A DNA stretch of 60,675 nt from an uncultured Oscillospiraceae bacterium (GTDB taxonomy: Bacteria; Bacillota; Clostridia; Oscillospirales; Oscillospiraceae), in the NCBI GenBank assembly GCA_951801655.1, contig CATONV010000006.1:1-60675 (forward strand). Direction: 5' to 3'. The notes under the pieces were generated by a model, which saw only the letters and a list, made by a program, of their open reading frames with translations, did no database searches and had not been told where the DNA came from. The position numbers and the translations under genes are program-made. Below, in pieces: positions 1-60,675 of this stretch (the stretch's first letter is position 1; each line of letters opens with the position of its first letter).

Positions 1-2
1 AC

Positions 3-1178
3 CTTCACAACAAGGCCCTGGCCCGCCTCAACGCGGTGGACAAGGAGCTGGCCGATCTCGGCAAGGAGAAGGAGGTCATGATGGCCGCCGCCACCGAGGA
101 GTCCTACAAGCGGCTGGCCGATATCAAGAGTCTGGAGCTGCGGCTGGAAGAGGAGAAGAAGAGTCTGGAGGGAGAGGCCCACCCCGCCCTTACCCAGGAG
201 CATCTGGCCAACGTAATCGAGCTGTGGACCAACATCCCCGCCAGCCGGATTCAGGAACAGGAGTTTCAGCGCCTGGCCAAGCTGGAACAGAGGCTGGAGG
301 AACATGTCATCGGCCAGGACGAGGCGGTAAAGGCTGTCTCCGCCGCCATCCGCCGGGGAAGAGTGGGGATCTCCCCCAAGCACAAGCCGGTATCCTTCAT
401 CTTTGTGGGCTCCACCGGCGTGGGCAAGACGGAGCTGGTCAAGCAGCTGGCCGCCGACCTGTTCGATACCCCGGAGTCCCTCATCCGGCTGGATATGTCC
501 GAGTTTATGGAGAAGCACGCCGTCTCCCGGATCATCGGCTCCCCTCCCGGCTACGTGGGCTACGACGAGGCAGGCCAGCTCACCGAAAAAATCCGCCGCA
601 AGCCCTACTCGGTGGTTCTCTTCGACGAGATCGAGAAGGCCCACCCCGACGTACTGAACATCCTTCTCCAGGTGCTGGACGACGGCCGCATCACCGACGC
701 CCACGGCCGCACCGTGAACTTTGAAAACACCGTCATCGTTATGACCACCAACGCCGGGAGCAGCACCAAGGTAGGCTCCGTAGGCTTTGGCCGCACTGCC
801 AACGAGCAGGGCAAGGACCGGGCCCTGAAGGCCCTGAACGACTTCCTCCGCCCCGAGTTTATCAACCGGGTGGACGAGATTGTCTACTTTAACCAGCTGT
901 CTGAGGAGAATTTCAAAGACATCGCCGTGCTGATGCTCAAGGAGCTGGTGGGCACTCTGAAGGAAAAGGACATCAACTTCACCTGGGACGACTCCCTGCT
1001 TGACTACCTGGTGAAAAAGTCCTACTCCGCCGCCTATGGCGCCCGGAACCTGCGCCGCCTCATCCAGAAGGAACTGGAGGACGCCATTGCTGTGCGTCTC
1101 ATCGAAGGATATCAAACTCCGGTGTCCCAGCTCAAGGCCGTCTCCGACGGGGAGAAGCTGGAGCTGCTGGCGATGTAA
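3..1178 (+). CDS. Clp-family AAA+ ATPase, C-terminal part (5' truncated by window)
   Basis: This is the C-terminal 391 residues of a class I Clp/Hsp100 ATPase; the reading frame is open to the window edge, so the start and the first ATPase domain lie outside. Visible are a short charged coiled segment (about nt 36-170), the linker with the WTNIPASR signature, then the complete D2 AAA+ domain with Walker A (GSTGVGKT, about nt 408-432), Walker B (VVLFDEIEKAHPD), the sensor region and the small C-terminal domain with YGARNLRR. The short middle segment looks more like ClpC/ClpE than ClpB, but I cannot separate these without the N-terminus. Such proteins unfold substrates for ClpP or disaggregate proteins in the cytoplasm. 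A strong terminator follows 63 bp after the stop. Confidence 0.93.
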   Translation, partial: LHNKALARLNAVDKELADLGKEKEVMMAAATEESYKRLADIKSLELRLEEEKKSLEGEAHPALTQEHLANVIELWTNIPASRIQEQEFQRLAKLEQRLEEHVIGQDEAVKAVSAAIRRGRVGISPKHKPVSFIFVGSTGVGKTELVKQLAADLFDTPESLIRLDMSEFMEKHAVSRIIGSPPGYVGYDEAGQLTEKIRRKPYSVVLFDEIEKAHPDVLNILLQVLDDGRITDAHGRTVNFENTVIVMTTNAGSSTKVGSVGFGRTANEQGKDRALKALNDFLRPEFINRVDEIVYFNQLSEENFKDIAVLMLKELVGTLKEKDINFTWDDSLLDYLVKKSYSAAYGARNLRRLIQKELEDAIAVRLIEGYQTPVSQLKAVSDGEKLELLAM

Positions 1179-1241
1179 ACAGGTCCGCATACTCCAAACC
1201 GGCGAGCGCCGTGTGACATATGCGGAGAGACGAAGTCCTGG

Positions 1242-1274
1242 AAAAACGGCGCGGCCAAGGCCGCGCCGTTTTTC
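1242..1274 (+). terminator. Intrinsic terminator after the Clp ATPase
   Basis: A perfect 10-bp GC stem (acggcgcggc with its complement) with an AAG-type loop is followed by a run of Ts and preceded by a run of As, so it may also work in the other direction. Confidence 0.9.
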
Positions 1275-1303
1275 TCCTGAGAAAACTTTTTTTAAAATAA
1301 ACG

Positions 1304-1332
1304 TTGCGAAGCGGGGAAAAATATAGTACAAT
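1304..1332 (+). promoter_or_regulatory. Promoter of the SRP RNA gene
   Basis: TTGCGA at 1304-1309 and TACAAT at 1327-1332 are 17 bp apart, a near-consensus housekeeping sigma promoter. The predicted start, near 1339, fits the 5' end of the SRP RNA. Confidence 0.8.
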
Positions 1333-1339
1333 ACAAAGA

Positions 1340-1658
1340 GCTTTTGTTCCGCCTCGACGCGGAGCAAGGCCGCACTAGTCGGGGAGATAGCGGTGCCCTG
1401 TACCCGCAAGCCGCTGCAGCGGGGATGAATCCCGGCCCCCGGACGTTAGGATGTATTGTCTGCCCTGGAAAAGCAGTGATGATAGATCGGTCCCGCGCAA
1501 CGGGGCTGCCGTGAACCGTGTCAGGCGGGGAACCGAGCAGCACTAAGCGGTTTGACCCGTGTGCCGCGGGGATACTGTTCTTGAGCCGGCTGTCCAGGTA
1601 ACGGGTATGTTCTGCGCTTCAAAGGCCGGTGTGCGGTCTTGCTCCTCGTCGAAGCGAA
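1340..1658 (+). ncRNA. ffs: Signal recognition particle RNA (large, Bacillus/Clostridium type)
   Basis: The Alu domain is recognisable by GGGGAGATAGCGGTGCCCTG near 1380-1400, very close to the Bacillus scRNA. The S domain is recognisable by GTCAGG...GAACCGAGCAGC at about 1520-1543. The 5' segment (about 1348-1374) pairs almost perfectly with 1631-1657 to close the long helix 5. The RNA joins Ffh to target nascent membrane and secreted proteins. Position just upstream of dnaX is the same as in Bacillus subtilis. At about 315 nt it is somewhat longer than the 271-nt Bacillus form. The exact ends are estimated from the terminal helix. Confidence 0.9.
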
Positions 1659-1737
1659 ATGGGATCGCCGCCCAAAGCGGCGATCTCCATTCTCTCGCTT
1701 CTCCTCTTCAAACGGCAGCCGTTTCCCGTCGTTTGGG

Positions 1738-1761
1738 CGGCGGCTTCGCCGCCGTTTTTTT
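1738..1761 (+). terminator. Intrinsic terminator downstream of SRP RNA
   Basis: The stem cggcggc/gccgccg with a TTC loop is followed by seven Ts. A further hairpin (gatcgccg/cggcgatc, about 1664-1686) without a T-run lies between it and the RNA end. Confidence 0.85.
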
Positions 1762-1796
1762 GACCATAGCAACATGCAGAATTGCTGACAGCAATC

Positions 1797-1874
1797 TGTA
1801 AGGGCGGGTATTACCCGCCCGTTATCACAGCATACACTGCATCATTGTGCGGGCGGATCGTATCCGTCCCTACA
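1797..1874. repeat. Modular palindromic repeat (GTAGGGG family), copy 1
   Basis: The copy runs from TGTAAGGGC to GTCCCTACA and holds two hairpins, GGGCGGGTATTACCCGCCC and GGGCGGAT-CGT-ATCCGTCC, around a 29-bp spacer. It is flanked by a further inverted repeat (agcaatctg / cagattgct), possibly the two sides of an insertion target. It fills the gap between the SRP RNA terminator and dnaX; no gene is seen there. Confidence 0.85.
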
Positions 1875-1929
1875 GGTGTTACCATTTTTGCAGATTGCTA
1901 TCATTCTGAAAGCATGAGGTGAGAAGAAC

Positions 1930-3714
1930 ATGTATCAGGCGCTGTACCGCAAGTGGCGGCCCCGCACCTTCGACGACGTGGTGGGTCAGGAGCACATCAC
2001 CGAGACGCTGAAACGTCAGGCTGCGGCGGGCCGGCTGTCCCACGCCTATCTGTTCACCGGCACCCGGGGCACCGGCAAAACCACCTGCGCCAAGATCCTG
2101 GCCCGAGCGGTAAACTGCCAAAATTCCCAAAACGGCAACCCCTGCAATGCCTGCCCCGCCTGTTTGGGAATAGAGAACGGCTCCATTCTGGACGTGCTGG
2201 AGCTGGACGCCGCCTCCAACAACGGGGTAGACCAGGTCCGGGCCCTGCGGGACGAGGCGGTGTATACCCCCGCCGCCGTGGCCAGGCGGGTGTACATTGT
2301 GGACGAGGTCCACATGCTGTCGGTGGCCGCCTTCAACGCCCTGCTGAAGATTCTGGAGGAACCGCCCCCCCACCTTCTCTTCATTTTGGCCACCACCGAG
2401 CTGCATAAGGTTCCGGCCACCATTAAAAGCCGGTGCCAGCAGTTTGCCTTTAAGCGTATTCTGCCCATGCAGATCACCCAGCGGCTGGAGTATGTGGCGA
2501 AGCAGGAGGGGATCCCGCTTACGCCGGAGGGGGCCTCTCTGCTGGCCCGGCTGGCTGACGGCGGCATGCGGGACGCGCTGTCTCTGCTGGACCAGTGCGC
2601 AGGTGGCCTCTCCACTCTGGACGAACAGGCCATTCTGGACACCCTGGGCCTGGCCGGTCATGTGGAGACCGCCGCGCTGATGGAGTGCCTGGCTGAACGG
2701 GACACCGCCGGGGCGCTGAACACCCTGGCCCGGCTGTATTCAGGCGGCAAGGACGTGGGTGCGGTGCTGGGGGAGCTGGCCTCCCTGGCCCGGGATCTTC
2801 TCCTGAGAAAGACCGCCCCCCAGGGGGGCAGGGCCCTGATGGGCGGAGGGTATGACGAAGCTTCCCTGCGCCGTTTGGGAGAGAAACTGTCCTCTCCGCG
2901 GCTGCTCCAGATGCTCACCCAGCTGCAAAAGGCTGTGGCCGACCTGCCCCGCAGCGCCAACCGGCGCACAGATGCGGAACTGTGTCTCATCCGCCTCAGT
3001 GACGAAGGACTGGACGAGTCCTTCGCTGGACTGTCCGCCCGGATCGCCCGGCTGGAGGAGAGACTGGCCCGGGGCGTTCCGGCCCCCCCTGTCCAAGGCG
3101 GCCCTCCCGCCGCCGCACAAAGCTCCGAAGGGAACCGGCGCGGGACGCAGACCGCCCCTCGCCCGCAGGAGGAAGTCCCCCCCTGGAAGGAAGAGAGGCC
3201 CCCCCTGCCTGACGAGCCGCCGGAGGAGACGGAGTACGTCTTTGACCTGCCGGAGGAACAAGGGCCTGCACACCCCTCTTCTCCGGGCGGGCCTGGCGTC
3301 CCGCCGCCCCCGACTCAGGATAGCCCGCCGCCTGCGGCGGCCCCCGCTGAAACAGGAGACAGCGCCTTCTGGCCCTCCTTTGCGGCGGGTCTGCGGGGCA
3401 AGGTGCCCCCTACGGTGATGCCCTATCTGAACAACCCGGCCAAGGTGACCGGCGCGTGGAAGAATGGCAAACTTACCCTGTGGGTGGACAGCGAATTTAC
3501 CCGCTCCATGCTGAACAAACCGGCGGTGCTGGAGAAGCTGGCCGCCGCCGCGTCCGCCGCCTTCGGCGTGCAAGCCCAGGCCAGCGTGGCGGTTGGAAGC
3601 CCGCCCCCGGCCCAGCCGGTTCAGGCCGCGCCCTCCCCCGCTGCTGGGGCGGAAAAAGATCCGCTGGACGATTTGATGTCCTTTGGCGGATTGGACAACA
3701 TCACGATTCAATAG
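1930..3714 (+). CDS. dnaX: DNA polymerase III subunit gamma/tau
   Basis: This clamp-loader ATPase of the replicative polymerase is 594 residues long. The AAA+ module is at the N-terminus: YRKWRP start motif, Walker A GTRGTGKT at 44-51, the four zinc-binding cysteines at 63, 72, 75 and 78, and DEVH at 125-128. A Pro/Glu-rich, low-complexity linker (about 375-470) separates it from the C-terminal tau-like region that in relatives contacts the polymerase. The start has a gaggtgag ribosome-binding site 8 bp upstream. No obvious slippery heptamer for gamma production was seen. It is followed by a palindromic repeat and ybaB, the usual Firmicutes order, but recR does not follow. Confidence 0.97.
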   Translation: MYQALYRKWRPRTFDDVVGQEHITETLKRQAAAGRLSHAYLFTGTRGTGKTTCAKILARAVNCQNSQNGNPCNACPACLGIENGSILDVLELDAASNNGVDQVRALRDEAVYTPAAVARRVYIVDEVHMLSVAAFNALLKILEEPPPHLLFILATTELHKVPATIKSRCQQFAFKRILPMQITQRLEYVAKQEGIPLTPEGASLLARLADGGMRDALSLLDQCAGGLSTLDEQAILDTLGLAGHVETAALMECLAERDTAGALNTLARLYSGGKDVGAVLGELASLARDLLLRKTAPQGGRALMGGGYDEASLRRLGEKLSSPRLLQMLTQLQKAVADLPRSANRRTDAELCLIRLSDEGLDESFAGLSARIARLEERLARGVPAPPVQGGPPAAAQSSEGNRRGTQTAPRPQEEVPPWKEERPPLPDEPPEETEYVFDLPEEQGPAHPSSPGGPGVPPPPTQDSPPPAAAPAETGDSAFWPSFAAGLRGKVPPTVMPYLNNPAKVTGAWKNGKLTLWVDSEFTRSMLNKPAVLEKLAAAASAAFGVQAQASVAVGSPPPAQPVQAAPSPAAGAEKDPLDDLMSFGGLDNITIQ

Positions 3715-3719
3715 GGAAA

Positions 3720-3780
3720 TGTGGGGCCTGCCGCCCTCGGCAGGTCATTTCCGGCCCGCCCGGGGAGGTCGGGCCCCACA
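3720..3780. repeat. Modular palindromic repeat, copy 2 (TGTGGGGC form)
   Basis: TGTGGGGCC...GGGCCCCACA with internal hairpins CTGCCGCCCTCGGCAG and GGCCCGCCCGGGGAGGTCGGGCC; it begins 5 bp after the dnaX stop and separates dnaX from ybaB. Confidence 0.75.
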
Positions 3781-3808
3781 AGTTAAATGACGAAAAGGAG
3801 AATGACAT

Positions 3809-4159
3809 ATGGCAAAGGGTTACGGACGTATGCCCGGCATGGGCGGCGGCATGAATATGAACATGATCAAGCAGGCCCAGAAGATGCAGCAGGATATGCT
3901 GCGCATGCAGCAGGAGCTCCAGGAGAAGGAGTATCATGCCGCCTCCGGCGGCGGCATGGTGACCGCTACCGTCAACGGAAAACATGAGCTGAAAAATCTG
4001 GCCATCGATCCCGAGGCCGTGGACCCAGACGACGTGGAGATGCTTCAGGACATGATCGTGGCCGCCGTCAACGAGGCCATGCGCGCCGCTGACGCCGACG
4101 CGGCCAATACCATGCAGTCCATCACCGGCGGGCTGAATCTGGGCGGACTGGGGCTGTAA
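3809..4159 (+). CDS. YbaB/EbfC family nucleoid-associated protein
   Basis: A 116-residue protein with a Gly/Met-rich N-terminus, a long amphipathic helix (IKQAQKMQQDMLRMQQELQEK cut here to its centre, residues about 20-42), then the beta/helix core with the DPEAVDPDDVEMLQDMI segment typical of the family. Members bind DNA as dimers and influence nucleoid structure; the family sits beside dnaX in most Firmicutes. The ribosome-binding site aaaggag lies 8 bp before the ATG. Length and motif order match the family. The usual partner recR is absent downstream, replaced by a MATE transporter with its own promoter. Confidence 0.93.
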   Translation: MAKGYGRMPGMGGGMNMNMIKQAQKMQQDMLRMQQELQEKEYHAASGGGMVTATVNGKHELKNLAIDPEAVDPDDVEMLQDMIVAAVNEAMRAADADAANTMQSITGGLNLGGLGL

Positions 4160-4165
4160 GGCACA

Positions 4166-4202
4166 GTCTCTGTCCGGCTGGGAAAATATTCCCGTTAGAG
4201 AC
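4166..4202 (+). other. Nested hairpin after ybaB, possible weak terminator
   Basis: GTCTCT...AGAGAC encloses GGGAA...TTCCC. It lacks a T-run, so termination is only possible, not shown. Confidence 0.4.
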
Positions 4203-4211
4203 CCTGTAAGC

Positions 4212-4240
4212 TTGCTTTTTTGAGAAAATGGGGCTAGAAT
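4212..4240 (+). promoter_or_regulatory. Promoter of the first MATE gene
   Basis: TTGCTT at 4212-4217 and TAGAAT at 4235-4240 with a 17-bp spacer, 41 bp before the start codon. Confidence 0.6.
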
Positions 4241-4281
4241 AGAGGTATCACAGCTTTTACCAGGCGGAAAAGGAGAGAGAA

Positions 4282-5655
4282 ATGCCTCATTTTTATCAAA
4301 GTCACCCCAAGGAGCCGCTGGACCAGCGGCAGAAGATGCTGGAGACCCCTGTCAACCGGCTAATTCCCGCCTTGGCGGCCCCTACCATCGTCAGTATGCT
4401 GGTTACCTCCGTTTACAATATGGCGGATACCTATTTTGTCTCCCAGCTGAACACCAGTGCCTCCGGGGCGGTGGGGGTGGTGTTCTCCCTGATGGCCATT
4501 ATTCAGGCGGTGGGCTTTACCACCGGGATGGGGTCAGGGTCCATCGCCTCCCGGCTGCTGGGGCAGGACCGGAAGGAAGAGGCCGACGTCTACGCCTCCA
4601 CCGGCGTGGCGACGGCCCTGGCTCTGGGGCTGTCCATGGCCGTTCTGGGCCTGATCTTCCGGGAGAAGCTGATGTGGCTGCTGGGCAGCACCGCCACCAT
4701 CTACCCCTACGCCATGGACTACGCCTTTTACATTGTTCTGGGTGCGCCGGTGATGGTGCTGGCCTTTACCCTGAACAACCTGCTGCGCTGGCAGGGAAAG
4801 GCCAATTTGTCCGTGATGGGTCTGGCCACCGGCGGCGTGCTGAACATCCTGTTAGACCCCATCTTTATCTATGGACTGAACATGGGCATCGGCGGGGCGG
4901 GGGCGGCCACTCTGCTGAGTCAGTGCGTCAGTCTGGGGATTTTAACCTCCTTCTTTCTGAGAGGGAAGAGCGACCTGCGGGTAAGAAGGGCCTGCGTCTC
5001 CCGCTCCCCCAGGACCTACCTGTCCATTCTGAAGCAGGGCATGCCCTCCTTCTTCCGGCAGGGCGTACTGTCCGCCGCCACTATGGCCGCCAATTATAAC
5101 GCCCGCGTCTACGGCGACGCAGCGGTGGCCGCCCTGTCCATCGTGACCAAGATCTTTAACCTGATCCAGTCCATTGTCATCGGCTTCGGCCAGGGCTTCC
5201 AGCCCGTGCTGGGGTACAACTACGGCGCCCGGCGGCTGGACCGGGTGAAAGAGGCGGTATGGTTTTCCGTGCGGACGTGTACCGTTATCCTCACCACGGG
5301 GGCAGTCATCGGCTTTGTCCTGGCCCCCCACATCATTACCCTGTTCCGCAGAGACGACCTGGCGGTGATCGAGATCGGCACCCGGGCCTTCCGCTGCCAG
5401 TGCTTTACCCTGCCCCTGGGGGCGGTACTGGTCTTCGCCAACATGTTTTTCCAGTCCCTGGGCAAGTCCTGGCGGGCGGTGCTGCTGGCCGTCTGCCGTC
5501 AGGGCCTTTACATCCCCTTGGTCTGCTTTATGACGGCCCGTTTCGGACTGCCCGGTCTGGAGTGTACCCAGGCCACGGCCGATTTGCTGGCTTTTGTCAT
5601 ATCGGCCTGCGTCATGCTCCATTACTTTAAAATGGAGTTTGGAAAAGAGAGATAG
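4282..5655 (+). CDS. MATE family multidrug/organic cation efflux transporter
   Basis: A 457-residue polytopic membrane protein with about 12 hydrophobic segments in two homologous halves, as expected for MATE (NorM/DinF) antiporters that export drugs or metabolites using Na+ or H+ gradients. The N-terminal PVNRLIPALAAPTIVSMLV and YNMADTYFVSQL segments are the family hallmark. The start is preceded by aaaggagagaga. It has its own promoter, and is convergent with the fatty acid operon, sharing a perfect hairpin with it. The substrate cannot be told from sequence; location beside fatty acid synthesis is probably incidental. Confidence 0.93.
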   Translation: MPHFYQSHPKEPLDQRQKMLETPVNRLIPALAAPTIVSMLVTSVYNMADTYFVSQLNTSASGAVGVVFSLMAIIQAVGFTTGMGSGSIASRLLGQDRKEEADVYASTGVATALALGLSMAVLGLIFREKLMWLLGSTATIYPYAMDYAFYIVLGAPVMVLAFTLNNLLRWQGKANLSVMGLATGGVLNILLDPIFIYGLNMGIGGAGAATLLSQCVSLGILTSFFLRGKSDLRVRRACVSRSPRTYLSILKQGMPSFFRQGVLSAATMAANYNARVYGDAAVAALSIVTKIFNLIQSIVIGFGQGFQPVLGYNYGARRLDRVKEAVWFSVRTCTVILTTGAVIGFVLAPHIITLFRRDDLAVIEIGTRAFRCQCFTLPLGAVLVFANMFFQSLGKSWRAVLLAVCRQGLYIPLVCFMTARFGLPGLECTQATADLLAFVISACVMLHYFKMEFGKER

Positions 5656-5659
5656 AATA

Positions 5660-5693
5660 CAGGTCCCGGAACGCCGCGGCGTTCCGGGACCTG
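5660..5693. terminator. Perfect palindrome between convergent MATE and fatty acid operons
   Basis: A 16-bp stem (caggtcccggaacgcc and complement) with almost no loop sits between two convergent stops. There is no strong T-run on either side, so it is probably a bidirectional terminator of lower efficiency. Confidence 0.6.
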
Positions 5694-5718
5694 TTGATAT
5701 TACCCTTCTCTACTGTTT

Positions 5719-6201
5719 TTATGGCTTTTTCAGCTCGACCTCCGGCATCAGCTCCTGCCCCACAATCCGGAGCACCTGATCCATCTGGGCCACCTCCTCG
5801 GGGGTAAAGCGTTCTCTCACCCGGTCCATCACCGTCTGCACATAGGTGCTGCTGATGTTATAGTAGTCATGAAACTTCTGAGTGGGCCTCAGGTGGTATT
5901 CCCGCCGGTCGTTGGGGGACTGGACCTTTTCCACATAGCCCTTCCGGATCAGACTGTTCACCTTGTAGGCCGCGTTGGGCGAGGAAATGTTGGCAAAGGA
6001 GGCAAATTCGTTAATGGTGGGCTCGTGAAGGGCCCGGATAATCTCCATGCAGAAGGTCTCCACCGCCGTCAGGCTGGCTTCCCGGGTCTGAAATCTGGAA
6101 AAGACGGCCTGATAAAAATGCAGCTTAAACTTGGTATAAATCCGGTCAAAGCTCTCCTCCAGCACCCGCTTTTCCCCCCTCTGTTTCCGAATCAACGCCA
6201 T
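5719..6201 (-). CDS. fabT: MarR-family regulator, FabT-like, last gene of fatty acid operon
   Basis: A 160-residue winged-helix protein: helix-turn-helix at about 61-88 (TINEFASFANISSPNAAYKVNSL) and a wing with SPNDRREYHL at 95-104, flanked by dimerisation helices. The ATG overlaps the fabZ stop (TAATG), so the two are translationally coupled. In streptococci and lactococci a MarR protein, FabT, is encoded in the fab cluster and represses it in response to acyl-ACP; the position here strongly suggests the same role. The likely target is the inverted repeat in the acpP promoter (15447-15484). Longer in-frame extension upstream exists but has no ribosome-binding site. Function is inferred from family and context. 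Confidence 0.8.
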   Translation of the reverse strand: MALIRKQRGEKRVLEESFDRIYTKFKLHFYQAVFSRFQTREASLTAVETFCMEIIRALHEPTINEFASFANISSPNAAYKVNSLIRKGYVEKVQSPNDRREYHLRPTQKFHDYYNISSTYVQTVMDRVRERFTPEEVAQMDQVLRIVGQELMPEVELKKP

Positions 6202-6668
6202 TATATCAGAGAATCTCCCGTTTCGCAAGAGGAAGCGGTCCGATCCGCGAGAACAAAGGTGAGCTCCGCCCCGCAGGCCAGCTTGCCCTCCACCCGGGCC
6301 TGCGCTGTGCCAAAGCCCACCGGGCCCTTTCGGGCGGTGAGCCGGCACTCCAGCTCCAGCACATCGCCGGGACGGACCTGGCGCTTGAACCGGGCGTTTT
6401 TGATCCCGCCAAACAGGGCCAGCTTGCCTTTGTTTTTCTCCTCAGTGAGGATGGCCGCCGCACCCACCTGGGCCAGGGCCTCGATGATGAGAACCCCGGG
6501 CATCACCCGGTAGCCGGGGAAATGGCCCTGGAAAAAGGGTTCGTCGGCGGTGACGCACTTCAGGCCCTTCGCACTCTCGCCGGGAACGCATTCCACGATC
6601 TTGTCCACCAGCAGAAAAGGGTAACGGTGGGGCAGGATGGCCTCAATCTGGTCAATATTCATCTCCAT
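6201..6668 (-). CDS. fabZ: 3-hydroxyacyl-ACP dehydratase FabZ
   Basis: A 155-residue single hot-dog protein that removes water from 3-hydroxyacyl-ACP in fatty acid elongation. It shows the conserved [11 protein letters not shown] at 12-22, the catalytic histidine in GHFPG (His49), the PGVL segment and the acidic residue in IIEALAQ (Glu63). A ggaggt ribosome-binding site precedes the first ATG by about 9 bp; an ATG two codons later is less well placed. Upstream, between the fabF stop and this gene, lies an isolated CCCCTACA (6691-6698), the end motif of the dispersed repeat. No fabA-like isomerase was found in the operon. Confidence 0.97.
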
Positions 6669-6698
6669 ATACAGGAAACCTCCATTTTTTTGTAGGGG

Positions 6699-7937
6699 TT
6701 AATCCCATCTTTTCAACACAACAGCCGCGTTGTGTCCCCCGAAGCCCAGGGAGTTGGACAAGGCGATTTTAATGTCCGCCTGCCGGCCCTCGTTGGGTAC
6801 AATGTCCAGGTCACAGGCCGGGTCGGGAACCTGATAGCCGATGGTGGGCGGAACAAAGCCCTCCTTCAGGGCCAGGGCGGTAAAGATAGCCTCCACCGCC
6901 CCGGCGGCCCCCAGCAGGTGGCCGGTCATGGACTTGGTGGAGCTGACCATCAGCTTATCCGCGTGCGCCCCGAAGACACTGCGGATGGCCGCCGTCTCGC
7001 TCTCGTCATTGAGGGGAGTGGAGGTGCCGTGGGTGTTGATGTATTCCACCGCCGTGGGGGCGATCCCGGCGTCTGCCAGGGCCTGGGCTATGCAGGCGGC
7101 GCCGCCCGTCCCGCCGGGGGCGGGGGCGGTGATATGGTGGGCGTCGCAGTTGGCGCCGTAGCCCGCCACCTCGGCGTAAATTTTCGCGCCCCTCTCCAGG
7201 GCGTGGTCCAGCTCCTCCAGCAGCAGGGCGCCCGCCCCCTCTCCCATCACAAAACCGGATCTCTCGGCGTCAAAGGGGATGGAGGCCCGGAGGGGATCGG
7301 TTCTCTCACACAGGGCCTTCATAGCGGTAAAGCCCCCCATGGCCAGGGGGGTGACAGCGGCCTCCGCTCCGCCGCACAGCATCACCTGGGCGTAGCCGTC
7401 CCGGATGTGGCGGAAGGCGTCGCCCACAGCGTTGGTCCCTCCGGCGCAGGCGGTGACCACGCAGGAGGACATCCCCCGAAAGCCGTACTGGATGGCAATG
7501 CGGCCCGCAGCCATGTTAGAGATGATCATAGGGATCATAAAGGGGGATACCGCGTCATATCCCCTCTCCTCTCCCCGTCGGTAGGCCTGGCCCACCGTCT
7601 CAAAGCCGCCGATCCCGCTGGAAAAGATGACGCCGCAGCGGTCCAGGTCCTCCGCCTCCCGGTTCAGCCCTGCGTCCGCCATGCACTCTTCGGCAGCAAT
7701 GAGAGCCAGCTGGGTAAAGCGGTCCATTTTTTTACTCTCCCGCCTGCCCAGCAGGCCATCGACGTCCAGCCCCCGCACCTCGCCGGCCAGCTTCACTCTC
7801 ATATTGGAGGTGTCGTACCGGGTAATGGGACCAATGCCGCACTTCCCGGCCTTAGCCGCCGCCCAGCTCTCGGATACGGAATTTCCCACCGGGTTGACGG
7901 TTCCCATGCCGGTGATTACCACTCTGCGTTTTTCCAT
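6699..7937 (-). CDS. fabF: 3-oxoacyl-ACP synthase II (FabF)
   Basis: A 412-residue thiolase-fold condensing enzyme that extends acyl-ACP with malonyl-ACP. The start is the ATG before EKRRVVITGMG, 7 bp after gaaggga-type ribosome-binding sequence. The catalytic cysteine is in TACAGGTNA (Cys164) and the two histidines are in NTHGTSTP and SMTGHLLGAAG, the complete Cys-His-His set of FabF/FabB. A palindromic repeat separates it from fabG, breaking the otherwise overlapping gene arrangement. The C-terminal SLGFGGHNA is typical. Confidence 0.97.
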   Translation of the reverse strand: MEKRRVVITGMGTVNPVGNSVSESWAAAKAGKCGIGPITRYDTSNMRVKLAGEVRGLDVDGLLGRRESKKMDRFTQLALIAAEECMADAGLNREAEDLDRCGVIFSSGIGGFETVGQAYRRGEERGYDAVSPFMIPMIISNMAAGRIAIQYGFRGMSSCVVTACAGGTNAVGDAFRHIRDGYAQVMLCGGAEAAVTPLAMGGFTAMKALCERTDPLRASIPFDAERSGFVMGEGAGALLLEELDHALERGAKIYAEVAGYGANCDAHHITAPAPGGTGGAACIAQALADAGIAPTAVEYINTHGTSTPLNDESETAAIRSVFGAHADKLMVSSTKSMTGHLLGAAGAVEAIFTALALKEGFVPPTIGYQVPDPACDLDIVPNEGRQADIKIALSNSLGFGGHNAAVVLKRWD

Positions 7938-7976
7938 TGTGTTTCTTCCCTTCTGCGCCAGTTGCTTCAGACGCTT

Positions 7977-8046
7977 TGTAGGGGCCACTGCCCTCAGCGG
8001 CCCGCAGGCAATTTCAGGCGGGCCGCCGTGGGCGGCGGCCTCTACA
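7977..8046. repeat. Modular palindromic repeat, copy in fabG-fabF gap
   Basis: TGTAGGGGCC...GGCCTCTACA with hairpins GGGCCACTGCCCTCAGCGGCCC and GGGCCGCCGTGGGCGGCGGCC; it begins 11 bp after fabG ends and lies within the operon transcript. Confidence 0.85.
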
Positions 8047-8057
8047 GAACATACAAG

Positions 8058-8801
8058 TCACACCGCCATGCCCCCGTCCACGCACAGCACCTGCCCGGTG
8101 ATGTAGGCGGACTCCTTCTCCGCAAAGAACGCTGCCGCCCGGGCCACCTCTTCGGGGGAGCCGGGCCGTCCCTTGGGGATGGTCGCCAGCATGGCCTGCT
8201 TCGCCTTGTCGGGCAGGGCGGCGGTCATGTCGGTCTCAATCAATCCGGGGGCCACCGCGTTGACGGTAATATCCCGCCCGGCCAGCTCCTTGGCGGCTGC
8301 CTTGACCAGCCCAAGCACCCCCGCTTTACTGGCGGCGTAGGCGGTCTGACCCGGGTTGCCCCGCAGGCCCACCACGCTGGACAGGCAGACAATCCGCCCG
8401 TACTTCTGCCGCAGCATCACCCTGGCTGCCGCCCTGGTGCAGAAATAAGCACCCTTCAGGTTGGTATCCAGGGTCTTGGAAAAGTCCTCCTCCTTGGCGG
8501 TCATCAGCAGGCTGTCCCGGCTGACGCCGGCGTTGTTCACCAGAATATCCAGCCGCCCGAAGCGGTCTCTCACTGCTGCGATCAAAGTGTCGCAGGCGGC
8601 GGAGTCGGCCACGTCGGCCTGAAAAACCTCTGCCTCCACTCCCAGCGCCCGGCACAGCTGCACCGTCTCCTCTGCCGCCCGGCTGTTGCCCGCGTAGTTG
8701 ACGGCCACCGCTGCCCCCCGCCGGGCCAGCTCCACACAGACGGCCCGTCCGATCCCTCGGCTGCCGCCGGTGACCAGGGCCACGTTTCCTTCCATACTCA
8801 T
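8058..8801 (-). CDS. fabG: 3-oxoacyl-ACP reductase FabG
   Basis: A 247-residue short-chain dehydrogenase that reduces 3-oxoacyl-ACP with NADPH. The nucleotide motif TGGSRGIG is at 11-18, NNAG at 89-92, the catalytic serines at 141-142, and YAASK with Tyr155 and Lys159. The start ATG overlaps the fabD stop (ATGA) and has aaggagg 7 bp upstream. The C-terminus ITGQVLCVDGGM is the family ending. It sits between fabD and fabF as in other Firmicutes fab operons. Confidence 0.97.
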   Translation of the reverse strand: MSMEGNVALVTGGSRGIGRAVCVELARRGAAVAVNYAGNSRAAEETVQLCRALGVEAEVFQADVADSAACDTLIAAVRDRFGRLDILVNNAGVSRDSLLMTAKEEDFSKTLDTNLKGAYFCTRAAARVMLRQKYGRIVCLSSVVGLRGNPGQTAYAASKAGVLGLVKAAAKELAGRDITVNAVAPGLIETDMTAALPDKAKQAMLATIPKGRPGSPEEVARAAAFFAEKESAYITGQVLCVDGGMAV

Positions 8802-9733
8802 GCCTGCCCTCCTTTCAGGGCGAACACCACACTGTGGAAGTCCGCCGCTGTGTCAATATGATAGGTCTTGATTCCGGGGGCCGTCTTTTTCAAGAAGCCG
8901 CACAGCACCTTCCCCGGCCCGATCTCCACCACTGTGTCGATGCCGTCCGCCTCCATGCGCCGGACGGTTTCCTCCCAGTAAACAGGGGACTGCACCTGCT
9001 TCTCCAGCAGGGCGGGGACACTGTCCCCCTCTTCCATAGGTCTCCCCTTGCAATTGAAGTAGACGGGCAGGGTCATGGACTGGAAGGGCAATGTTTTAAA
9101 GCGGGCTGCCAGGGCGTCTCCGGCGGGCCGCATCAGTCGGGTGTGGAAGGGGCCGCTCACCTTCAGCGGCATGCACCGCTTGGCGCCTAGCTCTTTTGCC
9201 AGCTCCCCGGCCCGGTCCACCGCCGGCTTCTCCCCGCCAATGACCAGCTGTCCGGGGCAGTTGTAGTTGCAGATCTGGACCACTCCCAGTTCCGAAGCCC
9301 GGTCGCAGGCAGTCTGGAGTTTCTCCCTCTCCAGGCCCAGCACGGCGGCCATCCCGCACTCCAAGCCGCTGGCGGCCTCCTCCATGACCCGTCCCCGAAA
9401 GGCCACCGTCGATATCACCGTCCCCCGGCTGAATACCCCGGCGGCGTACAGGGCGGAGTACTCCCCCAGAGACAGCCCCGCCGCGGCCTGGGGGCGGATT
9501 CCCTCCCGGTACAGCAGGTCGGTCACCCCCACGGCGAAAGCCGCCATACAGGGCTGGGTGAACCGGGTCTGAGACAGCTTCTCCTCCGGGCCGTCAAAGC
9601 ACAGCTCCTTCAGGTCAAAATCTACCGGGGCGTGGTCAAACACATTGGCGAAGTCGGGAAATGCCTCATAAAAGTCCTTTCCCATGCCCACATGCTGGCT
9701 GCCCTGCCCGGCGTATACAAAGGCTAATTTCAT
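8798..9733 (-). CDS. fabD: Malonyl-CoA-ACP transacylase FabD
   Basis: A 311-residue acyltransferase that moves malonate from CoA to ACP. AFVYAGQGSQ begins the protein, the nucleophilic serine is in GLSLGEYSAL (Ser88) and the partner histidine is in GPFHTRLM (about 198). Its start overlaps the fabK stop and its stop overlaps the fabG start, each by 4 bp, so it is translationally coupled on both sides. Length is normal for the family. Confidence 0.97.
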   Translation of the reverse strand: MKLAFVYAGQGSQHVGMGKDFYEAFPDFANVFDHAPVDFDLKELCFDGPEEKLSQTRFTQPCMAAFAVGVTDLLYREGIRPQAAAGLSLGEYSALYAAGVFSRGTVISTVAFRGRVMEEAASGLECGMAAVLGLEREKLQTACDRASELGVVQICNYNCPGQLVIGGEKPAVDRAGELAKELGAKRCMPLKVSGPFHTRLMRPAGDALAARFKTLPFQSMTLPVYFNCKGRPMEEGDSVPALLEKQVQSPVYWEETVRRMEADGIDTVVEIGPGKVLCGFLKKTAPGIKTYHIDTAADFHSVVFALKGGQA

Positions 9734-10668
9734 TGGGAAACCTCCTCCGCCAGCCGGCGGACCGTCTCGTCACAGCCGGCACACAGCTCCTCCAGAATGG
9801 TCCGCAGGGGGCGGATCTCGTGGAGAAGCCCGGCGTTCTGGCCACACATCAGCGAACCCTTTTTCACGTCACCGTCGAAGACCGCCCGGCGCAGAGAGCC
9901 CAGCGTGAATTTCTCCAACTCCTCCCGACTGGCCCCGGCCCTCTCCTGCTTTAAATACTCCCGGGACATCTGGTTCTTTAATATACGAACTGGAGCGTTC
10001 ACCGACCGGCCAGTGACGGTGGTGTCGCTGTCCTTGGCCTTCAAAATAGCCTGCTTGTAGTTGTCGTGAATGGGGCACTCCTGACTCACCAGCAGGCAGG
10101 TGCCCACCTGAGCGCCGCAGGCCCCCAGGGCAAAGGCGGCGGCCAGCTGTCTTCCGCTGGCGATGCCCCCGGCGGCGATGACGGGCAAATCGGTACACTC
10201 ACACACCTGGGGCACCAGAGCCATGGTGGTCAGCTCCCCCACGTGGCCGCCGCTCTCGGTGCCCTCGGCGATAAAGCCGTCTACCCCCAGGGGTTCCAGC
10301 CGCTTCACCAGGGTGGTGGCGGGGACCACAGGGAATACCTTGATGCCTGCCTCCTTCCAGGCGGGGACAAACTGGCTGGGGACGCCCGCTCCGGTGGTGA
10401 CCACCTTCACCTCCTCCTCAATGACCACCTGGGCCATCTCAGGGGCTGCGGGGTTCATCAGCATGATATTCACCCCGAAGGGCTTATCGGTTAGGGACTT
10501 GCAGGTACGGATTTGCTCCCGGAGTCGCTCCGCGTTCATGCCCCCCGCGCCGATCAGCCCCAGGGCCCCGGCGTTGGACACGGCGGCGGCAAACTCGCCG
10601 GTAGCAATGTTGGCCATGCCGCCCTGGATAATGGGGAACTCGGTCCCCAGGATTTCGTTTAATTTCAT
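9730..10668 (-). CDS. fabK: Enoyl-ACP reductase II (FabK, FMN-dependent)
   Basis: A 312-residue TIM-barrel flavoprotein of the nitronate monooxygenase/FabK family; it reduces enoyl-ACP and replaces FabI. The chosen ATG is before KLNEILGTEFPIIQGGM, 8 bp after aaaggag; an upstream in-frame ATG lacks a ribosome-binding site and would read into the repeat. The FMN-binding glycine segments LIGAGGMN and AAGGIASGRQ are present. Context within the fab operon supports FabK rather than a generic nitronate monooxygenase. No fabI is present in the operon. FabK enzymes are insensitive to triclosan in relatives. Confidence 0.95.
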   Translation of the reverse strand: MKLNEILGTEFPIIQGGMANIATGEFAAAVSNAGALGLIGAGGMNAERLREQIRTCKSLTDKPFGVNIMLMNPAAPEMAQVVIEEEVKVVTTGAGVPSQFVPAWKEAGIKVFPVVPATTLVKRLEPLGVDGFIAEGTESGGHVGELTTMALVPQVCECTDLPVIAAGGIASGRQLAAAFALGACGAQVGTCLLVSQECPIHDNYKQAILKAKDSDTTVTGRSVNAPVRILKNQMSREYLKQERAGASREELEKFTLGSLRRAVFDGDVKKGSLMCGQNAGLLHEIRPLRTILEELCAGCDETVRRLAEEVSQ

Positions 10669-10701
10669 GTCTTCCACTCCTTTTGAATGGCAATACACCT
10701 A

Positions 10702-10728
10702 TGTAGGGGCGGATAATATCCGCCCCCG
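10702..10728. repeat. Single-module palindromic repeat between fabH and fabK
   Basis: TGTAGGGGCGGATAATATCCGCCCCCG: one complete GGGCGGAT/ATCCGCCC hairpin with the GTAGGGG end on one side only, the simplest copy in the window. Confidence 0.85.
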
Positions 10729-10741
10729 AAAAACGCCGCAT

Positions 10742-11683
10742 CTACCACTCCAGCAGCGCCCCGGCCCAGGTCAGGCCGCCGCCGAAGCCCACCATCAGCA
10801 CCCGCATCCCCGGTTTCAGTGCGCCCGACTCCGCCAGCTCGTCCAGGGCGATGGGGATGCTGGCGGCGGAGGTGTTGCCGCAGCGGTCCATATTCTTAAA
10901 AAACAGACCCTCCCGGGCCTTCAGCCTCTTTGCCACAAAGTCGATAATCCGGGCGTTGGCCTGGTGGCAGACCACCAGGTCCAGGTCGTTGACGGAGGAC
11001 AGGCCCTCCGCCGCTACAAGCTGACGGATGGATTTCTCCACCACCTCCACAGCAAAGCGAAACACCGCTTTTCCGTCCATTTGAATGGCGGAGGGGACTC
11101 TCCCCGGCCCCTGGACCCGGATGCTGTCCGGGTCGCCCCGGGAGCCGAACACCGTGTGCCAGCTCCGGGACTCATCCCGGCGGACCACCGCCGCCCCCGC
11201 CCCGTCCCCAAAGAGGACGCAGGTGCTGCGGTCGTCGTGGTCCATCACCCGGCTGATGACCTCCGCTCCCACCACCAGGGCACAGGGACGGGGAGAATCT
11301 GCCAGCAGGGCGTGGGCGGTTTTCAGGCCGTAGAGAAAGCCGGCGCAGGCGGCGTTCAGGTCGAAGCAGACCGTGTCCTCCTCCAGCCCCAGCTCCCGCT
11401 GGAGCAGGCAGGCGGTGGAGGGGCTGGCGTGGTCGGGGGTGAAGGTGGCCGTCAGGCACACCCCAATGTCCGCCGCTTTTACCCCAGCCCTCTCCATGGC
11501 CTGACGGGCGGCGGCGGCGGCCAGGTCCAGGCCGGTCTCCTCTGTGCAGAAATGCCGCTGGTGTATTCCGGTGCGGCTGAACACCCACTCATCGCTGGTG
11601 TCCACCCTGCGGCTCAGCTCTTCGTTGGTGACCACCCGCTTCGGAAGACACCGGCCGGTGGCTAAAATCCGGGGTGCACTCAT
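10742..11683 (-). CDS. fabH: 3-oxoacyl-ACP synthase III (FabH)
   Basis: A 313-residue initiating condensing enzyme that joins acyl-CoA to malonyl-ACP. The catalytic triad is visible: Cys113 in DLNAACAGF, His in VVCHQANARI and Asn in GNTSAASIP. The start overlaps the accA stop by 4 bp (ATGA). WVFSRTGIHQR near residue 33-43 is characteristic. The gene is followed by a 73-bp gap holding a repeat, then fabK. Branched or straight primer preference cannot be judged. Confidence 0.97.
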   Translation of the reverse strand: MSAPRILATGRCLPKRVVTNEELSRRVDTSDEWVFSRTGIHQRHFCTEETGLDLAAAAARQAMERAGVKAADIGVCLTATFTPDHASPSTACLLQRELGLEEDTVCFDLNAACAGFLYGLKTAHALLADSPRPCALVVGAEVISRVMDHDDRSTCVLFGDGAGAAVVRRDESRSWHTVFGSRGDPDSIRVQGPGRVPSAIQMDGKAVFRFAVEVVEKSIRQLVAAEGLSSVNDLDLVVCHQANARIIDFVAKRLKAREGLFFKNMDRCGNTSAASIPIALDELAESGALKPGMRVLMVGFGGGLTWAGALLEW

Positions 11684-12504
11684 GTCTCCTCCCTCCTCGC
11701 TAGGGACATATTCTGCCCCATGGCGCGGAACATCTCATATCTCTGCTTGGCCAGGGCCGGACCTTTCAGCTTCTCCAGGGCGGCCAGCTCCTTCACCAGG
11801 GCGGCGTCCACCGTGCGGAAGACGGCCTCCCAGTCGGTGTGGGCGCCCTCCTCGGGCTCCCTCAGCACCCCCTGAACAATCCCGCCCCGGCGCAGGTCCT
11901 GGGCGGTGAGTTTCATCACGCCGCAGGCCTCCCCGGCCCGGGCGGCGTCTTTCCACAGAATAGAGGCGAAGCCCTCAGGCGAGAGAACAGAGTACGCCGC
12001 GTGCTCCAGCATGAGTACTCGGTTGGCCACGGCCAGGGCCAGCGCCCCGCCGCTGTTCCCCTCGCCGGTGATGACGGCGATAACGGGCACTTCCAGGGCG
12101 CTCATCAGGGCCAGGCACTGGGCAATGGCCTCCCCCTGTCCCCTCTCCTCCGCCTCTTTTCCCGGGTAGGCCCCCGGTGTGTCCACAAAGGTAATGATGG
12201 GCCGGCCAAATTTCTCCGCCTGGCGCATCAGCCGCTGGGCCTTGCGGTAGCCCTCAGGGGAGGGCATCCCAAAGTTACAGCGCAGGTTCTCTTCCAGGTC
12301 CTTCCCCTTCCGGTGGCCGACCACCGTGACGGGCCTGCCATGGAACCGGGCAATGCCCCCTAAAATGCTGGGGTCCTCGCCGGAAAGCCGGTCCCCCCGC
12401 TGCTCGAAGAAGTCGGTAAACAGGGCGGTGATAAAGTCCGCCGCCCCCGGCCGCCCCGGGTTGCGGGCAAGCTTCACCTTTTCCTCCGGTGTATAGCGGC
12501 TCAT
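11680..12504 (-). CDS. accA: Acetyl-CoA carboxylase carboxyltransferase subunit alpha
   Basis: A 274-residue crotonase-fold subunit that, with AccD, transfers the carboxyl group from biotin to acetyl-CoA. The start codon overlaps the accD stop (ATGA); a longer frame upstream lies inside accD. Conserved stretches include HRKGKD, NFGMPSPEGYRKA, FVDTPGAYPG and GEGNSGGALALA, which form the active site and oxyanion hole. The C-terminus ends shortly after the family core. It is shorter than E. coli AccA (319) but similar to Firmicutes forms. Confidence 0.97.
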   Translation of the reverse strand: MSRYTPEEKVKLARNPGRPGAADFITALFTDFFEQRGDRLSGEDPSILGGIARFHGRPVTVVGHRKGKDLEENLRCNFGMPSPEGYRKAQRLMRQAEKFGRPIITFVDTPGAYPGKEAEERGQGEAIAQCLALMSALEVPVIAVITGEGNSGGALALAVANRVLMLEHAAYSVLSPEGFASILWKDAARAGEACGVMKLTAQDLRRGGIVQGVLREPEEGAHTDWEAVFRTVDAALVKELAALEKLKGPALAKQRYEMFRAMGQNMSLARREET

Positions 12505-13355
12505 ATGCGTCCCCCCTTCTCGTGGAGGGCCAGTAGCTGGGACAGCACCGCCCTCCACTCACTCCTGGGGACGATCCGGTCCAGAAAGCCGTGGGAAAGA
12601 AGGTACTCAGCCCGCTGAAAGCCCTTGGGCAGCTGTTCTTTGATGGTCTGCTCGATCACCCGCGGGCCGGCAAAGCCGATGAGGGCCCCGGGCTCGGAGA
12701 GCAGGAAGTCTCCCAAAGAGGCAAAGCTGGCCGTCACCCCGCCGGTGGTGGGGTGGGTAAAGCAGGAGATGTACAGCCCGCCTCCCCTCTGAAATCGCTG
12801 AATGGCGGCGGCGGTCTTGGCCATCTGCATCAGCGAGAAAATGCCCTCCTGCATCCGGGCCCCGCCGCTGGCGGAAAAAATAATCAGGGGCAGCTTTTTC
12901 CGGGCGGCGTACTCGGCGGCCCTGGTCACCTTTTCCCCCACCGCCGTGCCCATGCTTCCCATGAGAAAGCGGCTGTCCAGCACGGCGAAAACCGCCTTTC
13001 GGCCCTCAATTTTGCCCAAGGCGGCCACAGCGGCATCTTTCAGGCCGGTCTCCTCCTCCAAGCCGGCCAGCTTGGCCGGATAGCCCGGGAAAGACAGGGG
13101 ATCGGCGGGGGACAGTCCCTCCTCCAGCTCCTGAAAGGAGCCGGGATCCAGAATGTTGGCCAGCCGGTAGTAGGCGCCGACGGGAGTGTGAAAGGAGCAC
13201 CTGGGACACACCCACAGTCTACGGTTCCACTCCAAGTCGCTGCTCTCCGTCCCGCAGAAGGGGCATTTCGTCCGCCTGGAGAAGGCGATCTTCTCCTCCC
13301 GCATGGCCTGATAAACCAACAGCCGGTCACGGCGGCGGGAAAATGTTCGATTCAT
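12501..13355 (-). CDS. accD: Acetyl-CoA carboxylase carboxyltransferase subunit beta
   Basis: A 284-residue subunit with an N-terminal zinc ribbon (Cys31, Cys34, Cys50, Cys53 in CPFCG and CPRC) and the crotonase-fold carboxyltransferase core (ASGGARMQEG, PTTGGVTASFA, IGFAGPRVIEQT). It pairs with AccA. Both ends overlap neighbours by 4 bp. The zinc ribbon in relatives binds DNA or mRNA and can feed back on accA/accD expression; that is not testable here. Confidence 0.97.
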   Translation of the reverse strand: MNRTFSRRRDRLLVYQAMREEKIAFSRRTKCPFCGTESSDLEWNRRLWVCPRCSFHTPVGAYYRLANILDPGSFQELEEGLSPADPLSFPGYPAKLAGLEEETGLKDAAVAALGKIEGRKAVFAVLDSRFLMGSMGTAVGEKVTRAAEYAARKKLPLIIFSASGGARMQEGIFSLMQMAKTAAAIQRFQRGGGLYISCFTHPTTGGVTASFASLGDFLLSEPGALIGFAGPRVIEQTIKEQLPKGFQRAEYLLSHGFLDRIVPRSEWRAVLSQLLALHEKGGRI

Positions 13356-14737
13356 GTCTCTTCCTCCATCAGCCGGTCACAGGTACGGGTCAACTCCAAC
13401 AGTCGGTCCAGGTTTTTATCCAAAAATCCGGTGTCATACTGCCCCCGGACAAATGCGGGGTCATGCATCATCAGGTGGGCCAGAGGGGCGTTGGTGGGGA
13501 AGCCCTCAATAATCAGCTCCTCCAGAGCCCGGCGCATCCGGCGGATGGCCTCCAGCCGGGTGGCGCCGTGGGTCAGCACCTTGGCCACCAGGGAGTCGTA
13601 GTAGGGGGGCACCTCATAACCGGTGTACAGGGCGGTGTCCACCCGCACCCCCGGTCCCCCGGGCAGGTGCAGGAAGTCCACCGTCCCCGGACAGGGCGCA
13701 AAATCCCTCTCCGGGTCCTCGGCGTTGATCCGGCACTCGATGGCGTGGCCGGACGTCTGAACATCCTCCTGGCCAAAGGACAGGGGCAGGCCGGCAGCCA
13801 CCCGCAGCTGCTCCTTCACCAGGTCGACACCGGTAACCAGCTCGGTAACCGGATGCTCCACCTGGATACGGGTGTTCATTTCAATAAAGTAAAAGGAACC
13901 GTCTGGGGCCAGAACAAACTCTACCGTCCCCGCGCCCACGTAGCCCGCCGCCTTGGCGGCGGCCACAGCGGCCCGGCCCATCTCCTCCCGCAGGGCGGGG
14001 GGAAGGACCGGGGATTCCTCCACCAGCTTCTGCCGGCGGCGCTGGATAGAGCAGTCCCTCTCGCCCAAGTGGACCACATTTCCCTGACTGTCCGCCATGA
14101 TCTGAAACTCGATGTGCCGGGGATTGACCACCAGCTTCTCCAGATAGAGCTCTCCGTCGCCGAAGCAGGCCACGGCTTCCGCTTTGGCCTCCTTCCAGGC
14201 CCGGTCTATCTCCTCAGGGCTGTTCGCCTGGCGCATGCCCCGGCCGCCGCCCCCGGCGGAGGCCTTCAGCAGCACGGGACAGCCCACCTTCTCCGCCAAT
14301 GCTCTGGCCTGGCGGACATGTTTCACCGGTCCGTCCGACCCGGGCACCACCGGCACTCCGGCTCTCCGGGCCAGGGTGCGGGCGGCGGCCTTGCTGCCCA
14401 GCTTTCGAATGACATCCCCCGGCGGGCCGATATACTTCAGCCCCGCCTGAACGCACCGGTCGGCAAAGTCCGGGTTTTCCGACAGAAAGCCGTAGCCCGG
14501 ATGGAGTGCGTCGCAGCCGGTGGCCAGGGCCGCCGAGAGGATGGCATCCTGATTCAGGTAGCTGTCCGCCGCCCTGGCGGGACCGATGCACAGTGATCGT
14601 GTGGCCAGCTGGGCATGGAGGGCGCTCTCGTCGGCCCCGGACCAGACGGCCACCGTCTCCACATCCAGCTCCCGGCAGGCCCGGATAATCCGCAGGGCAA
14701 TCTCCCCCCGGTTGGCGATCAATACACGTTTGAGCAT
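13352..14737 (-). CDS. accC: Biotin carboxylase subunit of acetyl-CoA carboxylase
   Basis: A 461-residue ATP-grasp enzyme that carboxylates biotin on AccB. MLKRVLIANRGEIALRI begins the protein; the glycine-rich ATP loop KASAGGGGRGMR and the EMNTRIQVEHPVTE catalytic segment are complete. The start is 4 bp after the accB stop. Length is close to the usual 450. Because accB, accD and accA are all next to it, it belongs to acetyl-CoA carboxylase rather than another biotin enzyme. Confidence 0.97.
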   Translation of the reverse strand: MLKRVLIANRGEIALRIIRACRELDVETVAVWSGADESALHAQLATRSLCIGPARAADSYLNQDAILSAALATGCDALHPGYGFLSENPDFADRCVQAGLKYIGPPGDVIRKLGSKAAARTLARRAGVPVVPGSDGPVKHVRQARALAEKVGCPVLLKASAGGGGRGMRQANSPEEIDRAWKEAKAEAVACFGDGELYLEKLVVNPRHIEFQIMADSQGNVVHLGERDCSIQRRRQKLVEESPVLPPALREEMGRAAVAAAKAAGYVGAGTVEFVLAPDGSFYFIEMNTRIQVEHPVTELVTGVDLVKEQLRVAAGLPLSFGQEDVQTSGHAIECRINAEDPERDFAPCPGTVDFLHLPGGPGVRVDTALYTGYEVPPYYDSLVAKVLTHGATRLEAIRRMRRALEELIIEGFPTNAPLAHLMMHDPAFVRGQYDTGFLDKNLDRLLELTRTCDRLMEEET

Positions 14738-14741
14738 GGTC

Positions 14742-15149
14742 TCACGTCCTCCGGATGCGAAACAGGGGGGTACCCACCCCCACCGCCTCGCCGTCCTGAA
14801 CCAAAATCTCCTCCACCACGCCGTCGGCGGGGGCGGGCACTTCGCTCATCATTTTCATGGCCTCGATGAGGCACAGGGTGTCCCCTTTCTTCACCGCAGC
14901 CCCCGGAGTGACATAGGGGGGCTCCTCCGGCGCGGGGGCGGCATAAAATACCCCCACCAGGGGGGCGGTCACCGCCTCCCCCTTCTCCTCCGCCTCCCGA
15001 GCAGCCGGGGCGGGAGCGGCGGTCACTGCGGGGGCGGCGGCCGTCTCCCGGCGCAGGGATATCCTCTCCCCTGCCTTCTCCCACTCCAGGGCCGTCAGCC
15101 CGGAGGCGGCAAAGCGGTCCATCAGACCGTATATTTCCTGTAATTCCAT
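14742..15149 (-). CDS. accB: Biotin carboxyl carrier protein (AccB)
   Basis: A 135-residue carrier: an N-terminal helical part, an Ala/Pro linker (about 37-60) and the C-terminal biotinyl domain with EAMKMMSEV, the biotinylated lysine being Lys99. The start ATG before ELQEIYGLM lies 10 bp after the acpP stop and has no strong ribosome-binding site, so coupling with acpP is likely. The thumb sequence typical of acetyl-CoA carboxylase carriers is present between 70 and 82 (APAPEEPPYV). A longer frame upstream overlaps acpP and is not real. Confidence 0.95.
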   Translation of the reverse strand: MELQEIYGLMDRFAASGLTALEWEKAGERISLRRETAAAPAVTAAPAPAAREAEEKGEAVTAPLVGVFYAAPAPEEPPYVTPGAAVKKGDTLCLIEAMKMMSEVPAPADGVVEEILVQDGEAVGVGTPLFRIRRT

Positions 15150-15159
15150 AAGAGCCCGT

Positions 15160-15396
15160 TTACGCCTGTTTGCTCTTGATGTAGTCCAGAATGTCCTGAA
15201 CGGTGTGAATCTTTTCCAGGTCCTCATCCTCAATGCCCGCGCCCAGCTTCTCCTGGAGGGCCATGGACAGCTCCACGATCTCCAGGGAGTCGGCCTCCAG
15301 GTCCTCAATCAGGTTAGTGCTCAGGCTAACGTCTCCGGCGTCGCAGCTCAGGGTCTCCACAATGATGTCTCTCACATTTTCAAAGGTAACTTCCAT
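15160..15396 (-). CDS. acpP: Acyl carrier protein
   Basis: A 78-residue acidic helical protein that carries growing acyl chains. The phosphopantetheine attachment site is Ser37 in EDLEADSLEIVEL. It is the first gene of the fatty acid operon; aaagga lies 12 bp before the ATG. The DSL motif is preceded by EA rather than the more usual GA. The promoter and operator described separately lie just upstream, so acpP and all following fab/acc genes probably share control. Confidence 0.97.
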   Translation of the reverse strand: MEVTFENVRDIIVETLSCDAGDVSLSTNLIEDLEADSLEIVELSMALQEKLGAGIEDEDLEKIHTVQDILDYIKSKQA

Positions 15397-15446
15397 CTGA
15401 ATCTACCGTCCTTTCCAAAATACGGCGTGCTGTTCCACGCTAATCT

Positions 15447-15484
15447 CAAGTATTTTATCTAAAGTTTTTTAACTAAAATACTTG
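15447..15484 (-). promoter_or_regulatory. Inverted-repeat operator at the fatty acid operon start site
   Basis: CAAGTATTTTA (15447-15457) and its exact complement TAAAATACTTG (15474-15484) flank a 16-bp AT-rich centre that holds a second, inner repeat (AGTT/AACT). It begins at the predicted transcription start of the acpP promoter. A MarR-type FabT-like protein is encoded at the end of the same operon and is the obvious candidate to bind it. As RNA it could also form a hairpin in the leader. Confidence 0.7.
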
Positions 15485-15490
15485 AACCTT

Positions 15491-15518
15491 ATTATAGAGG
15501 CTGTCGCCCATATGTCAA
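15491..15518 (-). promoter_or_regulatory. Promoter of the acpP-acc-fab operon
   Basis: Reading leftward, TTGACA (15518-15513) and TATAAT (15496-15491) both match the consensus exactly, with a 16-bp spacer. Confidence 0.85.
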
Positions 15519-15650
15519 GGAAAATTTTCCCGCCTCTCCCCTTTTCTCCGTTTCTCACAAAGTCCGTCCCAATTTTCACCACCCGTCTCTCTATTTTCCA
15601 AAGGCCCGCGTCCGCACCTGAAGCTGCCGGACGGACGAAGGATTCAGGGT

Positions 15651-15684
15651 AAAAAAAGATGGACACCGCCCAAAGGCGGTGTCC
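15651..15684 (-). terminator. Terminator of glnS
   Basis: A perfect 10-bp stem (ggacaccgcc/ggcggtgtcc) with a 4-nt loop, followed on the minus strand by seven Ts after a short AT gap. The interval 15520-15650 beyond it shows no gene, only low-complexity pyrimidine-rich sequence. Confidence 0.88.
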
Positions 15685-15698
15685 CTGTGGAATGATAA

Positions 15699-17408
15699 TC
15701 AGCGTCCAGGCTTAAAGCCGTCCTTCAGACTGACGGCCCGGTTGAAGACCAAGGCGCCGGGGGTAGAGTCCTTGCTGTCGGCGCAGAAGTAGCCCAGGCG
15801 GAGGAACTGGAAGCGGTCGGTGGGCTGGGCGGCGGCCAGGGAGGCCTCCAACTTGCAGCCCTTCAGCACCTCCAAAGAGCCGGGGTTCAGGCAGTCCAGG
15901 AAATTCTTGTCACCGCTGTCGGGGTCGGGGTCACTGAACAGGTTGTCATACAACCGGACCTCCGCGTCCACGGCGGTGGCGGCGTCCACCCAGTGGATGG
16001 TAGCCCCCTTCACCTTTCGACCGTCGGCGGGATCTCCTCCCCGGCTGTCCGGGTCATACTCGGCGGCAATCTCGGTGATGTTGCCAGCCTCGTCGGTCTG
16101 GTAGCCCACGCACTTAATGAGGTAGGCCCCCTTCAGCCGGCACTCGGGGCCGCCGGGGTAGAGCCGCTTGTACTTGGGCACGGGCTCAGGCAGGAAGTCT
16201 TCCGCCTCCACCCACAGCTCCCGGGAGAAGGTAACCTCCCGTGTCCCTGCCGCAGGATCCAGAGGGTTGTTTTCCACGGTGAGGGTTTCGCTTTGGCCGG
16301 CGGGGTAGTTGGTGATCACCAGCTTAACAGGCCGCAGCACGGCCATCACCCGCCGTGCGTGGTCGTTCAGGTCCTCCCGCAGGCAGTGCTCCAAAAAGCC
16401 GTACTCCACCGTGGAGGTGTTCTTGGCCACGCCGATGCGGTCGCAGAAGTTTCGAATGGAGGCGGGGGTATAGCCCCGGCGGCGCAGGCCGCACAGGGTG
16501 GGCATACGGGGGTCGTCCCAGCCGGAGACGTAGCCCTCCTCCACCAGCTTTCTCAGCTTCCGCTTGGACATGACGGTATAGTTAATGCCCAGCCGGGCAA
16601 ATTCAATCTGCCGAGGGCTGGAGGGCACATCAGTGTTGTTGATGACCCAGTCGTACAAAGGCCGGTGATCCTCATACTCCAGGGAACACAGGGAGTGGGT
16701 AATGCCCTCCAATGCGTCCTGAATGGGGTGGGCGAAGTCGTACATGGGGAAGATGCACCACTTGGTGCCCTGGCGGTGGTGCTCAATAAAGCGGATGCGG
16801 TAGAGGACCGGGTCGCGCATATTGAAGTTGCCGCTGCTGAGGTCGATCTTGGCCCGGAGGGTGTACTTGCCCTCGGGGAACTCACCAGCCCGCATGCGCT
16901 GGAACAGGTCCAGACTCTCCTCCATGGGCCGGTCCCGCCAGGGGGAGCGGGCAGGGGTGTTCACATCCCCCCGATACTCCCGAAACTGCTCCGGGGTGAG
17001 CTCGCACACGTAGGCCAGCCCCTTCTTAATCAGGCCGACGGCCAGCTCGTAGGTCTTTTCAAAGTAGTCGCTGCCATAGAAGAACCGGTCTCCCCAGTCG
17101 AAGCCCAGCCAGTGAATGTCCTCCTTGATGGCGTCCACAAACTCGGTGTCCTCCTTGGCCGGGTTGGTGTCGTCCATGCGCAGGTTGCAGATGCCGCCGA
17201 ACTTCTCAGCGGAACCAAAGTCAATAATCAGGGCCTTGCAGTGGCCGATGTGCAGATAGCCGTTGGGCTCAGGCGGGAAACGGGTATGCACCTGCATCCC
17301 GGCGCAGCGGCCTCCGGGAGCGATGTCCTCCTGAATGAACTGGTGAATAAAGTTCTGGCTTTCGGTCGTACTCTCCTCCGGGGCTGCAGTTTTAATCTCG
17401 TCGGACAT
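15699..17408 (-). CDS. glnS: Glutaminyl-tRNA synthetase
   Basis: A 569-residue class I synthetase that charges tRNA-Gln directly. Class I motifs are FPPEPNGYLHIGH (HIGH at 53-56) and VMSKRK in place of KMSKS, the usual GlnRS form. The start has aaaggagg 8 bp upstream. The frame is open far beyond the start, but that region overlaps the divergent trxB-like gene and is not coding. Many Firmicutes use GatCAB instead of GlnRS; several Clostridia carry both, and gat genes are not in the window. C-terminal anticodon-binding beta barrels complete the protein. Confidence 0.97.
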   Translation of the reverse strand: MSDEIKTAAPEESTTESQNFIHQFIQEDIAPGGRCAGMQVHTRFPPEPNGYLHIGHCKALIIDFGSAEKFGGICNLRMDDTNPAKEDTEFVDAIKEDIHWLGFDWGDRFFYGSDYFEKTYELAVGLIKKGLAYVCELTPEQFREYRGDVNTPARSPWRDRPMEESLDLFQRMRAGEFPEGKYTLRAKIDLSSGNFNMRDPVLYRIRFIEHHRQGTKWCIFPMYDFAHPIQDALEGITHSLCSLEYEDHRPLYDWVINNTDVPSSPRQIEFARLGINYTVMSKRKLRKLVEEGYVSGWDDPRMPTLCGLRRRGYTPASIRNFCDRIGVAKNTSTVEYGFLEHCLREDLNDHARRVMAVLRPVKLVITNYPAGQSETLTVENNPLDPAAGTREVTFSRELWVEAEDFLPEPVPKYKRLYPGGPECRLKGAYLIKCVGYQTDEAGNITEIAAEYDPDSRGGDPADGRKVKGATIHWVDAATAVDAEVRLYDNLFSDPDPDSGDKNFLDCLNPGSLEVLKGCKLEASLAAAQPTDRFQFLRLGYFCADSKDSTPGALVFNRAVSLKDGFKPGR

Positions 17409-17436
17409 GGTTCTCTCCTCCTTTGTCAATGGGGTT

Positions 17437-17465
17437 ATTTTACACCAGAATGTCTTTCCTTGCAA
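17437..17465 (-). promoter_or_regulatory. Promoter of glnS
   Basis: On the minus strand TTGCAA (17465-17460) and TAAAAT (17442-17437) are 17 bp apart. The -35 lies 17 bp from the -35 of the divergent trxB-like gene, so the two face away from each other. Confidence 0.7.
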
Positions 17466-17482
17466 GTATTTCCTGAAGGCTC

Positions 17483-17511
17483 TTGTTTCATCGCTGGAAA
17501 CAGGGTATAAT
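17483..17511 (+). promoter_or_regulatory. Promoter of the trxB-like gene
   Basis: TTGTTT (17483-17488) and TATAAT (17506-17511) with a 17-bp spacer. The transcript leader contains a palindromic repeat at 17532-17562. Confidence 0.7.
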
Positions 17512-17531
17512 AAAGCTGTTGACAAACAGGC

Positions 17532-17562
17532 TGTAGGGGGCGGCGCCCCGGCAACCCCTACA
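17532..17562. repeat. Short palindromic repeat in trxB-like leader
   Basis: TGTAGGGGGCGGCGCCCC-GGCAACCCCTACA; both end motifs are kept around a small centre. Confidence 0.8.
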
Positions 17563-17579
17563 GCGGGCAGGAGGTCATC

Positions 17580-18428
17580 ATGACATACGACATCATCGTG
17601 CTGGGCAGCGGTCCCGCAGGGCTGGCGGCGGCGGTGGCCGCCCGAGGCCGGGATAAGCGTGTTCTGGTCATCGGCGCCCGCTGGCAGGACAGCCCGCTGG
17701 CCAAAGCGGAACAGGTGGACAACTACCTCGGCCTGCCGGGCCGAACGGGCCTGGAGCTGCTGGAGGAATTTTACCGCCACGCCTCCTCCCTGGGGGCGGA
17801 GTTCATCGTGGGCAAGGCCCTGTCCCTGCTGGCCTGGAACGGCTTCTCCATCACCGCAGGCAGTCAGGTGTACCAGGGGAAGGCCCTGATCCTGGCCCCC
17901 GGCGTGGTGCGTCAGGCCAAGTACCCCGGCGAGGCCGAGTTCTTGGGCCGTGGGGTGAGCTACTGCGCCACCTGCGACGGGATGCTCTACCGGAACAAAC
18001 CGGTCACTGTGGTGGGCCTGGCCCCGGACGCCCCCCAAGAGGCCAACTATCTGCACAGTCTGGGCTGTCAGGTAGTCTATGTCTCCCCTCACCGCCCCCA
18101 GGGGCTGGACGGGGATATCCCCTATAGAAAGGCCGGCAAACTGGCCGTCAAGGGGGAGACGACGGTCACCGGGTTGGAGGCCGACGGCGCCCTTCTGCCC
18201 TGCGCCGGGGTATTTATCCTGCGCCGGGCGGTGGCCCCCGCCGATCTGCTGCCCTCTCTGGAAACCGAGGAGGGAATCATCCGGGTGGACCGCCGCATGG
18301 CCACCAACATCCCCGGCGTCTTTGCCGCAGGCGACTGCACCGGCGGACCTCTCCAGGTGTCCAAGGCGGTAGGCGAGGGGCATGTCGCCGCCCTGTCCGC
18401 CTGTGAGTATCTAGATTCGAACCCGTAG
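17580..18428 (+). CDS. Thioredoxin reductase-like flavoprotein without NADPH motifs
   Basis: A 282-residue FAD protein next to trxA. The FAD motif GSGPAG is at 9-14, the redox pair CATC at 129-132, and the second FAD segment AAGDCTGG near the end. Classical TrxB has about 310 residues with GxGxxA and HRRxxxR in the NADPH domain; here those positions read VVGLAPDAPQEA (145-156) and SPHRPQG (169-175), so both signatures are missing and the domain is shortened. Clostridial ferredoxin-dependent flavin thioredoxin reductases (FFTR) lack the same motifs, so ferredoxin rather than NADPH may be the donor. An aggagg site precedes the ATG. The TAG stop lies within the following repeat. Confidence 0.88.
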   Translation: MTYDIIVLGSGPAGLAAAVAARGRDKRVLVIGARWQDSPLAKAEQVDNYLGLPGRTGLELLEEFYRHASSLGAEFIVGKALSLLAWNGFSITAGSQVYQGKALILAPGVVRQAKYPGEAEFLGRGVSYCATCDGMLYRNKPVTVVGLAPDAPQEANYLHSLGCQVVYVSPHRPQGLDGDIPYRKAGKLAVKGETTVTGLEADGALLPCAGVFILRRAVAPADLLPSLETEEGIIRVDRRMATNIPGVFAAGDCTGGPLQVSKAVGEGHVAALSACEYLDSNP

Positions 18429-18498
18429 GGGCGGTATTCCCCGCCCGTCTTTGCGGCGCACCCTGCGTACCCCTTTGGGCAGATGATATCCGCCCCTC
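18425..18498. repeat. Modular palindromic repeat between trxB-like gene and trxA
   Basis: GTAGGGGCGG...CCGCCCCTC. Its first TAG is the stop codon of the upstream gene. Hairpin GGGCGGTATTCCCCGCCC is joined to a second AGATGATATCCGCCCC half across a spacer with GTAC. Confidence 0.8.
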
Positions 18499-18528
18499 AA
18501 ATAATCAACCAAGGAAAGGAAACGAATC

Positions 18529-18840
18529 ATGATCCATTTCAATAATGAGACCTTTGAAAAGGCCCTCAGCGAGGGCGAACTGATGATGGTAGACTTCTGG
18601 GCCGAGTGGTGCGGACCCTGCCAGATGCTGGGTCCCCTCATCGAAAGTCTGGCGGAGAAGTACGAGGGCAAAGCCGTCATCGGCAAGGTAAACACCGACG
18701 AGGAGGGGGAGCTGGCCATGCGGTACGCCGTAATGAATATCCCCACCGTCATTTTCTTCAAGAACGGCAAAGAGATTGACCGTCTGGTGGGCGTCATGCC
18801 CCCCGACGCCTTCATCCAGGTGCTGGAGAAAAATCTGTAA
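18529..18840 (+). CDS. trxA: Thioredoxin
   Basis: A 103-residue thioredoxin with the active site WAEWCGPC (Cys28, Cys31), the cis-proline in NIPTVIFF and full family length. It reduces protein disulfides and hands electrons to reductases and peroxidases. The upstream flavoprotein is the probable partner that reduces it. The ATG is preceded by aaggaaagg. A strong terminator follows directly. Confidence 0.97.
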   Translation: MIHFNNETFEKALSEGELMMVDFWAEWCGPCQMLGPLIESLAEKYEGKAVIGKVNTDEEGELAMRYAVMNIPTVIFFKNGKEIDRLVGVMPPDAFIQVLEKNL

Positions 18841-18846
18841 TCACTC

Positions 18847-18878
18847 TCCCCCGGAGTTCCTCTCCGGGGGACATTTTT
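18847..18878 (+). terminator. Terminator of trxA
   Basis: Stem CCCCCGGA/TCCGGGGG with a 7-nt loop, then ACATTTTT. Confidence 0.85.
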
Positions 18879-18959
18879 ATGAGAGGGCCGGAGATACCAC
18901 ACTTCTTCCGCTTTGAAGGGGGCTCTCCTTCCAGCGGGCAGTCCCATATAAAAAAGCAC

Positions 18960-19009
18960 TTGACACATGTCCGAAATCGGACTATAATCCCATAAGTCCG
19001 GATTCGGAC
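18960..19009 (+). promoter_or_regulatory. MarR/MATE promoter with two palindromic operators
   Basis: TTGACA (18960-18965) and TATAAT (18983-18988) are perfect and 17 bp apart. GTCCGAAATCGGAC (18969-18982) fills the spacer and GTCCGGATTCGGAC (18996-19009) covers the start site, centres 27 bp apart. This is the layout of an autorepressed MarR operon. Confidence 0.85.
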
Positions 19010-19031
19010 ATTCCATTCAGGAGGACACGCC

Positions 19032-19493
19032 ATGGAACATCTGACCTTTTTCCAGTTCAACGCCGCCGGCAGCCGTATGCACAAGGAGGAGGACGGCCTC
19101 TATCGCCATCTGGCCCGCCACTTCGGCCTGTCGGAGTGCAGACTCTGGATTTTGTACACGCTGGAGGCCTCTCCGGAGCCCGTTACCCAGACGGAGCTGT
19201 GCGACTATCTGTCTCTCAGCAAACAGACGGTCAACTCCGGTTTGAAGCAGCTGGAGCAGGAGGGGTACATTTGCCTATCCGACGGACCCGGGCGGCGGAA
19301 GTATCTCCATCTCACCGACGTGGGCCGGGCGCTGGCGGAGAGAACCGTCCGCCCCATTCTGGCGGCGGAGGAGAGGGCCTTCCTCGGCCTGGCCGAGGCG
19401 GAACGGGCCAGTCTGCTGGCCCTGGAGAGAAAATATCTCTCGCTGCTGTCCCGGGAAACAGATCAAATCTTTCAATCATCCCAGGAGGAATAG
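19032..19493 (+). CDS. MarR-family transcriptional repressor
   Basis: A 153-residue winged-helix protein with the recognition helix in QTELCDYLSLSKQTVNSGLKQLEQEG (about 58-82) and the wing at DGPGRRKYLHLT. It is 6 bp upstream of a MATE pump and most likely represses its own promoter through the two GTCCG palindromes; a small molecule exported by the pump would release it. The start has aggagg 9 bp upstream. Effector unknown. No signs of transfer in base use. Confidence 0.92.
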   Translation: MEHLTFFQFNAAGSRMHKEEDGLYRHLARHFGLSECRLWILYTLEASPEPVTQTELCDYLSLSKQTVNSGLKQLEQEGYICLSDGPGRRKYLHLTDVGRALAERTVRPILAAEERAFLGLAEAERASLLALERKYLSLLSRETDQIFQSSQEE

Positions 19494-19499
19494 ATTTTC

Positions 19500-20849
19500 A
19501 TGCAAATCAAGCTTTCCGATCACTTCACCTACAGCAAATTGATTCGTTTTACCCTGCCTTCTATCATCATGATGATTTTCACCTCAATTTATAGTGTGGT
19601 GGACGGCCTGTTTGTCTCCAACCTGGTGGGAGAAAACGCCCTCTCGGCGGTAAACATCATCTTCCCCGTGTCCATGATCCTGTCCGCCGCCGGCTTCATG
19701 CTGGGTTCCGGCGGCAGCGCGGTGGTGGCCCGTACCATGGGGGAGGGCAAGCGGGAGCTGGCCAACCGTTACTTCTCCATGATCGTCCTGGTGGTGCTGG
19801 GGCTGGGTACGGTGTTTTCCCTAGGGGGCGCGCTGCTGATCCAACCCATTGCCCGGCTGGCCGGGGCCAGCGATCTGCTGATGGACGACTGCATCGCCTA
19901 CGGCCGCGTTCTGCTGGGCGGCAGCGCCGTGTTTATGCTCCAGGTAGCTTTTCAGGTCTTTTTCGTCACCGCCGAGCTTCCCAAAACGGGCCTGTTCTTC
20001 TCCCTGGCCGCCGGGTGTACCAACATCGTCATGGACTATGTTCTCATCGGCCCTTTGAACATGGGCATCGTCGGAGCGGCCTGGGGGACGGTACTCAGCT
20101 ATGCCGTGGGCGGACTGCTGCCCCTGATCTACTTCTTAAAACCTCCCAGAGGGGCCCTGCGGCTGTGCCGGACCCGTCTCTACACTCGGGAGCTGAAAAA
20201 CGCCTGCGCCAATGGCTCCTCCGAGCTCATGAGCAACCTGTCCGCCTCAGTGGTAAGTATCCTGTTCAACCTGCAGCTCATGCGCATCATCGGAGAATCC
20301 GGGGTGGCTGCCTACTCGGTGATGATGTATGTGGACTTCGCCTTCGCCGCCGTTTTTCTGGGCTTCTCCATGGGTGTGGGTCCCATCATCAGCTTCCATT
20401 TCGGGGCCGCGAATCATACGGAGCTGAACAATGTCTTTTTGAAGAGCATGTCGACCATCACCGTCTCTTCTCTGGCCATGGTGGCCCTGTCGGAGCTGCT
20501 GGCCCAACCTCTGGCCGCCGCCTTCGTAGGCTACAGCCCGGCGCTGATGGAACTGACTGTCCACGGCTTTCGCATCTTCGCTTTGAGCTACCTCTTTGTT
20601 GGCTTTGGCATCTACGGCTCCGCCTTTTTCACCGCCCTGTGCAACGGTCCGGTGTCCGCTCTGATCTCCTTCCTGCGCACCTTCCTGTTCCGGGGCGGAA
20701 TGGTTCTCCTTCTCCCCCTGGTACTGGACCTGGACGGCATCTGGCTGGCCGTGGTGGTCGCCGACGTCCTGGGCGCCGCCGTAGCCCTGGGGTTTATCTG
20801 GGGGTATCGGAAGCGGTATCACTACCTTCAGGGGACTCCAGCAGCGTAA
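19500..20849 (+). CDS. MATE family efflux transporter, MarR-controlled
   Basis: A 449-residue membrane protein with about 12 hydrophobic segments; the N-terminal ITFTL-type entry, MMIFTSIYSVVDGLFVSNLVG and AGFMLGSGG segments are typical of the MATE branch common in Clostridia. It exports drugs or metabolites. The gene follows its regulator by 6 bp with aggagg upstream, so the pair is one operon. The last 56 bp overlap the 3' end of a small gene on the other strand. Confidence 0.94.
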   Translation: MQIKLSDHFTYSKLIRFTLPSIIMMIFTSIYSVVDGLFVSNLVGENALSAVNIIFPVSMILSAAGFMLGSGGSAVVARTMGEGKRELANRYFSMIVLVVLGLGTVFSLGGALLIQPIARLAGASDLLMDDCIAYGRVLLGGSAVFMLQVAFQVFFVTAELPKTGLFFSLAAGCTNIVMDYVLIGPLNMGIVGAAWGTVLSYAVGGLLPLIYFLKPPRGALRLCRTRLYTRELKNACANGSSELMSNLSASVVSILFNLQLMRIIGESGVAAYSVMMYVDFAFAAVFLGFSMGVGPIISFHFGAANHTELNNVFLKSMSTITVSSLAMVALSELLAQPLAAAFVGYSPALMELTVHGFRIFALSYLFVGFGIYGSAFFTALCNGPVSALISFLRTFLFRGGMVLLLPLVLDLDGIWLAVVVADVLGAAVALGFIWGYRKRYHYLQGTPAA

Positions 20850-20970
20850 TCTTCGTCTCCGGAGCCGAGATATATAATTCCTCGCACTCCAGCTGGGCGT
20901 CTTCCAAAATTCTCATGGCTTTCTCTGTGGCCCGAAACAACTTGAGATACATTTCTTTGTAGTCCGGCAT
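20794..20970 (-). CDS. Small acidic helical protein, unknown
   Basis: A 58-residue protein (start before PDYKEMYLKLFRATEKAM) with one or two amphipathic helices and an acidic, Ser/Thr-rich tail. I recall similar short proteins from other Clostridia, but no function is known to me. gggag lies 8 bp before the ATG; an upstream in-frame ATG 16 codons earlier has no ribosome-binding site. The 3' end overlaps the convergent MATE gene by 56 bp, unusual for this genome, so transcription of the two may interfere. It is divergent from an XRE regulator. Confidence 0.6.
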   Translation of the reverse strand: MPDYKEMYLKLFRATEKAMRILEDAQLECEELYISAPETKITLLESPEGSDTASDTPR

Positions 20971-21001
20971 AGATGTCATCTCCCACATTTTTATCAATAG
21001 T

Positions 21002-21035
21002 AACACATAAGTACTCACTCGTCAACATATGTGTT
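21002..21035. promoter_or_regulatory. Inverted repeat between divergent small gene and XRE gene
   Basis: AACACATA and TATGTGTT (8 bp each, exact) with an 18-bp spacer, in the shared promoter region of the two divergent genes; a second shorter pair CACTCG/CGAGTG interlocks with it. It is a plausible operator for the XRE protein. Confidence 0.5.
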
Positions 21036-21081
21036 CAAGATTCGAGTGCATTTCGGTTACACTCCCTATAGAGGTGAGAAC

Positions 21082-21321
21082 ATGTCCGAAATGCTGCTGG
21101 ATTCCCGCGTCGTAGGAGAAGTGATCGTCAAATACAGAACAGACAAGGGCATGACTCAAGAGGTTCTCAGCGGACTGGCCGGGATTGGGCGCAGCCACCT
21201 CAGCGCCATCGAGCGCGGGGAGCGCAAACCGACACTGGAGACACTGTACCGCCTCAGCCTCGCCCTTGATGTTAAAATGAGCACCATTGTCCGTTCAATT
21301 GAAAACAGCTTGGAATCGTGA
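21082..21321 (+). CDS. XRE-family helix-turn-helix regulator
   Basis: A 79-residue single-domain Cro/CI-type DNA-binding protein: MTQEVLSGLAGIGRSHLSAIERGERKPT (about 22-50) contains the full helix-turn-helix. gaggtgag lies just before the ATG; an upstream in-frame ATG lacks one. There is no effector domain, so it is probably a simple repressor, perhaps of its own and the divergent small gene. The inverted repeat at 21002-21035 is the likely site. Confidence 0.85.
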   Translation: MSEMLLDSRVVGEVIVKYRTDKGMTQEVLSGLAGIGRSHLSAIERGERKPTLETLYRLSLALDVKMSTIVRSIENSLES

Positions 21322-21330
21322 AAATTCCTC

Positions 21331-21445
21331 TTGCATATTCCGATACAGCTGTGATATAATGGCATTAGCTAGGAACTGTGAAGAGATCCATGGCCCTTAC
21401 GCAAAATCGGCCCCTCGGAGAAACATCCATCTCCGAGGGGCCATT
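21331..21445 (+). ncRNA. Candidate small RNA with own promoter and terminator-like hairpin
   Basis: TTGCAT (21331-21336) and TATAAT (21355-21360) with an 18-bp spacer predict a start near 21367. About 40 nt later comes a perfect 12-bp stem (ggcccctcggag at 21409-21420, complement at 21431-21442) with a 10-nt loop, followed by ATTTGTC. No ribosome-binding site or convincing reading frame lies in between. The T-run is weak, so this could also be a terminator for the XRE gene. Confidence 0.4.
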
Positions 21446-21522
21446 TGTCAACTGCCCTTGCAAACCACAAAGCAACTGCGCAATTTGAACTGTTTTCCTG
21501 AAAATTTTCCCTCTTTCCCCCA

Positions 21523-21585
21523 TTGACAAACTCTGTTTTCACTGATATAATTTCCCCATCCTTAATACAAATAATTATTATTAAG
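21523..21585 (+). promoter_or_regulatory. Rubrerythrin promoter with PerR/Fur-like operator
   Basis: TTGACA (21523-21528) and TATAAT (21546-21551) match consensus with a 17-bp spacer. CTTAATA (21561-21567) and TATTAAG (21579-21585) form an exact inverted repeat around AATAATTATT, an AT-rich arrangement like PerR boxes, just after the start site. Confidence 0.75.
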
Positions 21586-21602
21586 AAAGTGAGGACTACA
21601 TT

Positions 21603-22139
21603 ATGCCTGAACTGAAGGGAAGCAAAACCGAACAAAATCTGTGGACTGCCTTTGCCGGGGAAAGTCAGGCCCGGAACAAGTACACCTATTTCGCCTCCAA
21701 GGCCAAGAAAGACGGCTTTGTCCAGATCGCGAAACTCTTTGAGGAGACCGCCGCCAACGAGAAGGAGCACGCTGAGATCTGGTTCAAGCTTCTGGGCGGC
21801 ATCGGCACCACCGCCGAAAATCTGGAGGCAGCCGCCGCCGGAGAGAACTACGAGTGGACCGACATGTATGCCAAGATGGCCCAGGAGGCCCGCGAGGAGG
21901 GCTTTGAGGACATCGCCTTTCTGTTTGAAGGGGTTGCCAAGATTGAGAAGGAGCACGAGGAGCGTTACCGCAAGCTGCTGGCCAACGTGAAGGACGGCCT
22001 GGTCTTCTCCCGCGAGGGTGACATGATCTGGCAGTGCTCCAACTGCGGCCACATCCACGTGGGTCCCAAGGCCCCGGAGGTCTGCCCCGTGTGCGCCCAT
22101 CCCCAGGCGTATTTCTGTCTCAAGGCGGAAAATTACTAA
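21603..22139 (+). CDS. Rubrerythrin
   Basis: A 178-residue peroxide-reducing protein of anaerobes. The N-terminal four-helix ferritin-like domain carries the di-iron Glu/His residues in [11 protein letters not shown] and [10 protein letters not shown] segments (about 51-60 and 113-122). The C-terminal rubredoxin-like domain has CSNCG and CPVC (Cys145, 148, 161, 164). It removes hydrogen peroxide with electrons from rubredoxin or ferredoxin. The gene stands alone with a consensus promoter and PerR-like site, consistent with oxidative induction. gtgagga lies 7-8 bp before the ATG. Confidence 0.97.
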
Positions 22140-22206
22140 GCCATAGAACGGCGGCGGAATACACCAAAAAACTCCCTGCGATTTCGTGAAAAGCGATCAA
22201 CAAATT

Positions 22207-22247
22207 CGAAGCGGCAAGGCGAAAAGCCCTGCCGCTTCGATTGATTT
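22207..22247. terminator. Bidirectional terminator between rubrerythrin and metF
   Basis: Stem cgaagcggca/tgccgcttcg with a further GGC/GCC inside, followed by ATTGATTTTGT; the complement gives T-rich tail on the other side only weakly. Confidence 0.7.
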
Positions 22248-22251
22248 TGTC

Positions 22252-23118
22252 TTAAACGTTCCGGATGGAATCGATGCTCCCGGCGATCTGCCGGGCCACA
22301 TCTGGGTTGTTCATGGTGTACAGGTGGATACCCTCCACGCCGCCGGCGATAAGGTCGGAAATCTGGTCGATGGCGTAGGCGATGCCGGCCTCCCGCAGAG
22401 CGTCTGGGTGGTCGCCGTACCGGGCCAGGATTCGGGTAAGCTTACTGGGCAGGCTGGCCCCGCACATGGACACCATCCGCTGAATGGAGTTTCTGGACAG
22501 CACGGGCATAATGCCCGCCTCAATGGGAACGTTAATCCCCGCGATCCGTGCCCTCTCCAAAAAGCGGAAAAAGTCCTCGTTGTCAAAGAATAGCTGGCTG
22601 ACCAGATGCTGGGCTCCGGCGTCCACCTTCTCCTTCAGGCGGCGGATATCGCTGACCAGATCCGGGCTTTCGATGTGTCCCTCCGGGTAGCAGGCGGCGG
22701 AAACTCCAAAATCCCCCCGGGCCCGGATGTAGGACACCAGCTCGCTGGCATAACGGAAGTCTGTTTTTGGAGGGTAATCCGGGTTCACATCCCCCCGCAG
22801 GGCCAGAACATTTTCCACTCCGTCCGCCTTCAGGTCAGCCAGCAGCTGATCCACGTCCTCTTTTCCGGCGGCCACGCAGGTCAGGTGGGCCATGGCGGGG
22901 ATGTGGTAGCGGTTTTCAATGAGGGACGCGATCTCCCGGGTGGTTTGGTTCACCTGGGACCCTCCCGCTCCAAAGGTGACGCTGATGAAGTCGGGGCGGA
23001 TATCCTTCAGGCCGTCCAGGGTTTTATAAATACTGTCCACTGGGGCGTCCTTTTTGGGCGGAAACACCTCGCAGGAAAAGACAGTCCGCCCCTGTCCAAA
23101 CAGGTCGCGCAGTTTCAT
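22252..23118 (-). CDS. metF: Methylenetetrahydrofolate reductase
   Basis: A 288-residue TIM-barrel flavoprotein that makes 5-methyl-THF for methionine synthesis or one-carbon metabolism. Conserved stretches include SCEVFPPK, the GAGG turn, AHLTC, LALRGD and the SQLFFD motif. The third codon ATG is chosen because aagga is spaced 6 bp from it but abuts the first ATG. It stands alone; no corrinoid or acetogenesis genes are near, so electron donor and pathway direction are unclear. A palindromic repeat lies upstream. Confidence 0.95.
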   Translation of the reverse strand: MKLRDLFGQGRTVFSCEVFPPKKDAPVDSIYKTLDGLKDIRPDFISVTFGAGGSQVNQTTREIASLIENRYHIPAMAHLTCVAAGKEDVDQLLADLKADGVENVLALRGDVNPDYPPKTDFRYASELVSYIRARGDFGVSAACYPEGHIESPDLVSDIRRLKEKVDAGAQHLVSQLFFDNEDFFRFLERARIAGINVPIEAGIMPVLSRNSIQRMVSMCGASLPSKLTRILARYGDHPDALREAGIAYAIDQISDLIAGGVEGIHLYTMNNPDVARQIAGSIDSIRNV

Positions 23119-23171
23119 AATCATTCCTTCTTTCCAGAGAAATTCGATCCAATCACAAGAAATCTACTTTT

Positions 23172-23250
23172 TGCAGGGGCGGATATCATCCGCCCGCAGG
23201 ATACCAACCAATCTAACGATCAAAGAGGGCGGGTAATACCGGCCCCTACA
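23172..23250. repeat. Modular palindromic repeat between xth and metF
   Basis: TGCAGGGGCGG...GGCCCCTACA with hairpins GGGCGGATATCATCCGCCC and GGGCGGGTAATACCGGCCC joined by a spacer of about 34 bp, the same two-module order as at 25280-25358 and, reversed, at 1797-1874. Confidence 0.85.
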
Positions 23251-23281
23251 GGGGATGGTATCAGCATGTTTGAGAATTTCT

Positions 23282-24040
23282 CTAAATATCCAGCTCCAGC
23301 AACACCGGGCAGTGGTCGCTGCCTTCCACATCGGAGAGGATTTCCGCCCGAAGGATTTTCTCTCGCAGCCGGTCAGAGACGATAAAGTAGTCGATGCGCC
23401 ACCCGGCGTTGTTCTTTCGGGCACTAAAGCGGTAGGACCACCAGGAGTAGGCCCCCTCCCTGTCGGGGTAGAGGTATCGGAAGGAGTCGGTAAAGCCGGA
23501 GGAGAGCAGCACGGTCATTTTCTCCCTCTCCTGGTCGGAGAAACCGGCGTTGTCCCGGTTTGTTTTTGGGTTTTTCAGGTCGATCTCCTCATGGGCCACG
23601 TTCAAATCGCCGCAGTAGACCACCGGCTTGGTCTTGTCCAGGGACAGCAGGTAGTCCCGCAGGTCCTCTTCCCACTTCATCCGGTAGTCGATGCGCTTCA
23701 GGCCGTCCTGAGAGTTGGGGGTGTAACAGCACACCAGGTAAAATTTCTCATACTCCAAGGTGATGAGCCGTCCCTCGTGGTCATGCTGGTCGATGTCCAT
23801 GCCGCAGGCTGCGGCGATGGGGGCGTGGGGGGTAAAGACGGCAGTTCCGGAATACCCCTTCTTCTCGGCGGAGTTCCAAAATTCCAAAACGCCCTCCCCC
23901 AGGGGGACGTCCGCTTGGCCCTTCTCCATCTTGGTCTCCTGAAGACAGAGAAAGTCGGGCTTTTGCCCCTGATAGAAGTCCAAAAATCCCTTCTTCATGC
24001 AGGCCCGCAGGCCGTTGACGTTCCAGGAAATGAATGTCAT
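23282..24040 (-). CDS. xth: Exodeoxyribonuclease III
   Basis: A 252-residue Mg-dependent AP endonuclease/3'-5' exonuclease of base excision repair. Visible are SWNVNGLRA at the N-terminus, LQETK with the metal-binding Glu, GDLNVAH with the catalytic Asp/Asn pair, WWSYR, RIDYF and the final GSDHCPV with the catalytic His. All catalytic residues are present and length is normal. It precedes metF in the same direction but a repeat separates them. Confidence 0.97.
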   Translation of the reverse strand: MTFISWNVNGLRACMKKGFLDFYQGQKPDFLCLQETKMEKGQADVPLGEGVLEFWNSAEKKGYSGTAVFTPHAPIAAACGMDIDQHDHEGRLITLEYEKFYLVCCYTPNSQDGLKRIDYRMKWEEDLRDYLLSLDKTKPVVYCGDLNVAHEEIDLKNPKTNRDNAGFSDQEREKMTVLLSSGFTDSFRYLYPDREGAYSWWSYRFSARKNNAGWRIDYFIVSDRLREKILRAEILSDVEGSDHCPVLLELDI

Positions 24041-24074
24041 AGGAGTACTCCTTCAAGCTGGTTGTTTAGATAGA

Positions 24075-25247
24075 TCAATGATTGAGCACCCGCACCCTTA
24101 TCATGTTGGGGATGGCCCGCAGCTCCTCCACGGCCTCCTCGGTGAGGCGGGTGTTCACGTCTACCATGGTGTAGGCGTAGTCCTTCTTAGACTTGTTGGT
24201 CATGTTTTCCACGTTGATGTGGTCGTCGGACAGGGTGGTCATAATCTGTGTCAGCATAGCGGGGACATTTTTGTGAATCAGACAGATCCGGGCGATACCG
24301 CTCCACTCCTGGGCCACATTGGGCAGGTTGACGGAGTTTGTGATATTGCCGTTGAGCAGGTAATCCCGGAGCTGCCGGGCGGCCATCACCGCACAGTTCT
24401 CCTCGCTCTCCGGGGTGGAGGCCCCCAGGTGGGGCAGTGCGATCACATTTTTAGCGGTGGTAATCCGGTCGTCGGGGAAGTCGGTGACATACTTGGCCAC
24501 CCGTCCCGACTCCAGGGCGGCGATCATGTCCTCGTCGTTGACCAGCCCGCCCCTGGCCAGATTGAGAACCCGCACCTGGCCCTTCATCTTGGAAATGGCC
24601 TCGGCGTTGATAAAGTCCTTGGTGGAACCGTTGTAGGGCACGTGAATGGTGATGTAGTCAGACACCCGGTACAGCTCCTCCACGTCCTTCACCACGTGGA
24701 CATGGCGGTCCAGGCGCAGGGCCGCGTCCACCGACAGGAAGGGATCATAGCCGTAGACGTCCATCCCCAGATCCAGGGCGATGTTGCACACCAGGGCACC
24801 GATGGCCCCCAGTCCGATCACGCCCAAAGTCTTCTTGTACAGCTCCGGGCCGACGAAAGCGGACTTGCCCTTCTCCACGGCGGCGGCCACATCCACCTTG
24901 GGGGTATGGGCCTGCTCCTGCAGCCAGTCGGCCCCGCCCAGGATGTCCCGGGAGGCCACCAACATGGCGGCGATGACCAGCTCCTTCACGGCGTTTGCGT
25001 TGGCGCCGGGGGTGTTGAACACCACCACTCCGTTCTCGGAGCAGCGGTCGATGGGGATGTTGTTGGTGCCCGCCCCGGCCCGGGCGATGGCCCGCAGGGA
25101 GTCGGGAAAGACATAGTCGTGCATAGGAGCGGAGCGGACCAGAATACCGTCCTCGTTTTCCAGCTCGTTCCCCACCTGAAAGCGGTCCCGGTCCAGCCGG
25201 GCCAGGCCCACAGAGGAAATTTTGTTCAGTGTTTTAATACGGTACAT
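24075..25247 (-). CDS. serA: D-3-phosphoglycerate dehydrogenase with ACT domain
   Basis: A 390-residue enzyme for the first step of serine synthesis. Order: substrate domain part 1, NAD-binding domain with GVIGLGAIG, catalytic Arg in NLARGG, Glu in DFPDDRIT region and His in LPHLGAST, then a C-terminal ACT domain (about 320-390) that in relatives binds serine for feedback inhibition. serC is encoded about 1 kb upstream on the same strand, completing two of three steps; serB is not seen. A repeat and an XRE gene separate it from the ECF S component gene. Confidence 0.95.
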   Translation of the reverse strand: MYRIKTLNKISSVGLARLDRDRFQVGNELENEDGILVRSAPMHDYVFPDSLRAIARAGAGTNNIPIDRCSENGVVVFNTPGANANAVKELVIAAMLVASRDILGGADWLQEQAHTPKVDVAAAVEKGKSAFVGPELYKKTLGVIGLGAIGALVCNIALDLGMDVYGYDPFLSVDAALRLDRHVHVVKDVEELYRVSDYITIHVPYNGSTKDFINAEAISKMKGQVRVLNLARGGLVNDEDMIAALESGRVAKYVTDFPDDRITTAKNVIALPHLGASTPESEENCAVMAARQLRDYLLNGNITNSVNLPNVAQEWSGIARICLIHKNVPAMLTQIMTTLSDDHINVENMTNKSKKDYAYTMVDVNTRLTEEAVEELRAIPNMIRVRVLNH

Positions 25248-25279
25248 GGAAATTACCTCAGATTCTCAATTAAAATGTT

Positions 25280-25358
25280 TGTAGGGGGCGGATACCATCC
25301 GCCCGCGCAATCATGGGGTGTATGTCGTGATCTCGGGCGGGTAATACCCGCCCCTACG
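25280..25358. repeat. Modular palindromic repeat overlapping the XRE stop codon
   Basis: TGTAGGGGGCGG...CGCCCCTACG with hairpins GGGCGGATACCATCCGCCC and GGGCGGGTAATACCCGCCC. On the minus strand its edge CGTAGGGG supplies the TAG stop of the XRE gene at 25354. Confidence 0.88.
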
Positions 25359-25566
25359 TCCTCTCGTCCGTCAGCCCCACCAGATAGTCCAGCGAGACAT
25401 GGTAGAACTTTGCCATTTGGACAAGAATGGGTGCGGTTGGTTCCCGCTCATCGGTTTCGTAACGTTGATAGGAGTTTAATGAGATACCCAGTTCATGGCT
25501 TACCTCTTTCTGCGTCATATCTCGTTCTTTGCGGAGAAGGGAAAGCCGCTCTGCCAGTATCAACAT
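25354..25566 (-). CDS. XRE-family helix-turn-helix regulator
   Basis: A 70-residue Cro/CI-type protein; MTQKEVSHELGISLNSYQRYETDEREPT (about 17-44) is the helix-turn-helix, and the ending VSLDYLVGLTDERT is common in small clostridial XRE proteins. The start before LILAERLSLL has gggggcggg-type purine-rich sequence upstream. It lies 41 bp after the S-component gene and is probably co-transcribed, so it may control it through the palindrome in that promoter (26183-26197). Its stop codon is contributed by a dispersed repeat. Confidence 0.8.
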   Translation of the reverse strand: MLILAERLSLLRKERDMTQKEVSHELGISLNSYQRYETDEREPTAPILVQMAKFYHVSLDYLVGLTDERT

Positions 25567-25607
25567 TTCTATCCCGCCCCCTTGACACAATCGCGGCTCA
25601 AAACAGC

Positions 25608-26126
25608 TCACACCCGTACCCGCGCCTTCAGCTTCACGCCGTCCAGGGCGGGGGCGATGACGATAAACAGCGCGCCGCTGCCGACGCCCTGGACCAGGGT
25701 GCCCAAAAACTGGGGGACAAAGGCGGCCATAGTCCCGGCCATGGCGCAGCCGGCCAGGGCGTAGGCGGCCGGAGAGAACAGTCCGGCCAGCACCACGGCG
25801 GCGATATTCCGGCGGCACAGAAGTCTCTCCCCCTTGCTGGTGAAGAATAGCACAATCACCGCCTTGATCATTAAGGTGGGCAGCACCCACACCGGGGCGG
25901 TAAGCAGGTCGGCCAGTCCCGCGCCAATGGCGGCCGCGGCCGCGGCGAAGGGGGCGGGCAGCAGGCAGGCGGCCAGATAGATCAGCGCGTCGCCCAGGTG
26001 GATGTAGCCCCCGGTGGGGATGGGAATGTGGAGCATATAGGCCGTCATAATGGTGATGGCCGCGGCAAACAGGGCGGTGAGGACCAGCTGAAGCAGAAAC
26101 TGGTGATTTTTATGTCTTTGCAGCAT
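25608..26126 (-). CDS. ECF transporter S component, vitamin uptake, substrate unknown
   Basis: A 172-residue membrane protein with about five to six hydrophobic segments; IPIPTGGYIHLGDALIYLAACLLP (positions about 34-57) is typical of riboflavin/thiamine/pyridoxine-type ECF substrate-binding proteins. It would work with the shared EcfA/EcfA'/EcfT energising module encoded elsewhere. ggagg precedes the ATG. It lies downstream of serC, whose product needs pyridoxal phosphate, so a B6 substrate is conceivable but only a guess. A dedicated promoter with a palindrome separates it from serC. Confidence 0.85.
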   Translation of the reverse strand: MLQRHKNHQFLLQLVLTALFAAAITIMTAYMLHIPIPTGGYIHLGDALIYLAACLLPAPFAAAAAAIGAGLADLLTAPVWVLPTLMIKAVIVLFFTSKGERLLCRRNIAAVVLAGLFSPAAYALAGCAMAGTMAAFVPQFLGTLVQGVGSGALFIVIAPALDGVKLKARVRV

Positions 26127-26160
26127 GGAAATTCCTCCCTACAAATTGCGATGACATCCA

Positions 26161-26197
26161 GAGTATACGACAAATTTCCTACTTTATCAATAGGATA
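26161..26197 (-). promoter_or_regulatory. Promoter and palindrome of the ECF S-component operon
   Basis: On the minus strand TTGATA (26189-26184) and TATACT (26166-26161) are 17 bp apart. The exact inverted repeat TTATC-5-GATAA (26183-26197) overlaps the -35, a position fit for a repressor such as the downstream XRE protein. Confidence 0.6.
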
Positions 26198-26199
26198 AC

Positions 26200-27291
26200 T
26201 TATCTTTTATTGTTCCTCTCAAAGGCCCGAATGAAATCACACAGCTTCTCCACACCCTCCACCGGCATGGCGTTGTAGATGGAGGCCCGCATTCCGCCGG
26301 TCTTCCGGTGTCCCTTCAGGTTGACAAAGCCGGCCTGTGCGGCCTCCTGGACGAATTTGGTGTCCAGGGCCTCGTCCCCGGTGCGGAAGGTGACGTTCAT
26401 CCCGGAGCGGGAGTCCTTGTCCGCGTGGCAGGTGAACAGCCGGGAGGCGTCCAGCACGTCGTAGAGAAGGCCGGCCCGCTGCCATTTCAGCTTTTCCATC
26501 CCCTCCAAGCCTCCGTTTTCCTCCACCCAATCCAGCACCAGGCCCAGCATGTAAATGCACCAGCAGGGCGGGGTGTTGTACATAGAGTCCTTGTCGATCA
26601 TGGTTTGGTAATTCATCATCAGGGGGGTATAGGGCGTCTCGCGGCCCTGAAGACCATCCTTGATGATGACCACTGTCAGTCCGGCGGGGGCCATGTTCTT
26701 CTGTGCCCCGGCGTAGATAATGCCGAATTTAGACACATCCACCGGCATGGACAGAATATCAGAGGACATGTCGCACACCAGGGGCACGTCCCCGGTCTCG
26801 GGGACATAGTTCCATTCGGTGCCGTAGATGGTGTTGTTGGCGCAGTAATAGAAGTAACTGGCTTCTTTGTCCAGCTTCAGCGCCTCCTGCCGGGGAATGT
26901 AGCAGTGGTTCCGGTCGCTGGTGTCGCAGGCCAGGGTGATTTCACCGTACTTCCCGGCCTCTTTACAGGCCAGTGAGGAGAAATTGCCGGTGACAGCGTA
27001 GTTGGCCCTGCCCGTTCTGCCCATCAGGTTCAGCGGGATCATGGAGAACTGACCGGAGGCGCCCGTCTGAAGGAACAGGATATGGTATCCCTCGGGGATG
27101 TTCATCAGCCGGCGCAGCTTGTCCTGGGTCTCCTGAAAGATATCCAAAAACACCTTGGACCGGTGGCTCATTTCCATCACGGACATACCGCAGCCCCGGT
27201 AGTTGGTAATCTCCGACCCGGCGCGCTCCAGCACGGACAGCGGCAGTACGGAGGGGCCGGCGGCAAAGTTGTAAACACGGGAATTGCTCAT
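26200..27291 (-). CDS. serC: Phosphoserine aminotransferase
   Basis: A 363-residue PLP-dependent enzyme that converts 3-phosphohydroxypyruvate to phosphoserine. It starts SNSRVYNFAAGPSVLP, carries GMSVMEMSHRSK, the PLP lysine in AGAQKNMAPAG, and ends within the class V fold. aaagggg lies 9 bp before the ATG; a longer in-frame start lacks a ribosome-binding site. It has a strong promoter of its own. With serA on the same strand it forms a loose serine-synthesis locus. Confidence 0.97.
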   Translation of the reverse strand: MSNSRVYNFAAGPSVLPLSVLERAGSEITNYRGCGMSVMEMSHRSKVFLDIFQETQDKLRRLMNIPEGYHILFLQTGASGQFSMIPLNLMGRTGRANYAVTGNFSSLACKEAGKYGEITLACDTSDRNHCYIPRQEALKLDKEASYFYYCANNTIYGTEWNYVPETGDVPLVCDMSSDILSMPVDVSKFGIIYAGAQKNMAPAGLTVVIIKDGLQGRETPYTPLMMNYQTMIDKDSMYNTPPCWCIYMLGLVLDWVEENGGLEGMEKLKWQRAGLLYDVLDASRLFTCHADKDSRSGMNVTFRTGDEALDTKFVQEAAQAGFVNLKGHRKTGGMRASIYNAMPVEGVEKLCDFIRAFERNNKR

Positions 27292-27356
27292 TGAGAAAAG
27301 CCCCTTTCTACATGAAATTAATTTACAATTCAGTACAGCGGCGTATACAACCATTC

Positions 27357-27385
27357 ATTATAGACCCGGAAAAAAAGGGTGTCAA
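27357..27385 (-). promoter_or_regulatory. Promoter of serC
   Basis: On the minus strand TTGACA (27385-27380) and TATAAT (27362-27357) are consensus with a 17-bp spacer. The interval 27386-27500 between this and the next promoter is AT-rich and shows no gene. Confidence 0.85.
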
Positions 27386-27500
27386 TGGCAAAAGAAAATA
27401 AGTTGATCGCAGGTCTCCATATGGAACCATTTTCTCCAGAAACTGTATATATTGCACAAAAATTAGAACCTGTTTTTATGTATATTAGATAAAACCGGGC

Positions 27501-27530
27501 TTGACGCAGACTGTCCCCGCCTGCTAAAAT
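27501..27530 (+). promoter_or_regulatory. Promoter of the HPr-like gene, with leader hairpins
   Basis: TTGACG (27501-27506) and TAAAAT (27525-27530) with an 18-bp spacer. The leader then holds AAACCG/CGGTTT (about 27536-27556) and GCGGCATTTGCCGC hairpins before the aaggagg ribosome-binding site. Confidence 0.65.
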
Positions 27531-27618
27531 ACGGGAAACCGTTGAACAGGCGGTTTATCACGCGGCATTTGCCGCAGGAACAAAATTGTTTTGAACGGAA
27601 CGCAAGGAGGTCTTTGCT

Positions 27619-27843
27619 ATGTTTAGAGAAATTGAGATTCGGAACGAGGCGCAGGTTGAAAAAATCAACCAGCTGGCATGCGACGCCCCCTACGAGGTTT
27701 GGCTGAGCTCCGGCAGCGTGATGCTGGATGCCCGCTCTCTGCTGGGTCTGTTCGCCCTGGTGGGCAAGAAGGCCCATGTAGTGGTGGAGGACCATGTCAC
27801 CCCCCGCTCCTTCCAGAAGCTGGTCACCAAAATGGCCCGATAA
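27619..27843 (+). CDS. HPr-like protein lacking the active histidine (Crh-like)
   Basis: A 74-residue protein with the HPr fold order. The C-terminal half, SGSVMLDARSLLGLFALVGKKAHVVVED cut at residues 31-50 for its core, matches the HPr segment around regulatory Ser46; Ser40 is the equivalent. The N-terminal region that should hold His15 reads EAQVEKIN, with no histidine, so it cannot carry sugar phosphate in the PTS. Bacillus Crh has the same two properties and is a CcpA cofactor after phosphorylation by HPr kinase. Role here is inferred. It is a single gene with promoter, aaggagg site and strong terminator. Confidence 0.85.
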   Translation: MFREIEIRNEAQVEKINQLACDAPYEVWLSSGSVMLDARSLLGLFALVGKKAHVVVEDHVTPRSFQKLVTKMAR

Positions 27844-27851
27844 ATTTCTGT

Positions 27852-27890
27852 AAAAAAACTCCCCGACCGTATTACGATCGGGGAGTTTTT
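27852..27890. terminator. Bidirectional terminator between HPr-like and DUF4358 genes
   Basis: AAAAAAACTCCCCGA...TCGGGGAGTTTTT: nine-bp GC stem with A and T runs on both sides, serving both convergent genes. Confidence 0.92.
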
Positions 27891-27891
27891 G

Positions 27892-28353
27892 TCACTCTAC
27901 AGCCTTTTTTGCGGCGTCCAGGTCGTCGGCCACCACCAGCAGAAGGGTATTCTCTTTCCGGCTGATCAGGGCGTTTTCCAGCTTTGGGATTTCTGCCGGG
28001 CGGTAGTCCGTGTTGGCCTCGATCTGCCTTTGAACATAGTCCTTCAGGGCTCCCTCCGCCGTTTCCGCCTGGTCCGCGCCGGCCAGCACCAGCACCGCCG
28101 CCTCCTCGCAGGTGGCCCCGGCGGAGCGCAGAACAGCGCAGTCCGTCATCTCCTCCGGTTTCAGGCCGCAGTCCTCCAGCCCATACAGGGCAAAGGCGAC
28201 CTCCCCGTCCAGCTCCTCCAGCTCCTCGGAGAAGACTCCGGCCTTCGCCATGGCCTGAACATCCCCTGTCTGATAGCCCTTCCCGCCGCCGCCGCAGCCG
28301 GCCAGCGCCAGAAGCAGCGTCAGCGCCAGGACGGTTTGTAACAGCTTTTTCAT
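27892..28353 (-). CDS. DUF4358 lipoprotein
   Basis: A 153-residue lipoprotein: signal peptide with lipobox LAGC (Cys20), a glycine-rich spacer, then a mixed alpha/beta domain with an alternating pattern ending LLLVVADDLDAAKKAVE. It is predicted to be anchored outside the membrane. Its ATG overlaps the stop of the SGNH hydrolase gene by 4 bp, so the two are coupled. In other gut Firmicutes I recall DUF4358 genes beside SGNH hydrolases and MBOAT acyltransferases that modify cell-surface polymers; no MBOAT is present here. Function unknown. Confidence 0.85.
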   Translation of the reverse strand: MKKLLQTVLALTLLLALAGCGGGGKGYQTGDVQAMAKAGVFSEELEELDGEVAFALYGLEDCGLKPEEMTDCAVLRSAGATCEEAAVLVLAGADQAETAEGALKDYVQRQIEANTDYRPAEIPKLENALISRKENTLLLVVADDLDAAKKAVE

Positions 28354-29300
28354 CCTTGCACACTCCCATCCTCCGTTGAAGTATCCGTCTCGGCCTCCGG
28401 AACGGCGGGCGGCCCGTCCGGGTACAGAACGTCAAACTCCACCGTGTGTGTCTTAAGGTAATCCAGCCACTGCCTGCACGGGTCTTTTTTCAGGTGGACA
28501 CCGTCCCGGCTGGCGTCGTCAGGCAGAGAACCGTTCTCATCGGCGAACACGCTGTATACGTCCAGATAGACCACCTGTTTTTCCTCCGCCGCCTGGCGCA
28601 TCAGATCGTTGTACACCCGCAGATGGTCATTGGTCAGATAGTCCCGCCCGGAAGCCTCCATAATCTGTCCCTCGTTCACCGGGATCAGTCCCTGAATGTA
28701 GATCACCGCCTCTGGCTGCAGCCGCCGTATCTCGTCGATGGCGGCGCAGTAGCTGCGGTAAAAGCCCTTGTCGTTGCGGTAGCCCAGCTCATTAATGCCC
28801 AGGGAGATATAGACCTTGCCATACTTCTCCAGGGCCAGGGCCTCCAGCAGGGTGTACGATTCCCCCTCTATGGTGAGGGCCTTTTTCTCTGCCAGCTTAA
28901 AAATGGACAGACCGTTGGAGGTCAGATTTTTGCCGGCGCTGATGCCGCTGTAGAGCATAAAACCGTCCGTGCGGGAGTCGCCCACAAAGGCGGCGTCGTC
29001 AAAGTAGCTGTTGTCCACCGCCTCTCTCTCCGGGGCAGGCTGGGAGAAGTCGTATGTCGGTTTCGGCTGGTCAATCGAAATCGTACCGACAGTCTCCGTC
29101 TCTCTCTGCGTCCCGGACTGGGCGGCACTGCCGGGCTGAGGCGGCGGATTTTTGTCCCAGTATTTTTGATAAATCATCACCGCCGCAGCGGCCATCATCA
29201 CCACAATGGCGGCCACAGCCAGCAAAATCACAACTGTGCCGGACTTGGCCACCCGTTTCCCCTGATAGTTGTCGGACAAGTTTTCCCCCCCTCTCCCCAT
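28350..29300 (-). CDS. Membrane-anchored SGNH/GDSL-like hydrolase
   Basis: A 316-residue protein with a cytoplasmic basic N-terminus, one membrane helix (about 21-44), a Pro/Gln-rich linker and an extracellular SGNH domain: block I FVGDSR (Ser109), block III SLGINELGY, block V DGVHLK with the Asp-His pair. Such domains act as esterases or O-acetyltransferase partners on cell-wall glycans. A TTG eight codons in (before SDNYQ) has gaggggg at better distance than the first ATG, so the true start may be there. It is coupled to the DUF4358 lipoprotein. Confidence 0.85.
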   Translation of the reverse strand: MGRGGENLSDNYQGKRVAKSGTVVILLAVAAIVVMMAAAAVMIYQKYWDKNPPPQPGSAAQSGTQRETETVGTISIDQPKPTYDFSQPAPEREAVDNSYFDDAAFVGDSRTDGFMLYSGISAGKNLTSNGLSIFKLAEKKALTIEGESYTLLEALALEKYGKVYISLGINELGYRNDKGFYRSYCAAIDEIRRLQPEAVIYIQGLIPVNEGQIMEASGRDYLTNDHLRVYNDLMRQAAEEKQVVYLDVYSVFADENGSLPDDASRDGVHLKKDPCRQWLDYLKTHTVEFDVLYPDGPPAVPEAETDTSTEDGSVQG

Positions 29301-29431
29301 AGGTCAAACCCTGTCGAAATCGCTATCTATCAGGATACCATATTTTTATTAAATTTCAAGTGACAAAACTGTTACAAACTTTTCCTTTATTTGGGAGTTT
29401 TGTCTCTCCGGCGTCTCGCGCCAAATAATTC

Positions 29432-29462
29432 AGCGTGCCGCGGTTTCTCCCCGCAGCACGCT
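29432..29462 (-). terminator. Hairpin after the GH25 gene
   Basis: AGCGTGC-GCGG/CCGC-GCACGCT stem of 11 bp with one mismatch; the minus-strand tail is GAATTATTT, so termination is possible but weak. Confidence 0.5.
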
Positions 29463-29468
29463 TCCAGG

Positions 29469-30437
29469 TCAACGCAGATCCAGATCCAGGTCCACATCTC
29501 CCTGGATTCCGGCCACCTGTCCAGTGTGAGTATACTGCCAGAGATCGAAGTGATAGTAGAAATCCGGTATTGTGTCATACTCCGCCAGCCACAGGGTATA
29601 CTCCGTCAGCTCCCGCAGGTCGTAGCGCAGGTAGCCCAGACTCTGGTTGAAGTAGACCGCCGGCTGATATCCCGCCTGCCTGATCTTGGCGCAGAAGGCA
29701 TCGGCGCACCGGGTCAGGGTGTCGTTGTCCAAGGTCTCGGTTCGGGCCCCGTTCCCCGGGGCGATCGGTTCCCAGTCAAAGGCGATGGGGTAGGCAATCT
29801 CATATCCCTCCACCGCGTTCAGGACGTAGGCCGCCTCCTCCTCCGCCTCCTCCGGGGTGATGGCCTGGGAGAAGAAGTACACGCCCACATCCAGTCCGGC
29901 GCCCAAGGCTCCGTCCAGGTTGGTCTCAAAGGTCTGATCCATAAACAGGCCGCCCTCGGTGTAGCCCCGGTAACCCAGGCGGAGTATGGCGAAGTCGATG
30001 CCGTCCGCTGCCACCGCCTGCCAGTCGATATCCTTCTGATAGGTGGACACATCCACCCCCGTTTTGGCCCGCACTCCGTCCTTCTCATAGGCCACCCGGC
30101 CTGCGCTGTCCGACAAGAAGGCACTGCGGTCATAGGGATTCAGGGGCATTCCCTCCAGGGGGGTCATCACCCGATCGCCGAATCGAAAGGTAACCGGCTC
30201 CTCCGCAGAGACATCGGCTTGCTGCTCCGGCTGCTGCTCCGGTCTCAGGGTCAGAAACAGGGCTGTCCCGGCCAGAATCAGGGCCAGTATGGAAATTGCC
30301 AGCGCCGCGCCGCTCAGCTTGTTCCCTGTGGATGGCTCGGGCCCCTGCCGGGAGCGGGGCTGATAGCGGATCTCAGGAGCAGGAGATTGAAATGCTGCTT
30401 CCTGAACAGTGTCCTGCTCCGGAGGATAGGTATTCAT
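29469..30437 (-). CDS. Membrane-anchored GH25 lysozyme
   Basis: A 322-residue protein with a proline/glutamine-rich cytoplasmic N-terminus, one transmembrane helix (about 41-65), a spacer, and a glycoside hydrolase family 25 domain (about 125-322). The domain begins GVDVSTYQKDIDWQAV, has the catalytic Asp/Glu pair in AFDWEP, and ends in LWQYTHTGQVAGIQGDVDLD, the family C-terminus. It cuts muramic acid bonds in peptidoglycan at the cell surface. It lies next to the spoIIIA operon but has its own ribosome-binding site (gaggga) and is separated by a terminator; a sporulation role is possible only by position. Confidence 0.93.
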   Translation of the reverse strand: MNTYPPEQDTVQEAAFQSPAPEIRYQPRSRQGPEPSTGNKLSGAALAISILALILAGTALFLTLRPEQQPEQQADVSAEEPVTFRFGDRVMTPLEGMPLNPYDRSAFLSDSAGRVAYEKDGVRAKTGVDVSTYQKDIDWQAVAADGIDFAILRLGYRGYTEGGLFMDQTFETNLDGALGAGLDVGVYFFSQAITPEEAEEEAAYVLNAVEGYEIAYPIAFDWEPIAPGNGARTETLDNDTLTRCADAFCAKIRQAGYQPAVYFNQSLGYLRYDLRELTEYTLWLAEYDTIPDFYYHFDLWQYTHTGQVAGIQGDVDLDLDLR

Positions 30438-30512
30438 AGGCTTCCCTCATTTCGACGATTTTTTCCATTGTAACATATCGGCCAAAAAACCGCAATCATA
30501 AGCGCAAGTCAA

Positions 30513-30542
30513 GAAAAAGGAGGCCCCCTTCCGGAGCCTCCC
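30513..30542 (-). terminator. Terminator of the spoIIIA operon
   Basis: Stem GGAGGC/GCCTCC with an inner TCCGGA segment, followed on the minus strand by TTTTTC. Confidence 0.85.
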
Positions 30543-30558
30543 TTCTATTCCACTTCCA

Positions 30559-31182
30559 TTATTCCACTTCAATAATGGTAATCTGGTCCGCCGTAAAGCC
30601 GGCTGCCTGCTTGACCACATCCAAAATCTTGGCGGTATCCGACTCGGTGAGTCCTCCCTCCGGGGCGGAGACGGCCAGGGACAAAGCGTCCTCCCCGATA
30701 AAGGCCACGCAGTCGGTATAGCCTTTGGCCACCACCAGGTTTTCGATCTGGGCCTCGGTGACAGTGTAGTCGGCCATGGTCTGTATGTTGTCGTTGAGCT
30801 GATTTTTCACCGCCTCATCGGCGTCCTCCCGGGCTGCAGCGTCCTGGAGAAGAGACAGGGCGCTGTCCCTGGCCTGCTGCCGGTTGAGGCGGGCGGTGGC
30901 GAAATAGGCGCCGGCTTCCCCCTCAGTCTGAGTACCTCCGGTCTGCGTATTGTCGGCGTTCTCGCCGGTCTGAGTCCCGGTCTGGTTGTCCCCATTCACC
31001 AGGGGATCTCTGGTCTGGCCACCCACCATGGCGGACTGCCCCAGGGTTTTGCCGGCATCGGTATCGTTCTGTTTGCCGTAGTTCCAATTCAGATACACCG
31101 CCGCGCACACAAACAGGGCGATTGCCGCCACCACCGCGTTCCGCTTCCACAGCTGCGACCAGTCGGTCTTCTTCGTTCTCAT
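30559..31182 (-). CDS. spoIIIAH: Stage III sporulation protein AH
   Basis: A 207-residue protein with a single N-terminal membrane helix (about 14-31), a Gln/Thr/Gly-rich low-complexity linker (about 48-88), and the C-terminal ring-building domain from about residue 90. SpoIIIAH in the mother cell binds SpoIIQ from the forespore to form the feeding-tube channel. It is the last gene of the operon and follows spoIIIAG by 45 bp. The linker TQTGENADNTQTGGTQTEGE is longer and more repetitive than in Bacillus. Confidence 0.92.
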   Translation of the reverse strand: MRTKKTDWSQLWKRNAVVAAIALFVCAAVYLNWNYGKQNDTDAGKTLGQSAMVGGQTRDPLVNGDNQTGTQTGENADNTQTGGTQTEGEAGAYFATARLNRQQARDSALSLLQDAAAREDADEAVKNQLNDNIQTMADYTVTEAQIENLVVAKGYTDCVAFIGEDALSLAVSAPEGGLTESDTAKILDVVKQAAGFTADQITIIEVE

Positions 31183-31227
31183 GACAATTCCTCCTTATTT
31201 TTAGGCTTCTCTCCTCCGGGGAGAAAA

Positions 31228-31728
31228 CTAACCTCCCGCGCACACCGAAATCCGGTCCGCGCCCAGCCCGGTGAGGGCTGACACCGCCTCGATCAGCTTC
31301 AGGCGTACCGACGCGCTCCCGCCTCCGGGGCAGACCACCAGCGCCCCCCGGAACTCCGGGGCTACCAGCTGCAGGGGGACCACCTCCTGCTGTCCGGAAC
31401 CTCTCCCCACGGTGACCACCGTGCTGGAGCCGCCCCCCTGGCCGTCCCGGTCCTGATCCCGGGCCAGCACCCGGCGGCTTCCGCCGTCCAGGGTGAGGAC
31501 CACTCTGGTCTCCCCAGCCCCCTCGATGCGGGACAGGGTTCCCTCCAGCTTTGTCTCAAAGGCCTCCAGATCAAAGGTCTCCTCCTGTGTCTCCTCCTTC
31601 GGGCTGTCCCGTCCGCCGGATGGCAGCATCAGGAGCAGCGCCCCCGCCGCTATCACCAGCAGCACATATCCATATTTCCCCAGCGCCCCCTTCCACCGCC
31701 GGGCCGCTTCAGGCCACGTCCACTTCAC
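31228..31728 (-). CDS. spoIIIAG: Stage III sporulation protein AG
   Basis: A 166-residue protein with one membrane helix (about 16-35) and an extracellular domain with RIEGAGETRVVLTLDGG, and the C-terminal VVPLQLVAPEFRGALVVCPGG segment typical of the family. SpoIIIAG forms a large ring in the mother-cell/forespore channel. The ATG overlaps the spoIIIAF stop by 4 bp. Length is below the 229 residues of B. subtilis but normal for Clostridia. Confidence 0.93.
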   Translation of the reverse strand: MKWTWPEAARRWKGALGKYGYVLLVIAAGALLLMLPSGGRDSPKEETQEETFDLEAFETKLEGTLSRIEGAGETRVVLTLDGGSRRVLARDQDRDGQGGGSSTVVTVGRGSGQQEVVPLQLVAPEFRGALVVCPGGGSASVRLKLIEAVSALTGLGADRISVCAGG

Positions 31729-32219
31729 GGTATTTCCTCCTCCACGTAAAACTGTCTCTCCCGCGGGACGCCCAGGTCTGTCTCAATCACGCGGATCAGC
31801 TTTTCCTGGGCTCCGGCTGTCCACAGGCCGGACGTCTCCGTCCGGGCGGGGAGGTACACGCCGTCCTCCGACCTCTCGCACTCCACCCGGGCGGTGCAGT
31901 CCAGTCCCAGCTGTGCCGCCTTGTCCACAATATATGCGGCACACTTCTGTTCTATGATCATTTTCATCTGACTTTCCACCGTCTCCTCCAACTCCGCCTC
32001 CCGGGTCCGGACCGAGGACATATAGCCCTCCAGCCATCGCTGTCCGCCCTCCACGTCCAGGCCGGCAACGGGGGACAATACGGCCCCCATCAGCACCAGT
32101 CCGCACACCAGCCGCCCCACTCGCTTCACCGCCCCGGCGGGCATCAGGGCGTCGGCCGCCGCGCACAGCACAGACACCGCGATCACCGACAGCAGCCATC
32201 CTCTCACTGCTTCCATCAT
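31725..32219 (-). CDS. spoIIIAF: Stage III sporulation protein AF
   Basis: A 164-residue protein with two N-terminal hydrophobic segments (about 5-25 and 30-53) and a soluble domain with CAAYIVDKAAQLGLDCTARV (about 90-110). It belongs to the SpoIIIA channel between mother cell and forespore. Start and stop each overlap neighbours by 4 bp. Recognised by order in the operon and by the hydrophobic pattern; motif support is moderate. Confidence 0.9.
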   Translation of the reverse strand: MMEAVRGWLLSVIAVSVLCAAADALMPAGAVKRVGRLVCGLVLMGAVLSPVAGLDVEGGQRWLEGYMSSVRTREAELEETVESQMKMIIEQKCAAYIVDKAAQLGLDCTARVECERSEDGVYLPARTETSGLWTAGAQEKLIRVIETDLGVPRERQFYVEEEIP

Positions 32220-33271
32220 GGCGTCACGGCCCCCACGGCGGACACCAGACTGATCAGCAGCACCAACGCCCCAGCCCCTGTCATCCCCAGCACCAGGCCA
32301 AAGGCGGAGCCGATGGCGTCAATCAGTCCGGACAGCCCGGGCTGAGCCACCGTGGCGCACAGGGCCGCGGCAGTCTTATACACCAGATACTGCAGGGCCA
32401 GCCGCAGGAAGGGGGTGAGGCACAGGGCCAGCACCACCAGCAGTCCCACAACGCCCACAGTGCCCCGCAGGGCCCCGGCCCCGGCCAGTACCGATTCCGA
32501 GGCGTCGGCCAGAATGCCGCCCACCACCGGGATGGCCCGGGAGATGGCCAGCTTGGCCGCCTTGACGGCGGAGGCGTCCACGCTGCCCGCAATGGCCCCG
32601 CTGGCGGTGAGATAACCCACAAAGGCCAGCATCAGGGCTGTGAGGAGGAAAGTAATGCCTCCCCGGATCAGGTCCGCAGTCTTCTTCAGCCCCGGGTTGC
32701 CCACGGCGGCGTGGGCGCAGACGGCCGCCACATAGGCGTAAACCAGGGGGACCAGCAGCCGATCCATGGCGGTAATCAGCAGCTGGGAGAAGAGAATGGT
32801 GGCCCCCTGCCGGGCGGCGGCGGCGGTGACGGAGCCGGTGGCCGCTGTCAGCACTGCCATTGCGGGCAGCAAAACGGCGGAAATGTCCTCCATTCTGGCC
32901 AGGGTGTCCCGCCCCAGTCCGATCATAGCGGCCATATCTGTCATGGTCAGCGTGGTAACGGCCAGCGCCCCGGCAATTTGAACCGCCCGAAGACTCTCTC
33001 CGCTTCCGGCGCTCTCGGCCAGGGAGCACAGCAGCACCACCGCCATCAGCTTCACCGCGGTGGACAGGCTGATTCGAAAGAGGGCGCCCGCCTGGGCCAG
33101 GGCGTCGTCCAGCAGGCTGTGCAGACCCCCGTCCAGTGTGGCGTCTCTCTCCACCCCCGCCTCCTCCGCCTGCTTCCACAGCTCGTCCAGTCCCGGCACA
33201 GCCAGCTCCGCCCCCTGGACGGGGAGGGCGCAGATCAGGGCCAGCACGCAGAAAACAACCACTCTTTTCAT
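32216..33271 (-). CDS. spoIIIAE: Stage III sporulation protein AE
   Basis: A 351-residue membrane protein: signal-like N-terminus ending QGAEL, a short extracellular part, then about eight hydrophobic segments. GGITFLLTALMLAFVGYLTASGAIAG and SRAIPVVGGILADASESVLAGA (about 215-260) are the strongly conserved family segment. It is the main multi-pass component of the SpoIIIA complex. It overlaps both neighbouring genes by 4 bp. Confidence 0.95.
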   Translation of the reverse strand: MKRVVVFCVLALICALPVQGAELAVPGLDELWKQAEEAGVERDATLDGGLHSLLDDALAQAGALFRISLSTAVKLMAVVLLCSLAESAGSGESLRAVQIAGALAVTTLTMTDMAAMIGLGRDTLARMEDISAVLLPAMAVLTAATGSVTAAAARQGATILFSQLLITAMDRLLVPLVYAYVAAVCAHAAVGNPGLKKTADLIRGGITFLLTALMLAFVGYLTASGAIAGSVDASAVKAAKLAISRAIPVVGGILADASESVLAGAGALRGTVGVVGLLVVLALCLTPFLRLALQYLVYKTAAALCATVAQPGLSGLIDAIGSAFGLVLGMTGAGALVLLISLVSAVGAVTP

Positions 33272-33660
33272 CTCAGCAGCTCCCCCATCAGCCGGGCCGC
33301 CGCCTGCATCAGGGGCAGGGCCGCCAGCAGGGCGAACACCGTCCCTGCCGTCTCCACAAAGGCGGCCACGCCCCCCTCCCCCGCCGAGCGGCAGATTTCC
33401 GCCGTCAGTCTGGTCAGGATAGACAGGGCCACCGTCTTAAACACCGGTTCCAGCAGCGTTTCGGGCAGCCCGGCCTGGCTGGCCAGCTCCTCCATCAGGG
33501 CGACCGCCGCTCTCAGTCCGCCGGCGGCCAGGGACATCATCCACAGTCCGGCGGCCAGGGCCAGCAGCAGGGCCAGCTCCGGGGTATTTTTTTTCAAAAC
33601 CACGCTGAGTATCACCGTCGTCACCCCCACGGCGGCCAGCTTGACCATGGCCTCCATCAC
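33268..33660 (-). CDS. spoIIIAD: Stage III sporulation protein AD
   Basis: A 130-residue protein with three to four hydrophobic segments; KKNTPELALLLALAAGLWMM and the ARLMGELLR ending are family-like. It is a small membrane part of the SpoIIIA channel complex. Length equals that of Bacillus SpoIIIAD (about 133). It overlaps spoIIIAC and spoIIIAE by 4 bp each. Confidence 0.93.
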   Translation of the reverse strand: MMEAMVKLAAVGVTTVILSVVLKKNTPELALLLALAAGLWMMSLAAGGLRAAVALMEELASQAGLPETLLEPVFKTVALSILTRLTAEICRSAGEGGVAAFVETAGTVFALLAALPLMQAAARLMGELLR

Positions 33661-33851
33661 AGCCCGAACAGGTTCTTCACCAGATCGAACAGACTGGCAA
33701 TCTCCTGCACCACCATCATCAGCACCACCACCAGACCCGCCAGCGTAGTCATCATGGCCTGCTCGTCCCGGCCTGCCCGGCTGAGCACCTGGTTCAGCAC
33801 CGCCACCAGAATACCGATGGCCGCAATCTTAAAAATCAAATCGACTTCCAT
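33657..33851 (-). CDS. spoIIIAC: Stage III sporulation protein AC
   Basis: A 64-residue protein with two membrane helices, starting MEVDLIFKIAAIGILVAVLN and containing SRAGRDEQAMMTTLAG between them, which is strongly conserved in the family. The frame is open upstream through the repeat into spoIIIAB, but the ATG given produces the standard length. The ribosome-binding site is weak, and a 68-bp palindromic repeat separates it from spoIIIAB, where other genomes have nearly contiguous genes. Confidence 0.93.
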   Translation of the reverse strand: MEVDLIFKIAAIGILVAVLNQVLSRAGRDEQAMMTTLAGLVVVLMMVVQEIASLFDLVKNLFGL

Positions 33852-33883
33852 TCCGTACAACCCGCTTTCTTTCGTGGTTATGA

Positions 33884-33950
33884 AGTAGGGGCCGCCGCCC
33901 TCGGCGGCCCGTTTCCAAACCGGCGGGCCGCCCAAGGTGGCGGCCCCTAC
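33884..33950. repeat. Modular palindromic repeat inside the spoIIIA operon
   Basis: AGTAGGGGCC...GGCCCCTAC with hairpins GGGCCGCCGCCCTCGGCGGCCC and CGGGCCGCCCAAGGTGGCGGCCC; it lies between spoIIIAB and spoIIIAC. Its right half closely matches the copy inside pcrA. Confidence 0.88.
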
Positions 33951-33958
33951 CGCATTTG

Positions 33959-34468
33959 TTACAGCAGCAAAATCACCAGAAACGCCCCGCCGGACAGGCC
34001 CAGGGCCTGATAGACCCGCCCCTGCCTGCGGCTGTCCGCTTCCAGTTGGGCAGCCAGCTCCTCCAGCCGGCGGCGCGCGGCGGCTATGGCTTCCCGCTGC
34101 CGCTGCGCATCGTACCGGCCCAGAGTATCGCCCAACGCGGTTAGAACGGCCTGTCCCTGTTCCCCCAGCTCGTCCCTCTCTCGAACCAGCCTCCGCCACA
34201 GGGCGGAAAACTCCTCCCGATCCAAGCTATCCAGTCCCCGGATGCAGTCCTGAAACAGCTTCCGGGCCGACCCTTCCGCCTGGGCAGCGCCCCTTTCCAG
34301 CAGCCGGGACAGCGGCGGAGCGCTGAGTTCCAGCTCTCTTTCCAAAACGGCCAGTCCCACTTCGGTCTGCCGCACCGCCCGCACCCTCCGGCGCAGACCA
34401 GCTGCCGCCTGAAAGCCCAGCGCCGCTCCTCCCGCCGCCACCAAGACGGCCCCCATCAGACGCACCAT
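33959..34468 (-). CDS. spoIIIAB: Stage III sporulation protein AB
   Basis: A 169-residue protein with an N-terminal membrane helix, a long basic/helical middle rich in Arg, Glu and Leu, and a C-terminal hydrophobic segment (GLSGGAFLVILLL). This GspF-like arrangement matches SpoIIIAB, a platform component of the mother-cell channel. The start directly abuts the spoIIIAA stop. B. subtilis SpoIIIAB has 171 residues. Confidence 0.92.
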   Translation of the reverse strand: MVRLMGAVLVAAGGAALGFQAAAGLRRRVRAVRQTEVGLAVLERELELSAPPLSRLLERGAAQAEGSARKLFQDCIRGLDSLDREEFSALWRRLVRERDELGEQGQAVLTALGDTLGRYDAQRQREAIAAARRRLEELAAQLEADSRRQGRVYQALGLSGGAFLVILLL

Positions 34469-35404
34469 TTATCTCAGCTCCTCTATAGTGTAAATTCTCC
34501 TCTCTCCCTCCCGGCAGATGCGGACCAGGAATCGAAACAGCCCTTCCTCCAGCAACGGGCGGTACAGGGGCCGGCGCTCCAGATCGGCCCGCCCCTCTCC
34601 GTGGGCGGTGGCCAGCAGGGTAACCCCGCACCCCGCAGCCATCATCAGGGCCCTCACGTCCTCCGGAGCGGTAATCTCGTCCACTGCCAGCACCTGCGGG
34701 TTCATGGCCCGAAGGAGAATCATCAGCCCCTGGGCCTTGGGACAGCCCTCCGCCACATCGGTACGCCGGCCCACATCCAGCTGTGGGCGGCCGCCGTACA
34801 TGGCGGCCACCTCTCCCCTCTCGTCGGCCAGAGACACCCGCAGCGGGACGCACCCCTCTCCCTCCGACACCGCCCGAATCAGGTCCCGCAGCAGGGTGGT
34901 TTTGCCCAGACCGGGGGGGGCGAGAATCAGCGTGTCGGCCAGCCGTCTCCCGGGGCACAGCCCGTCCAATACGGCGGCGGCCGCTTCCCTCACCTGTCGG
35001 GCAATGCGCACATTGGCAGAAGAGATGGTCCGCAGGGCGTGGATCTCCCCGTTTTTCAGGGCCGCCGTGCCGCACAATCCAATGCGGTGTCCCCCCTCAA
35101 AGGTGAGGTAGCCCTGCCGCACCTGATCCAGCACTGTGTGGAGGGAGGCCCGGCTGGCAATTTCCACCAGCTGCTCCAGCTCCGCCCCCTCCACCGGGGC
35201 CCCGCCCAGGGGTCTCTCCCTCCCCCGAATCAGCGCCGTCATAGGCCAGCCTGACCGCAGCCGCAGCTCCTCCGCCTCGGCCCGGTCCTCCCCCGAAAGG
35301 GAGAGCGCCTCCTGCCGCAGGCGCAGCGGCAGGGCCTGCACCGCCTGGACGTAGCTCTCCTCCCGTGTCATTCGTACCATGTCGTTCACCAGCCTTTGTC
35401 CCAT
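34469..35404 (-). CDS. spoIIIAA: Stage III sporulation protein AA, secretion ATPase-like
   Basis: A 311-residue cytoplasmic ATPase related to type II/IV secretion motors. GHRIGLCG, the Walker A APPGLGKTT (162-170), SLADERGE, DEITAPEDV and ATAHGEG are all present. It is thought to power the SpoIIIA channel. The first ATG gives a length close to B. subtilis (307) but has no ribosome-binding site; ATGs at codons 9 and 12 are alternatives, and a CATAGGAT that could act as a sigma-E -10 overlaps the first ATG. It is the first gene of the operon. Confidence 0.95.
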   Translation of the reverse strand: MGQRLVNDMVRMTREESYVQAVQALPLRLRQEALSLSGEDRAEAEELRLRSGWPMTALIRGRERPLGGAPVEGAELEQLVEIASRASLHTVLDQVRQGYLTFEGGHRIGLCGTAALKNGEIHALRTISSANVRIARQVREAAAAVLDGLCPGRRLADTLILAPPGLGKTTLLRDLIRAVSEGEGCVPLRVSLADERGEVAAMYGGRPQLDVGRRTDVAEGCPKAQGLMILLRAMNPQVLAVDEITAPEDVRALMMAAGCGVTLLATAHGEGRADLERRPLYRPLLEEGLFRFLVRICREGERRIYTIEELR

Positions 35405-35432
35405 CCTATGAGGACAAGCCGGGGGTTATGAC

Positions 35433-35464
35433 AAAAAGAAAACCAGAGGATTTTCTCCTCTGGT
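35433..35464 (-). terminator. Terminator of the TfoX-C/GNAT genes
   Basis: Stem ACCAGAGGA/TCCTCTGGT with a 5-nt loop; the minus-strand tail is TTTCTTTTTG. The stem includes the GNAT stop codon. Confidence 0.85.
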
Positions 35465-35886
35465 CAGTGCCTCCACTCCATCAAATATTCCGGCTCTCCG
35501 GTGTTTCCGTCCACAGATTCACTCCGAATTTCAAAGCCCTCTCCCCGATAAAAGCGGACCGCCCGGCTGTTTTTCTGGTACACGTTCAGACTCAGAACAC
35601 TCCGAAGGCCCTTTGCAAAGTCCAGCAGTTCTCTGCCGATCCCCCGGGACTGTTCCCCATCACGGACAAAAATACCGGCAATATAGTCCCTGTCCAGCCC
35701 CACAAAGCCCTGAATCCCCTTTCCGTCCTCCCAGACATACACTTCCGCGTTTTCAAGCATTCCCTTTACCGCTTCATAGTTTCTCTTCCAATACTGTGAA
35801 GGGATAAACGCGTGCGCCTTCAGGTTGGTATCCAGCCAAATGGCCGCGACGGCGTTGAGATCAGCCGTCTCCATTCTCCGCACCAT
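35464..35886 (-). CDS. GNAT-family N-acetyltransferase
   Basis: A 140-residue acetyl-CoA-dependent acetyltransferase. The N-terminal VRRMETADLNAVAAIWLDTN, the acetyl-CoA loop region GIFVRDGEQSRGIGRELLDFAK (about 71-92) and the ending AVRFYRGEGFEI are characteristic; it resembles the YjaB group of uncertain substrate. It overlaps the upstream TfoX-C gene by 26 bp, so the two are co-transcribed. Target molecule unknown. Confidence 0.88.
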   Translation of the reverse strand: MVRRMETADLNAVAAIWLDTNLKAHAFIPSQYWKRNYEAVKGMLENAEVYVWEDGKGIQGFVGLDRDYIAGIFVRDGEQSRGIGRELLDFAKGLRSVLSLNVYQKNSRAVRFYRGEGFEIRSESVDGNTGEPEYLMEWRH

Positions 35887-36151
35887 GGCGCAACCTCCCC
35901 TTTAACGCATCGCTGAACTGCTTCAGATTTTTCTTTTTCTCCTCCGGAAGGCGGTTGTAGTCCCTGTCCGTAATCGCCCCCTCCAGGGTGTACAGGTGGA
36001 CCAGGCAGACATTGGGAAAAACCTCCTTCAGCCGAAAGAACGCCTGCTTGGAACCCGCCTCCCTCAGCTTCTCCGGGGAGTCAATGCCCACGACGGTGAG
36101 CTTTCGGGCCATCTCCCTGCCGATATTTCGCATCGCGGTTAATTCTGACAT
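35861..36151 (-). CDS. TfoX C-terminal domain protein
   Basis: A 96-residue protein consisting of the TfoX/Sxy C-terminal domain: MRNIGREMARKLTVVGI, the helix-hairpin-helix-like start SPEKLREAGSKQAFFRLKE, and CLVHLYTLEGAITD. In gamma-proteobacteria the full protein activates competence; stand-alone C-terminal domains are widespread and uncharacterised. gaggaag precedes the chosen ATG; an earlier in-frame ATG lacks such a site. The N-terminal TfoX domain is missing and its 3' end overlaps the GNAT gene. Confidence 0.85.
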   Translation of the reverse strand: MSELTAMRNIGREMARKLTVVGIDSPEKLREAGSKQAFFRLKEVFPNVCLVHLYTLEGAITDRDYNRLPEEKKKNLKQFSDALKGRLRHGAENGDG

Positions 36152-36278
36152 ACTGCCTTCCTCCTCGTTAATATCTATTTTATCATACAAAATCACCCAA
36201 ATCGCTTGTAATATTTCACAAATCCCACCCGGCTTCCGGGCCTGAAATCAAAAATACAGAAAAAAGGACCACAACGAA

Positions 36279-36307
36279 TTGCAATTCAGACTTCACTGTG
36301 ATAAACT
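36279..36307 (+). promoter_or_regulatory. Promoter of the hydrolase/ATP-grasp gene set
   Basis: TTGCAA (36279-36284) and TAAACT (36302-36307) with a 17-bp spacer, 30 bp before the start codon of the first hydrolase. Confidence 0.55.
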
Positions 36308-36336
36308 ATCAAAGAAGAAACTGGGAGGGAAGCATC

Positions 36337-37107
36337 ATGATTCAGAAATGGAGCGTGACCATCCCCGAGCTGACCGGGGAGGAAACCCGGGGCGTCTATC
36401 TCTATCTGCCGGCGGACTACGACTGGGAGGCGCAGCGGCACTACCCCGTGCTGTATATGTTCGACGGACACAACGTCTTTTTTGACTCAGACGCCACCTA
36501 CGGCAAAAGCTGGGGACTGGGAGAATATCTGGACGCCTTTGAGGTGCCCTTGATTGTGGCGGCGGTGGAGTGCAACCACCACCCGGACAACGGGCGGCTG
36601 TCAGAATATTCCCCTTACACCTTTTATGAGCCCGACTTCGGCCACGTCACCGGCCGGGGCAAAATTACCATGGACTGGTTTGTCAAAACCTTCAAGCCCT
36701 CTATCGACCGGAAGTACCGCACCCTGCCCGACCGGCAGCACACCTTTATCGCGGGCAGCTCCATGGGCGGACTGATGAGTTTGTACGCCCTGCTGGAGTA
36801 CAACCAGGTCTTCTCCCGGGCGGCGGCCCTGTCCCCCTCTCTGTGGGTGGCGCCCGACCGGCTGGCCCGACTGGTGCGGGGAGCGGAGGTCAGGTCGGAT
36901 ACGGTACTGTACATGGACTACGGCTCTCGGGAGCTGGGCAACCACGAGCTGATGCAGGGCCAGTTCGCCCGGATTGCCGGCCAGCTGCTCACCCGGGGGA
37001 TCCATCTCACCTGCCGCATCGTCCCCTACGGCGACCACTGCGAGGCCAGCTGGGAAAAGCAAATTCCCTTCTTTATTGAGACCCTCATGTACGAGCTTGA
37101 GGTTTGA
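36337..37107 (+). CDS. Alpha/beta hydrolase, esterase D/enterochelin-esterase-like
   Basis: A 256-residue cytoplasmic serine hydrolase. The strand-turn YPVLYMFDGHNVFFD (37-50), the nucleophile elbow GSSMGG (Ser142), an Asp after the VLYMDYGSRE strand and a C-terminal His in PYGDHCEASW complete the triad. The family acts on short-chain esters and siderophore esters. gggaggg precedes the ATG. The next two genes on the strand are a second hydrolase and an ATP-grasp ligase, suggesting a joint but unknown pathway. A repeat begins right after the stop. Confidence 0.88.
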   Translation: MIQKWSVTIPELTGEETRGVYLYLPADYDWEAQRHYPVLYMFDGHNVFFDSDATYGKSWGLGEYLDAFEVPLIVAAVECNHHPDNGRLSEYSPYTFYEPDFGHVTGRGKITMDWFVKTFKPSIDRKYRTLPDRQHTFIAGSSMGGLMSLYALLEYNQVFSRAAALSPSLWVAPDRLARLVRGAEVRSDTVLYMDYGSRELGNHELMQGQFARIAGQLLTRGIHLTCRIVPYGDHCEASWEKQIPFFIETLMYELEV

Positions 37108-37157
37108 TGTAGGGGTGGATATCATCCGCCCGCGGGCGCATCATATGCGCCCCTACA
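37108..37157. repeat. Modular palindromic repeat between the two hydrolase genes
   Basis: TGTAGGGGTGG...GCGCCCCTACA, starting at the base after the stop codon. Hairpins GGGTGGATATCATCCGCCC and GGGCGCATCATATGCGCCC directly adjoin without a spacer. Confidence 0.88.
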
Positions 37158-37177
37158 AACAATTAGGAGGAAGGAAT

Positions 37178-37924
37178 ATGAACACACAGTATCTTGTTGA
37201 CTACAGCCCCGCGCTGGGCAGAGAAATGGAGTGCATGGTCTACGGCCACGCCGGCCGGCCGGTGCTGTATATTCCCTGTCAGGACGGGCGGTTCTTCGAC
37301 TTTGGCGACTTCCACATGGCCGAAACCCTGGCCCCATGGATCGAATCAGGGCAAATTATCGTCTTTTCGGTGGATACCATCGACAAAGAGACCTGGTCGG
37401 ACAAGACCGGGGACCCCTATTGGCGGGTGAGACGGCATGAGCAGTGGATGGACTACCTAACCCGAGAGATGGCCCCGCGTATGATGGAGCAGACCAAGCA
37501 GGACGGCATCATCTCCTTTGGGTGCAGCCTGGGCGCCACCCACGCCGCCAACCTCTACCTCAGACGCCCCGATCTGTTTAACGGCATGCTGGCCCTCAGC
37601 GGAATCTACAGCGCCGATTACGGCTTCGGCAGCTACATGGATGAGGTGGTTTATCAGAACTCTCCCGTCCACTATATGGCCAATTTGCCTGAAGATCACT
37701 ACTATATCGACATTTTCAACAAGCAGCGGGCCGCCCTCTGCGTGGGTCTGGGCCCCTGGGAGATCCCCGACACCACACGGCAGCTGGCCGACATCTTCTG
37801 CCGCAAAGGCATCCACACCTGGGTGGACTTCTGGGGCCACGACTGCGCCCACGACTGGCCCTGGTGGTATAAGCAGGCCGTCTACTTCTTCCCCTGGCTG
37901 CTGGGCGGCGAACCGGGACAATAG
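37178..37924 (+). CDS. Alpha/beta hydrolase, putative esterase
   Basis: A 248-residue protein with the elbow GCSLGA (Ser117), an N-terminal oxyanion turn PVLYIPCQDGRF, and a C-terminal histidine in WGHDCAHDWPWW (about 225-236) typical of the esterase/PHB depolymerase-like group. No signal peptide, so cytoplasmic. taggagga lies before the ATG. Sequence is only distantly like the first hydrolase although both have the same fold. Substrate unknown; a terminator follows, so the ATP-grasp gene may have separate control. Confidence 0.87.
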   Translation: MNTQYLVDYSPALGREMECMVYGHAGRPVLYIPCQDGRFFDFGDFHMAETLAPWIESGQIIVFSVDTIDKETWSDKTGDPYWRVRRHEQWMDYLTREMAPRMMEQTKQDGIISFGCSLGATHAANLYLRRPDLFNGMLALSGIYSADYGFGSYMDEVVYQNSPVHYMANLPEDHYYIDIFNKQRAALCVGLGPWEIPDTTRQLADIFCRKGIHTWVDFWGHDCAHDWPWWYKQAVYFFPWLLGGEPGQ

Positions 37925-37926
37925 TG

Positions 37927-37945
37927 TCCGCCAGCGGCGGATTTT
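37927..37945 (+). terminator. Terminator after second hydrolase
   Basis: Stem TCCGCC/GGCGGA with loop AGC and TTTT; short, so moderate strength. Confidence 0.6.
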
Positions 37946-38047
37946 ATACACTTTGTAATATATTTCCAAAATAATACACCTGTTTTTTGGCCATTTGGGT
38001 ACTTTTAGGGGTCAAAACGGTCCCGAAACCGGGGCAAACGGGTACTG

Positions 38048-38075
38048 TCCGCCGTGGGCGTACACCGCCCCCTAC
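38048..38075. repeat. Degenerate half of the palindromic repeat
   Basis: On the minus strand it reads GTAGGGGGCGG-TGTA-CGCCCA, one hairpin with one GTAGGGG end, 37 bp before the ATP-grasp start codon. The remaining 37946-38047 is AT-rich at first and shows no gene. Confidence 0.6.
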
Positions 38076-38112
38076 TCGATGTGTGTCAGATCACACAGAA
38101 GGAGAGAGAACC

Positions 38113-39312
38113 ATGAAAAACGTCATCTTCATTTCCCCCAATTTCCCCACCAACTACTGGCAGTTCTGCCGGGAGCTGAAAAACAACGGGATGAACGTGC
38201 TGGGCATCGGCGACCAGCCCTATGACGAGCTGTCGGTTGAGCTGAAGGGCAGCCTCAACGAGTACTATAAGGTGGAGTCTCTGGAGCAGTACGACGCGGT
38301 CTACCGGGCGGTGGCTTTCTTCATCCACAAGTACGGGCGGATCGACTGGCTGGAGAGCAACAACGAGTACTGGCTGGAGAGGGACGCCCGTCTGCGCACC
38401 GACTTTCACATTACCAGCGGCTTCCAGGAGGAGGACATACCCCGAATCAAGTACAAATCCCGGATGAAGGAGTTCTATCAGGCCGCCGGCATCCCCACCG
38501 CCCGGTATCACCTGGTGGACGACCTGAAGGGGTGCCGGGCCTTTATCAGGCAGGTGGGCTGGCCGGTGGTGGTCAAGCCCGACAACGGCGTGGGAGCCTC
38601 TGACACCCACAAGCTGGAAACTCTCCAGCAGCTGAAGAACTTCCTGGCCGCCAAAAAACCCGACGTTACCTACATCATGGAGGAGTTTATCCACGCCGAG
38701 GTCAACTCCTACGACGCCATCATCGACTCCCAGGGCAACCCCATTTTTGAGACGGGCAATGTCACCCCCATGTCTATCATGGACATAGTCAACCAGGAGG
38801 ACAACTCCATCTACTACATTGTCAAGGACCTTCCCGCCGACACCCGGAAGGCCGGCCGGGCCACCGTGAAGAGCTTTGGCGTGAAAAGCCGGTTTGTTCA
38901 CTTTGAGTTCTTCCGCCTTACTCAGGACCAGGAGGGCATGGGCAAGAAGGGGGACGTGGTGGCCCTGGAGGTGAACATGCGGCCCTGCGGCGGCTTCAGC
39001 CCCGACATGATGAATTTTGCCAACTCCACCAATGTGTATAAAATTTGGGCGGACATGATCGCCTTCGACTGCTCCACCGTGGAGGGCGGCCCCCATTCCT
39101 TCTGCGCCTACGCCGGGCGACGGGACGGCAAGCCCTTTGTCTTCAGCCATGAGGCCATTATGAAAAAGTACGGCCAGCAGATGAAGCTGGTGGACCGCAT
39201 CCCCGACGTGCTGTCTGACGCCATGGGCAACCAGATGTATGTGGCCACCTTCCCCACCCAGAAGAAGCTGGACAAATTCTACCACGACATTCTGCTGTGC
39301 AAGGAGGGGTAA
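38113..39312 (+). CDS. ATP-grasp domain protein (carboxylate-amine ligase type)
   Basis: A 399-residue protein. An N-terminal Rossmann-like domain (KNVIFISPNFPTNYWQFCREL) is followed by an ATP-grasp domain with VVVKPDNGVGASDTHKL (about 153-170), a lid, and the metal-binding EVNMRPCGGFSPDMMN near 292-307. Members join a carboxylate to an amine or thiol with ATP, as in peptide, amino acid or CoA-type ligations. ggagagag precedes the ATG. With the two upstream hydrolases it may form a synthesis/degradation set; the product is unknown. Confidence 0.85.
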   Translation: MKNVIFISPNFPTNYWQFCRELKNNGMNVLGIGDQPYDELSVELKGSLNEYYKVESLEQYDAVYRAVAFFIHKYGRIDWLESNNEYWLERDARLRTDFHITSGFQEEDIPRIKYKSRMKEFYQAAGIPTARYHLVDDLKGCRAFIRQVGWPVVVKPDNGVGASDTHKLETLQQLKNFLAAKKPDVTYIMEEFIHAEVNSYDAIIDSQGNPIFETGNVTPMSIMDIVNQEDNSIYYIVKDLPADTRKAGRATVKSFGVKSRFVHFEFFRLTQDQEGMGKKGDVVALEVNMRPCGGFSPDMMNFANSTNVYKIWADMIAFDCSTVEGGPHSFCAYAGRRDGKPFVFSHEAIMKKYGQQMKLVDRIPDVLSDAMGNQMYVATFPTQKKLDKFYHDILLCKEG

Positions 39313-39396
39313 GACCGCGTGTCTCTCCCGACCGCGCCGGCGGCTGCCCCTGCCGGAAAGGAGTGTCGCTGCCCACGAATGAAAGGAGGGGACTGC

Positions 39397-41364
39397 GTGT
39401 CCTTTGACCGCGATCTGTTTCTGCCCGTGAGTCGCGAGGATATGGCCCGCCGGGGATGGGACTGTTACGATTTTCTTCTCATCACCGGCGACGCCTATGT
39501 GGACCACCCCTCCTTCGGGGCGGCCATCATCGGGCGGCTGCTGGAAGAGGCGGGCTACCGGGTGGCAGTACTGGCCCAGCCGGACTGGCGGTCGGCGCAG
39601 GCCTTCGCCGCCCTGGGCCGTCCCCGGCTGGGGGTGCTGATTGGAGCGGGAAATATCGACTCCATGGTGGCCCACTACACTGCCGCCAAAAAACGCCGCC
39701 ACGACGACGCATACTCCCCCGGCCGCAGGGCCGGCCTGCGCCCCGAACACGCCACGGTAGTCTACTCCAACCGGGTGCGAGAGGCTTTCTCTGATATTCC
39801 TGTTATAATAGGCGGGCTGGAGGCCAGCCTGCGCCGCTTTGCCCACTACGACTACTGGGAGGACAAGGTGCGCCGCTGCATCCTCTTCGACTCTCAGGCG
39901 GACATCCTTACCTACGGCATGGGGGAAAGCGCCACCCTGGAGATCGCCGCCCGGCTGGCCTCGGGCACTCCGGTGGAGGAGATCACCGACGTGCGGGGCA
40001 CCTGCGTCATCGGGAAGCACCCCGGCGTATGCGCCTACCCCTGGGTGGAGGCGCCCTCTTTTGAGGAGGTGTCCGCCTCCAAGGAGGCCTACGCCCGGGC
40101 CAACATGGTGGAATATCTGGAGCATGACGCGGTATCCGGGCGAGCCGTGATCCAAAAGCACGGGAACCGGTTTTTGATTGTCAATCCCCCTGCCTTCCCC
40201 CTGACTACGGCGGAGCTGGACCGGGTGGCCGAGCTACCCTATGTTCGGGAGCCTCACCCCATGTATGACGAGATGGGGGGCGTGCCCGCCATTGAGGAGG
40301 TGCGCTTCTCCGTCACCCACAACCGGGGGTGCTTCGGGGCCTGCAATTTCTGCTCCCTGGCCTTCCATCAGGGGCGGACCATCTCCTGCCGCAGCCACGA
40401 CAGCGTGGTACGGGAGGTGAAGGCCCTCACAGAGCACCCAGGCTTTAAGGGCTACATCCACGACGTGGGCGGCCCCTCCGCCACCTTTCGCCGCCCCTCC
40501 TGCCAGAAGCAGCTCAAGGCAGGCATGTGCAAAAACCGGGCGTGTCTGGCCCCGGAATCCTGTCCCAACCTGGACGCCGACCACACCGACTATATGATGC
40601 TCCTGCGCAAGCTGCGGGCCATCCCCAAGGTGAAAAAGGTGTTTATCCGCTCGGGCATCCGCTTTGACTACCTGATGAAGGACCCCAGCGGGGAGTTCTT
40701 TACCGACCTGGTCCAGCACCACATCTCCGGCCAGCTCAAGGTGGCCCCGGAACACTGCGTGGCCCACACCCTGGACTACATGGGCAAGCCCCATATTGAG
40801 GTCTATGAGAAATTCCGGGAGAAGTATTTCAAACTCAACCGGCGCTACGGCAAGGACCAGTATCTGGTGCCCTATCTCATCTCCTCTCACCCCGGCTGCA
40901 CCCTGGCCGACGCGGTGCGGCTGGCCGAGTGGCTGAACAAACAGGGCCACATGCCCGAACAGGTCCAGGACTTCTACCCCACTCCGGGCACCCTGGCCAC
41001 CTGCATGTGGTACACCGGCATCGATCCCCGGACCATGGAGTCGGTATTCGTCCCCAAATCCCCCCACGACAAGGCCCTTCAACGGGCCCTGATGCAGTGG
41101 AGAAAACCTCAGAACCGCAAGCTGGTGCTGGAGGCCCTCCGCAAAACAGGCCGGGAGGACCTGATCGGCTACGGCAAGCACTGCCTGGTCAAGCCGGATC
41201 GGGGCGAACAGCCCCTTTCGGCAGCCCGCAGGGCTGACAGTTCCCCCAGAGGGGGTGTCAAGAGCGCGAAGAAGTCTCGCGCCGACACCCGGACCCGGGT
41301 GGAGAAAAAGGACAGCCCGCCGATCCGAAAAAAGGGCTGGGCGAAGCCGAAGAAGAAAAAATAG
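39397..41364 (+). CDS. YgiQ family radical SAM protein
   Basis: A 655-residue protein with an N-terminal domain (DYDFLLITGDAYVDHPSFG region, about 15-35), a radical SAM core with CFGACNFC (Cys312, 316, 319), and a C-terminal extension. I start at GTG, 7 bp after aaaggagggg; an upstream ATG overlaps that site. The reaction of YgiQ is unknown. The last about 55 residues are Arg/Lys/Ser/Pro-rich and probably arose from a palindromic repeat fragment read in frame (41214-41300). A strong terminator directly follows. Confidence 0.92.
   Translation: MSFDRDLFLPVSREDMARRGWDCYDFLLITGDAYVDHPSFGAAIIGRLLEEAGYRVAVLAQPDWRSAQAFAALGRPRLGVLIGAGNIDSMVAHYTAAKKRRHDDAYSPGRRAGLRPEHATVVYSNRVREAFSDIPVIIGGLEASLRRFAHYDYWEDKVRRCILFDSQADILTYGMGESATLEIAARLASGTPVEEITDVRGTCVIGKHPGVCAYPWVEAPSFEEVSASKEAYARANMVEYLEHDAVSGRAVIQKHGNRFLIVNPPAFPLTTAELDRVAELPYVREPHPMYDEMGGVPAIEEVRFSVTHNRGCFGACNFCSLAFHQGRTISCRSHDSVVREVKALTEHPGFKGYIHDVGGPSATFRRPSCQKQLKAGMCKNRACLAPESCPNLDADHTDYMMLLRKLRAIPKVKKVFIRSGIRFDYLMKDPSGEFFTDLVQHHISGQLKVAPEHCVAHTLDYMGKPHIEVYEKFREKYFKLNRRYGKDQYLVPYLISSHPGCTLADAVRLAEWLNKQGHMPEQVQDFYPTPGTLATCMWYTGIDPRTMESVFVPKSPHDKALQRALMQWRKPQNRKLVLEALRKTGREDLIGYGKHCLVKPDRGEQPLSAARRADSSPRGGVKSAKKSRADTRTRVEKKDSPPIRKKGWAKPKKKK
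41214..41300. repeat. Second-family palindromic repeat fragment inside the YgiQ gene
   Basis: AGCCCGCAGGGCTGACAG followed by CCCCCAGAGGGGG resembles AGCCTGCGGCTGACAG and CCCCTTTCAAAAGGGG of the element at 47953-48179. Next comes GGTGTC...GACACC enclosing GCGCGA/TCGCGC. The reading frame stays open through it. Confidence 0.6.
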
Positions 41365-41392
41365 GATGGGCTGAGCGCCCATCCTATTTTTT
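41361..41392. terminator. Bidirectional terminator between YgiQ and lipoprotein genes
   Basis: ATAGGATGGGC-TGAGC-GCCCATCCTAT, an 11-bp perfect stem with T and A runs on the two sides. The YgiQ stop codon lies in it. Confidence 0.92.
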
Positions 41393-41395
41393 AGA

Positions 41396-41833
41396 TTAAT
41401 AGCGCACCGCGCTGGAGTCAGGTTCCCAGCTGGGCGTTCCCGAATTGGTCCCCGTGATATCCCGGGCCGCGTTGCCAATGCCCCGGCCAATGTCGCCAAT
41501 GGCATCGCCGGCGTCACGGACAATATCCTGGGCATCCCGGGTCAGATCACGAGACACTGTGTTTTCATCCCTGCTGTACACCCGGCCGTTGGAGCCGGCG
41601 GTATAGCGGCCGTCGTCAAAATAGGTTCGGCCATTATAGACGGTCCGGCCGTCGTACCGCCGGCTGACCGTGCCGGGCGTGCCGGAGGCAGAACTTCCGG
41701 TTGTCCCCGGGGCGGCGCTCCCGCTGTTATTGGCTGCGTTGTTGTTGGCGGTGTCCGGGTCCCGGGTGCTGCAGGCCGCCAGCGAACCCGTCAGGGCCAG
41801 CGCAAGGGCCAGAGCCGTAACGCTCTTTTTCAT
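41396..41833 (-). CDS. Small low-complexity lipoprotein
   Basis: A 145-residue protein with a signal peptide and lipobox LAAC (Cys21), a long Ala/Asn/Gly/Ser/Thr-rich segment (about 25-58), YDGRTVYNGRTYFDDGRY with tyrosine repeats, and a helical part RDLTRDAQDIVRDAGDAIGD. No enzyme motif is visible. It is expected on the outer face of the membrane. Similar short Asn/Gly-rich lipoproteins occur in sporulating Clostridia (spore-associated YhcN/YlaJ-like forms share the DxVxxAxD helix), but I cannot assign it. Confidence 0.75.
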   Translation of the reverse strand: MKKSVTALALALALTGSLAACSTRDPDTANNNAANNSGSAAPGTTGSSASGTPGTVSRRYDGRTVYNGRTYFDDGRYTAGSNGRVYSRDENTVSRDLTRDAQDIVRDAGDAIGDIGRGIGNAARDITGTNSGTPSWEPDSSAVRY

Positions 41834-42078
41834 CGCTGTATCCTCCCATTGTTTTTTTCATTCGCCCTCTCCCTGTTTTTCAGACAGAAAAACACACAGA
41901 GGGCCGGCTTTGGAGGTCCCATCCGCGGTCTAGTATGTGCCCATTCTCCGCCCTTCAATAAGGGAATGAGAGGTCAAATTGGGTTTTATGACCGCTTTTG
42001 ACGGAAAACCTTCAGACCTATTCCGTTTTTTTGGAAAAAACTTCGCTGTAATCCCTTGCTTTTTTTTTCGCGCTGTGT

Positions 42079-42138
42079 TATAGTATACGCAGAATGAAGG
42101 TAGTATTGTGAGAGTGGGGTCGCGGCTCCGCTCTTTTT
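42079..42138 (+). promoter_or_regulatory. rimP-nusA operon -10 and leader attenuator
   Basis: TATAGT at 42079-42084 is a likely -10; no convincing -35 is seen (TTGCTT lies 19 bp upstream in a T-tract). About 30 nt later AGAGTGGGGT (42111-42120) pairs with GCTCCGCTCT (42125-42134) around a CGCG loop, followed by TTTT: a complete intrinsic terminator before rimP. In B. subtilis the same operon is autoregulated by NusA-dependent termination in its leader. The rest of 41834-42172 shows no gene; TTGAAG-17-TACTAG on the minus strand (about 41932-41962) may be the lipoprotein promoter. Confidence 0.65.
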
Positions 42139-42172
42139 GATTGCGAAGCGCCAGAACAAAGGATGTGTCAAT

Positions 42173-42628
42173 ATGGCAAAGGTGACCGACACGGTGGCCG
42201 CCCTGGCCCTCCCCATCGCGGAGCAGGCAGACTGCTCCCTGTGGGACGTGGAATATGTGAAAGAGGCCGGGACCTGGTTCCTCCGGGTCTACATCGACAA
42301 GGAGGGCGGCGTGTCCATCAACGACTGCGAGGCCGTCTCCCGGCCCCTGTCCGACCTGCTGGACGAGACCGACCCCATCGAGGGCAGCTACACCTTTGAG
42401 GTGTCCTCCGCCGGGGCCGACCGTGCGCTGAAAAAGCCCGAGCACTTCGCCCGGTTCCAGGGGGACGAGGTGGAGGTCAAACTCTACCGCCCCAGAGAGG
42501 GCCGCAAGGAGTTTGTCGGTATGCTGAAGGCTTATGAGGATGGCAGCGTCACCCTGGATGTGGGCGGGAACGAGGTCTCCTTTTCCAAACAGGAAATCGC
42601 CCTGGTCCGGCTGTACCCCAGATTTTGA
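42173..42628 (+). CDS. rimP: Ribosome maturation factor RimP
   Basis: A 151-residue protein of 30S subunit assembly. The N-terminal LWDVEYVKEAGTWFLRVYIDKEGGVSINDCEAVSR (core WFLRVYIDKEGGV at 33-45) and SPGADRALKKPEHFARF-like SSAGADRALKKPEHF are hallmarks. The start has aaagga 9 bp upstream. It begins the translation operon and is preceded by a leader terminator. A repeat begins immediately after its stop and separates it from nusA. Confidence 0.96.
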   Translation: MAKVTDTVAALALPIAEQADCSLWDVEYVKEAGTWFLRVYIDKEGGVSINDCEAVSRPLSDLLDETDPIEGSYTFEVSSAGADRALKKPEHFARFQGDEVEVKLYRPREGRKEFVGMLKAYEDGSVTLDVGGNEVSFSKQEIALVRLYPRF

Positions 42629-42700
42629 CGCAGGGGCGGATCTCATCCGTCCGTACGCAAAACACGTATTTAACAGGCGCGAGCACGCGCCCTTACCGTA
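42629..42700. repeat. Modular palindromic repeat between rimP and nusA
   Basis: CGCAGGGGCGG...GCGCCCTTACCGTA, beginning at the base after the rimP stop, with hairpins GGGCGGATCTCATCCGTCC and GGCGCGAGCACGCGCCC. The ends are less well kept than in other copies. Confidence 0.75.
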
Positions 42701-42714
42701 GGAGGAAGAACACC

Positions 42715-43929
42715 GTGGCAAAACGAGTGACAAAGAAAGCCGTCAACGCCAACGAGATGGACGGCAAAGAATTTTTTGAGGCCATTCATCAGATCGAACA
42801 GGAAAAGGGCATCAAGCCCGGCTACATGATGGAAAAAGTGACACAGGCGCTGCTGTCCGCCTACCGCCGGGACCACGAGGGCGTGGGAGACAACCTGTTT
42901 ATTGAGGCCGACGAGGCCGCCTGCACCGTGCGGCTGTTTTTGAAAAAGGAAATCGTGGAGGAGGTGGACAACCCCGCCACCGAGATCAGTTTGGATGAGG
43001 CCCGCCGTTCTCTGCCCCAGGCTGAGCTGGGCGACACGGTGCGCATGGAGGTGAAGGCCCGGTCCTTCGGTCGGATTGCCGCCCAAACTGCCCGTCAGGT
43101 CATCATCCAGGGCATCCGGGAGGCCGAGCAGGGAATGATCTACGACGAGTTCTCCACAAAGGAGCATGAGCTGCTCACCGGCGTGGTCACCCGCATTGAT
43201 CCCAGAAACGGTTCCGTCTCTCTGCGTCTGCACTCCGGGTCTGAATTTACCGACGCCTATCTGGGTTCCGGAGAGCAGGTAAAGGGAGAACGCTACGCCG
43301 AGGGCCAGCGGCTGAAGGTCTACGTGGTGGAGGTCCGCCGGGCCACCAAGGGGCCCCAGGTTCTCATTTCCCGCACCCACCCCGGTCTGGTTAAACGGCT
43401 GTTTGAGCTGGAGGTTCCCGAGGTCTACGACGGCACCGTGGAGATTCGCTCCGTGGCCCGGGAGGCCGGCTCCCGCACCAAGATGGCCGTTTGGGCCTCC
43501 GAGCCCAACGTGGACCCCATCGGCGCCTGCGTCGGCCCCCGGGGCGCGCGGGTGAACACCATTGTGGAGGAGCTCAAGGGAGAGAAAATCGATATCATCC
43601 GCTGGTCTGAAAACCCTGCGGAGTATATCGCCGCCGCCCTCTCCCCCGCCGACGTGATCAGCGTGGAGGAGATTCCCGCCCCCGGCGATACCAAAAGCTG
43701 CCGGGTGGTGGTCCCTGACGACCAGCTCTCCCTGGCCATCGGCAAGGAGGGCCAGAACGCCCGTCTGGCCGCCAAGCTCACTGGTTATAAAATTGACATT
43801 AAGCCCGCCTCCGCCCCCCTGGAGTCCATTGAGGACCTGATCGCTCAGGCCGAGGCCGACGCCGCCGAGGCCGCCCTGGAAGAGGCTATGGCCCAGGCTG
43901 AGGAAAACGGAGAAGTTCCGGAGGAATAA
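42715..43929 (+). CDS. nusA: Transcription termination/antitermination factor NusA
   Basis: A 404-residue RNA polymerase-binding factor: N-terminal domain (NEMDGKEFFEAIHQIEQEKG), S1 domain (ELLTGVVTRID at about 140-150), then KH1 (GACVGPRGARVN) and KH2 (AIGKEGQNARLAAKLTGYKIDI), with a short acidic tail instead of the E. coli repeats. The start is GTG, 7 bp after aggagga; upstream frame runs through the repeat. NusA slows polymerase and assists hairpin termination, which makes the leader terminator of its own operon notable. Confidence 0.96.
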   Translation: MAKRVTKKAVNANEMDGKEFFEAIHQIEQEKGIKPGYMMEKVTQALLSAYRRDHEGVGDNLFIEADEAACTVRLFLKKEIVEEVDNPATEISLDEARRSLPQAELGDTVRMEVKARSFGRIAAQTARQVIIQGIREAEQGMIYDEFSTKEHELLTGVVTRIDPRNGSVSLRLHSGSEFTDAYLGSGEQVKGERYAEGQRLKVYVVEVRRATKGPQVLISRTHPGLVKRLFELEVPEVYDGTVEIRSVAREAGSRTKMAVWASEPNVDPIGACVGPRGARVNTIVEELKGEKIDIIRWSENPAEYIAAALSPADVISVEEIPAPGDTKSCRVVVPDDQLSLAIGKEGQNARLAAKLTGYKIDIKPASAPLESIEDLIAQAEADAAEAALEEAMAQAEENGEVPEE

Positions 43930-43942
43930 AGGAGAGAGGACC

Positions 43943-44221
43943 TTGCCCAAAAAGATACCCATGCGCCAATGCGTTGGCTGCCGGGAGATGAAAGAGAAAA
44001 AATCGCTGATCCGGGTGGTAAAATCCCCGGAAGGCGTGGTATCCCTGGACTTTAAGGGCAAGCTGCCCGGCCGGGGGGCCTACGTGTGCCCCAACGGCGA
44101 GTGTTTGAAGCGGGCCCGGAAAAGCCGGGCCCTGGAGAGAGCCTTCTCCTCTCAGCTCCCCCCGGAGGTCTGGGAGGAGCTGGAGAACCAGATGAGGGAG
44201 GTGGGACCCGATGACCAATGA
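43943..44221 (+). CDS. ylxR: YlxR family RNA-binding protein
   Basis: A 92-residue protein starting at TTG, 6 bp after aaaggagagagg. PMRQCVGCREMKEKKSLIRVV and GRGAYVCPNGECLKRARKSR carry the four cysteines and the basic RNA-binding surface of the DUF448 family. It lies between nusA and the L7Ae-type gene, as in most Firmicutes, and overlaps the latter by 11 bp. Recent literature links YlxR to RNase P in Bacillus, but this cannot be seen here. Confidence 0.94.
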   Translation: MPKKIPMRQCVGCREMKEKKSLIRVVKSPEGVVSLDFKGKLPGRGAYVCPNGECLKRARKSRALERAFSSQLPPEVWEELENQMREVGPDDQ

Positions 44222-44789
44222 CCCTATCCTCCGCCTGCTGGGCCTGGCCAAAAAGGCCGGTCGGCTGGAGATCGGCGAGGAACCGGTGGGCGCCGTCTGC
44301 CGGGCCCGTCAGGCCAGTCTCCTCCTTCTCGCCGCCGACGCCGCCCCCAACACACACCGCCGGGCTACGCACTTCTCTCAGGCGGGAAATGTGCCCCAGC
44401 TGGAGACCCCCTTCAGCAAAGCGGAGCTGGGCGCCGCCCTGGGCCGGTCCTCCTGCGCCATGCTGGCCGTCACCGACTCCGGCTTTTCCTCCGCCGTGGC
44501 CGAAAAGCTGGCCGCGCGGAACCCGGACCGATACGGCCCCGCCGCCCAGCAGCTGAAGGCCAAGGCCGACCGAACCCTTCAGCGGCAGCGAGAGCAGCGG
44601 CAGCATGATAAAAATCTGCGGGAAGGGAAGAAAAAGCCTTGGGTCCCGCCGCCCAAGCCAAAGGAGAGCCTCAGCGGGTCCCGGTCCGCCGGAACAGCCC
44701 GCTGCCGCCCCGACAGCCTCAGCGCCGCTCCCCCCGCCAAGGACAGTCCGCCCCGCCGCCGTCTTACCGGCAAGTTCCGTAAACCCTGA
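44211..44789 (+). CDS. L7Ae-family ribosomal-type RNA-binding protein with basic tail
   Basis: A 192-residue protein. The first about 105 residues are an L7Ae/L30e fold ([50 protein letters not shown]), corresponding to YlxQ, a kink-turn binding protein normally about 100 residues long. The C-terminal 85 residues are an unusual basic, Pro/Ser/Arg-rich extension ([28 protein letters not shown]). The extension may be extra RNA-binding surface or a recent addition. It overlaps ylxR by 11 bp and infB follows after 20 bp. Confidence 0.9.
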
Positions 44790-44809
44790 GAAATGAGGTG
44801 CATCCATCT

Positions 44810-47158
44810 ATGATGATTAAATATCCCGTCCATAAGCTGGCCAAGGACTTCAGCAAGCAGGGAAAGGCCCTGCCCTCCAAGGAGATTATGGATATCCTGA
44901 CACAGTACGGCCATCCCCCCAAAAACCACATGCAGCCCCTCAACGATCTGGAGCTGTCGATCGTGTTTGAGTATCTGACCCAGCACAATCAGATCGACTC
45001 CATTGAACAGGTCTACGCCGACGTCTACCACGAGCCCGAGGCAAAGAAGGCGGAGGAGTCCAAAGCGCAGACCAAGCAGCCCGCCCCCAAGGAGGAGAAG
45101 AAGGACCAGGCCGGACCTGCGCCCCAGCAGCAGCCCAAGCCGGCGGACACCCAGCAGCCCACCACCCGCATCCCCGCCAAAAAGGTGGTGGACACCAGAG
45201 GTGGCCCGGCCGTCAACCTGGAAAAGTACGACGAAAGACTGGAGAACTTTACCGACCAGCGCCGCCAGGATATGCGGGGCGGCAAGCAGAAGCTCCAGAA
45301 GCAGAACCAGCGTGGACAGCAGCGCGGCGGGCGGGGACAGTCCGGAAAACGCCGGCAGGAGGAGCAGGACCGCCTGCGCCGCCTGCAGTTGGAGATTGCC
45401 AAAAAGGCCCCCACCAAGGTTCTCATCCCTGACGAGATCGGCGTGGGCGAGCTGGCCTCCCGGATGAAGAAGACCGGCGCCGAGGTAGTAAAGTGCCTGA
45501 TCAAAAACGGCGTTATGGCCTCTCTGAGCGATATCATCGACTTTGACACCGCCGCCATCATCGCCGAGGAAATGGGCTGCAGGGTGGAGAAGGAAGTCAT
45601 TGTCACCATTGAGGAGCGCCTTATCGACACCGCCGTGGACAAAGAGGAGGACCTGGTGGGCCGGGCCCCCGTGGTGGTGGTGATGGGTCACGTGGACCAC
45701 GGCAAGACCTCCCTCCTCGATTATATCCGAAACGCCAACGTGGTGTCCGGCGAGGCCGGCGGCATTACTCAGCACATCGGCGCCTACCAGGTGGACGTGA
45801 AGGGCAACACCGTCACCTTCCTGGATACCCCCGGCCACGAGGCCTTTACCGCTATGCGGGCCCGGGGCGCCATGATTACTGACATCGCCATTCTTGTGGT
45901 AGCCGCCGACGACGGCATTATGCCCCAGACCGTGGAGTCTATCAACCACGCCAAGGCTGCCAATATCCCCATCATTGTGGCCATCAACAAGATGGATAAG
46001 CCCGCCGCCAACCCTGACCGCATTATGCAGCAGCTCACCGAGTATGAGCTGGTGCCTGAGGAGTGGGGCGGCGAGACCATCGTGTGCCCCATCTCCGCCA
46101 AGACGGGAATGGGCATCGACAACCTGCTGGACATGGTGGTCCTCACCTCCGAGGTCCAGGAGCTGAAGGTCAACCCCAACCGCACCGCCCACGGCGCGGT
46201 AATCGAGGCGCGGCTGGACAAGGGCCGGGGCCCCGTGGCCACCCTGCTGGTGCAGAACGGCACGCTGAAGCAGGGCGATGTCATCATCGCCGGCACCGCC
46301 GTGGGCCGTGTCCGCGCCATGACCGACGCCCGAGGCCGGAGACTCGACGAGGCGGGCCCCTCCGTCCCCGTGGAGATTATCGGCATGGGCGAGGTGCCCG
46401 GCGCGGGCGACGACTTCCACGCCGTGGACGACGAGCGCATGGCCCGCGAACTGGTGGAACAGCGCAAGCATGAGCAGAAGTCCGCCCTCAACAGCCCTGT
46501 GGGCAAGGTCACTCTGGAGGACCTGTTCAGCCAGATTCAAGCCGGAGAGATGAAGAACCTCAATGTCATCGTCAAGGCCGACGTTCAGGGCTCCGCCGAG
46601 GCGGTGAAGGCCTCGCTGGAAAAGCTGACCAACGAGGAGGTTCGGGTGCGGGTCATCCACTGCGCCGTGGGCGCCATCAGCGAGAGCGATGTCATGCTGG
46701 CGGGCACCTCCGGGGCCATCATCGTGGGCTTCAATGTCCGCCCGGACTCCAACGCCAAGGACTCCGCCGCCCGCATGGGCGTGGATATGCGGATGTACCG
46801 GGTCATCTACGACGCCATCAACGAAATCGAGGCCGCCATGAAGGGCATGCTCGCCCCCAAATTCAAAGAGGTGGACCTGGGTCGGGCCGAGGTGCGCAAC
46901 GTGTTCCGAATTACCGGCGTGGGCATGGTGGCCGGCTGCTACGTGCTGGACGGCAAAATGCAGCGCAACGCCCAGATGCGCCTGCTCCGGGACAATATCG
47001 TCATCTACGACGGCTCTATTGCCTCCCTCCAGCGGTTCAAGGACTCCGTGAAGGAGGTCGCCTCCGGCTATGAGTGCGGCATCACCTTCGAGAAGTTCCA
47101 GGATATTAAGGAGGGCGACATCATCGAGGCGTATCTGATGGAGCAGATTGAGGTGTAA
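44810..47158 (+). CDS. infB: Translation initiation factor IF-2
   Basis: A 782-residue GTPase that brings initiator tRNA to the 30S subunit. N-terminal IF2-N-type region, a Lys/Glu/Gln/Pro-rich linker (about 75-180) with [16 protein letters not shown], then the GTPase: G1 GHVDHGKT (293-300), DTPGHE, NKMDKP; domains II-IV complete the protein. Of two adjacent ATGs the first is taken, 9 bp after gaggtg. In most Firmicutes rbfA follows directly; here about 1.4 kb with four small genes and a repeat element intervenes. Confidence 0.97.
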
Positions 47159-47190
47159 ACTTTTCGTTATTCAGAAAGGAGACATCAACT

Positions 47191-47337
47191 ATGGGAATGA
47201 CTGATAGTCAATTCAAGGGTTTTATTCGTTTTGTTTTGGATGACTTGATTGAGATCCAAAGCGAGAGCAACGTAGAGAAGCAAAACGAAAAAATGAAAAA
47301 AGTAATTGATAATCTCCAAAAAGTGTTAGAGGACTGA
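47191..47337 (+). CDS. Small conserved-type protein of 48 residues
   Basis: The frame starts MGMTDSQFKGFIRFVLDDL and ends NLQKVLED; it is helical, charged and without cysteines. gaaaggag lies 9-10 bp before the ATG. Base use is clearly more AT-rich than that of infB or rbfA. I recall similar 45-60 residue proteins (MTDxQFKxxIR... type) in many Clostridia, of unknown function, often near mobile or regulatory small genes. It is the first gene of the insert between infB and rbfA and is followed by a terminator. Confidence 0.75.
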   Translation: MGMTDSQFKGFIRFVLDDLIEIQSESNVEKQNEKMKKVIDNLQKVLED

Positions 47338-47343
47338 GCCAAC

Positions 47344-47367
47344 GGGGCGGGCGTTTTCGCCCGCCCC
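47344..47367. terminator. Hairpin between convergent small genes
   Basis: GGGGCGGGCG/CGCCCGCCCC perfect 10-bp stem with TTTT loop; T-runs on either side are short. Confidence 0.7.
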
Positions 47368-47374
47368 GGTTTGC

Positions 47375-47638
47375 TTATATCTCCAGCGATCGGACCATGT
47401 CCTCCCGCAGGCCCAGACCCAGGGAGTAGTAGGCCTGCATCTCATAATTCGTGTAGCGGATAAGCTGGGCGAAGTAGTGGTCGTACAGGTCGCAGCCGAC
47501 AGCGGCCCGGATTTGTTTTGCGAGGTGGTCGTAATCCTGTTCGGCCTCGTGAAAACCGGGCAGTGTCTGACAAATCCGACCGGCGGCCTCGTCGATTTCC
47601 ACGTTGTGCCACAGCAGTTGGGCAAGCAGGTCTTGCAT
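47375..47638 (-). CDS. Small hypothetical protein, divergent from XRE gene
   Basis: An 87-residue helical protein, starting at the ATG 8 bp after taggag (codons GTG and ATG just upstream are too close to it). It contains LWHNVEIDEAAGRICQTLPGF and LYDHYFAQLIRYTNYEMQAYYSLGLG, patterns I associate with short accessory proteins of clostridial chromosomes and mobile elements, without known function. It shares a promoter region and paired operators with the XRE gene, like an antitoxin/toxin or regulator/target pair, but no toxin motif is evident. Confidence 0.65.
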   Translation of the reverse strand: MQDLLAQLLWHNVEIDEAAGRICQTLPGFHEAEQDYDHLAKQIRAAVGCDLYDHYFAQLIRYTNYEMQAYYSLGLGLREDMVRSLEI

Positions 47639-47667
47639 TTTCATCACTCCTATGCAATAATATAGAT

Positions 47668-47712
47668 ACGCGAATTATTCACGCCTTTATTATAGACGCA
47701 AATAATCCGCGT
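47668..47712. promoter_or_regulatory. Paired operator-like sites between divergent genes
   Basis: ACGCGAATTATTCACGC (47668-47684) and, inverted, ACGCAAATAATCCGCGT (47696-47712) share a CGCGRATTATT core; start-to-start distance is 28 bp. They flank TTTATTATAG, a likely -10 region, and fit binding by the XRE protein. Confidence 0.6.
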
Positions 47713-47733
47713 GTCAATAGGTTGGAGGCAAAA

Positions 47734-47952
47734 ATGTCAAATTTTGCTCTGCGCATGAAAGAGCTGCGAAAAGAGAAAAAACTAAAACAGCAGGAATTGG
47801 CAGACGAGTTCTCTGTTAAGCTGCGAACCTATCAGGGATACGAATATGGGGAGTCCTATCCAGAGGTCGCAAAGCTATTAGCCATCGCCGACTACTTCGA
47901 CGTCAGCCTGGATTACCTGATGGGCCTCTCTGATGTAAGAGAAAAGAGGTAA
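47734..47952 (+). CDS. XRE-family helix-turn-helix regulator
   Basis: A 72-residue Cro/CI-type protein, SNFALRMKELRKEKKLKQQEL at the start and YFDVSLDYLMGLSDVREKR at the end, closely like the regulator at 25354-25566 in layout. ggaggc lies 5-7 bp before the ATG. AT content is above the neighbouring translation genes. It is divergent from a small unknown gene and likely binds the paired sites between them. The palindromic element begins at the base after its stop. Confidence 0.85.
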   Translation: MSNFALRMKELRKEKKLKQQELADEFSVKLRTYQGYEYGESYPEVAKLLAIADYFDVSLDYLMGLSDVREKR

Positions 47953-48179
47953 TCCCCCGTCCCGCCCGCGGCGAAAGCCTCCTTTTGAAAGGAGGTGGCA
48001 CGGCCCGAAGGGCCGTGTCGGAGGATTGCATTTTGGCGAAGCCAAAATATGCGAAGCAAACAAGAGTTTGCAAACCTGCTTTATTGCATACGTTTCGCTG
48101 CGCGAAACACAATCCTCAGTCAGCCTGCGGCTGACAGCCCCTTTCAAAAGGGGCCTTGCCCGCTGCGGCGGGGACGGGA
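47953..48179. repeat. Multi-hairpin palindromic element of the second repeat family
   Basis: Homologous inverted arms begin CCCGTCCCGCC and end in GAGGATTG (left) or CAATCCTC (right). Each arm has its own hairpins: left CCTCCTTTTGAAAGGAGG and ACGGCCCGAAGGGCCGT; right AGTCAGCCTGCGGCTGACA and CCCCTTTTGAAAGGGG (minus strand). The centre adds ATTTTGGCGAAGCCAAAAT, GCAAACAAGAGTTTGC and GTTTCGCTGCGCGAAAC. It ends 22 bp before the DUF559 start codon. Confidence 0.88.
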
Positions 48180-48201
48180 GCATGTGAGGAGTAGTGCGCT
48201 G

Positions 48202-48573
48202 ATGGATTTTTTGCCTCGAAACAAAAAAGAAAGGCCGCATTCCACGCGGCTGCGCAACGAACCCACTTCTGCGGAGAAGCGGCTGTGGTATGGTTTTTTG
48301 CGCACCGCATCCCCAAGATGGAATCGTCAGCGGATTATTGACAGCTATATTGTAGACTTTTTTTGCCTGAAAGCGAAGCTGGTTGTGGAGTTGGACGGGA
48401 GTCAGCACTACGATGAAAATGGTTTGATCGAATATGATAAAATCAGGACAGACTATTTGGAAGCGTTGGAACTGAAGGTTTTGAGGTTTACCAATTCGGA
48501 AGTTGAAAAAAATTTCTCTAAGGTCTGCGAAAAAATACAGCTTGAAACAGATCAGAGGTTAAAGACAATCTGA
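48202..48573 (+). CDS. DUF559 protein, Vsr/PD-(D/E)xK-like nuclease
   Basis: A 123-residue single-domain protein: FLPRNKKERPHSTRLRNEPTSAEKRLW (core at 3-29), then YIVDFFCLKAKLVVELDGSQHY with Asp52, Glu63, Asp65 and the QH pair 68-69, the putative metal-binding set, and LKVLRFTN at 91-98. DUF559 is related to very-short-patch-repair endonucleases; biological role unknown. gagga is 12 bp upstream of the ATG, inside the end of the repeat region. It is more AT-rich than rbfA. Close linkage to the palindromic element suggests a functional pair. Confidence 0.9.
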   Translation: MDFLPRNKKERPHSTRLRNEPTSAEKRLWYGFLRTASPRWNRQRIIDSYIVDFFCLKAKLVVELDGSQHYDENGLIEYDKIRTDYLEALELKVLRFTNSEVEKNFSKVCEKIQLETDQRLKTI

Positions 48574-48585
48574 AGGAGAAACAAC

Positions 48586-48975
48586 ATGGCAAGCAATCGA
48601 ATCGGACGCATCAACGAGGAGGTGCAGCGGGAGCTGGCCGCCCTCATTCCCACGGTGAAGGACCCCCGGGTGTCGGGGATGATCTCGGTGACGGCGGTGG
48701 ACGTGACCCCGGATTTGAAATTCGCCAAGGTCTATATCTCGGTGCTGGACAAAGACGACAGCGACCAGGTCCTCAAGGGGCTGAAGTCGGCGGCGGGGTA
48801 TCTCCGCCGGGAGCTGGGGCGGTCTCTCAACCTGCGCCACACCCCGGAGATCACCTTCTTCCAGGATGACGCCATGGCTAAGGGAGCCAAAATTCTGGAG
48901 ATGCTCCGCAATCCGGAGGTGGTAAAACCCGCCAATCCGGCCAACGAGAACATTATTTTGGACGAGGAGGACTGA
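48586..48975 (+). CDS. rbfA: Ribosome-binding factor A
   Basis: A 129-residue KH-fold protein of 30S maturation. NRIGRINEEVQRELAALI, KDPRVSGMISVTAVDVTPDLKFAKVYIS (core DPRVSGMISVTAV) and LRRELGRSLNLRHTPEITF are the family motifs. ggagaa precedes the ATG. The gene is now 12 bp after the DUF559 gene instead of infB; it probably depends on read-through or on a promoter in the insert. nrnA follows after 4 bp. Confidence 0.96.
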   Translation: MASNRIGRINEEVQRELAALIPTVKDPRVSGMISVTAVDVTPDLKFAKVYISVLDKDDSDQVLKGLKSAAGYLRRELGRSLNLRHTPEITFFQDDAMAKGAKILEMLRNPEVVKPANPANENIILDEED

Positions 48976-48979
48976 CGCT

Positions 48980-49927
48980 ATGACACCGCAGGAGGCTGCC
49001 GCCTTTTTGACGGCCCATGACCGTTATCTGATTCTGACACACGTGCGCCCGGACGGCGACACCATCGGCTGCGCCGCCGGACTGTGCCGCGCCCTGCGCC
49101 AGGTGGGCAAAATCGCCTATATTTTGGAAAATCCGGAGATCACCTCCCTGTTTGCCGGCTACGTCGACAGCCTGACGGCGAAGGCGGACTTTATTCCGGA
49201 CACCGTCGTATCCGTGGATATGGCCGCCCGGTCCCTGTTCCCCGAGGGCGCAAAGCGGTATCTCGACCGAGTGGACCTGGCCATTGATCACCACCCCTCC
49301 CAGGAGTTCTTCGCCCGGGCCACCTGCCTGGACAGCAAAAAGGCCGCCTGCGGACAGATTGTCTTTGAGATCGTGGGGGCCTTCGCCCACATTACCCCGG
49401 AAATAGGCGAGGCCCTCTATGTGGCCGTCTCTACCGACTGCGGCTGCTTTCAGTACAGCAACACCGACGCCGACGTCCACCGCACCGCCGCCGCCTTGAT
49501 GGACAGCGGCTTCGATCCCTACCCCGTCAATCGGAAGTTCTTCCGCACCAAAACCCTGAAACGGCTGCGGCTGGAGAGTATGCTCGTCAGCGGTATGGAA
49601 CTGCGGGATGAGGGCGCCACCGCCCTGGTCTTCCTCACCCGGGCCATGATTGACAAGGTGGGGGCCGACGAGAGGGATATGGACGATATCTCCGCCTTTG
49701 TGGGACAGATTGAAGGGGTCAAAAACGGCGTCACCCTGAAGGAAACCACTGACGGCCATGTGAAAATCTCCCTGCGCACCGACCCCGGCGACTTGAACGC
49801 CTCCACGGTCTGCGCCCTGCTGGGCGGAGGCGGCCACGCCGCCGCCGCCGGGGCCATGATGGCGGGCACCATGGAACAGGTCCGCCAGAGGGTCATCGAC
49901 GCGATCGAGCAGGTGCGAAATGGCTAG
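48980..49927 (+). CDS. nrnA: Oligoribonuclease/pAp phosphatase NrnA (DHH family)
   Basis: A 315-residue phosphoesterase that degrades nanoRNA and 3',5'-pAp. The DHH domain has THVRPDGDTIGCAAGL (20-35), VSVDMAARSLF and DHHPSQEFF; the DHHA1 domain ends with the GGGGHAAAAGAMM glycine motif (about 290-302). It follows rbfA by 4 bp and overlaps truB by 8 bp, the usual Firmicutes order. All metal-binding Asp/His residues are present. Confidence 0.95.
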   Translation: MTPQEAAAFLTAHDRYLILTHVRPDGDTIGCAAGLCRALRQVGKIAYILENPEITSLFAGYVDSLTAKADFIPDTVVSVDMAARSLFPEGAKRYLDRVDLAIDHHPSQEFFARATCLDSKKAACGQIVFEIVGAFAHITPEIGEALYVAVSTDCGCFQYSNTDADVHRTAAALMDSGFDPYPVNRKFFRTKTLKRLRLESMLVSGMELRDEGATALVFLTRAMIDKVGADERDMDDISAFVGQIEGVKNGVTLKETTDGHVKISLRTDPGDLNASTVCALLGGGGHAAAAGAMMAGTMEQVRQRVIDAIEQVRNG

Positions 49928-50792
49928 CGGTATTTTAGTCATCGACAAGCCGGAGGGCTGGACCTCTATGGACGTGTGCGCCAAGCTGCGGGGCATTTTC
50001 CACGAAAAACGGGTAGGCCATGGAGGTACTTTGGACCCCATGGCTACCGGCGTTCTCCCCGTCTTCGTCGGCCGGGCCACCCGGGCCGTGGAGTTTGCAG
50101 AGAAATCCGACAAGGAATACGTCGCCGGATTAAAACTGGGCGTTGTCACCAACACCCAGGATACCACCGGCGAGGTGCTGGAGGAACGGGACGTCGATGT
50201 GACGGAGAATCGTCTCCGGACCGTGCTGGCCCGGTTTATCGGGGACATTGAACAGATTCCTCCCATGTACTCCGCCATCAAGATCAATGGCAAGAAACTC
50301 TATGAGCTGGCCCGAAAGGGCCGTGAAGTAGAAAGACCTGCCAGGTCTGTCACTATAAAAGCATTGGAAATACTGGAGCAACAAGGTAAAGACCTTTACA
50401 TGATTAAGGTCCGCTGTTCCAAGGGCACCTACATCCGCACCCTCTGCCACGACATCGGCCAGGCCCTGGGCTGCGGCGGATGTATGTCCTCTCTGCGCCG
50501 GACCATGGCCGCCGGTTTCACTCTGGAGGACGCCGTAACCCTGGAACAGGTCCAGGCGGCGGCAGACCCGGCGTCTCTGCTGCTCCCGGTGGACTGCTTT
50601 TTCGCCGGCAGACCGGTGCTTGTGCTGAAAAGCGTCGAAGCGGAAAAGAAGATCCGAAACGGCATGACCGCCGTTCTGCCTGAGTTGGCCCCCGGCGAGT
50701 ATCGGGTATACGGTCGGAACCAAGAATTCCTGGCCCTGTGCCGGGCTCAGGGCGGCAAGCTGACCACCATCAAGAGTTTTTTTGAGGTGTAG
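49920..50792 (+). CDS. truB: tRNA pseudouridine-55 synthase TruB
   Basis: A 290-residue enzyme that makes pseudouridine 55 in tRNA. ILVIDKPEGWTSMDV starts the protein, the catalytic Asp39 is in GHGGTLDPMATGVLP, and YSAIKINGKKLYELARKG and CSKGTYIRTLCHDIG follow. The C-terminal PUA-like part ends in TIKSFFEV. Its TAG stop lies in the GTAGGGC end of a dispersed repeat, so the original stop may have been replaced on insertion. Confidence 0.96.
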   Translation: MASGILVIDKPEGWTSMDVCAKLRGIFHEKRVGHGGTLDPMATGVLPVFVGRATRAVEFAEKSDKEYVAGLKLGVVTNTQDTTGEVLEERDVDVTENRLRTVLARFIGDIEQIPPMYSAIKINGKKLYELARKGREVERPARSVTIKALEILEQQGKDLYMIKVRCSKGTYIRTLCHDIGQALGCGGCMSSLRRTMAAGFTLEDAVTLEQVQAAADPASLLLPVDCFFAGRPVLVLKSVEAEKKIRNGMTAVLPELAPGEYRVYGRNQEFLALCRAQGGKLTTIKSFFEV

Positions 50793-50860
50793 GGCGCGAC
50801 GACTCGGCGCGCCATTTTCCGAGGCGAGCATATACGGCGGGCCGGGTCTCCCGCCCTACA
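50788..50860. repeat. Modular palindromic repeat between truB and ribF
   Basis: TGTAGGGCGCG...CCGCCCTACA with hairpins GGGCGCG-ACGACTCGG-CGCGCC and GGCGGGCCGGGTCTCCCGCC. It supplies the truB stop codon (50790-50792). Confidence 0.88.
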
Positions 50861-50875
50861 GAGGTGTAATATCGA

Positions 50876-51775
50876 ATGGAGAAACAACGCAGAGTGATTG
50901 CCCTGGGCTTCTTTGATGGGGTACATCTGGGCCACGGCGCCCTGCTGCGCACCGTGAGAGAGACAGCGGAACGTCTGGACGCCGTCCCCTGCGCCTTTAC
51001 CTTTGACAAAAGTCCCACCGCCGCCATCACCGGAGGGGTGATCCCCCTTCTCAGTACGGTGGAGGACCGGATCCTGCTTATGCGCAGGTGCTACGGAATG
51101 CAGGAGGTGGTGGTAGCCCCCTTCGACGCCATGCAGCGCATGGATTGGGAGGATTTTATCGCCAAATACCTGGTGGAAGAGCTGGGTGTGGTCCATGTGG
51201 TGGCCGGCCACGACTTCCACTTCGGCTACATGGGCAAGGGCAACCCTGAACGGCTGAAGGTCAAGTGCCGGGAGTTGGGAGTGGGCTGCGATGTCATTCA
51301 AAAGGTGGAGCAGGATGGCATCACCATCTCCTCTACTTACATCCGCAGTCTGGTTGCCCAAGGGGAGATGGAACGGGCCGCCCAGTTCCTGGGCCATCCC
51401 CATATCCTGACCCAGATGGTAAGCCACGGCAAGGGCATCGGCCACTCCGCCTTGGGCTTTCCCACGGTCAATCTGCGGATACCCGAGGGCGTGGTTATCC
51501 CCGCCTTCGGCGTCTACGCCACCAAAGTGTGGTTTGACGGACACAGCCGCCCCGCGGTGACCAATGTGGGGGTCCGGCCTACGGTGAAGGACAACGACGG
51601 CCGGGTGACCGTGGAGGGCTTTATTCTGGACTTCGACGGAGACCTCTACGGGCGGCAGGTCCGGATGGAATTCCACCGCCGCCTGCGGGGGGAGAGGAGA
51701 TTCCCCTCCATGCAGGCCCTGGCTGACGAAATCAGAAGAAATGCGGAACAGACGCGGGAATTTTTTGGAGGATAA
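50876..51775 (+). CDS. ribF: Bifunctional riboflavin kinase/FAD synthetase
   Basis: A 299-residue enzyme that makes FMN and FAD from riboflavin. The N-terminal adenylyltransferase has VIALGFFDGVHLGHGAL, AGHDFHFGYMGKG and ISSTYIRSLVAQG; the C-terminal kinase has GIGHSALGFPTVNL, GVYATKV and VTNVGVRPTV. Complete in length. aatgga before the ATG is a weak ribosome-binding site (repeat ends 15 bp upstream), suggesting that the repeat insertion may have altered coupling with truB. Confidence 0.96.
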   Translation: MEKQRRVIALGFFDGVHLGHGALLRTVRETAERLDAVPCAFTFDKSPTAAITGGVIPLLSTVEDRILLMRRCYGMQEVVVAPFDAMQRMDWEDFIAKYLVEELGVVHVVAGHDFHFGYMGKGNPERLKVKCRELGVGCDVIQKVEQDGITISSTYIRSLVAQGEMERAAQFLGHPHILTQMVSHGKGIGHSALGFPTVNLRIPEGVVIPAFGVYATKVWFDGHSRPAVTNVGVRPTVKDNDGRVTVEGFILDFDGDLYGRQVRMEFHRRLRGERRFPSMQALADEIRRNAEQTREFFGG

Positions 51776-51781
51776 AAGCCC

Positions 51782-53155
51782 ATGGGAGTTTTCCATCTTC
51801 TGCACCACGAGCATCAGGCCCGATATGATTCGATGTTTCCTTACCTGTGGGCCTACGTCATTCTGCTGGCGCTGGCCGGCTTTGTTATGGACACCCCCGC
51901 CGGAATCCTTCAGGGACTGTACACCATTATCACCACAGAGGACGCCCTGATCACCGACTATGTGCTGGTGGCGGGACCCGGAGCCGCGCTGGTGAACTCT
52001 GCCATTGTCACCGCCATCAGTATCTGCGCCCTCTACGCCTCTCAGGACACCCTCAACGGCATGACCCTGGTGGAGATGGGGCTGATGTCCGGCTTTTCCC
52101 TTTTCGGCAAAAACTTTGTCAATATCTGGCCCATCCTGGCCGGAACCTGGCTGTATACAAAAATCCGCCGTCAGCCCCTGGCCGGTAACATCGGCATCGG
52201 CCTGATGGCCACCGCACTGGCCCCCATTGTCAGCTACATCGCCCTGGACAATGGCTGGGGCGGTCCTTTGGAGGGGGTGCTGGTGGGCGCTGCCATCGGC
52301 TTTATCATGCCTGCGCTGGCCACCTACACCTATCGCATCCAAAACGGGATGAATCTGTATAACGTGGGCTTCGCCTGCGGACTTGTGGCCCTCATCTGTG
52401 TGCCGCTGATGGCCTCGCTGGGAGCCGACCCCACCACCTACTACCGCTGGGCCAAGGGCTATGAAATGCCCTTCAGCCTGATGCTGGGCACGCTGTGCGT
52501 TCTTCTGATCGCAGGCGGACTGTTCTTTGCCAACCGGCCCGTCTGGGCCGCCTGGGCCGGCTACCGCCGCCTGCTCCAGACCAGTGGCCGGGCCCCCAGC
52601 GACTACCTGCGCATGTTCGGCCCCGCCCCGGTGTGCATCAACACCGGCGTCAACGGCCTGATCGGCATGGCCTTTCTTCTGCTGACCGGAGGCAACCTGA
52701 ACGGCCCCACTGTGGGAGGAATCCTCACCATTATGGGCTTTTCCGCCTTCGGCAAGCACGCCTTCAACATCCTGCCCGTCATGGCCGGGGTAGCCCTGGG
52801 CAGTGTGGTGATGGACTGGTCCCTGACCGACTCCGCCGTGCAGCTGGCCTGCCTGTTCTGCACCACCCTGGCCCCCATCTCCGGCTACTTCGGATGGGGC
52901 TACGGAGTTCTGGCCGGCTTTCTCCACTCCTCCGTGGTACTGTACACCGGCTCCCCCGTGGCCGGGATGAATCTGTACAACAACGGCTTTTCCGGAGGCC
53001 TCATCGCCATCGTCCTCTACCCCGTCATTATGGCTATCGCCCGCCACCGCAAGCCCGTTCTCCAGGACGAGGACTACTTCGATCAGCTGGAGGGCGACCG
53101 CCCTGTCATCCCCCCCGCTCCCCACTCCATCAAGGAGGAGGAAACAACCCCATGA
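51782..53155 (+). CDS. DUF1576 polytopic membrane protein with internal duplication
   Basis: A 457-residue membrane protein with about 12 or more hydrophobic segments, of the uncharacterised DUF1576 family. Two copies of the same motifs are visible in tandem order: MSGFSLFGKNFVNIWPILAG and MGFSAFGKHAFNILPVMAG; GMNLYNVGFACGLVAL and GMNLYNNGFSGGLIAI. Such Gly/Asn/Pro-rich repeats are typical of transporters or channels with pseudo-symmetry, so a transporter is likely but no substrate can be named. It follows ribF by 6 bp, without a known functional link. The stop lies in a strong hairpin. Confidence 0.85.
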   Translation: MGVFHLLHHEHQARYDSMFPYLWAYVILLALAGFVMDTPAGILQGLYTIITTEDALITDYVLVAGPGAALVNSAIVTAISICALYASQDTLNGMTLVEMGLMSGFSLFGKNFVNIWPILAGTWLYTKIRRQPLAGNIGIGLMATALAPIVSYIALDNGWGGPLEGVLVGAAIGFIMPALATYTYRIQNGMNLYNVGFACGLVALICVPLMASLGADPTTYYRWAKGYEMPFSLMLGTLCVLLIAGGLFFANRPVWAAWAGYRRLLQTSGRAPSDYLRMFGPAPVCINTGVNGLIGMAFLLLTGGNLNGPTVGGILTIMGFSAFGKHAFNILPVMAGVALGSVVMDWSLTDSAVQLACLFCTTLAPISGYFGWGYGVLAGFLHSSVVLYTGSPVAGMNLYNNGFSGGLIAIVLYPVIMAIARHRKPVLQDEDYFDQLEGDRPVIPPAPHSIKEEETTP

Positions 53156-53174
53156 CAATCGTCATGGGGTTGTT
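53143..53174. terminator. Perfect palindrome between DUF1576 and spmB
   Basis: AACAACCCCATGAC-AATC-GTCATGGGGTTGTT: 14-bp perfect stem shared by convergent genes, overlapping the DUF1576 stop codon; no T-run beyond TTGTT. Confidence 0.75.
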
Positions 53175-53176
53175 CG

Positions 53177-53698
53177 TTATCCAAAACAGAGTTTTACCGC
53201 CCAGGCGGCAGCCAGAAAACCGGTCAAATCGGCGCACAGCGCCGCAGGAACGGCATAGCGGGTTTTTGTAATCCCCACAGCGCCGAAGTAGACGGCAATG
53301 GTATAAAAGGTCGTCTCGGTGGAACCCAGCATAACGGCGGCCGTCCGGCCCAGACGGGAGTCGGGACCGTAAGTGGAAATCAGCTCCGCCCCCACCCCCA
53401 GGGCCGCCGAACCGCTGATGGGACGCACCAGCATCAGCGGCAGCAGCTCTGAGGGCAGGCCCAGCCGATCCAGAACAGGGGCCAGCACCCCGGCCAGCAG
53501 CTCCAGCGCCCCAGAAGCCCGGAGCATATACACCGCCGTCATCAGCCCTACCAGGGCGGGCACAATTCTGACCAGCGTCTCCAGGCCGGAGCCTGCACCC
53601 CGGACCAGGGCGGAGTAGACGTCGACCCGCTGAAAGGCGGCATACAGCGCCACCCCTGCGATGGTCAGGGGAACCAGCATGGTAAAAAATAAATCCAT
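53177..53698 (-). CDS. spmB: Spore maturation protein B
   Basis: A 173-residue membrane protein with about five hydrophobic segments of the nucleoside-recognition (Gate) type: RIVPALVGLMTAVYMLRASG, LVRPISGSAALGV and GSTETTFYTIAVYFGAVGI. With SpmA it supports spore core dehydration in Bacillus. Length equals the usual 175-180. The start is 3 bp after the spmA stop. Confidence 0.95.
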   Translation of the reverse strand: MDLFFTMLVPLTIAGVALYAAFQRVDVYSALVRGAGSGLETLVRIVPALVGLMTAVYMLRASGALELLAGVLAPVLDRLGLPSELLPLMLVRPISGSAALGVGAELISTYGPDSRLGRTAAVMLGSTETTFYTIAVYFGAVGITKTRYAVPAALCADLTGFLAAAWAVKLCFG

Positions 53699-53701
53699 AG
53701 G

Positions 53702-54304
53702 TTACCTCCTCTCCTTTGCCCAAGGAGGTCTTTCCTCCCTCCATACCCGCGCAAAAATTTTACAGGCCAAAATCCCCACCCCCACGGACAGCGCAGAGGC
53801 CAGCCAGACGGCGGGGAGAATATCGAAGGGAGAAGCGCAGCCCTCCGCTGCCCGGACGGAGGCCACGGTGGTGGGAATGAGCTGGATGGAGGCGGTGTTG
53901 CACACCACCAGCATGCACAGACTGTCGCTGGCCGTTCCGGGACTGCGGCGTGCCAGACGGCGGGCCGCCTCCAGGCCCAGAGGCGTGGCCGCGCTGCCCA
54001 GCCCCAGCAGATTGGCCGACACATTGGCCGAAATGCTGTCCATGGCGTCTCGGTCCTGCGCCACTTGGGGAAAAAGCCGGCGCAGAACAGGTCCCAACAG
54101 CCGGGACAGGCCGTCGGCCAGACCGGACTGGCGCATGACCTCCATCACCCCCGTCCACAGACACAGCATCCCCGCAATGGACAGGGAAAGCTGCACCGCC
54201 GCCGACGTGCCCTCCACCGCCGCAGACGCCACCGCCGCCCCCCGCCCGGTGGCAAGTCCACACAGAACGGACACTGCGATCATCCCTGTCCAGATTACCG
54301 TCAT
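53702..54304 (-). CDS. spmA: Spore maturation protein A
   Basis: A 200-residue membrane protein: LSIAGMLCLWTGVMEVMRQSG, SANLLGLGSAATPLGLEAARR and CMLVVCNTASIQLIPTTVASVRA are the SpmA motifs, with about four to five hydrophobic segments. It forms an operon with spmB. A GTG two codons upstream (54310) is spaced better from the gggggag ribosome-binding site and may be the real start; a still longer frame upstream overlaps the abrB promoter and is not coding. Confidence 0.95.
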   Translation of the reverse strand: MTVIWTGMIAVSVLCGLATGRGAAVASAAVEGTSAAVQLSLSIAGMLCLWTGVMEVMRQSGLADGLSRLLGPVLRRLFPQVAQDRDAMDSISANVSANLLGLGSAATPLGLEAARRLARRSPGTASDSLCMLVVCNTASIQLIPTTVASVRAAEGCASPFDILPAVWLASALSVGVGILACKIFARVWREERPPWAKERR

Positions 54305-54459
54305 GGTCACGTCCTCTCCCCCTCTCTTGTCCCATTTATACGGCGGCAACTGGAAAATGATGTCTGCCAAAAACCAGAAATTTACAAAAAAATCCAGCTC
54401 ATAACCTCTTTTACACAAAAATTCTACATTTTTCACCCTAATTTGCCCGATAGAAACAG

Positions 54460-54488
54460 TTGACATTACTTTTTCTACCCGTTACAAT
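54460..54488 (+). promoter_or_regulatory. Promoter of abrB-like gene
   Basis: TTGACA (54460-54465) and TACAAT (54483-54488) with a 17-bp spacer, divergent from spmA. Confidence 0.85.
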
Positions 54489-54563
54489 ATAAGGGAGATT
54501 TAAGATGTGCCGGGGCCAGGCCTGGACCCCGGGTCCGTGAAAGATTACAAAGGAGGCAATTAC

Positions 54564-54815
54564 ATGAAATCCACTGGCATTGTCCGAAAGGTGGACGAAT
54601 TGGGCCGCATCGTACTGCCCATCGAACTGCGCCGCACTCTGGATATTGAGGAAAAAGACTCCCTGGAGATCTACATGGACGGCCCGTCCATCGTATTGAA
54701 GAAGTTCCAGCCCGCCTGTATCTTCTGCGACAACGAAAAGGATATCATTGAGTTTCGGGGCAAGAATGTATGCCCGAAATGCTTTCAGGAAATGAGTGGC
54801 TTTTTTGGAAAGTGA
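54564..54815 (+). CDS. AbrB/SpoVT-type transition-state regulator with zinc-ribbon tail
   Basis: An 83-residue protein. The N-terminal swapped-hairpin DNA-binding domain reads STGIVRKVDELGRIVLPIEL (2-21) and LDIEEKDSLEIYMDG. The C-terminal half has CIFCDN and CPKC (about Cys52, 55, 70, 73), a four-cysteine set likely binding zinc, found in clostridial AbrB proteins but not in B. subtilis AbrB, which has one cysteine. It probably represses post-exponential genes. aaaggagg lies 7 bp before the ATG; promoter and terminator make it a single-gene unit. Confidence 0.92.
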   Translation: MKSTGIVRKVDELGRIVLPIELRRTLDIEEKDSLEIYMDGPSIVLKKFQPACIFCDNEKDIIEFRGKNVCPKCFQEMSGFFGK

Positions 54816-54832
54816 AACCGGCTGACAGAAAT

Positions 54833-54872
54833 GAAACCGGCCCCCCGGCGTAAGCCGGGGAGCCGGTTTTTT
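54833..54872. terminator. Terminator of abrB-like gene
   Basis: AAACCGGCCCCCCGGC...GCCGGGGAGCCGGTTTTTT: about 15-bp stem with one mismatch, long T-run. It also faces the convergent secreted-protein gene. Confidence 0.9.
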
Positions 54873-54885
54873 GTTCGGTGGAATG

Positions 54886-55512
54886 TCAGCCGGTAAGTCT
54901 CATGTCGGTAATTACATAGCCGAACATGTTGTCGCTTGCGAGAAGCTCAGCCTGGAAGGCAGCCAGCACCCGACCGTCTACCTGGTAGACCAGAGTGCCC
55001 GTGAGACTGTGCCCCAAAGCGGAGGGCTGCGGCTCGTCCAGACGCAACTGCGCCAGCTCGTCTTCGCCGCACACCAGCACATAGCTTTGGGAGATGTTGT
55101 CGTAATTCAGTCGGTCTCGGATCGAGGCGGGGGGCGCGCCCATCTCCTCCAGACTGATCGCCAGAACGGCGGCGTAGTCCATCACCGTCTCCTCCGGCAG
55201 GAACAGCTCGCCCTGTTCGGTGACACTGCGGCTGTCCAGCTGGCCATAGAGGGAGAGCATGTTGTACAGCCCCTCCCAGGCCAGGGACTTATCCTCAAAG
55301 TCAAATTCCTTCACGTCGTGGTTCAGCATGGCCAGCACCAAGGCGTGCAGCGCGGGTGACATAGATTCCGCAGAACTGGTCTGCGCAGGGACGTCGCCGG
55401 GGAGATAGTCCCGCCCGGACGCTGCGGCCTCCCCGTCAGCCAGGCCCACGCTGCTCACAGGTAAAATGAGCATCGACGTGATAAGAAGCACCGCCAAGAT
55501 TCGTTTTAACAT
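54886..55512 (-). CDS. Secreted protein, unknown
   Basis: A 208-residue protein with a signal peptide (KRILAVLLITSMLILPVSSVGLADG, core hydrophobic part 4-22, cleavage probably after LADG or VGLA; no lipobox cysteine). The mature part is acidic and mostly helical in the first half (LHALVLAMLNHDVKEFDFED, LAWEGLYNMLSLYG) and beta-like near the end (GHSLTGTLVYQVDGRVLAAF). No catalytic motif recognised. aaaggaggtctcc precedes the ATG. It stands alone between abrB and pcrA. I cannot assign a role. Confidence 0.75.
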   Translation of the reverse strand: MLKRILAVLLITSMLILPVSSVGLADGEAAASGRDYLPGDVPAQTSSAESMSPALHALVLAMLNHDVKEFDFEDKSLAWEGLYNMLSLYGQLDSRSVTEQGELFLPEETVMDYAAVLAISLEEMGAPPASIRDRLNYDNISQSYVLVCGEDELAQLRLDEPQPSALGHSLTGTLVYQVDGRVLAAFQAELLASDNMFGYVITDMRLTG

Positions 55513-55691
55513 AAAGGAGACCTCCTTTCCTGCTTGTGACTTTATTTTAGCACGAATGTTCTGTTACCTTCTTATCGAACTCATTACGACTTGGTAAATA
55601 AATGGTTACAAATCAGTTGCAATGGCTGAAAATAGGCTGTCCACCACCAGTCTATGCGGCGGGAAAAGAGGACATGCCTGTTTTTCTTTGG

Positions 55692-55720
55692 TTGACCGGG
55701 GAAGGGGTTTGGGGTACAAT
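55692..55720 (+). promoter_or_regulatory. Promoter of pcrA
   Basis: TTGACC (55692-55697) and TACAAT (55715-55720) with a 17-bp spacer. The predicted start near 55727 places a 119-bp palindromic repeat inside the pcrA leader. The rest of 55513-55690 shows no gene. Confidence 0.65.
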
Positions 55721-55754
55721 GAAATAAATCCCGTTCCGTTTTCTCTCCGGAGAT

Positions 55755-55873
55755 GGGGGCAGGCGCAGACGATGTCCGCCCCTACAGAGCAGAGAAATAT
55801 GCGCAGGGCGCGACCACCAGGCGCGCTCCTCTATTGCAGGAAAGACGGCGGGCCGAGGTCGTCCCGCCCTACA
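55755..55873. repeat. Three-module palindromic repeat in the pcrA leader
   Basis: Modules in order: a GGGGGCAGGCGCAGACGATG/TCCGCCCCTACA end, AGGGCGCGACCACCAGGCGCGCTCCT, and CGGCGGGCCGAGGTCGTCCC-GCCCTACA. It has two internal CCCTACA ends, suggesting that units joined or inserted next to each other. Confidence 0.8.
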
Positions 55874-55900
55874 GAATAGAAATCGAAGGATGTTATACAT

Positions 55901-58444
55901 ATGCTGAACCACGAACAGGAGATACGCTTCTGCAAGGCCCGCCGGGAGGCCATTGCCCGGGATTTCGCCCGGCTGAACCCGGAGCAGCGCAAGGCAGTTC
56001 TGGCCACCGAGGGGCCTCTTCTCCTTCTGGCCGGGGCGGGGAGCGGCAAAACCACCGTGCTGATCCACCGCATCGCCAACCTGATGAAGTACGGCCGGGG
56101 GGCCGACTGCGACGAGACGCCGGAGTCCGTCACCGAGGACGACCTGGCCTTTCTGGAACAGTACGCCCATTCCGGACAGGGCGACAAGCAGCGTCAGGAG
56201 AGGCTGTGCCAACTGGCCCCCTCTCTCCCCTGGAACATTCTGGCCATCACCTTTACCAACAAGGCTGCCGGAGAGCTGAAGGACCGACTGAGCAATATGC
56301 TGGGTCCCGCCGCCAACGATATCTGGGCCAGTACCTTCCACTCCGCCTGCGTGCGCATCCTGCGCCGGGACATCGACAAGCTGGGCTTCTCGTCCTCCTT
56401 CACCATCTACGACACCGACGACTCCCTGCGAGTTGTGAAGGATATCTTAAAAGAGTTGAACATGGACGACAAGCAGTTTGCCCCCCGGTCCGTTTTGGGG
56501 TACATCTCCCGGGCCAAGGACGCCATGAAGCTGGCGCCGGAGTATCTGGAGGAGTGTGAGAAGGCCGGGGACTTCCGCCTGACCAAAATTGCCAACGTCT
56601 ATATGGAGTACCAGCGCCGGCTGTGGGAGGCCAACGCCCTGGACTTTGACGACATCATCCTCCACACCGTCCGGCTTTTGCAGGGCTTTGAGGATGTGCG
56701 GGCGTACTATCAGAAAAAATTCCGCTACGTACTCATCGACGAGTATCAGGACACCAACAACCTGCAATACTTACTGGCCTCCACCCTGGCAGGGGGCTAT
56801 GAAAACTTCTGCGTGGTGGGCGACGACGACCAGTCCATCTACCGCTTCCGGGGAGCCACCATCGAGAACATCCTCTCCTTTGAAAAGCAGTATAAAGGGG
56901 CCCGGGTGATCCGTCTGGAGGAGAACTATCGCTCCACCGGCCACATCCTGGACGCGGCCAACGCCGTAATCCGCAACAACCAGGGCCGCAAGGGCAAGGA
57001 GCTGTGGACCAGGGCTGGCCCGGGAGACATGCTCCGGCTTTACACCGCCATGAACGAGAACGACGAGGCCCGGTATGTGGCCGCGAGAATTTTGGAGAAT
57101 TTCGGCCAGGGCAAAAAATGGAAGGACCACGCTGTCCTCTACCGGATGAACGCCCAGTCCAACCAGCTGGAACAGGCCTTTAAGCGCGACGGCGTGCCCT
57201 ACCGGATCATCGGCGGCACCCGGTTCTTCGACCGGGCGGAGGTGAAGGACGTGCTGGCCTACCTGACCGTGCTGGACAACCCGGAGGACGACCTGCGCCT
57301 GACCCGCATCATCAACAATCCCCCCCGGGGCATCGGGGCCCGGACGGTGGAGATCGCCCAGGAGCTGGCCCGCCGGGACGAGAGCTCCTTCTACGCCGTC
57401 ATTGACAATGCCTCTCTCTACCCTGAGCTGCAAAAGGCCGCCAAGCGGCTGGGGGAGTTTACCGGGCTGATTCAGGGCCTGTATCAGCTGCTGGCCGAAA
57501 ACCGTCTCTCCCTCCCCGACTTCTACGAGGAGCTTCTCGCCCGCACCGGCTACGCCGTCATGCTGGAGACCAGAAACACTGTGGAGGACCGTACCCGGCT
57601 GGAAAATGTGCGGGAACTTCTCACCTCTATTAACAGCTATCTGGAAAACAGGGCCGCTCAGGAGGAATCCCTGGCCGACGCCCTCCACGGCTTTCTGGAC
57701 GAGATCGCCCTGTACACCGACATCGACAGCCACGACCCCGAGCAGGACTGTGTGGTGATGATGACCATGCACGCCGCCAAAGGACTGGAGTTTCCGGTGG
57801 TTTTTGTGGCAGGGGTGGAGGAGGGCATTTTCCCCGGCATCCGGGCCATCGGCGAGACGGAGGAGATGGAGGAGGAACGCCGGCTGTGTTACGTGGCCAT
57901 GACAAGGGCCAAGGAACAGCTGTACCTGACATGCGCCAATCAGCGCATGCTCTTCGGCCGCACCAGCGCCAACCGGCCCTCCCGGTTTGTGGAGGAGATT
58001 CCCCCGGAACACCTGGAGAGGTCCGGAAGAAACTTTCTGTCCGGTCCCGCAGAGGACTGGGGCGGCATGCCCAGCCGGTCCTCGGGCTACGGCGGCTACG
58101 GCAGATGGTCCGGCCAGGGGGCCGGGTCCCACACCGCTTACGGGGCGGGCCAGCAGGGAGACAGAATCGGCCAGGGCTCCCCCGTAGGAAGCGGCCTCCG
58201 GGCCGCCCCGCTGTCCGGGAACAAATTGGGGACGGCGGGCCGCCCAGGGGGGCGGCCCCTACAGGGCGCCGCCTCCCTCCAGCTCTCCAAGGGCGACGCG
58301 GTGAAGCACAAGGCCTTTGGAACGGGGATGGTCCTCTCCATCCAGCCCATGGGGGGCGACGCGCTGGTGGAGATCGCCTTTGACAGCGTGGGCACCAAGC
58401 GCCTGATGCTCAAATCCGCTGCGGCGTATCTTACCAAAACTTAA
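55901..58444 (+). CDS. pcrA: ATP-dependent DNA helicase PcrA/UvrD
   Basis: An 847-residue superfamily 1A helicase for repair and replication-conflict removal. Motifs: NPEQRKAV (Q motif), Walker A GAGSGKTT (45-52), ITFTNKAAGELKDR, DEYQDTN (motif II), GDDDQSIYRFRGA, EENYRST, TMHAAKGLEFPVVF, and AMTRAKEQLYL. A Gly/Ser/Arg-rich linker (about 720-800) leads to the C-terminal Tudor-like domain (KGDAVKHKAFGTGMV). Within the linker 11-12 residues come from an in-frame palindromic repeat. The core looks fully functional. aagga is about 11 bp before the ATG. Confidence 0.96.
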   Translation: MLNHEQEIRFCKARREAIARDFARLNPEQRKAVLATEGPLLLLAGAGSGKTTVLIHRIANLMKYGRGADCDETPESVTEDDLAFLEQYAHSGQGDKQRQERLCQLAPSLPWNILAITFTNKAAGELKDRLSNMLGPAANDIWASTFHSACVRILRRDIDKLGFSSSFTIYDTDDSLRVVKDILKELNMDDKQFAPRSVLGYISRAKDAMKLAPEYLEECEKAGDFRLTKIANVYMEYQRRLWEANALDFDDIILHTVRLLQGFEDVRAYYQKKFRYVLIDEYQDTNNLQYLLASTLAGGYENFCVVGDDDQSIYRFRGATIENILSFEKQYKGARVIRLEENYRSTGHILDAANAVIRNNQGRKGKELWTRAGPGDMLRLYTAMNENDEARYVAARILENFGQGKKWKDHAVLYRMNAQSNQLEQAFKRDGVPYRIIGGTRFFDRAEVKDVLAYLTVLDNPEDDLRLTRIINNPPRGIGARTVEIAQELARRDESSFYAVIDNASLYPELQKAAKRLGEFTGLIQGLYQLLAENRLSLPDFYEELLARTGYAVMLETRNTVEDRTRLENVRELLTSINSYLENRAAQEESLADALHGFLDEIALYTDIDSHDPEQDCVVMMTMHAAKGLEFPVVFVAGVEEGIFPGIRAIGETEEMEEERRLCYVAMTRAKEQLYLTCANQRMLFGRTSANRPSRFVEEIPPEHLERSGRNFLSGPAEDWGGMPSRSSGYGGYGRWSGQGAGSHTAYGAGQQGDRIGQGSPVGSGLRAAPLSGNKLGTAGRPGGRPLQGAASLQLSKGDAVKHKAFGTGMVLSIQPMGGDALVEIAFDSVGTKRLMLKSAAAYLTKT
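58232..58263. repeat. Palindromic repeat half within the pcrA coding sequence
   Basis: ACGGCGGGCCGCCCAG followed by GGGGGCGGCCCCTACA closely matches the right half of the spoIIIA copy (33920-33950). It is in frame and encodes TAGRPGGRPLQ in the linker. Confidence 0.8.
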
Positions 58445-58580
58445 AAAATCTTCAAAGAAGGCGGGAACTCTTTCCACCTTCCTGCGTCTATATTATAAAA
58501 GCCAAATTTTCTATGCCTGGGCGCGGTCGTTTTGAGGCCGTTTCTTAATCATTCCTTAAGAATTTGTAATCACTTTGTAG

Positions 58581-58662
58581 TTGTCAGTTTTCCTGGTCGG
58601 GGCATATAATAGAAGCTGATGGACAACCGCTGGTCTGCCCGGAGGCGTAGCGCCCCGGGCAG
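58581..58662 (+). promoter_or_regulatory. Efflux operon promoter and leader hairpin
   Basis: TTGTCA (58581-58586) and TATAAT (58605-58610) with an 18-bp spacer. The leader contains CTGCCCGG (58635-58642) and CCGGGCAG (58655-58662), an exact 8-bp stem with inner GGCG/CGCC pairing, without a T-run; it may stabilise the RNA or mediate control. The rest of 58445-58580 shows no gene. Confidence 0.65.
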
Positions 58663-58690
58663 GACTGTTTTGGATAGGAGGAGACCGAAC

Positions 58691-60382
58691 ATGCCAGAAG
58701 TGAAAGACAACCAGACTATCCCCGCGCAGCAGGAAACCTCTCCTGCCGCCCCCTCTCCGTCCGCGCCTTCCAGCCCTCCCGCTAAAAAGCCGGCGGGGAA
58801 GGGCCGGCAGAAGATGGTCAAGCGGCTCATCGCCCTGGGCGTGGCTGCGGCGATTCTCGGCGGGGGCGGCTTTGCCCTGTACCGCTTCCTGACCGCCACC
58901 GATGACCAGCTGGGGGAGATCTTCCCCGCCACCGCGTCTATCGGCACGATTCAGAGCAAGGTGTCTGGACAGGGCAGCGCCCGGTCCAAGGAGCAGGCCG
59001 CCATCACCCTGACCCAGAGCGGCGTGGTGCAGGAGGTCTATGTCACCGGCGGGCAGACCGTGATGGCCGGCGACCCGCTGTACTCCATCTACAGCGAGGC
59101 GGCGGAGAAGGCGCTGACCGAGGCCCAGGATGAAATGAACAAGCTGCTGGAGGAGGCCAACAACCTCACCGTTCAGGCCCCCTTCGCCGGCAAGCTGATA
59201 GACGTGACGGAGTTTCAGATTGACCAGGAGGTGAGCAAGGGGACCAAGCTGGCCACCCTGGTCAACGACAAAAAGCTGAAGCTGTCCCTCTATTTCAGCT
59301 ACGCCTACGAGAACGACATCTATGTGGGTCAGAGTGTGGACGTGTCCATCCCCGCAGTGATGAAGACCTTCACCGGTCGGGTGGACAAGATCAACAGGGT
59401 GAGCTTTATCTCCCCCGAGGGGGCGGTCCACTTTGAGGTGGTCATTGTCTTTGACAACCCGGGCACCCTGACAGAGAAAATGGACGCCTCCGCCGTCCTC
59501 ACCGCCTCCGACGGCGGGGAAATCTACCCCTACAAGAACGGCCAGACCCAGTTCTACGAGACCCGTGATGTGCTGTCCAAGGCCTCCGGCCCGGTGGTGG
59601 CCTTGGGGAACCTTCTCAACTACGCCAACGTGAACGAGGGCGAACCCCTGCTGTACTTAGGCTCCAACACCATCGATGAGCAGATCAGAACCCAGCAGAC
59701 CAAGCTGGACGAGGCGCAGGAGGCCATGAACGACTTTAACGCCGTGGCCCCCATCGACGGCACGGTGACCTCCTGCAACCTGGTGGAGGGCCAGGAGGTG
59801 AAGAGCGGCGACACGGTGGTTATGATCTCCAACAACGTGACCATGCTGGTCACCATCACGGTGGACGACCGGAACATCGCCTTTATCAAGCCGGGCAGCT
59901 ATGTGGACCTGAGCGACTGGAACGGCGGCGTCTACCAGGGTCAGGTCACCTCCATCGATATGGCCGGAGCGGAGAGCGGCCAGGGCATGACCAACTACCC
60001 CGTCACCCTCACGGTGGATAACTACGACGGCTCCCTCATGGACGGGGCGTATTTGCAGTACTCCTTTGTCACCAGCGAGTCGGAGGCCTGCGTGATGGTG
60101 CCCACCGCCTGCGTGCAGTACTTCAGCCTGAAGGAGACCGGCGAGAGGGTGTCGGTGGTCTTTGTCCAGATGGACCAGGCCCCCGAGGAACTACCCGACC
60201 TGGATTACCCCACCGTTGAACCAGGGCAGAAGCGCACCTTCCCCAGCCAGGAGGAGGGCTACTACCCCGTGGTGGTGGAGACCGGCATTGCCGACACCCA
60301 GAATGTGGAGATCAAGTCCGGCGTGAACGAGGGGGATACCGTGTTCCTCAACTACACCCTCACCGACTACAGCTACGGCTAA
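58691..60382 (+). CDS. HlyD/MacA-family efflux adaptor protein
   Basis: A 563-residue membrane fusion-type protein. A Pro/Ala-rich cytoplasmic N-terminus and basic stretch (KKPAGKGRQKMVKRLIA, about 34-50) precede one membrane helix (about 43-68). Then come biotinyl-lipoyl-like halves (SGVVQEVYVTGGQTVMAGDPLY; APIDGTVTSCNLVEGQEVKSGD), helical hairpins and beta-barrel segments; two such lipoyl-like pairs make it longer than usual MacA-type adaptors (about 380-420). It works with the following ATPase to export peptides, drugs or lipids across a single-membrane envelope. aggagga precedes the ATG. Confidence 0.9.
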   Translation: MPEVKDNQTIPAQQETSPAAPSPSAPSSPPAKKPAGKGRQKMVKRLIALGVAAAILGGGGFALYRFLTATDDQLGEIFPATASIGTIQSKVSGQGSARSKEQAAITLTQSGVVQEVYVTGGQTVMAGDPLYSIYSEAAEKALTEAQDEMNKLLEEANNLTVQAPFAGKLIDVTEFQIDQEVSKGTKLATLVNDKKLKLSLYFSYAYENDIYVGQSVDVSIPAVMKTFTGRVDKINRVSFISPEGAVHFEVVIVFDNPGTLTEKMDASAVLTASDGGEIYPYKNGQTQFYETRDVLSKASGPVVALGNLLNYANVNEGEPLLYLGSNTIDEQIRTQQTKLDEAQEAMNDFNAVAPIDGTVTSCNLVEGQEVKSGDTVVMISNNVTMLVTITVDDRNIAFIKPGSYVDLSDWNGGVYQGQVTSIDMAGAESGQGMTNYPVTLTVDNYDGSLMDGAYLQYSFVTSESEACVMVPTACVQYFSLKETGERVSVVFVQMDQAPEELPDLDYPTVEPGQKRTFPSQEEGYYPVVVETGIADTQNVEIKSGVNEGDTVFLNYTLTDYSYG

Positions 60383-60396
60383 CAGAGGTGGCTGAT

Positions 60397-60675
60397 ATGC
60401 TGATCGACATTCGAGACCTCTATAAAATATACAACGAGGGGAAGGAGAGCGAGGTTCGGGCCCTGGACGGCGTCTCCCTCCAGATCGACAAGGGGGAGTT
60501 TGTGGCCATTGTGGGCCAGTCCGGCTCGGGCAAGTCCACCATGATGAACGTGCTGGGCTGTCTGGACATCCCCACTTACGGGGAGTACTTTCTGGACGGC
60601 AACGACATCGGCTCCCTCAACGACAAGCAGCTGGCCCGCATCCGCAACCGGGAGATCGGCTTCATCTTTCAGGGC
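60397..60675 (+). CDS. ABC transporter ATP-binding protein (MacB/LolD type), 3' truncated by window
   Basis: The first 93 residues are present: MLIDIRDLYKIYNEGKESEV, Walker A GQSGSGKST, and the Q-loop IGFIFQG at the window edge. NVLGCLDIPTYGEYFLDG is typical of the MacB/LolD/SalX ATPase group. It lies 14 bp after the HlyD-type gene with a weak gaggtgg site, and with it and a permease expected beyond the window should form a MacAB-like exporter. Confidence 0.94.
   Translation, partial: MLIDIRDLYKIYNEGKESEVRALDGVSLQIDKGEFVAIVGQSGSGKSTMMNVLGCLDIPTYGEYFLDGNDIGSLNDKQLARIRNREIGFIFQG

Follow-up and report, generated by a model that had tools for sequence, protein, structure and literature searches.

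The window analysed here, a stretch of 60,675 nucleotides, carries a dense cluster of hairpins followed by the gene of a single-domain nuclease of the DUF559 family, and the question raised by this locus is whether the two form a partnership. The preliminary description of the sequence mentioned DUF559 genes beside similar hairpins in other gut Firmicutes and proposed, by analogy with RAYT transposases and REP sequences, that the nuclease could spread or maintain the repeats. The DUF559 family is common but has no agreed role, and intergenic hairpin repeats of bacteria often have no known mover.

The geometry first described for the locus is upheld, with coordinates, hairpin scan, fold and Pfam in agreement. 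The element at 47953-48179 is a 227-bp quasi-palindrome that holds seven separate perfect hairpins (stem of at least 6, loop of 3-8). Its outer arms are CCCGTCCC at 47956 and GGGACGGGA at 48171-48179, and its inner arms are GAGGATTG at 48021 and CAATCCTC at 48110. When folded as single-stranded DNA, the region 47930-48200 reaches -78.2 kcal/mol vs -44.86 (sd 3.7) in 200 shuffles (z = -9.01). The features of the locus are the following:

47734..47952, + strand: XRE-family regulator gene (HTH_3, RstR-like; Pfam) that ends with its stop codon immediately before the element and is not part of it; context.
47953..48179, no strand: ORF-less hairpin element composed of end B, centre and inverted end A, with arms CCCGTCCC/GGGACGGGA (fold, repeat search, hairpin scan).
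47974..48028, + strand: end B, with hairpin 1 (47978-47995), hairpin 2 (47999-48017) and the purine arm GAGGATTG (48021-48028).
48030..48108, no strand: centre with three hairpins, 48030-48048, 48056-48071 and 48092-48108 (hairpin scan).
48110..48157, - strand: inverted end A, with CAATCCTC (48110-48117), hairpin 2' (48119-48135) and hairpin 1' (48137-48154).
48202..48573, + strand: DUF559 gene coding a 123 aa single-domain nuclease of Vsr/PD-(D/E)xK type with conserved D52, E63, D65 and H69 (Pfam, alignment, profile search).
48586..48975, + strand: rbfA, the downstream border of the insert; context.

The element and the adjoining DUF559 gene, whose ATG (48202) starts 22 bp past the end of the element, are found between infB and rbfA immediately past the XRE stop codon, and form an insert of ~620 bp between the XRE gene and rbfA. 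Inspection by eye of the infB-rbfA gap in eight relatives and in nine with gaps <260 bp (of 29) revealed neither element nor DUF559; in genome G027 (locus L118) an XRE gene lies directly 5' of rbfA. Note that the DUF559 gene of the window is atypical (see below) in that it lies outside the hairpin element, beside one end, rather than being enclosed by it. At Rfam gathering thresholds the site of the element has no match, and its identification as a known structured RNA was rejected on that ground. The sole Rfam match in the window is a large bacterial SRP RNA gene at 1370-1636.

The product of 48202-48573 matches PF04480 in Pfam (E 2.1e-29, 102 bits), and all 26 sequences of an alignment carry D52, E63, D65 and H69. 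Among solved chains the closest by profile are 3hrl, an "endonuclease-like protein" (E 2.9e-23), and 3r3p, a "mobile intron protein" (E 0.0016), the latter found by profile search with alignment A3 and missed by single-sequence search. The available excerpts of three papers give the family some background. In Caulobacter the DUF559-domain protein VsrA is required for the DNA damage response of methyltransferase mutants; it is described as an endonuclease on genetic evidence and discussed in terms of methylation-linked mismatch repair (excerpt of PMC12907096). EDxHD/Vsr-like domains are treated as homing endonucleases (excerpt of PMC12350094), and in Faecalibacterium a DUF559 gene adjoins mam (excerpt of PMC8836110). 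Assignment to a known anti-phage defence system was put aside as unlikely, the PADLOC match being weak (mREase_II, E 4.6e-4, 17.6 bits).

The hairpin element is not confined to this locus. The source genome is a draft of 2.5 Mb in 150 contigs, 89% complete, in which a search with the element returned 67 rows on both strands, corresponding by hand count to about 20 distinct full or partial copies. It has a single DUF559 match, so that just one copy of the element adjoins a DUF559 gene. In 19 other copies the extrapolated element measures 163-185 bp. The centre spans 70-84 bp in 16 of them; in one it was read as 48 bp, and two gave no reading. Two of these ORF-less copies, L012 and L014, are absent at the matching sites of relatives. 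At the L014 site the joined flanks are contiguous in G128, G045 and G087, while G039 has extra sequence that is by eye of a different kind; at the L012 site they are contiguous in G087, G045, G039 and G027, with a short unmatched stretch in G128. No target-site duplication was readable at these sites, the intergenic sequence of the relatives being too diverged. Six of the about 20 copies (that of the window and L004, L005, L008, L017 and L020) come after the stop codon of a small XRE-like ORF, in one case 69 bp further on; the Pfam check of these ORFs covered the XRE gene of the window only.

The relation between the gene family and the repeats was assessed in 150 genomes of the same family, 45 of which have a PF04480 match. 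Among 29 fetched loci, hairpins lie beside many DUF559 genes and frequently on both sides. The flanks were then compared by a motif-free test that takes the best local match, inverted or direct, of the 250 nt preceding the core with the 250 nt following it; a score of at least 20 counts as matched, and the shuffled controls run with the family and genome-scan samples remain <16. Inverted arms alone are found at 13/29 DUF559 loci of the family vs 0/30 rbfA loci, and matched flanks of either kind at 17/28. In a genome-scan sample of 80 named loci, the highest-ranking among 575 or more relatives, 44 of the 76 testable DUF559 loci have matched flanks vs 3/231 other ORFs of the same loci (4/80 scanned and 1/29 family loci were dropped for short flanks). 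Matched flanks occur at 2/83 control ORFs with at least 80 free bases on each side, and none of 15 Y1-transposase loci has matched arms or A/B ends. The enrichment of repeats beside DUF559 genes, on which the partnership had been made to depend from the outset, is thus present against every one of these controls. In viral contigs (L230-L274; 45 loci fetched, 41 given) 12 of 36 testable DUF559 loci have matched flanks, and in L157 an acyltransferase ORF (PF01553, 4149-4796) lies between strongly matching arms (score 155).

The occurrence of hairpin repeats next to DUF559 in gut Firmicutes is confirmed and reaches other phyla. In Cyanobacteriota 84/117 genomes have a DUF559 match, and matched flanks are found for 10/14 stand-alone DUF559 genes and for 13/16 DUF559 within open frames >250 aa vs 0/20 controls. 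In Pseudomonadota the match is found in 46/150 genomes, and the corresponding values are 16/23, 2/5 and 0/9, so that the pooled control ORFs of the two samples give 0/29. The loci tested from these draws are the 30 (Cyanobacteriota) and 28 (Pseudomonadota) best-scoring among those listed, without L353 (a half match), L278 and the other loci of L275-L294. Examples of arms are TCCCCCCCTTATTAAGGGGGGTTAGGGGGGAT in a cyanobacterium and CCCTCTCCC..GGGAGAGGGTTGGGGTGAGGG in a pseudomonadote. The hairpin adjoining a plasmid-borne DUF559 gene of Azospirillum is found again on further replicons of this genus. The queried locus is occupied in each of the seven Azospirillum records that cover it. The hairpin adjoining a Sinorhizobium DUF559 gene, which we take to resemble RIME, makes up the majority of the rows listed for 117 matching records, which are largely rhizobial. 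The linkage of DUF559 with hairpin repeats is genuine and occurs widely, and judged against these controls it is specific.

These data bear directly on one alternative, namely that DUF559 and its neighbours simply have the hairpins as terminators or regulatory structures. Elements of the source genome often lie within ~15 bp of a stop codon and their hairpins could end transcription. Against this, the arms on the two sides of the gene are homologous to each other, the same ends are found elsewhere as dispersed B-A pairs devoid of a gene, and a shared layout, two hairpins plus a purine arm, is seen repeatedly. With matched arms in just 2/83 ORFs that have free flanks, plain terminators were rejected and this explanation is considered highly implausible.

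The organization of the typical unit was deduced from 109 loci. Each half-element follows the plan hp1, T or TGG, hp2 and purine arm; 226 half-elements, 190 of them unique, were recognized in 87/109 loci. Two end types are distinguished, end A with GGGAGCTG(T/G)C..GACTGAGGG and end B with GGGAGGTGGC..GACGGAGGG. They are found on any side at 64 of the 109 loci and on both sides at 19, and in 12 of those 19 the order in gene orientation is B, DUF559, inverted A. The density of the end patterns is 1.53 per kb within 250 nt of DUF559 and 0.02-0.05 beyond 1 kb, a contrast that is inflated because the A/B patterns were drawn up after inspecting DUF559 flanks (the T2 hairpin used below was likewise picked from flanks). 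ORF-less B-A pairs with a short centre are present in several of 12 loci examined, e.g. in G001, G097 and G140, and in G001 the hp1 sequences of ORF-less and gene-bearing copies are identical or one or two bases apart. Gene-bearing and gene-less copies thus have inverted ends in common. The consensus fold of aligned half-elements is poor (4 pairs). In the 190 unique half-elements the reversed hp1 3' arm fits the purine arm better than the unreversed one in 111, worse in 23 and equally well in 56; since the purine arm mirrors the 3' arm of hp1, the ends could form an intramolecular triplex, and this could be the shape that is recognized. Past the A end, L043, L044, L050, L056, L057 and L393 show a AACAGTTAA-type motif and after it a hairpin resembling a terminator.

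The preliminary description proposed that repeats would be rarer in genomes lacking DUF559, and this holds as a tendency with clear exceptions. In the 150 family genomes, taken as one genome per species and uncorrected for phylogeny, the end-A pattern is present in 31/45 DUF559-positive vs 26/105 negative genomes, and in 15/24 vs 10/54 of those at least 95% complete; the T2 hairpin, a second pattern, occurs at least once in 16/45 vs 16/105. Both counts take in the repeats at DUF559 itself and higher thresholds were used for this reason. At least five end-A matches are found in 18/45 DUF559-positive vs 12/105 negative genomes, and at least three T2 hairpins in 10/45 vs 2/105; the rank test for end A gives p 3.7e-8. 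The exceptions lie on both sides. G049, 99% complete and without a DUF559 match, carries 75 T2 hairpins and 37 end-A matches, which may be relics or may have been moved by something else, and many end-A matches without a DUF559 match are also found in G097 (58), G122, G134 and G092. Conversely, 14/45 DUF559 genomes have no end-A match; among them is the source genome, with elements that deviate from the pattern.

Such genomes are one argument for regarding DUF559 as a passenger, a cargo or hitch-hiker in hairpin elements moved by other means such as recombination, an HUH or other transposase, or replication slippage. It is in line with this view that the majority of repeats lie away from any DUF559 and that genomes like G049 and G097 are rich in repeats without a match to the gene. 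Direct-repeat and tandem arrangements are also seen around DUF559 genes and suggest that ordinary recombination takes part too, and the agreement between repeat type and nuclease type described below could be linkage. A passenger, on the other hand, does not readily account for the recurrence of one gene family, and not of other ORFs, between matched arms in samples of three phyla, nor for the rise of repeat copy number with DUF559 presence. Y1_Tnp is the usual mover of REPs. Its comparison by presence is non-significant (27/58 vs 30/92, p 0.12), with a one-sided rank test on counts giving p 0.02; the DUF559 effect on repeat counts persists in both Y1 strata; and the source genome has zero Y1_Tnp (PF01797) matches. 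On the last finding and the non-significant comparison by presence a RAYT-driven system was rejected, and the passenger explanation as a whole is judged unlikely, though it keeps some weight.

The inheritance of the units was followed through the repeat type, with five hp1 types assigned by pattern. Of the 29 family loci, 27 entered the analysis; 21 could be assigned a type, and for 19 the host sequence was sufficient. When placed on the DUF559 tree, the repeat type of these 19 genomes requires 7 changes, fewer than in any of 300 shuffles (mean 12.0); on the host tree from infB+rbfA it requires 11, and 97 of 300 shuffles (mean 11.9) give a value as low. In a clostridial set, where 71/98 loci could be typed and 11 other loci were left out, 10 type changes are required vs a mean of 40.0 (0/300). 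As far as these trees go, the unit is inherited whole and independently of the host, and the agreement could stem from linkage alone. In trans the agreement of repeat and nuclease type is partial. T2-typed units are found in G005, G064, G066 and G140; T2 hairpins listed away from the gene number three in G005 and six in G066, both of those in G064 are the gene's own flanks, G140 has two places outside the listing, and T2 hairpins are found also in T1-typed genomes.

Whole-unit duplication is clear in one of eight genomes compared, G001, the other seven giving shorter matches. G001 has two DUF559 copies at separate places that have 528 bp in common at 81% identity. The homology is sharply bordered by the outer hairpin of end B and on the other side extends beyond end A to a GTAAAACAGTTAA-plus-terminator segment. 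The hairpins of the two copies are nearly identical while the ORF is more diverged, and one of the two DUF559 copies has a stop codon. Hairpins kept alike beside a diverged ORF are as expected from homogenising repair and bring in a further explanation, according to which a Vsr-like nuclease processes extruded hairpins or their mismatches, protects the repeats or the host and moves nothing. The fold kinship to Vsr and to Caulobacter VsrA, a predicted mismatch-repair endonuclease (excerpt of PMC12907096), is in keeping with such a role. A repair gene, however, would not have to be enclosed by the arms; moreover, the tree that the unit follows is its own and not that of the host, and its distribution is patchy (45/150 genomes). 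Maintenance without movement is regarded as distinctly improbable.

The presence of DUF559 inside matching repeats across distant bacteria suggests a class of mobile hairpin elements with an enzyme not previously linked to one. The reading towards which we lean is that the unit is a hairpin-ended mobile element whose sole gene codes a Vsr-fold nuclease with putative action on the hairpins. In its working it would resemble RAYT/REP systems or homing endonucleases without being a member of either class. DUF559 would be the resident gene of a two-ended element, with the typical unit running from end B through DUF559 to inverted end A. The ORF-less B-A copies, 47953-48179 among them, would be its non-autonomous derivatives. 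The nuclease would nick or cut the structured ends or the ORF-less repeat, after which repair or template switching would copy the element in a RAYT-like manner; alternatively, the gene would be copied between the arms of an empty repeat in a homing-like manner. A broader proposal is put forward tentatively: DUF559 proteins might serve as mobility nucleases for a class of hairpin-ended elements that is widespread and probably ancient, acting on the two distinct ends B and A, spreading their own gene homing- or RAYT-like and supplying the enzyme so far lacking for many orphan palindromic repeats in bacteria without a known transposase.

Several known systems share part of this organization. The REP/REPIN and RAYT (TnpA-REP) "REPtrons" also feature dispersed palindromic intergenic repeats with many gene-less copies, a dedicated single-strand or hairpin-type nuclease gene within inverted pairs of the same repeat, and agreement of nuclease type with repeat type. 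The partner here is, however, of DUF559/Vsr type (PF04480) and theirs an HUH Y1 transposase, and the DUF559 repeats are longer, with the hp1-hp2-purine-arm plan, two end types and, as far as read, no GTAG/CGTC tag basis. RIMEs of rhizobia and CGTC REPs, compared here by description, are dispersed palindromic repeats as well. According to the excerpts available, RIMEs are annotated intergenic repeats of unknown function (PMC2573895), and GTAG REPs come with RAYTs while CGTC REPs are seemingly without a dedicated transposase (PMC3733652); the ends of the DUF559 element differ from CGTC REPs in carrying no recognizable CGTC tag. MITEs and small insertion sequences likewise exist in gene-bearing and gene-less versions with common inverted ends and produce empty sites such as those of L012 and L014, but the DUF559 units were read without a DDE, HUH, tyrosine or serine transposase.

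The enzyme itself points to other relatives. EDxHD/Vsr-type homing endonucleases ("fractured genes") include 3r3p, the nearest solved mobility enzyme by profile search, and with them, too, a nuclease gene occurs in "filled" and "empty" versions of one type of site; the host sequence of DUF559 is, in contrast, a dispersed hairpin repeat between genes, and by eye no intron, intein or split gene surrounds DUF559 in the loci read. VsrA and the Vsr mismatch endonucleases have in common with the present enzyme the DUF559 domain of VsrA and its genetic endonuclease evidence, and differ in that VsrA is discussed there as methylation-linked mismatch repair and repeats are no subject of the excerpt (PMC12907096). 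Among the open-licence papers listed for DUF559 or for Vsr-like endonucleases, none deals with an association with hairpin repeats. Through this association DUF559 and hairpin repeats are brought together in Bacillota, Cyanobacteriota and Pseudomonadota as sampled, and at single loci of other phyla, and every repeat type is predicted to have its own enzyme-substrate pair. Should the nuclease indeed move the repeats, the units would be a class of small mobile elements that operate on a repair- or homing-type nuclease and no transposase; if it moves nothing, the place of DUF559 between matching hairpins, far above that of other tested genes, needs another cause.

Two loci display secondary rearrangements of the unit. 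In Sinorhizobium meliloti Ak57 a deletion of ~350 bp runs from within DUF559, whose end is lost, into the hairpin, which is partly removed; this comparison was rejected as an empty site. In Azospirillum argentinense (L361, about 1470-2632) an IS110-family element is inserted in the hairpin upstream of DUF559.
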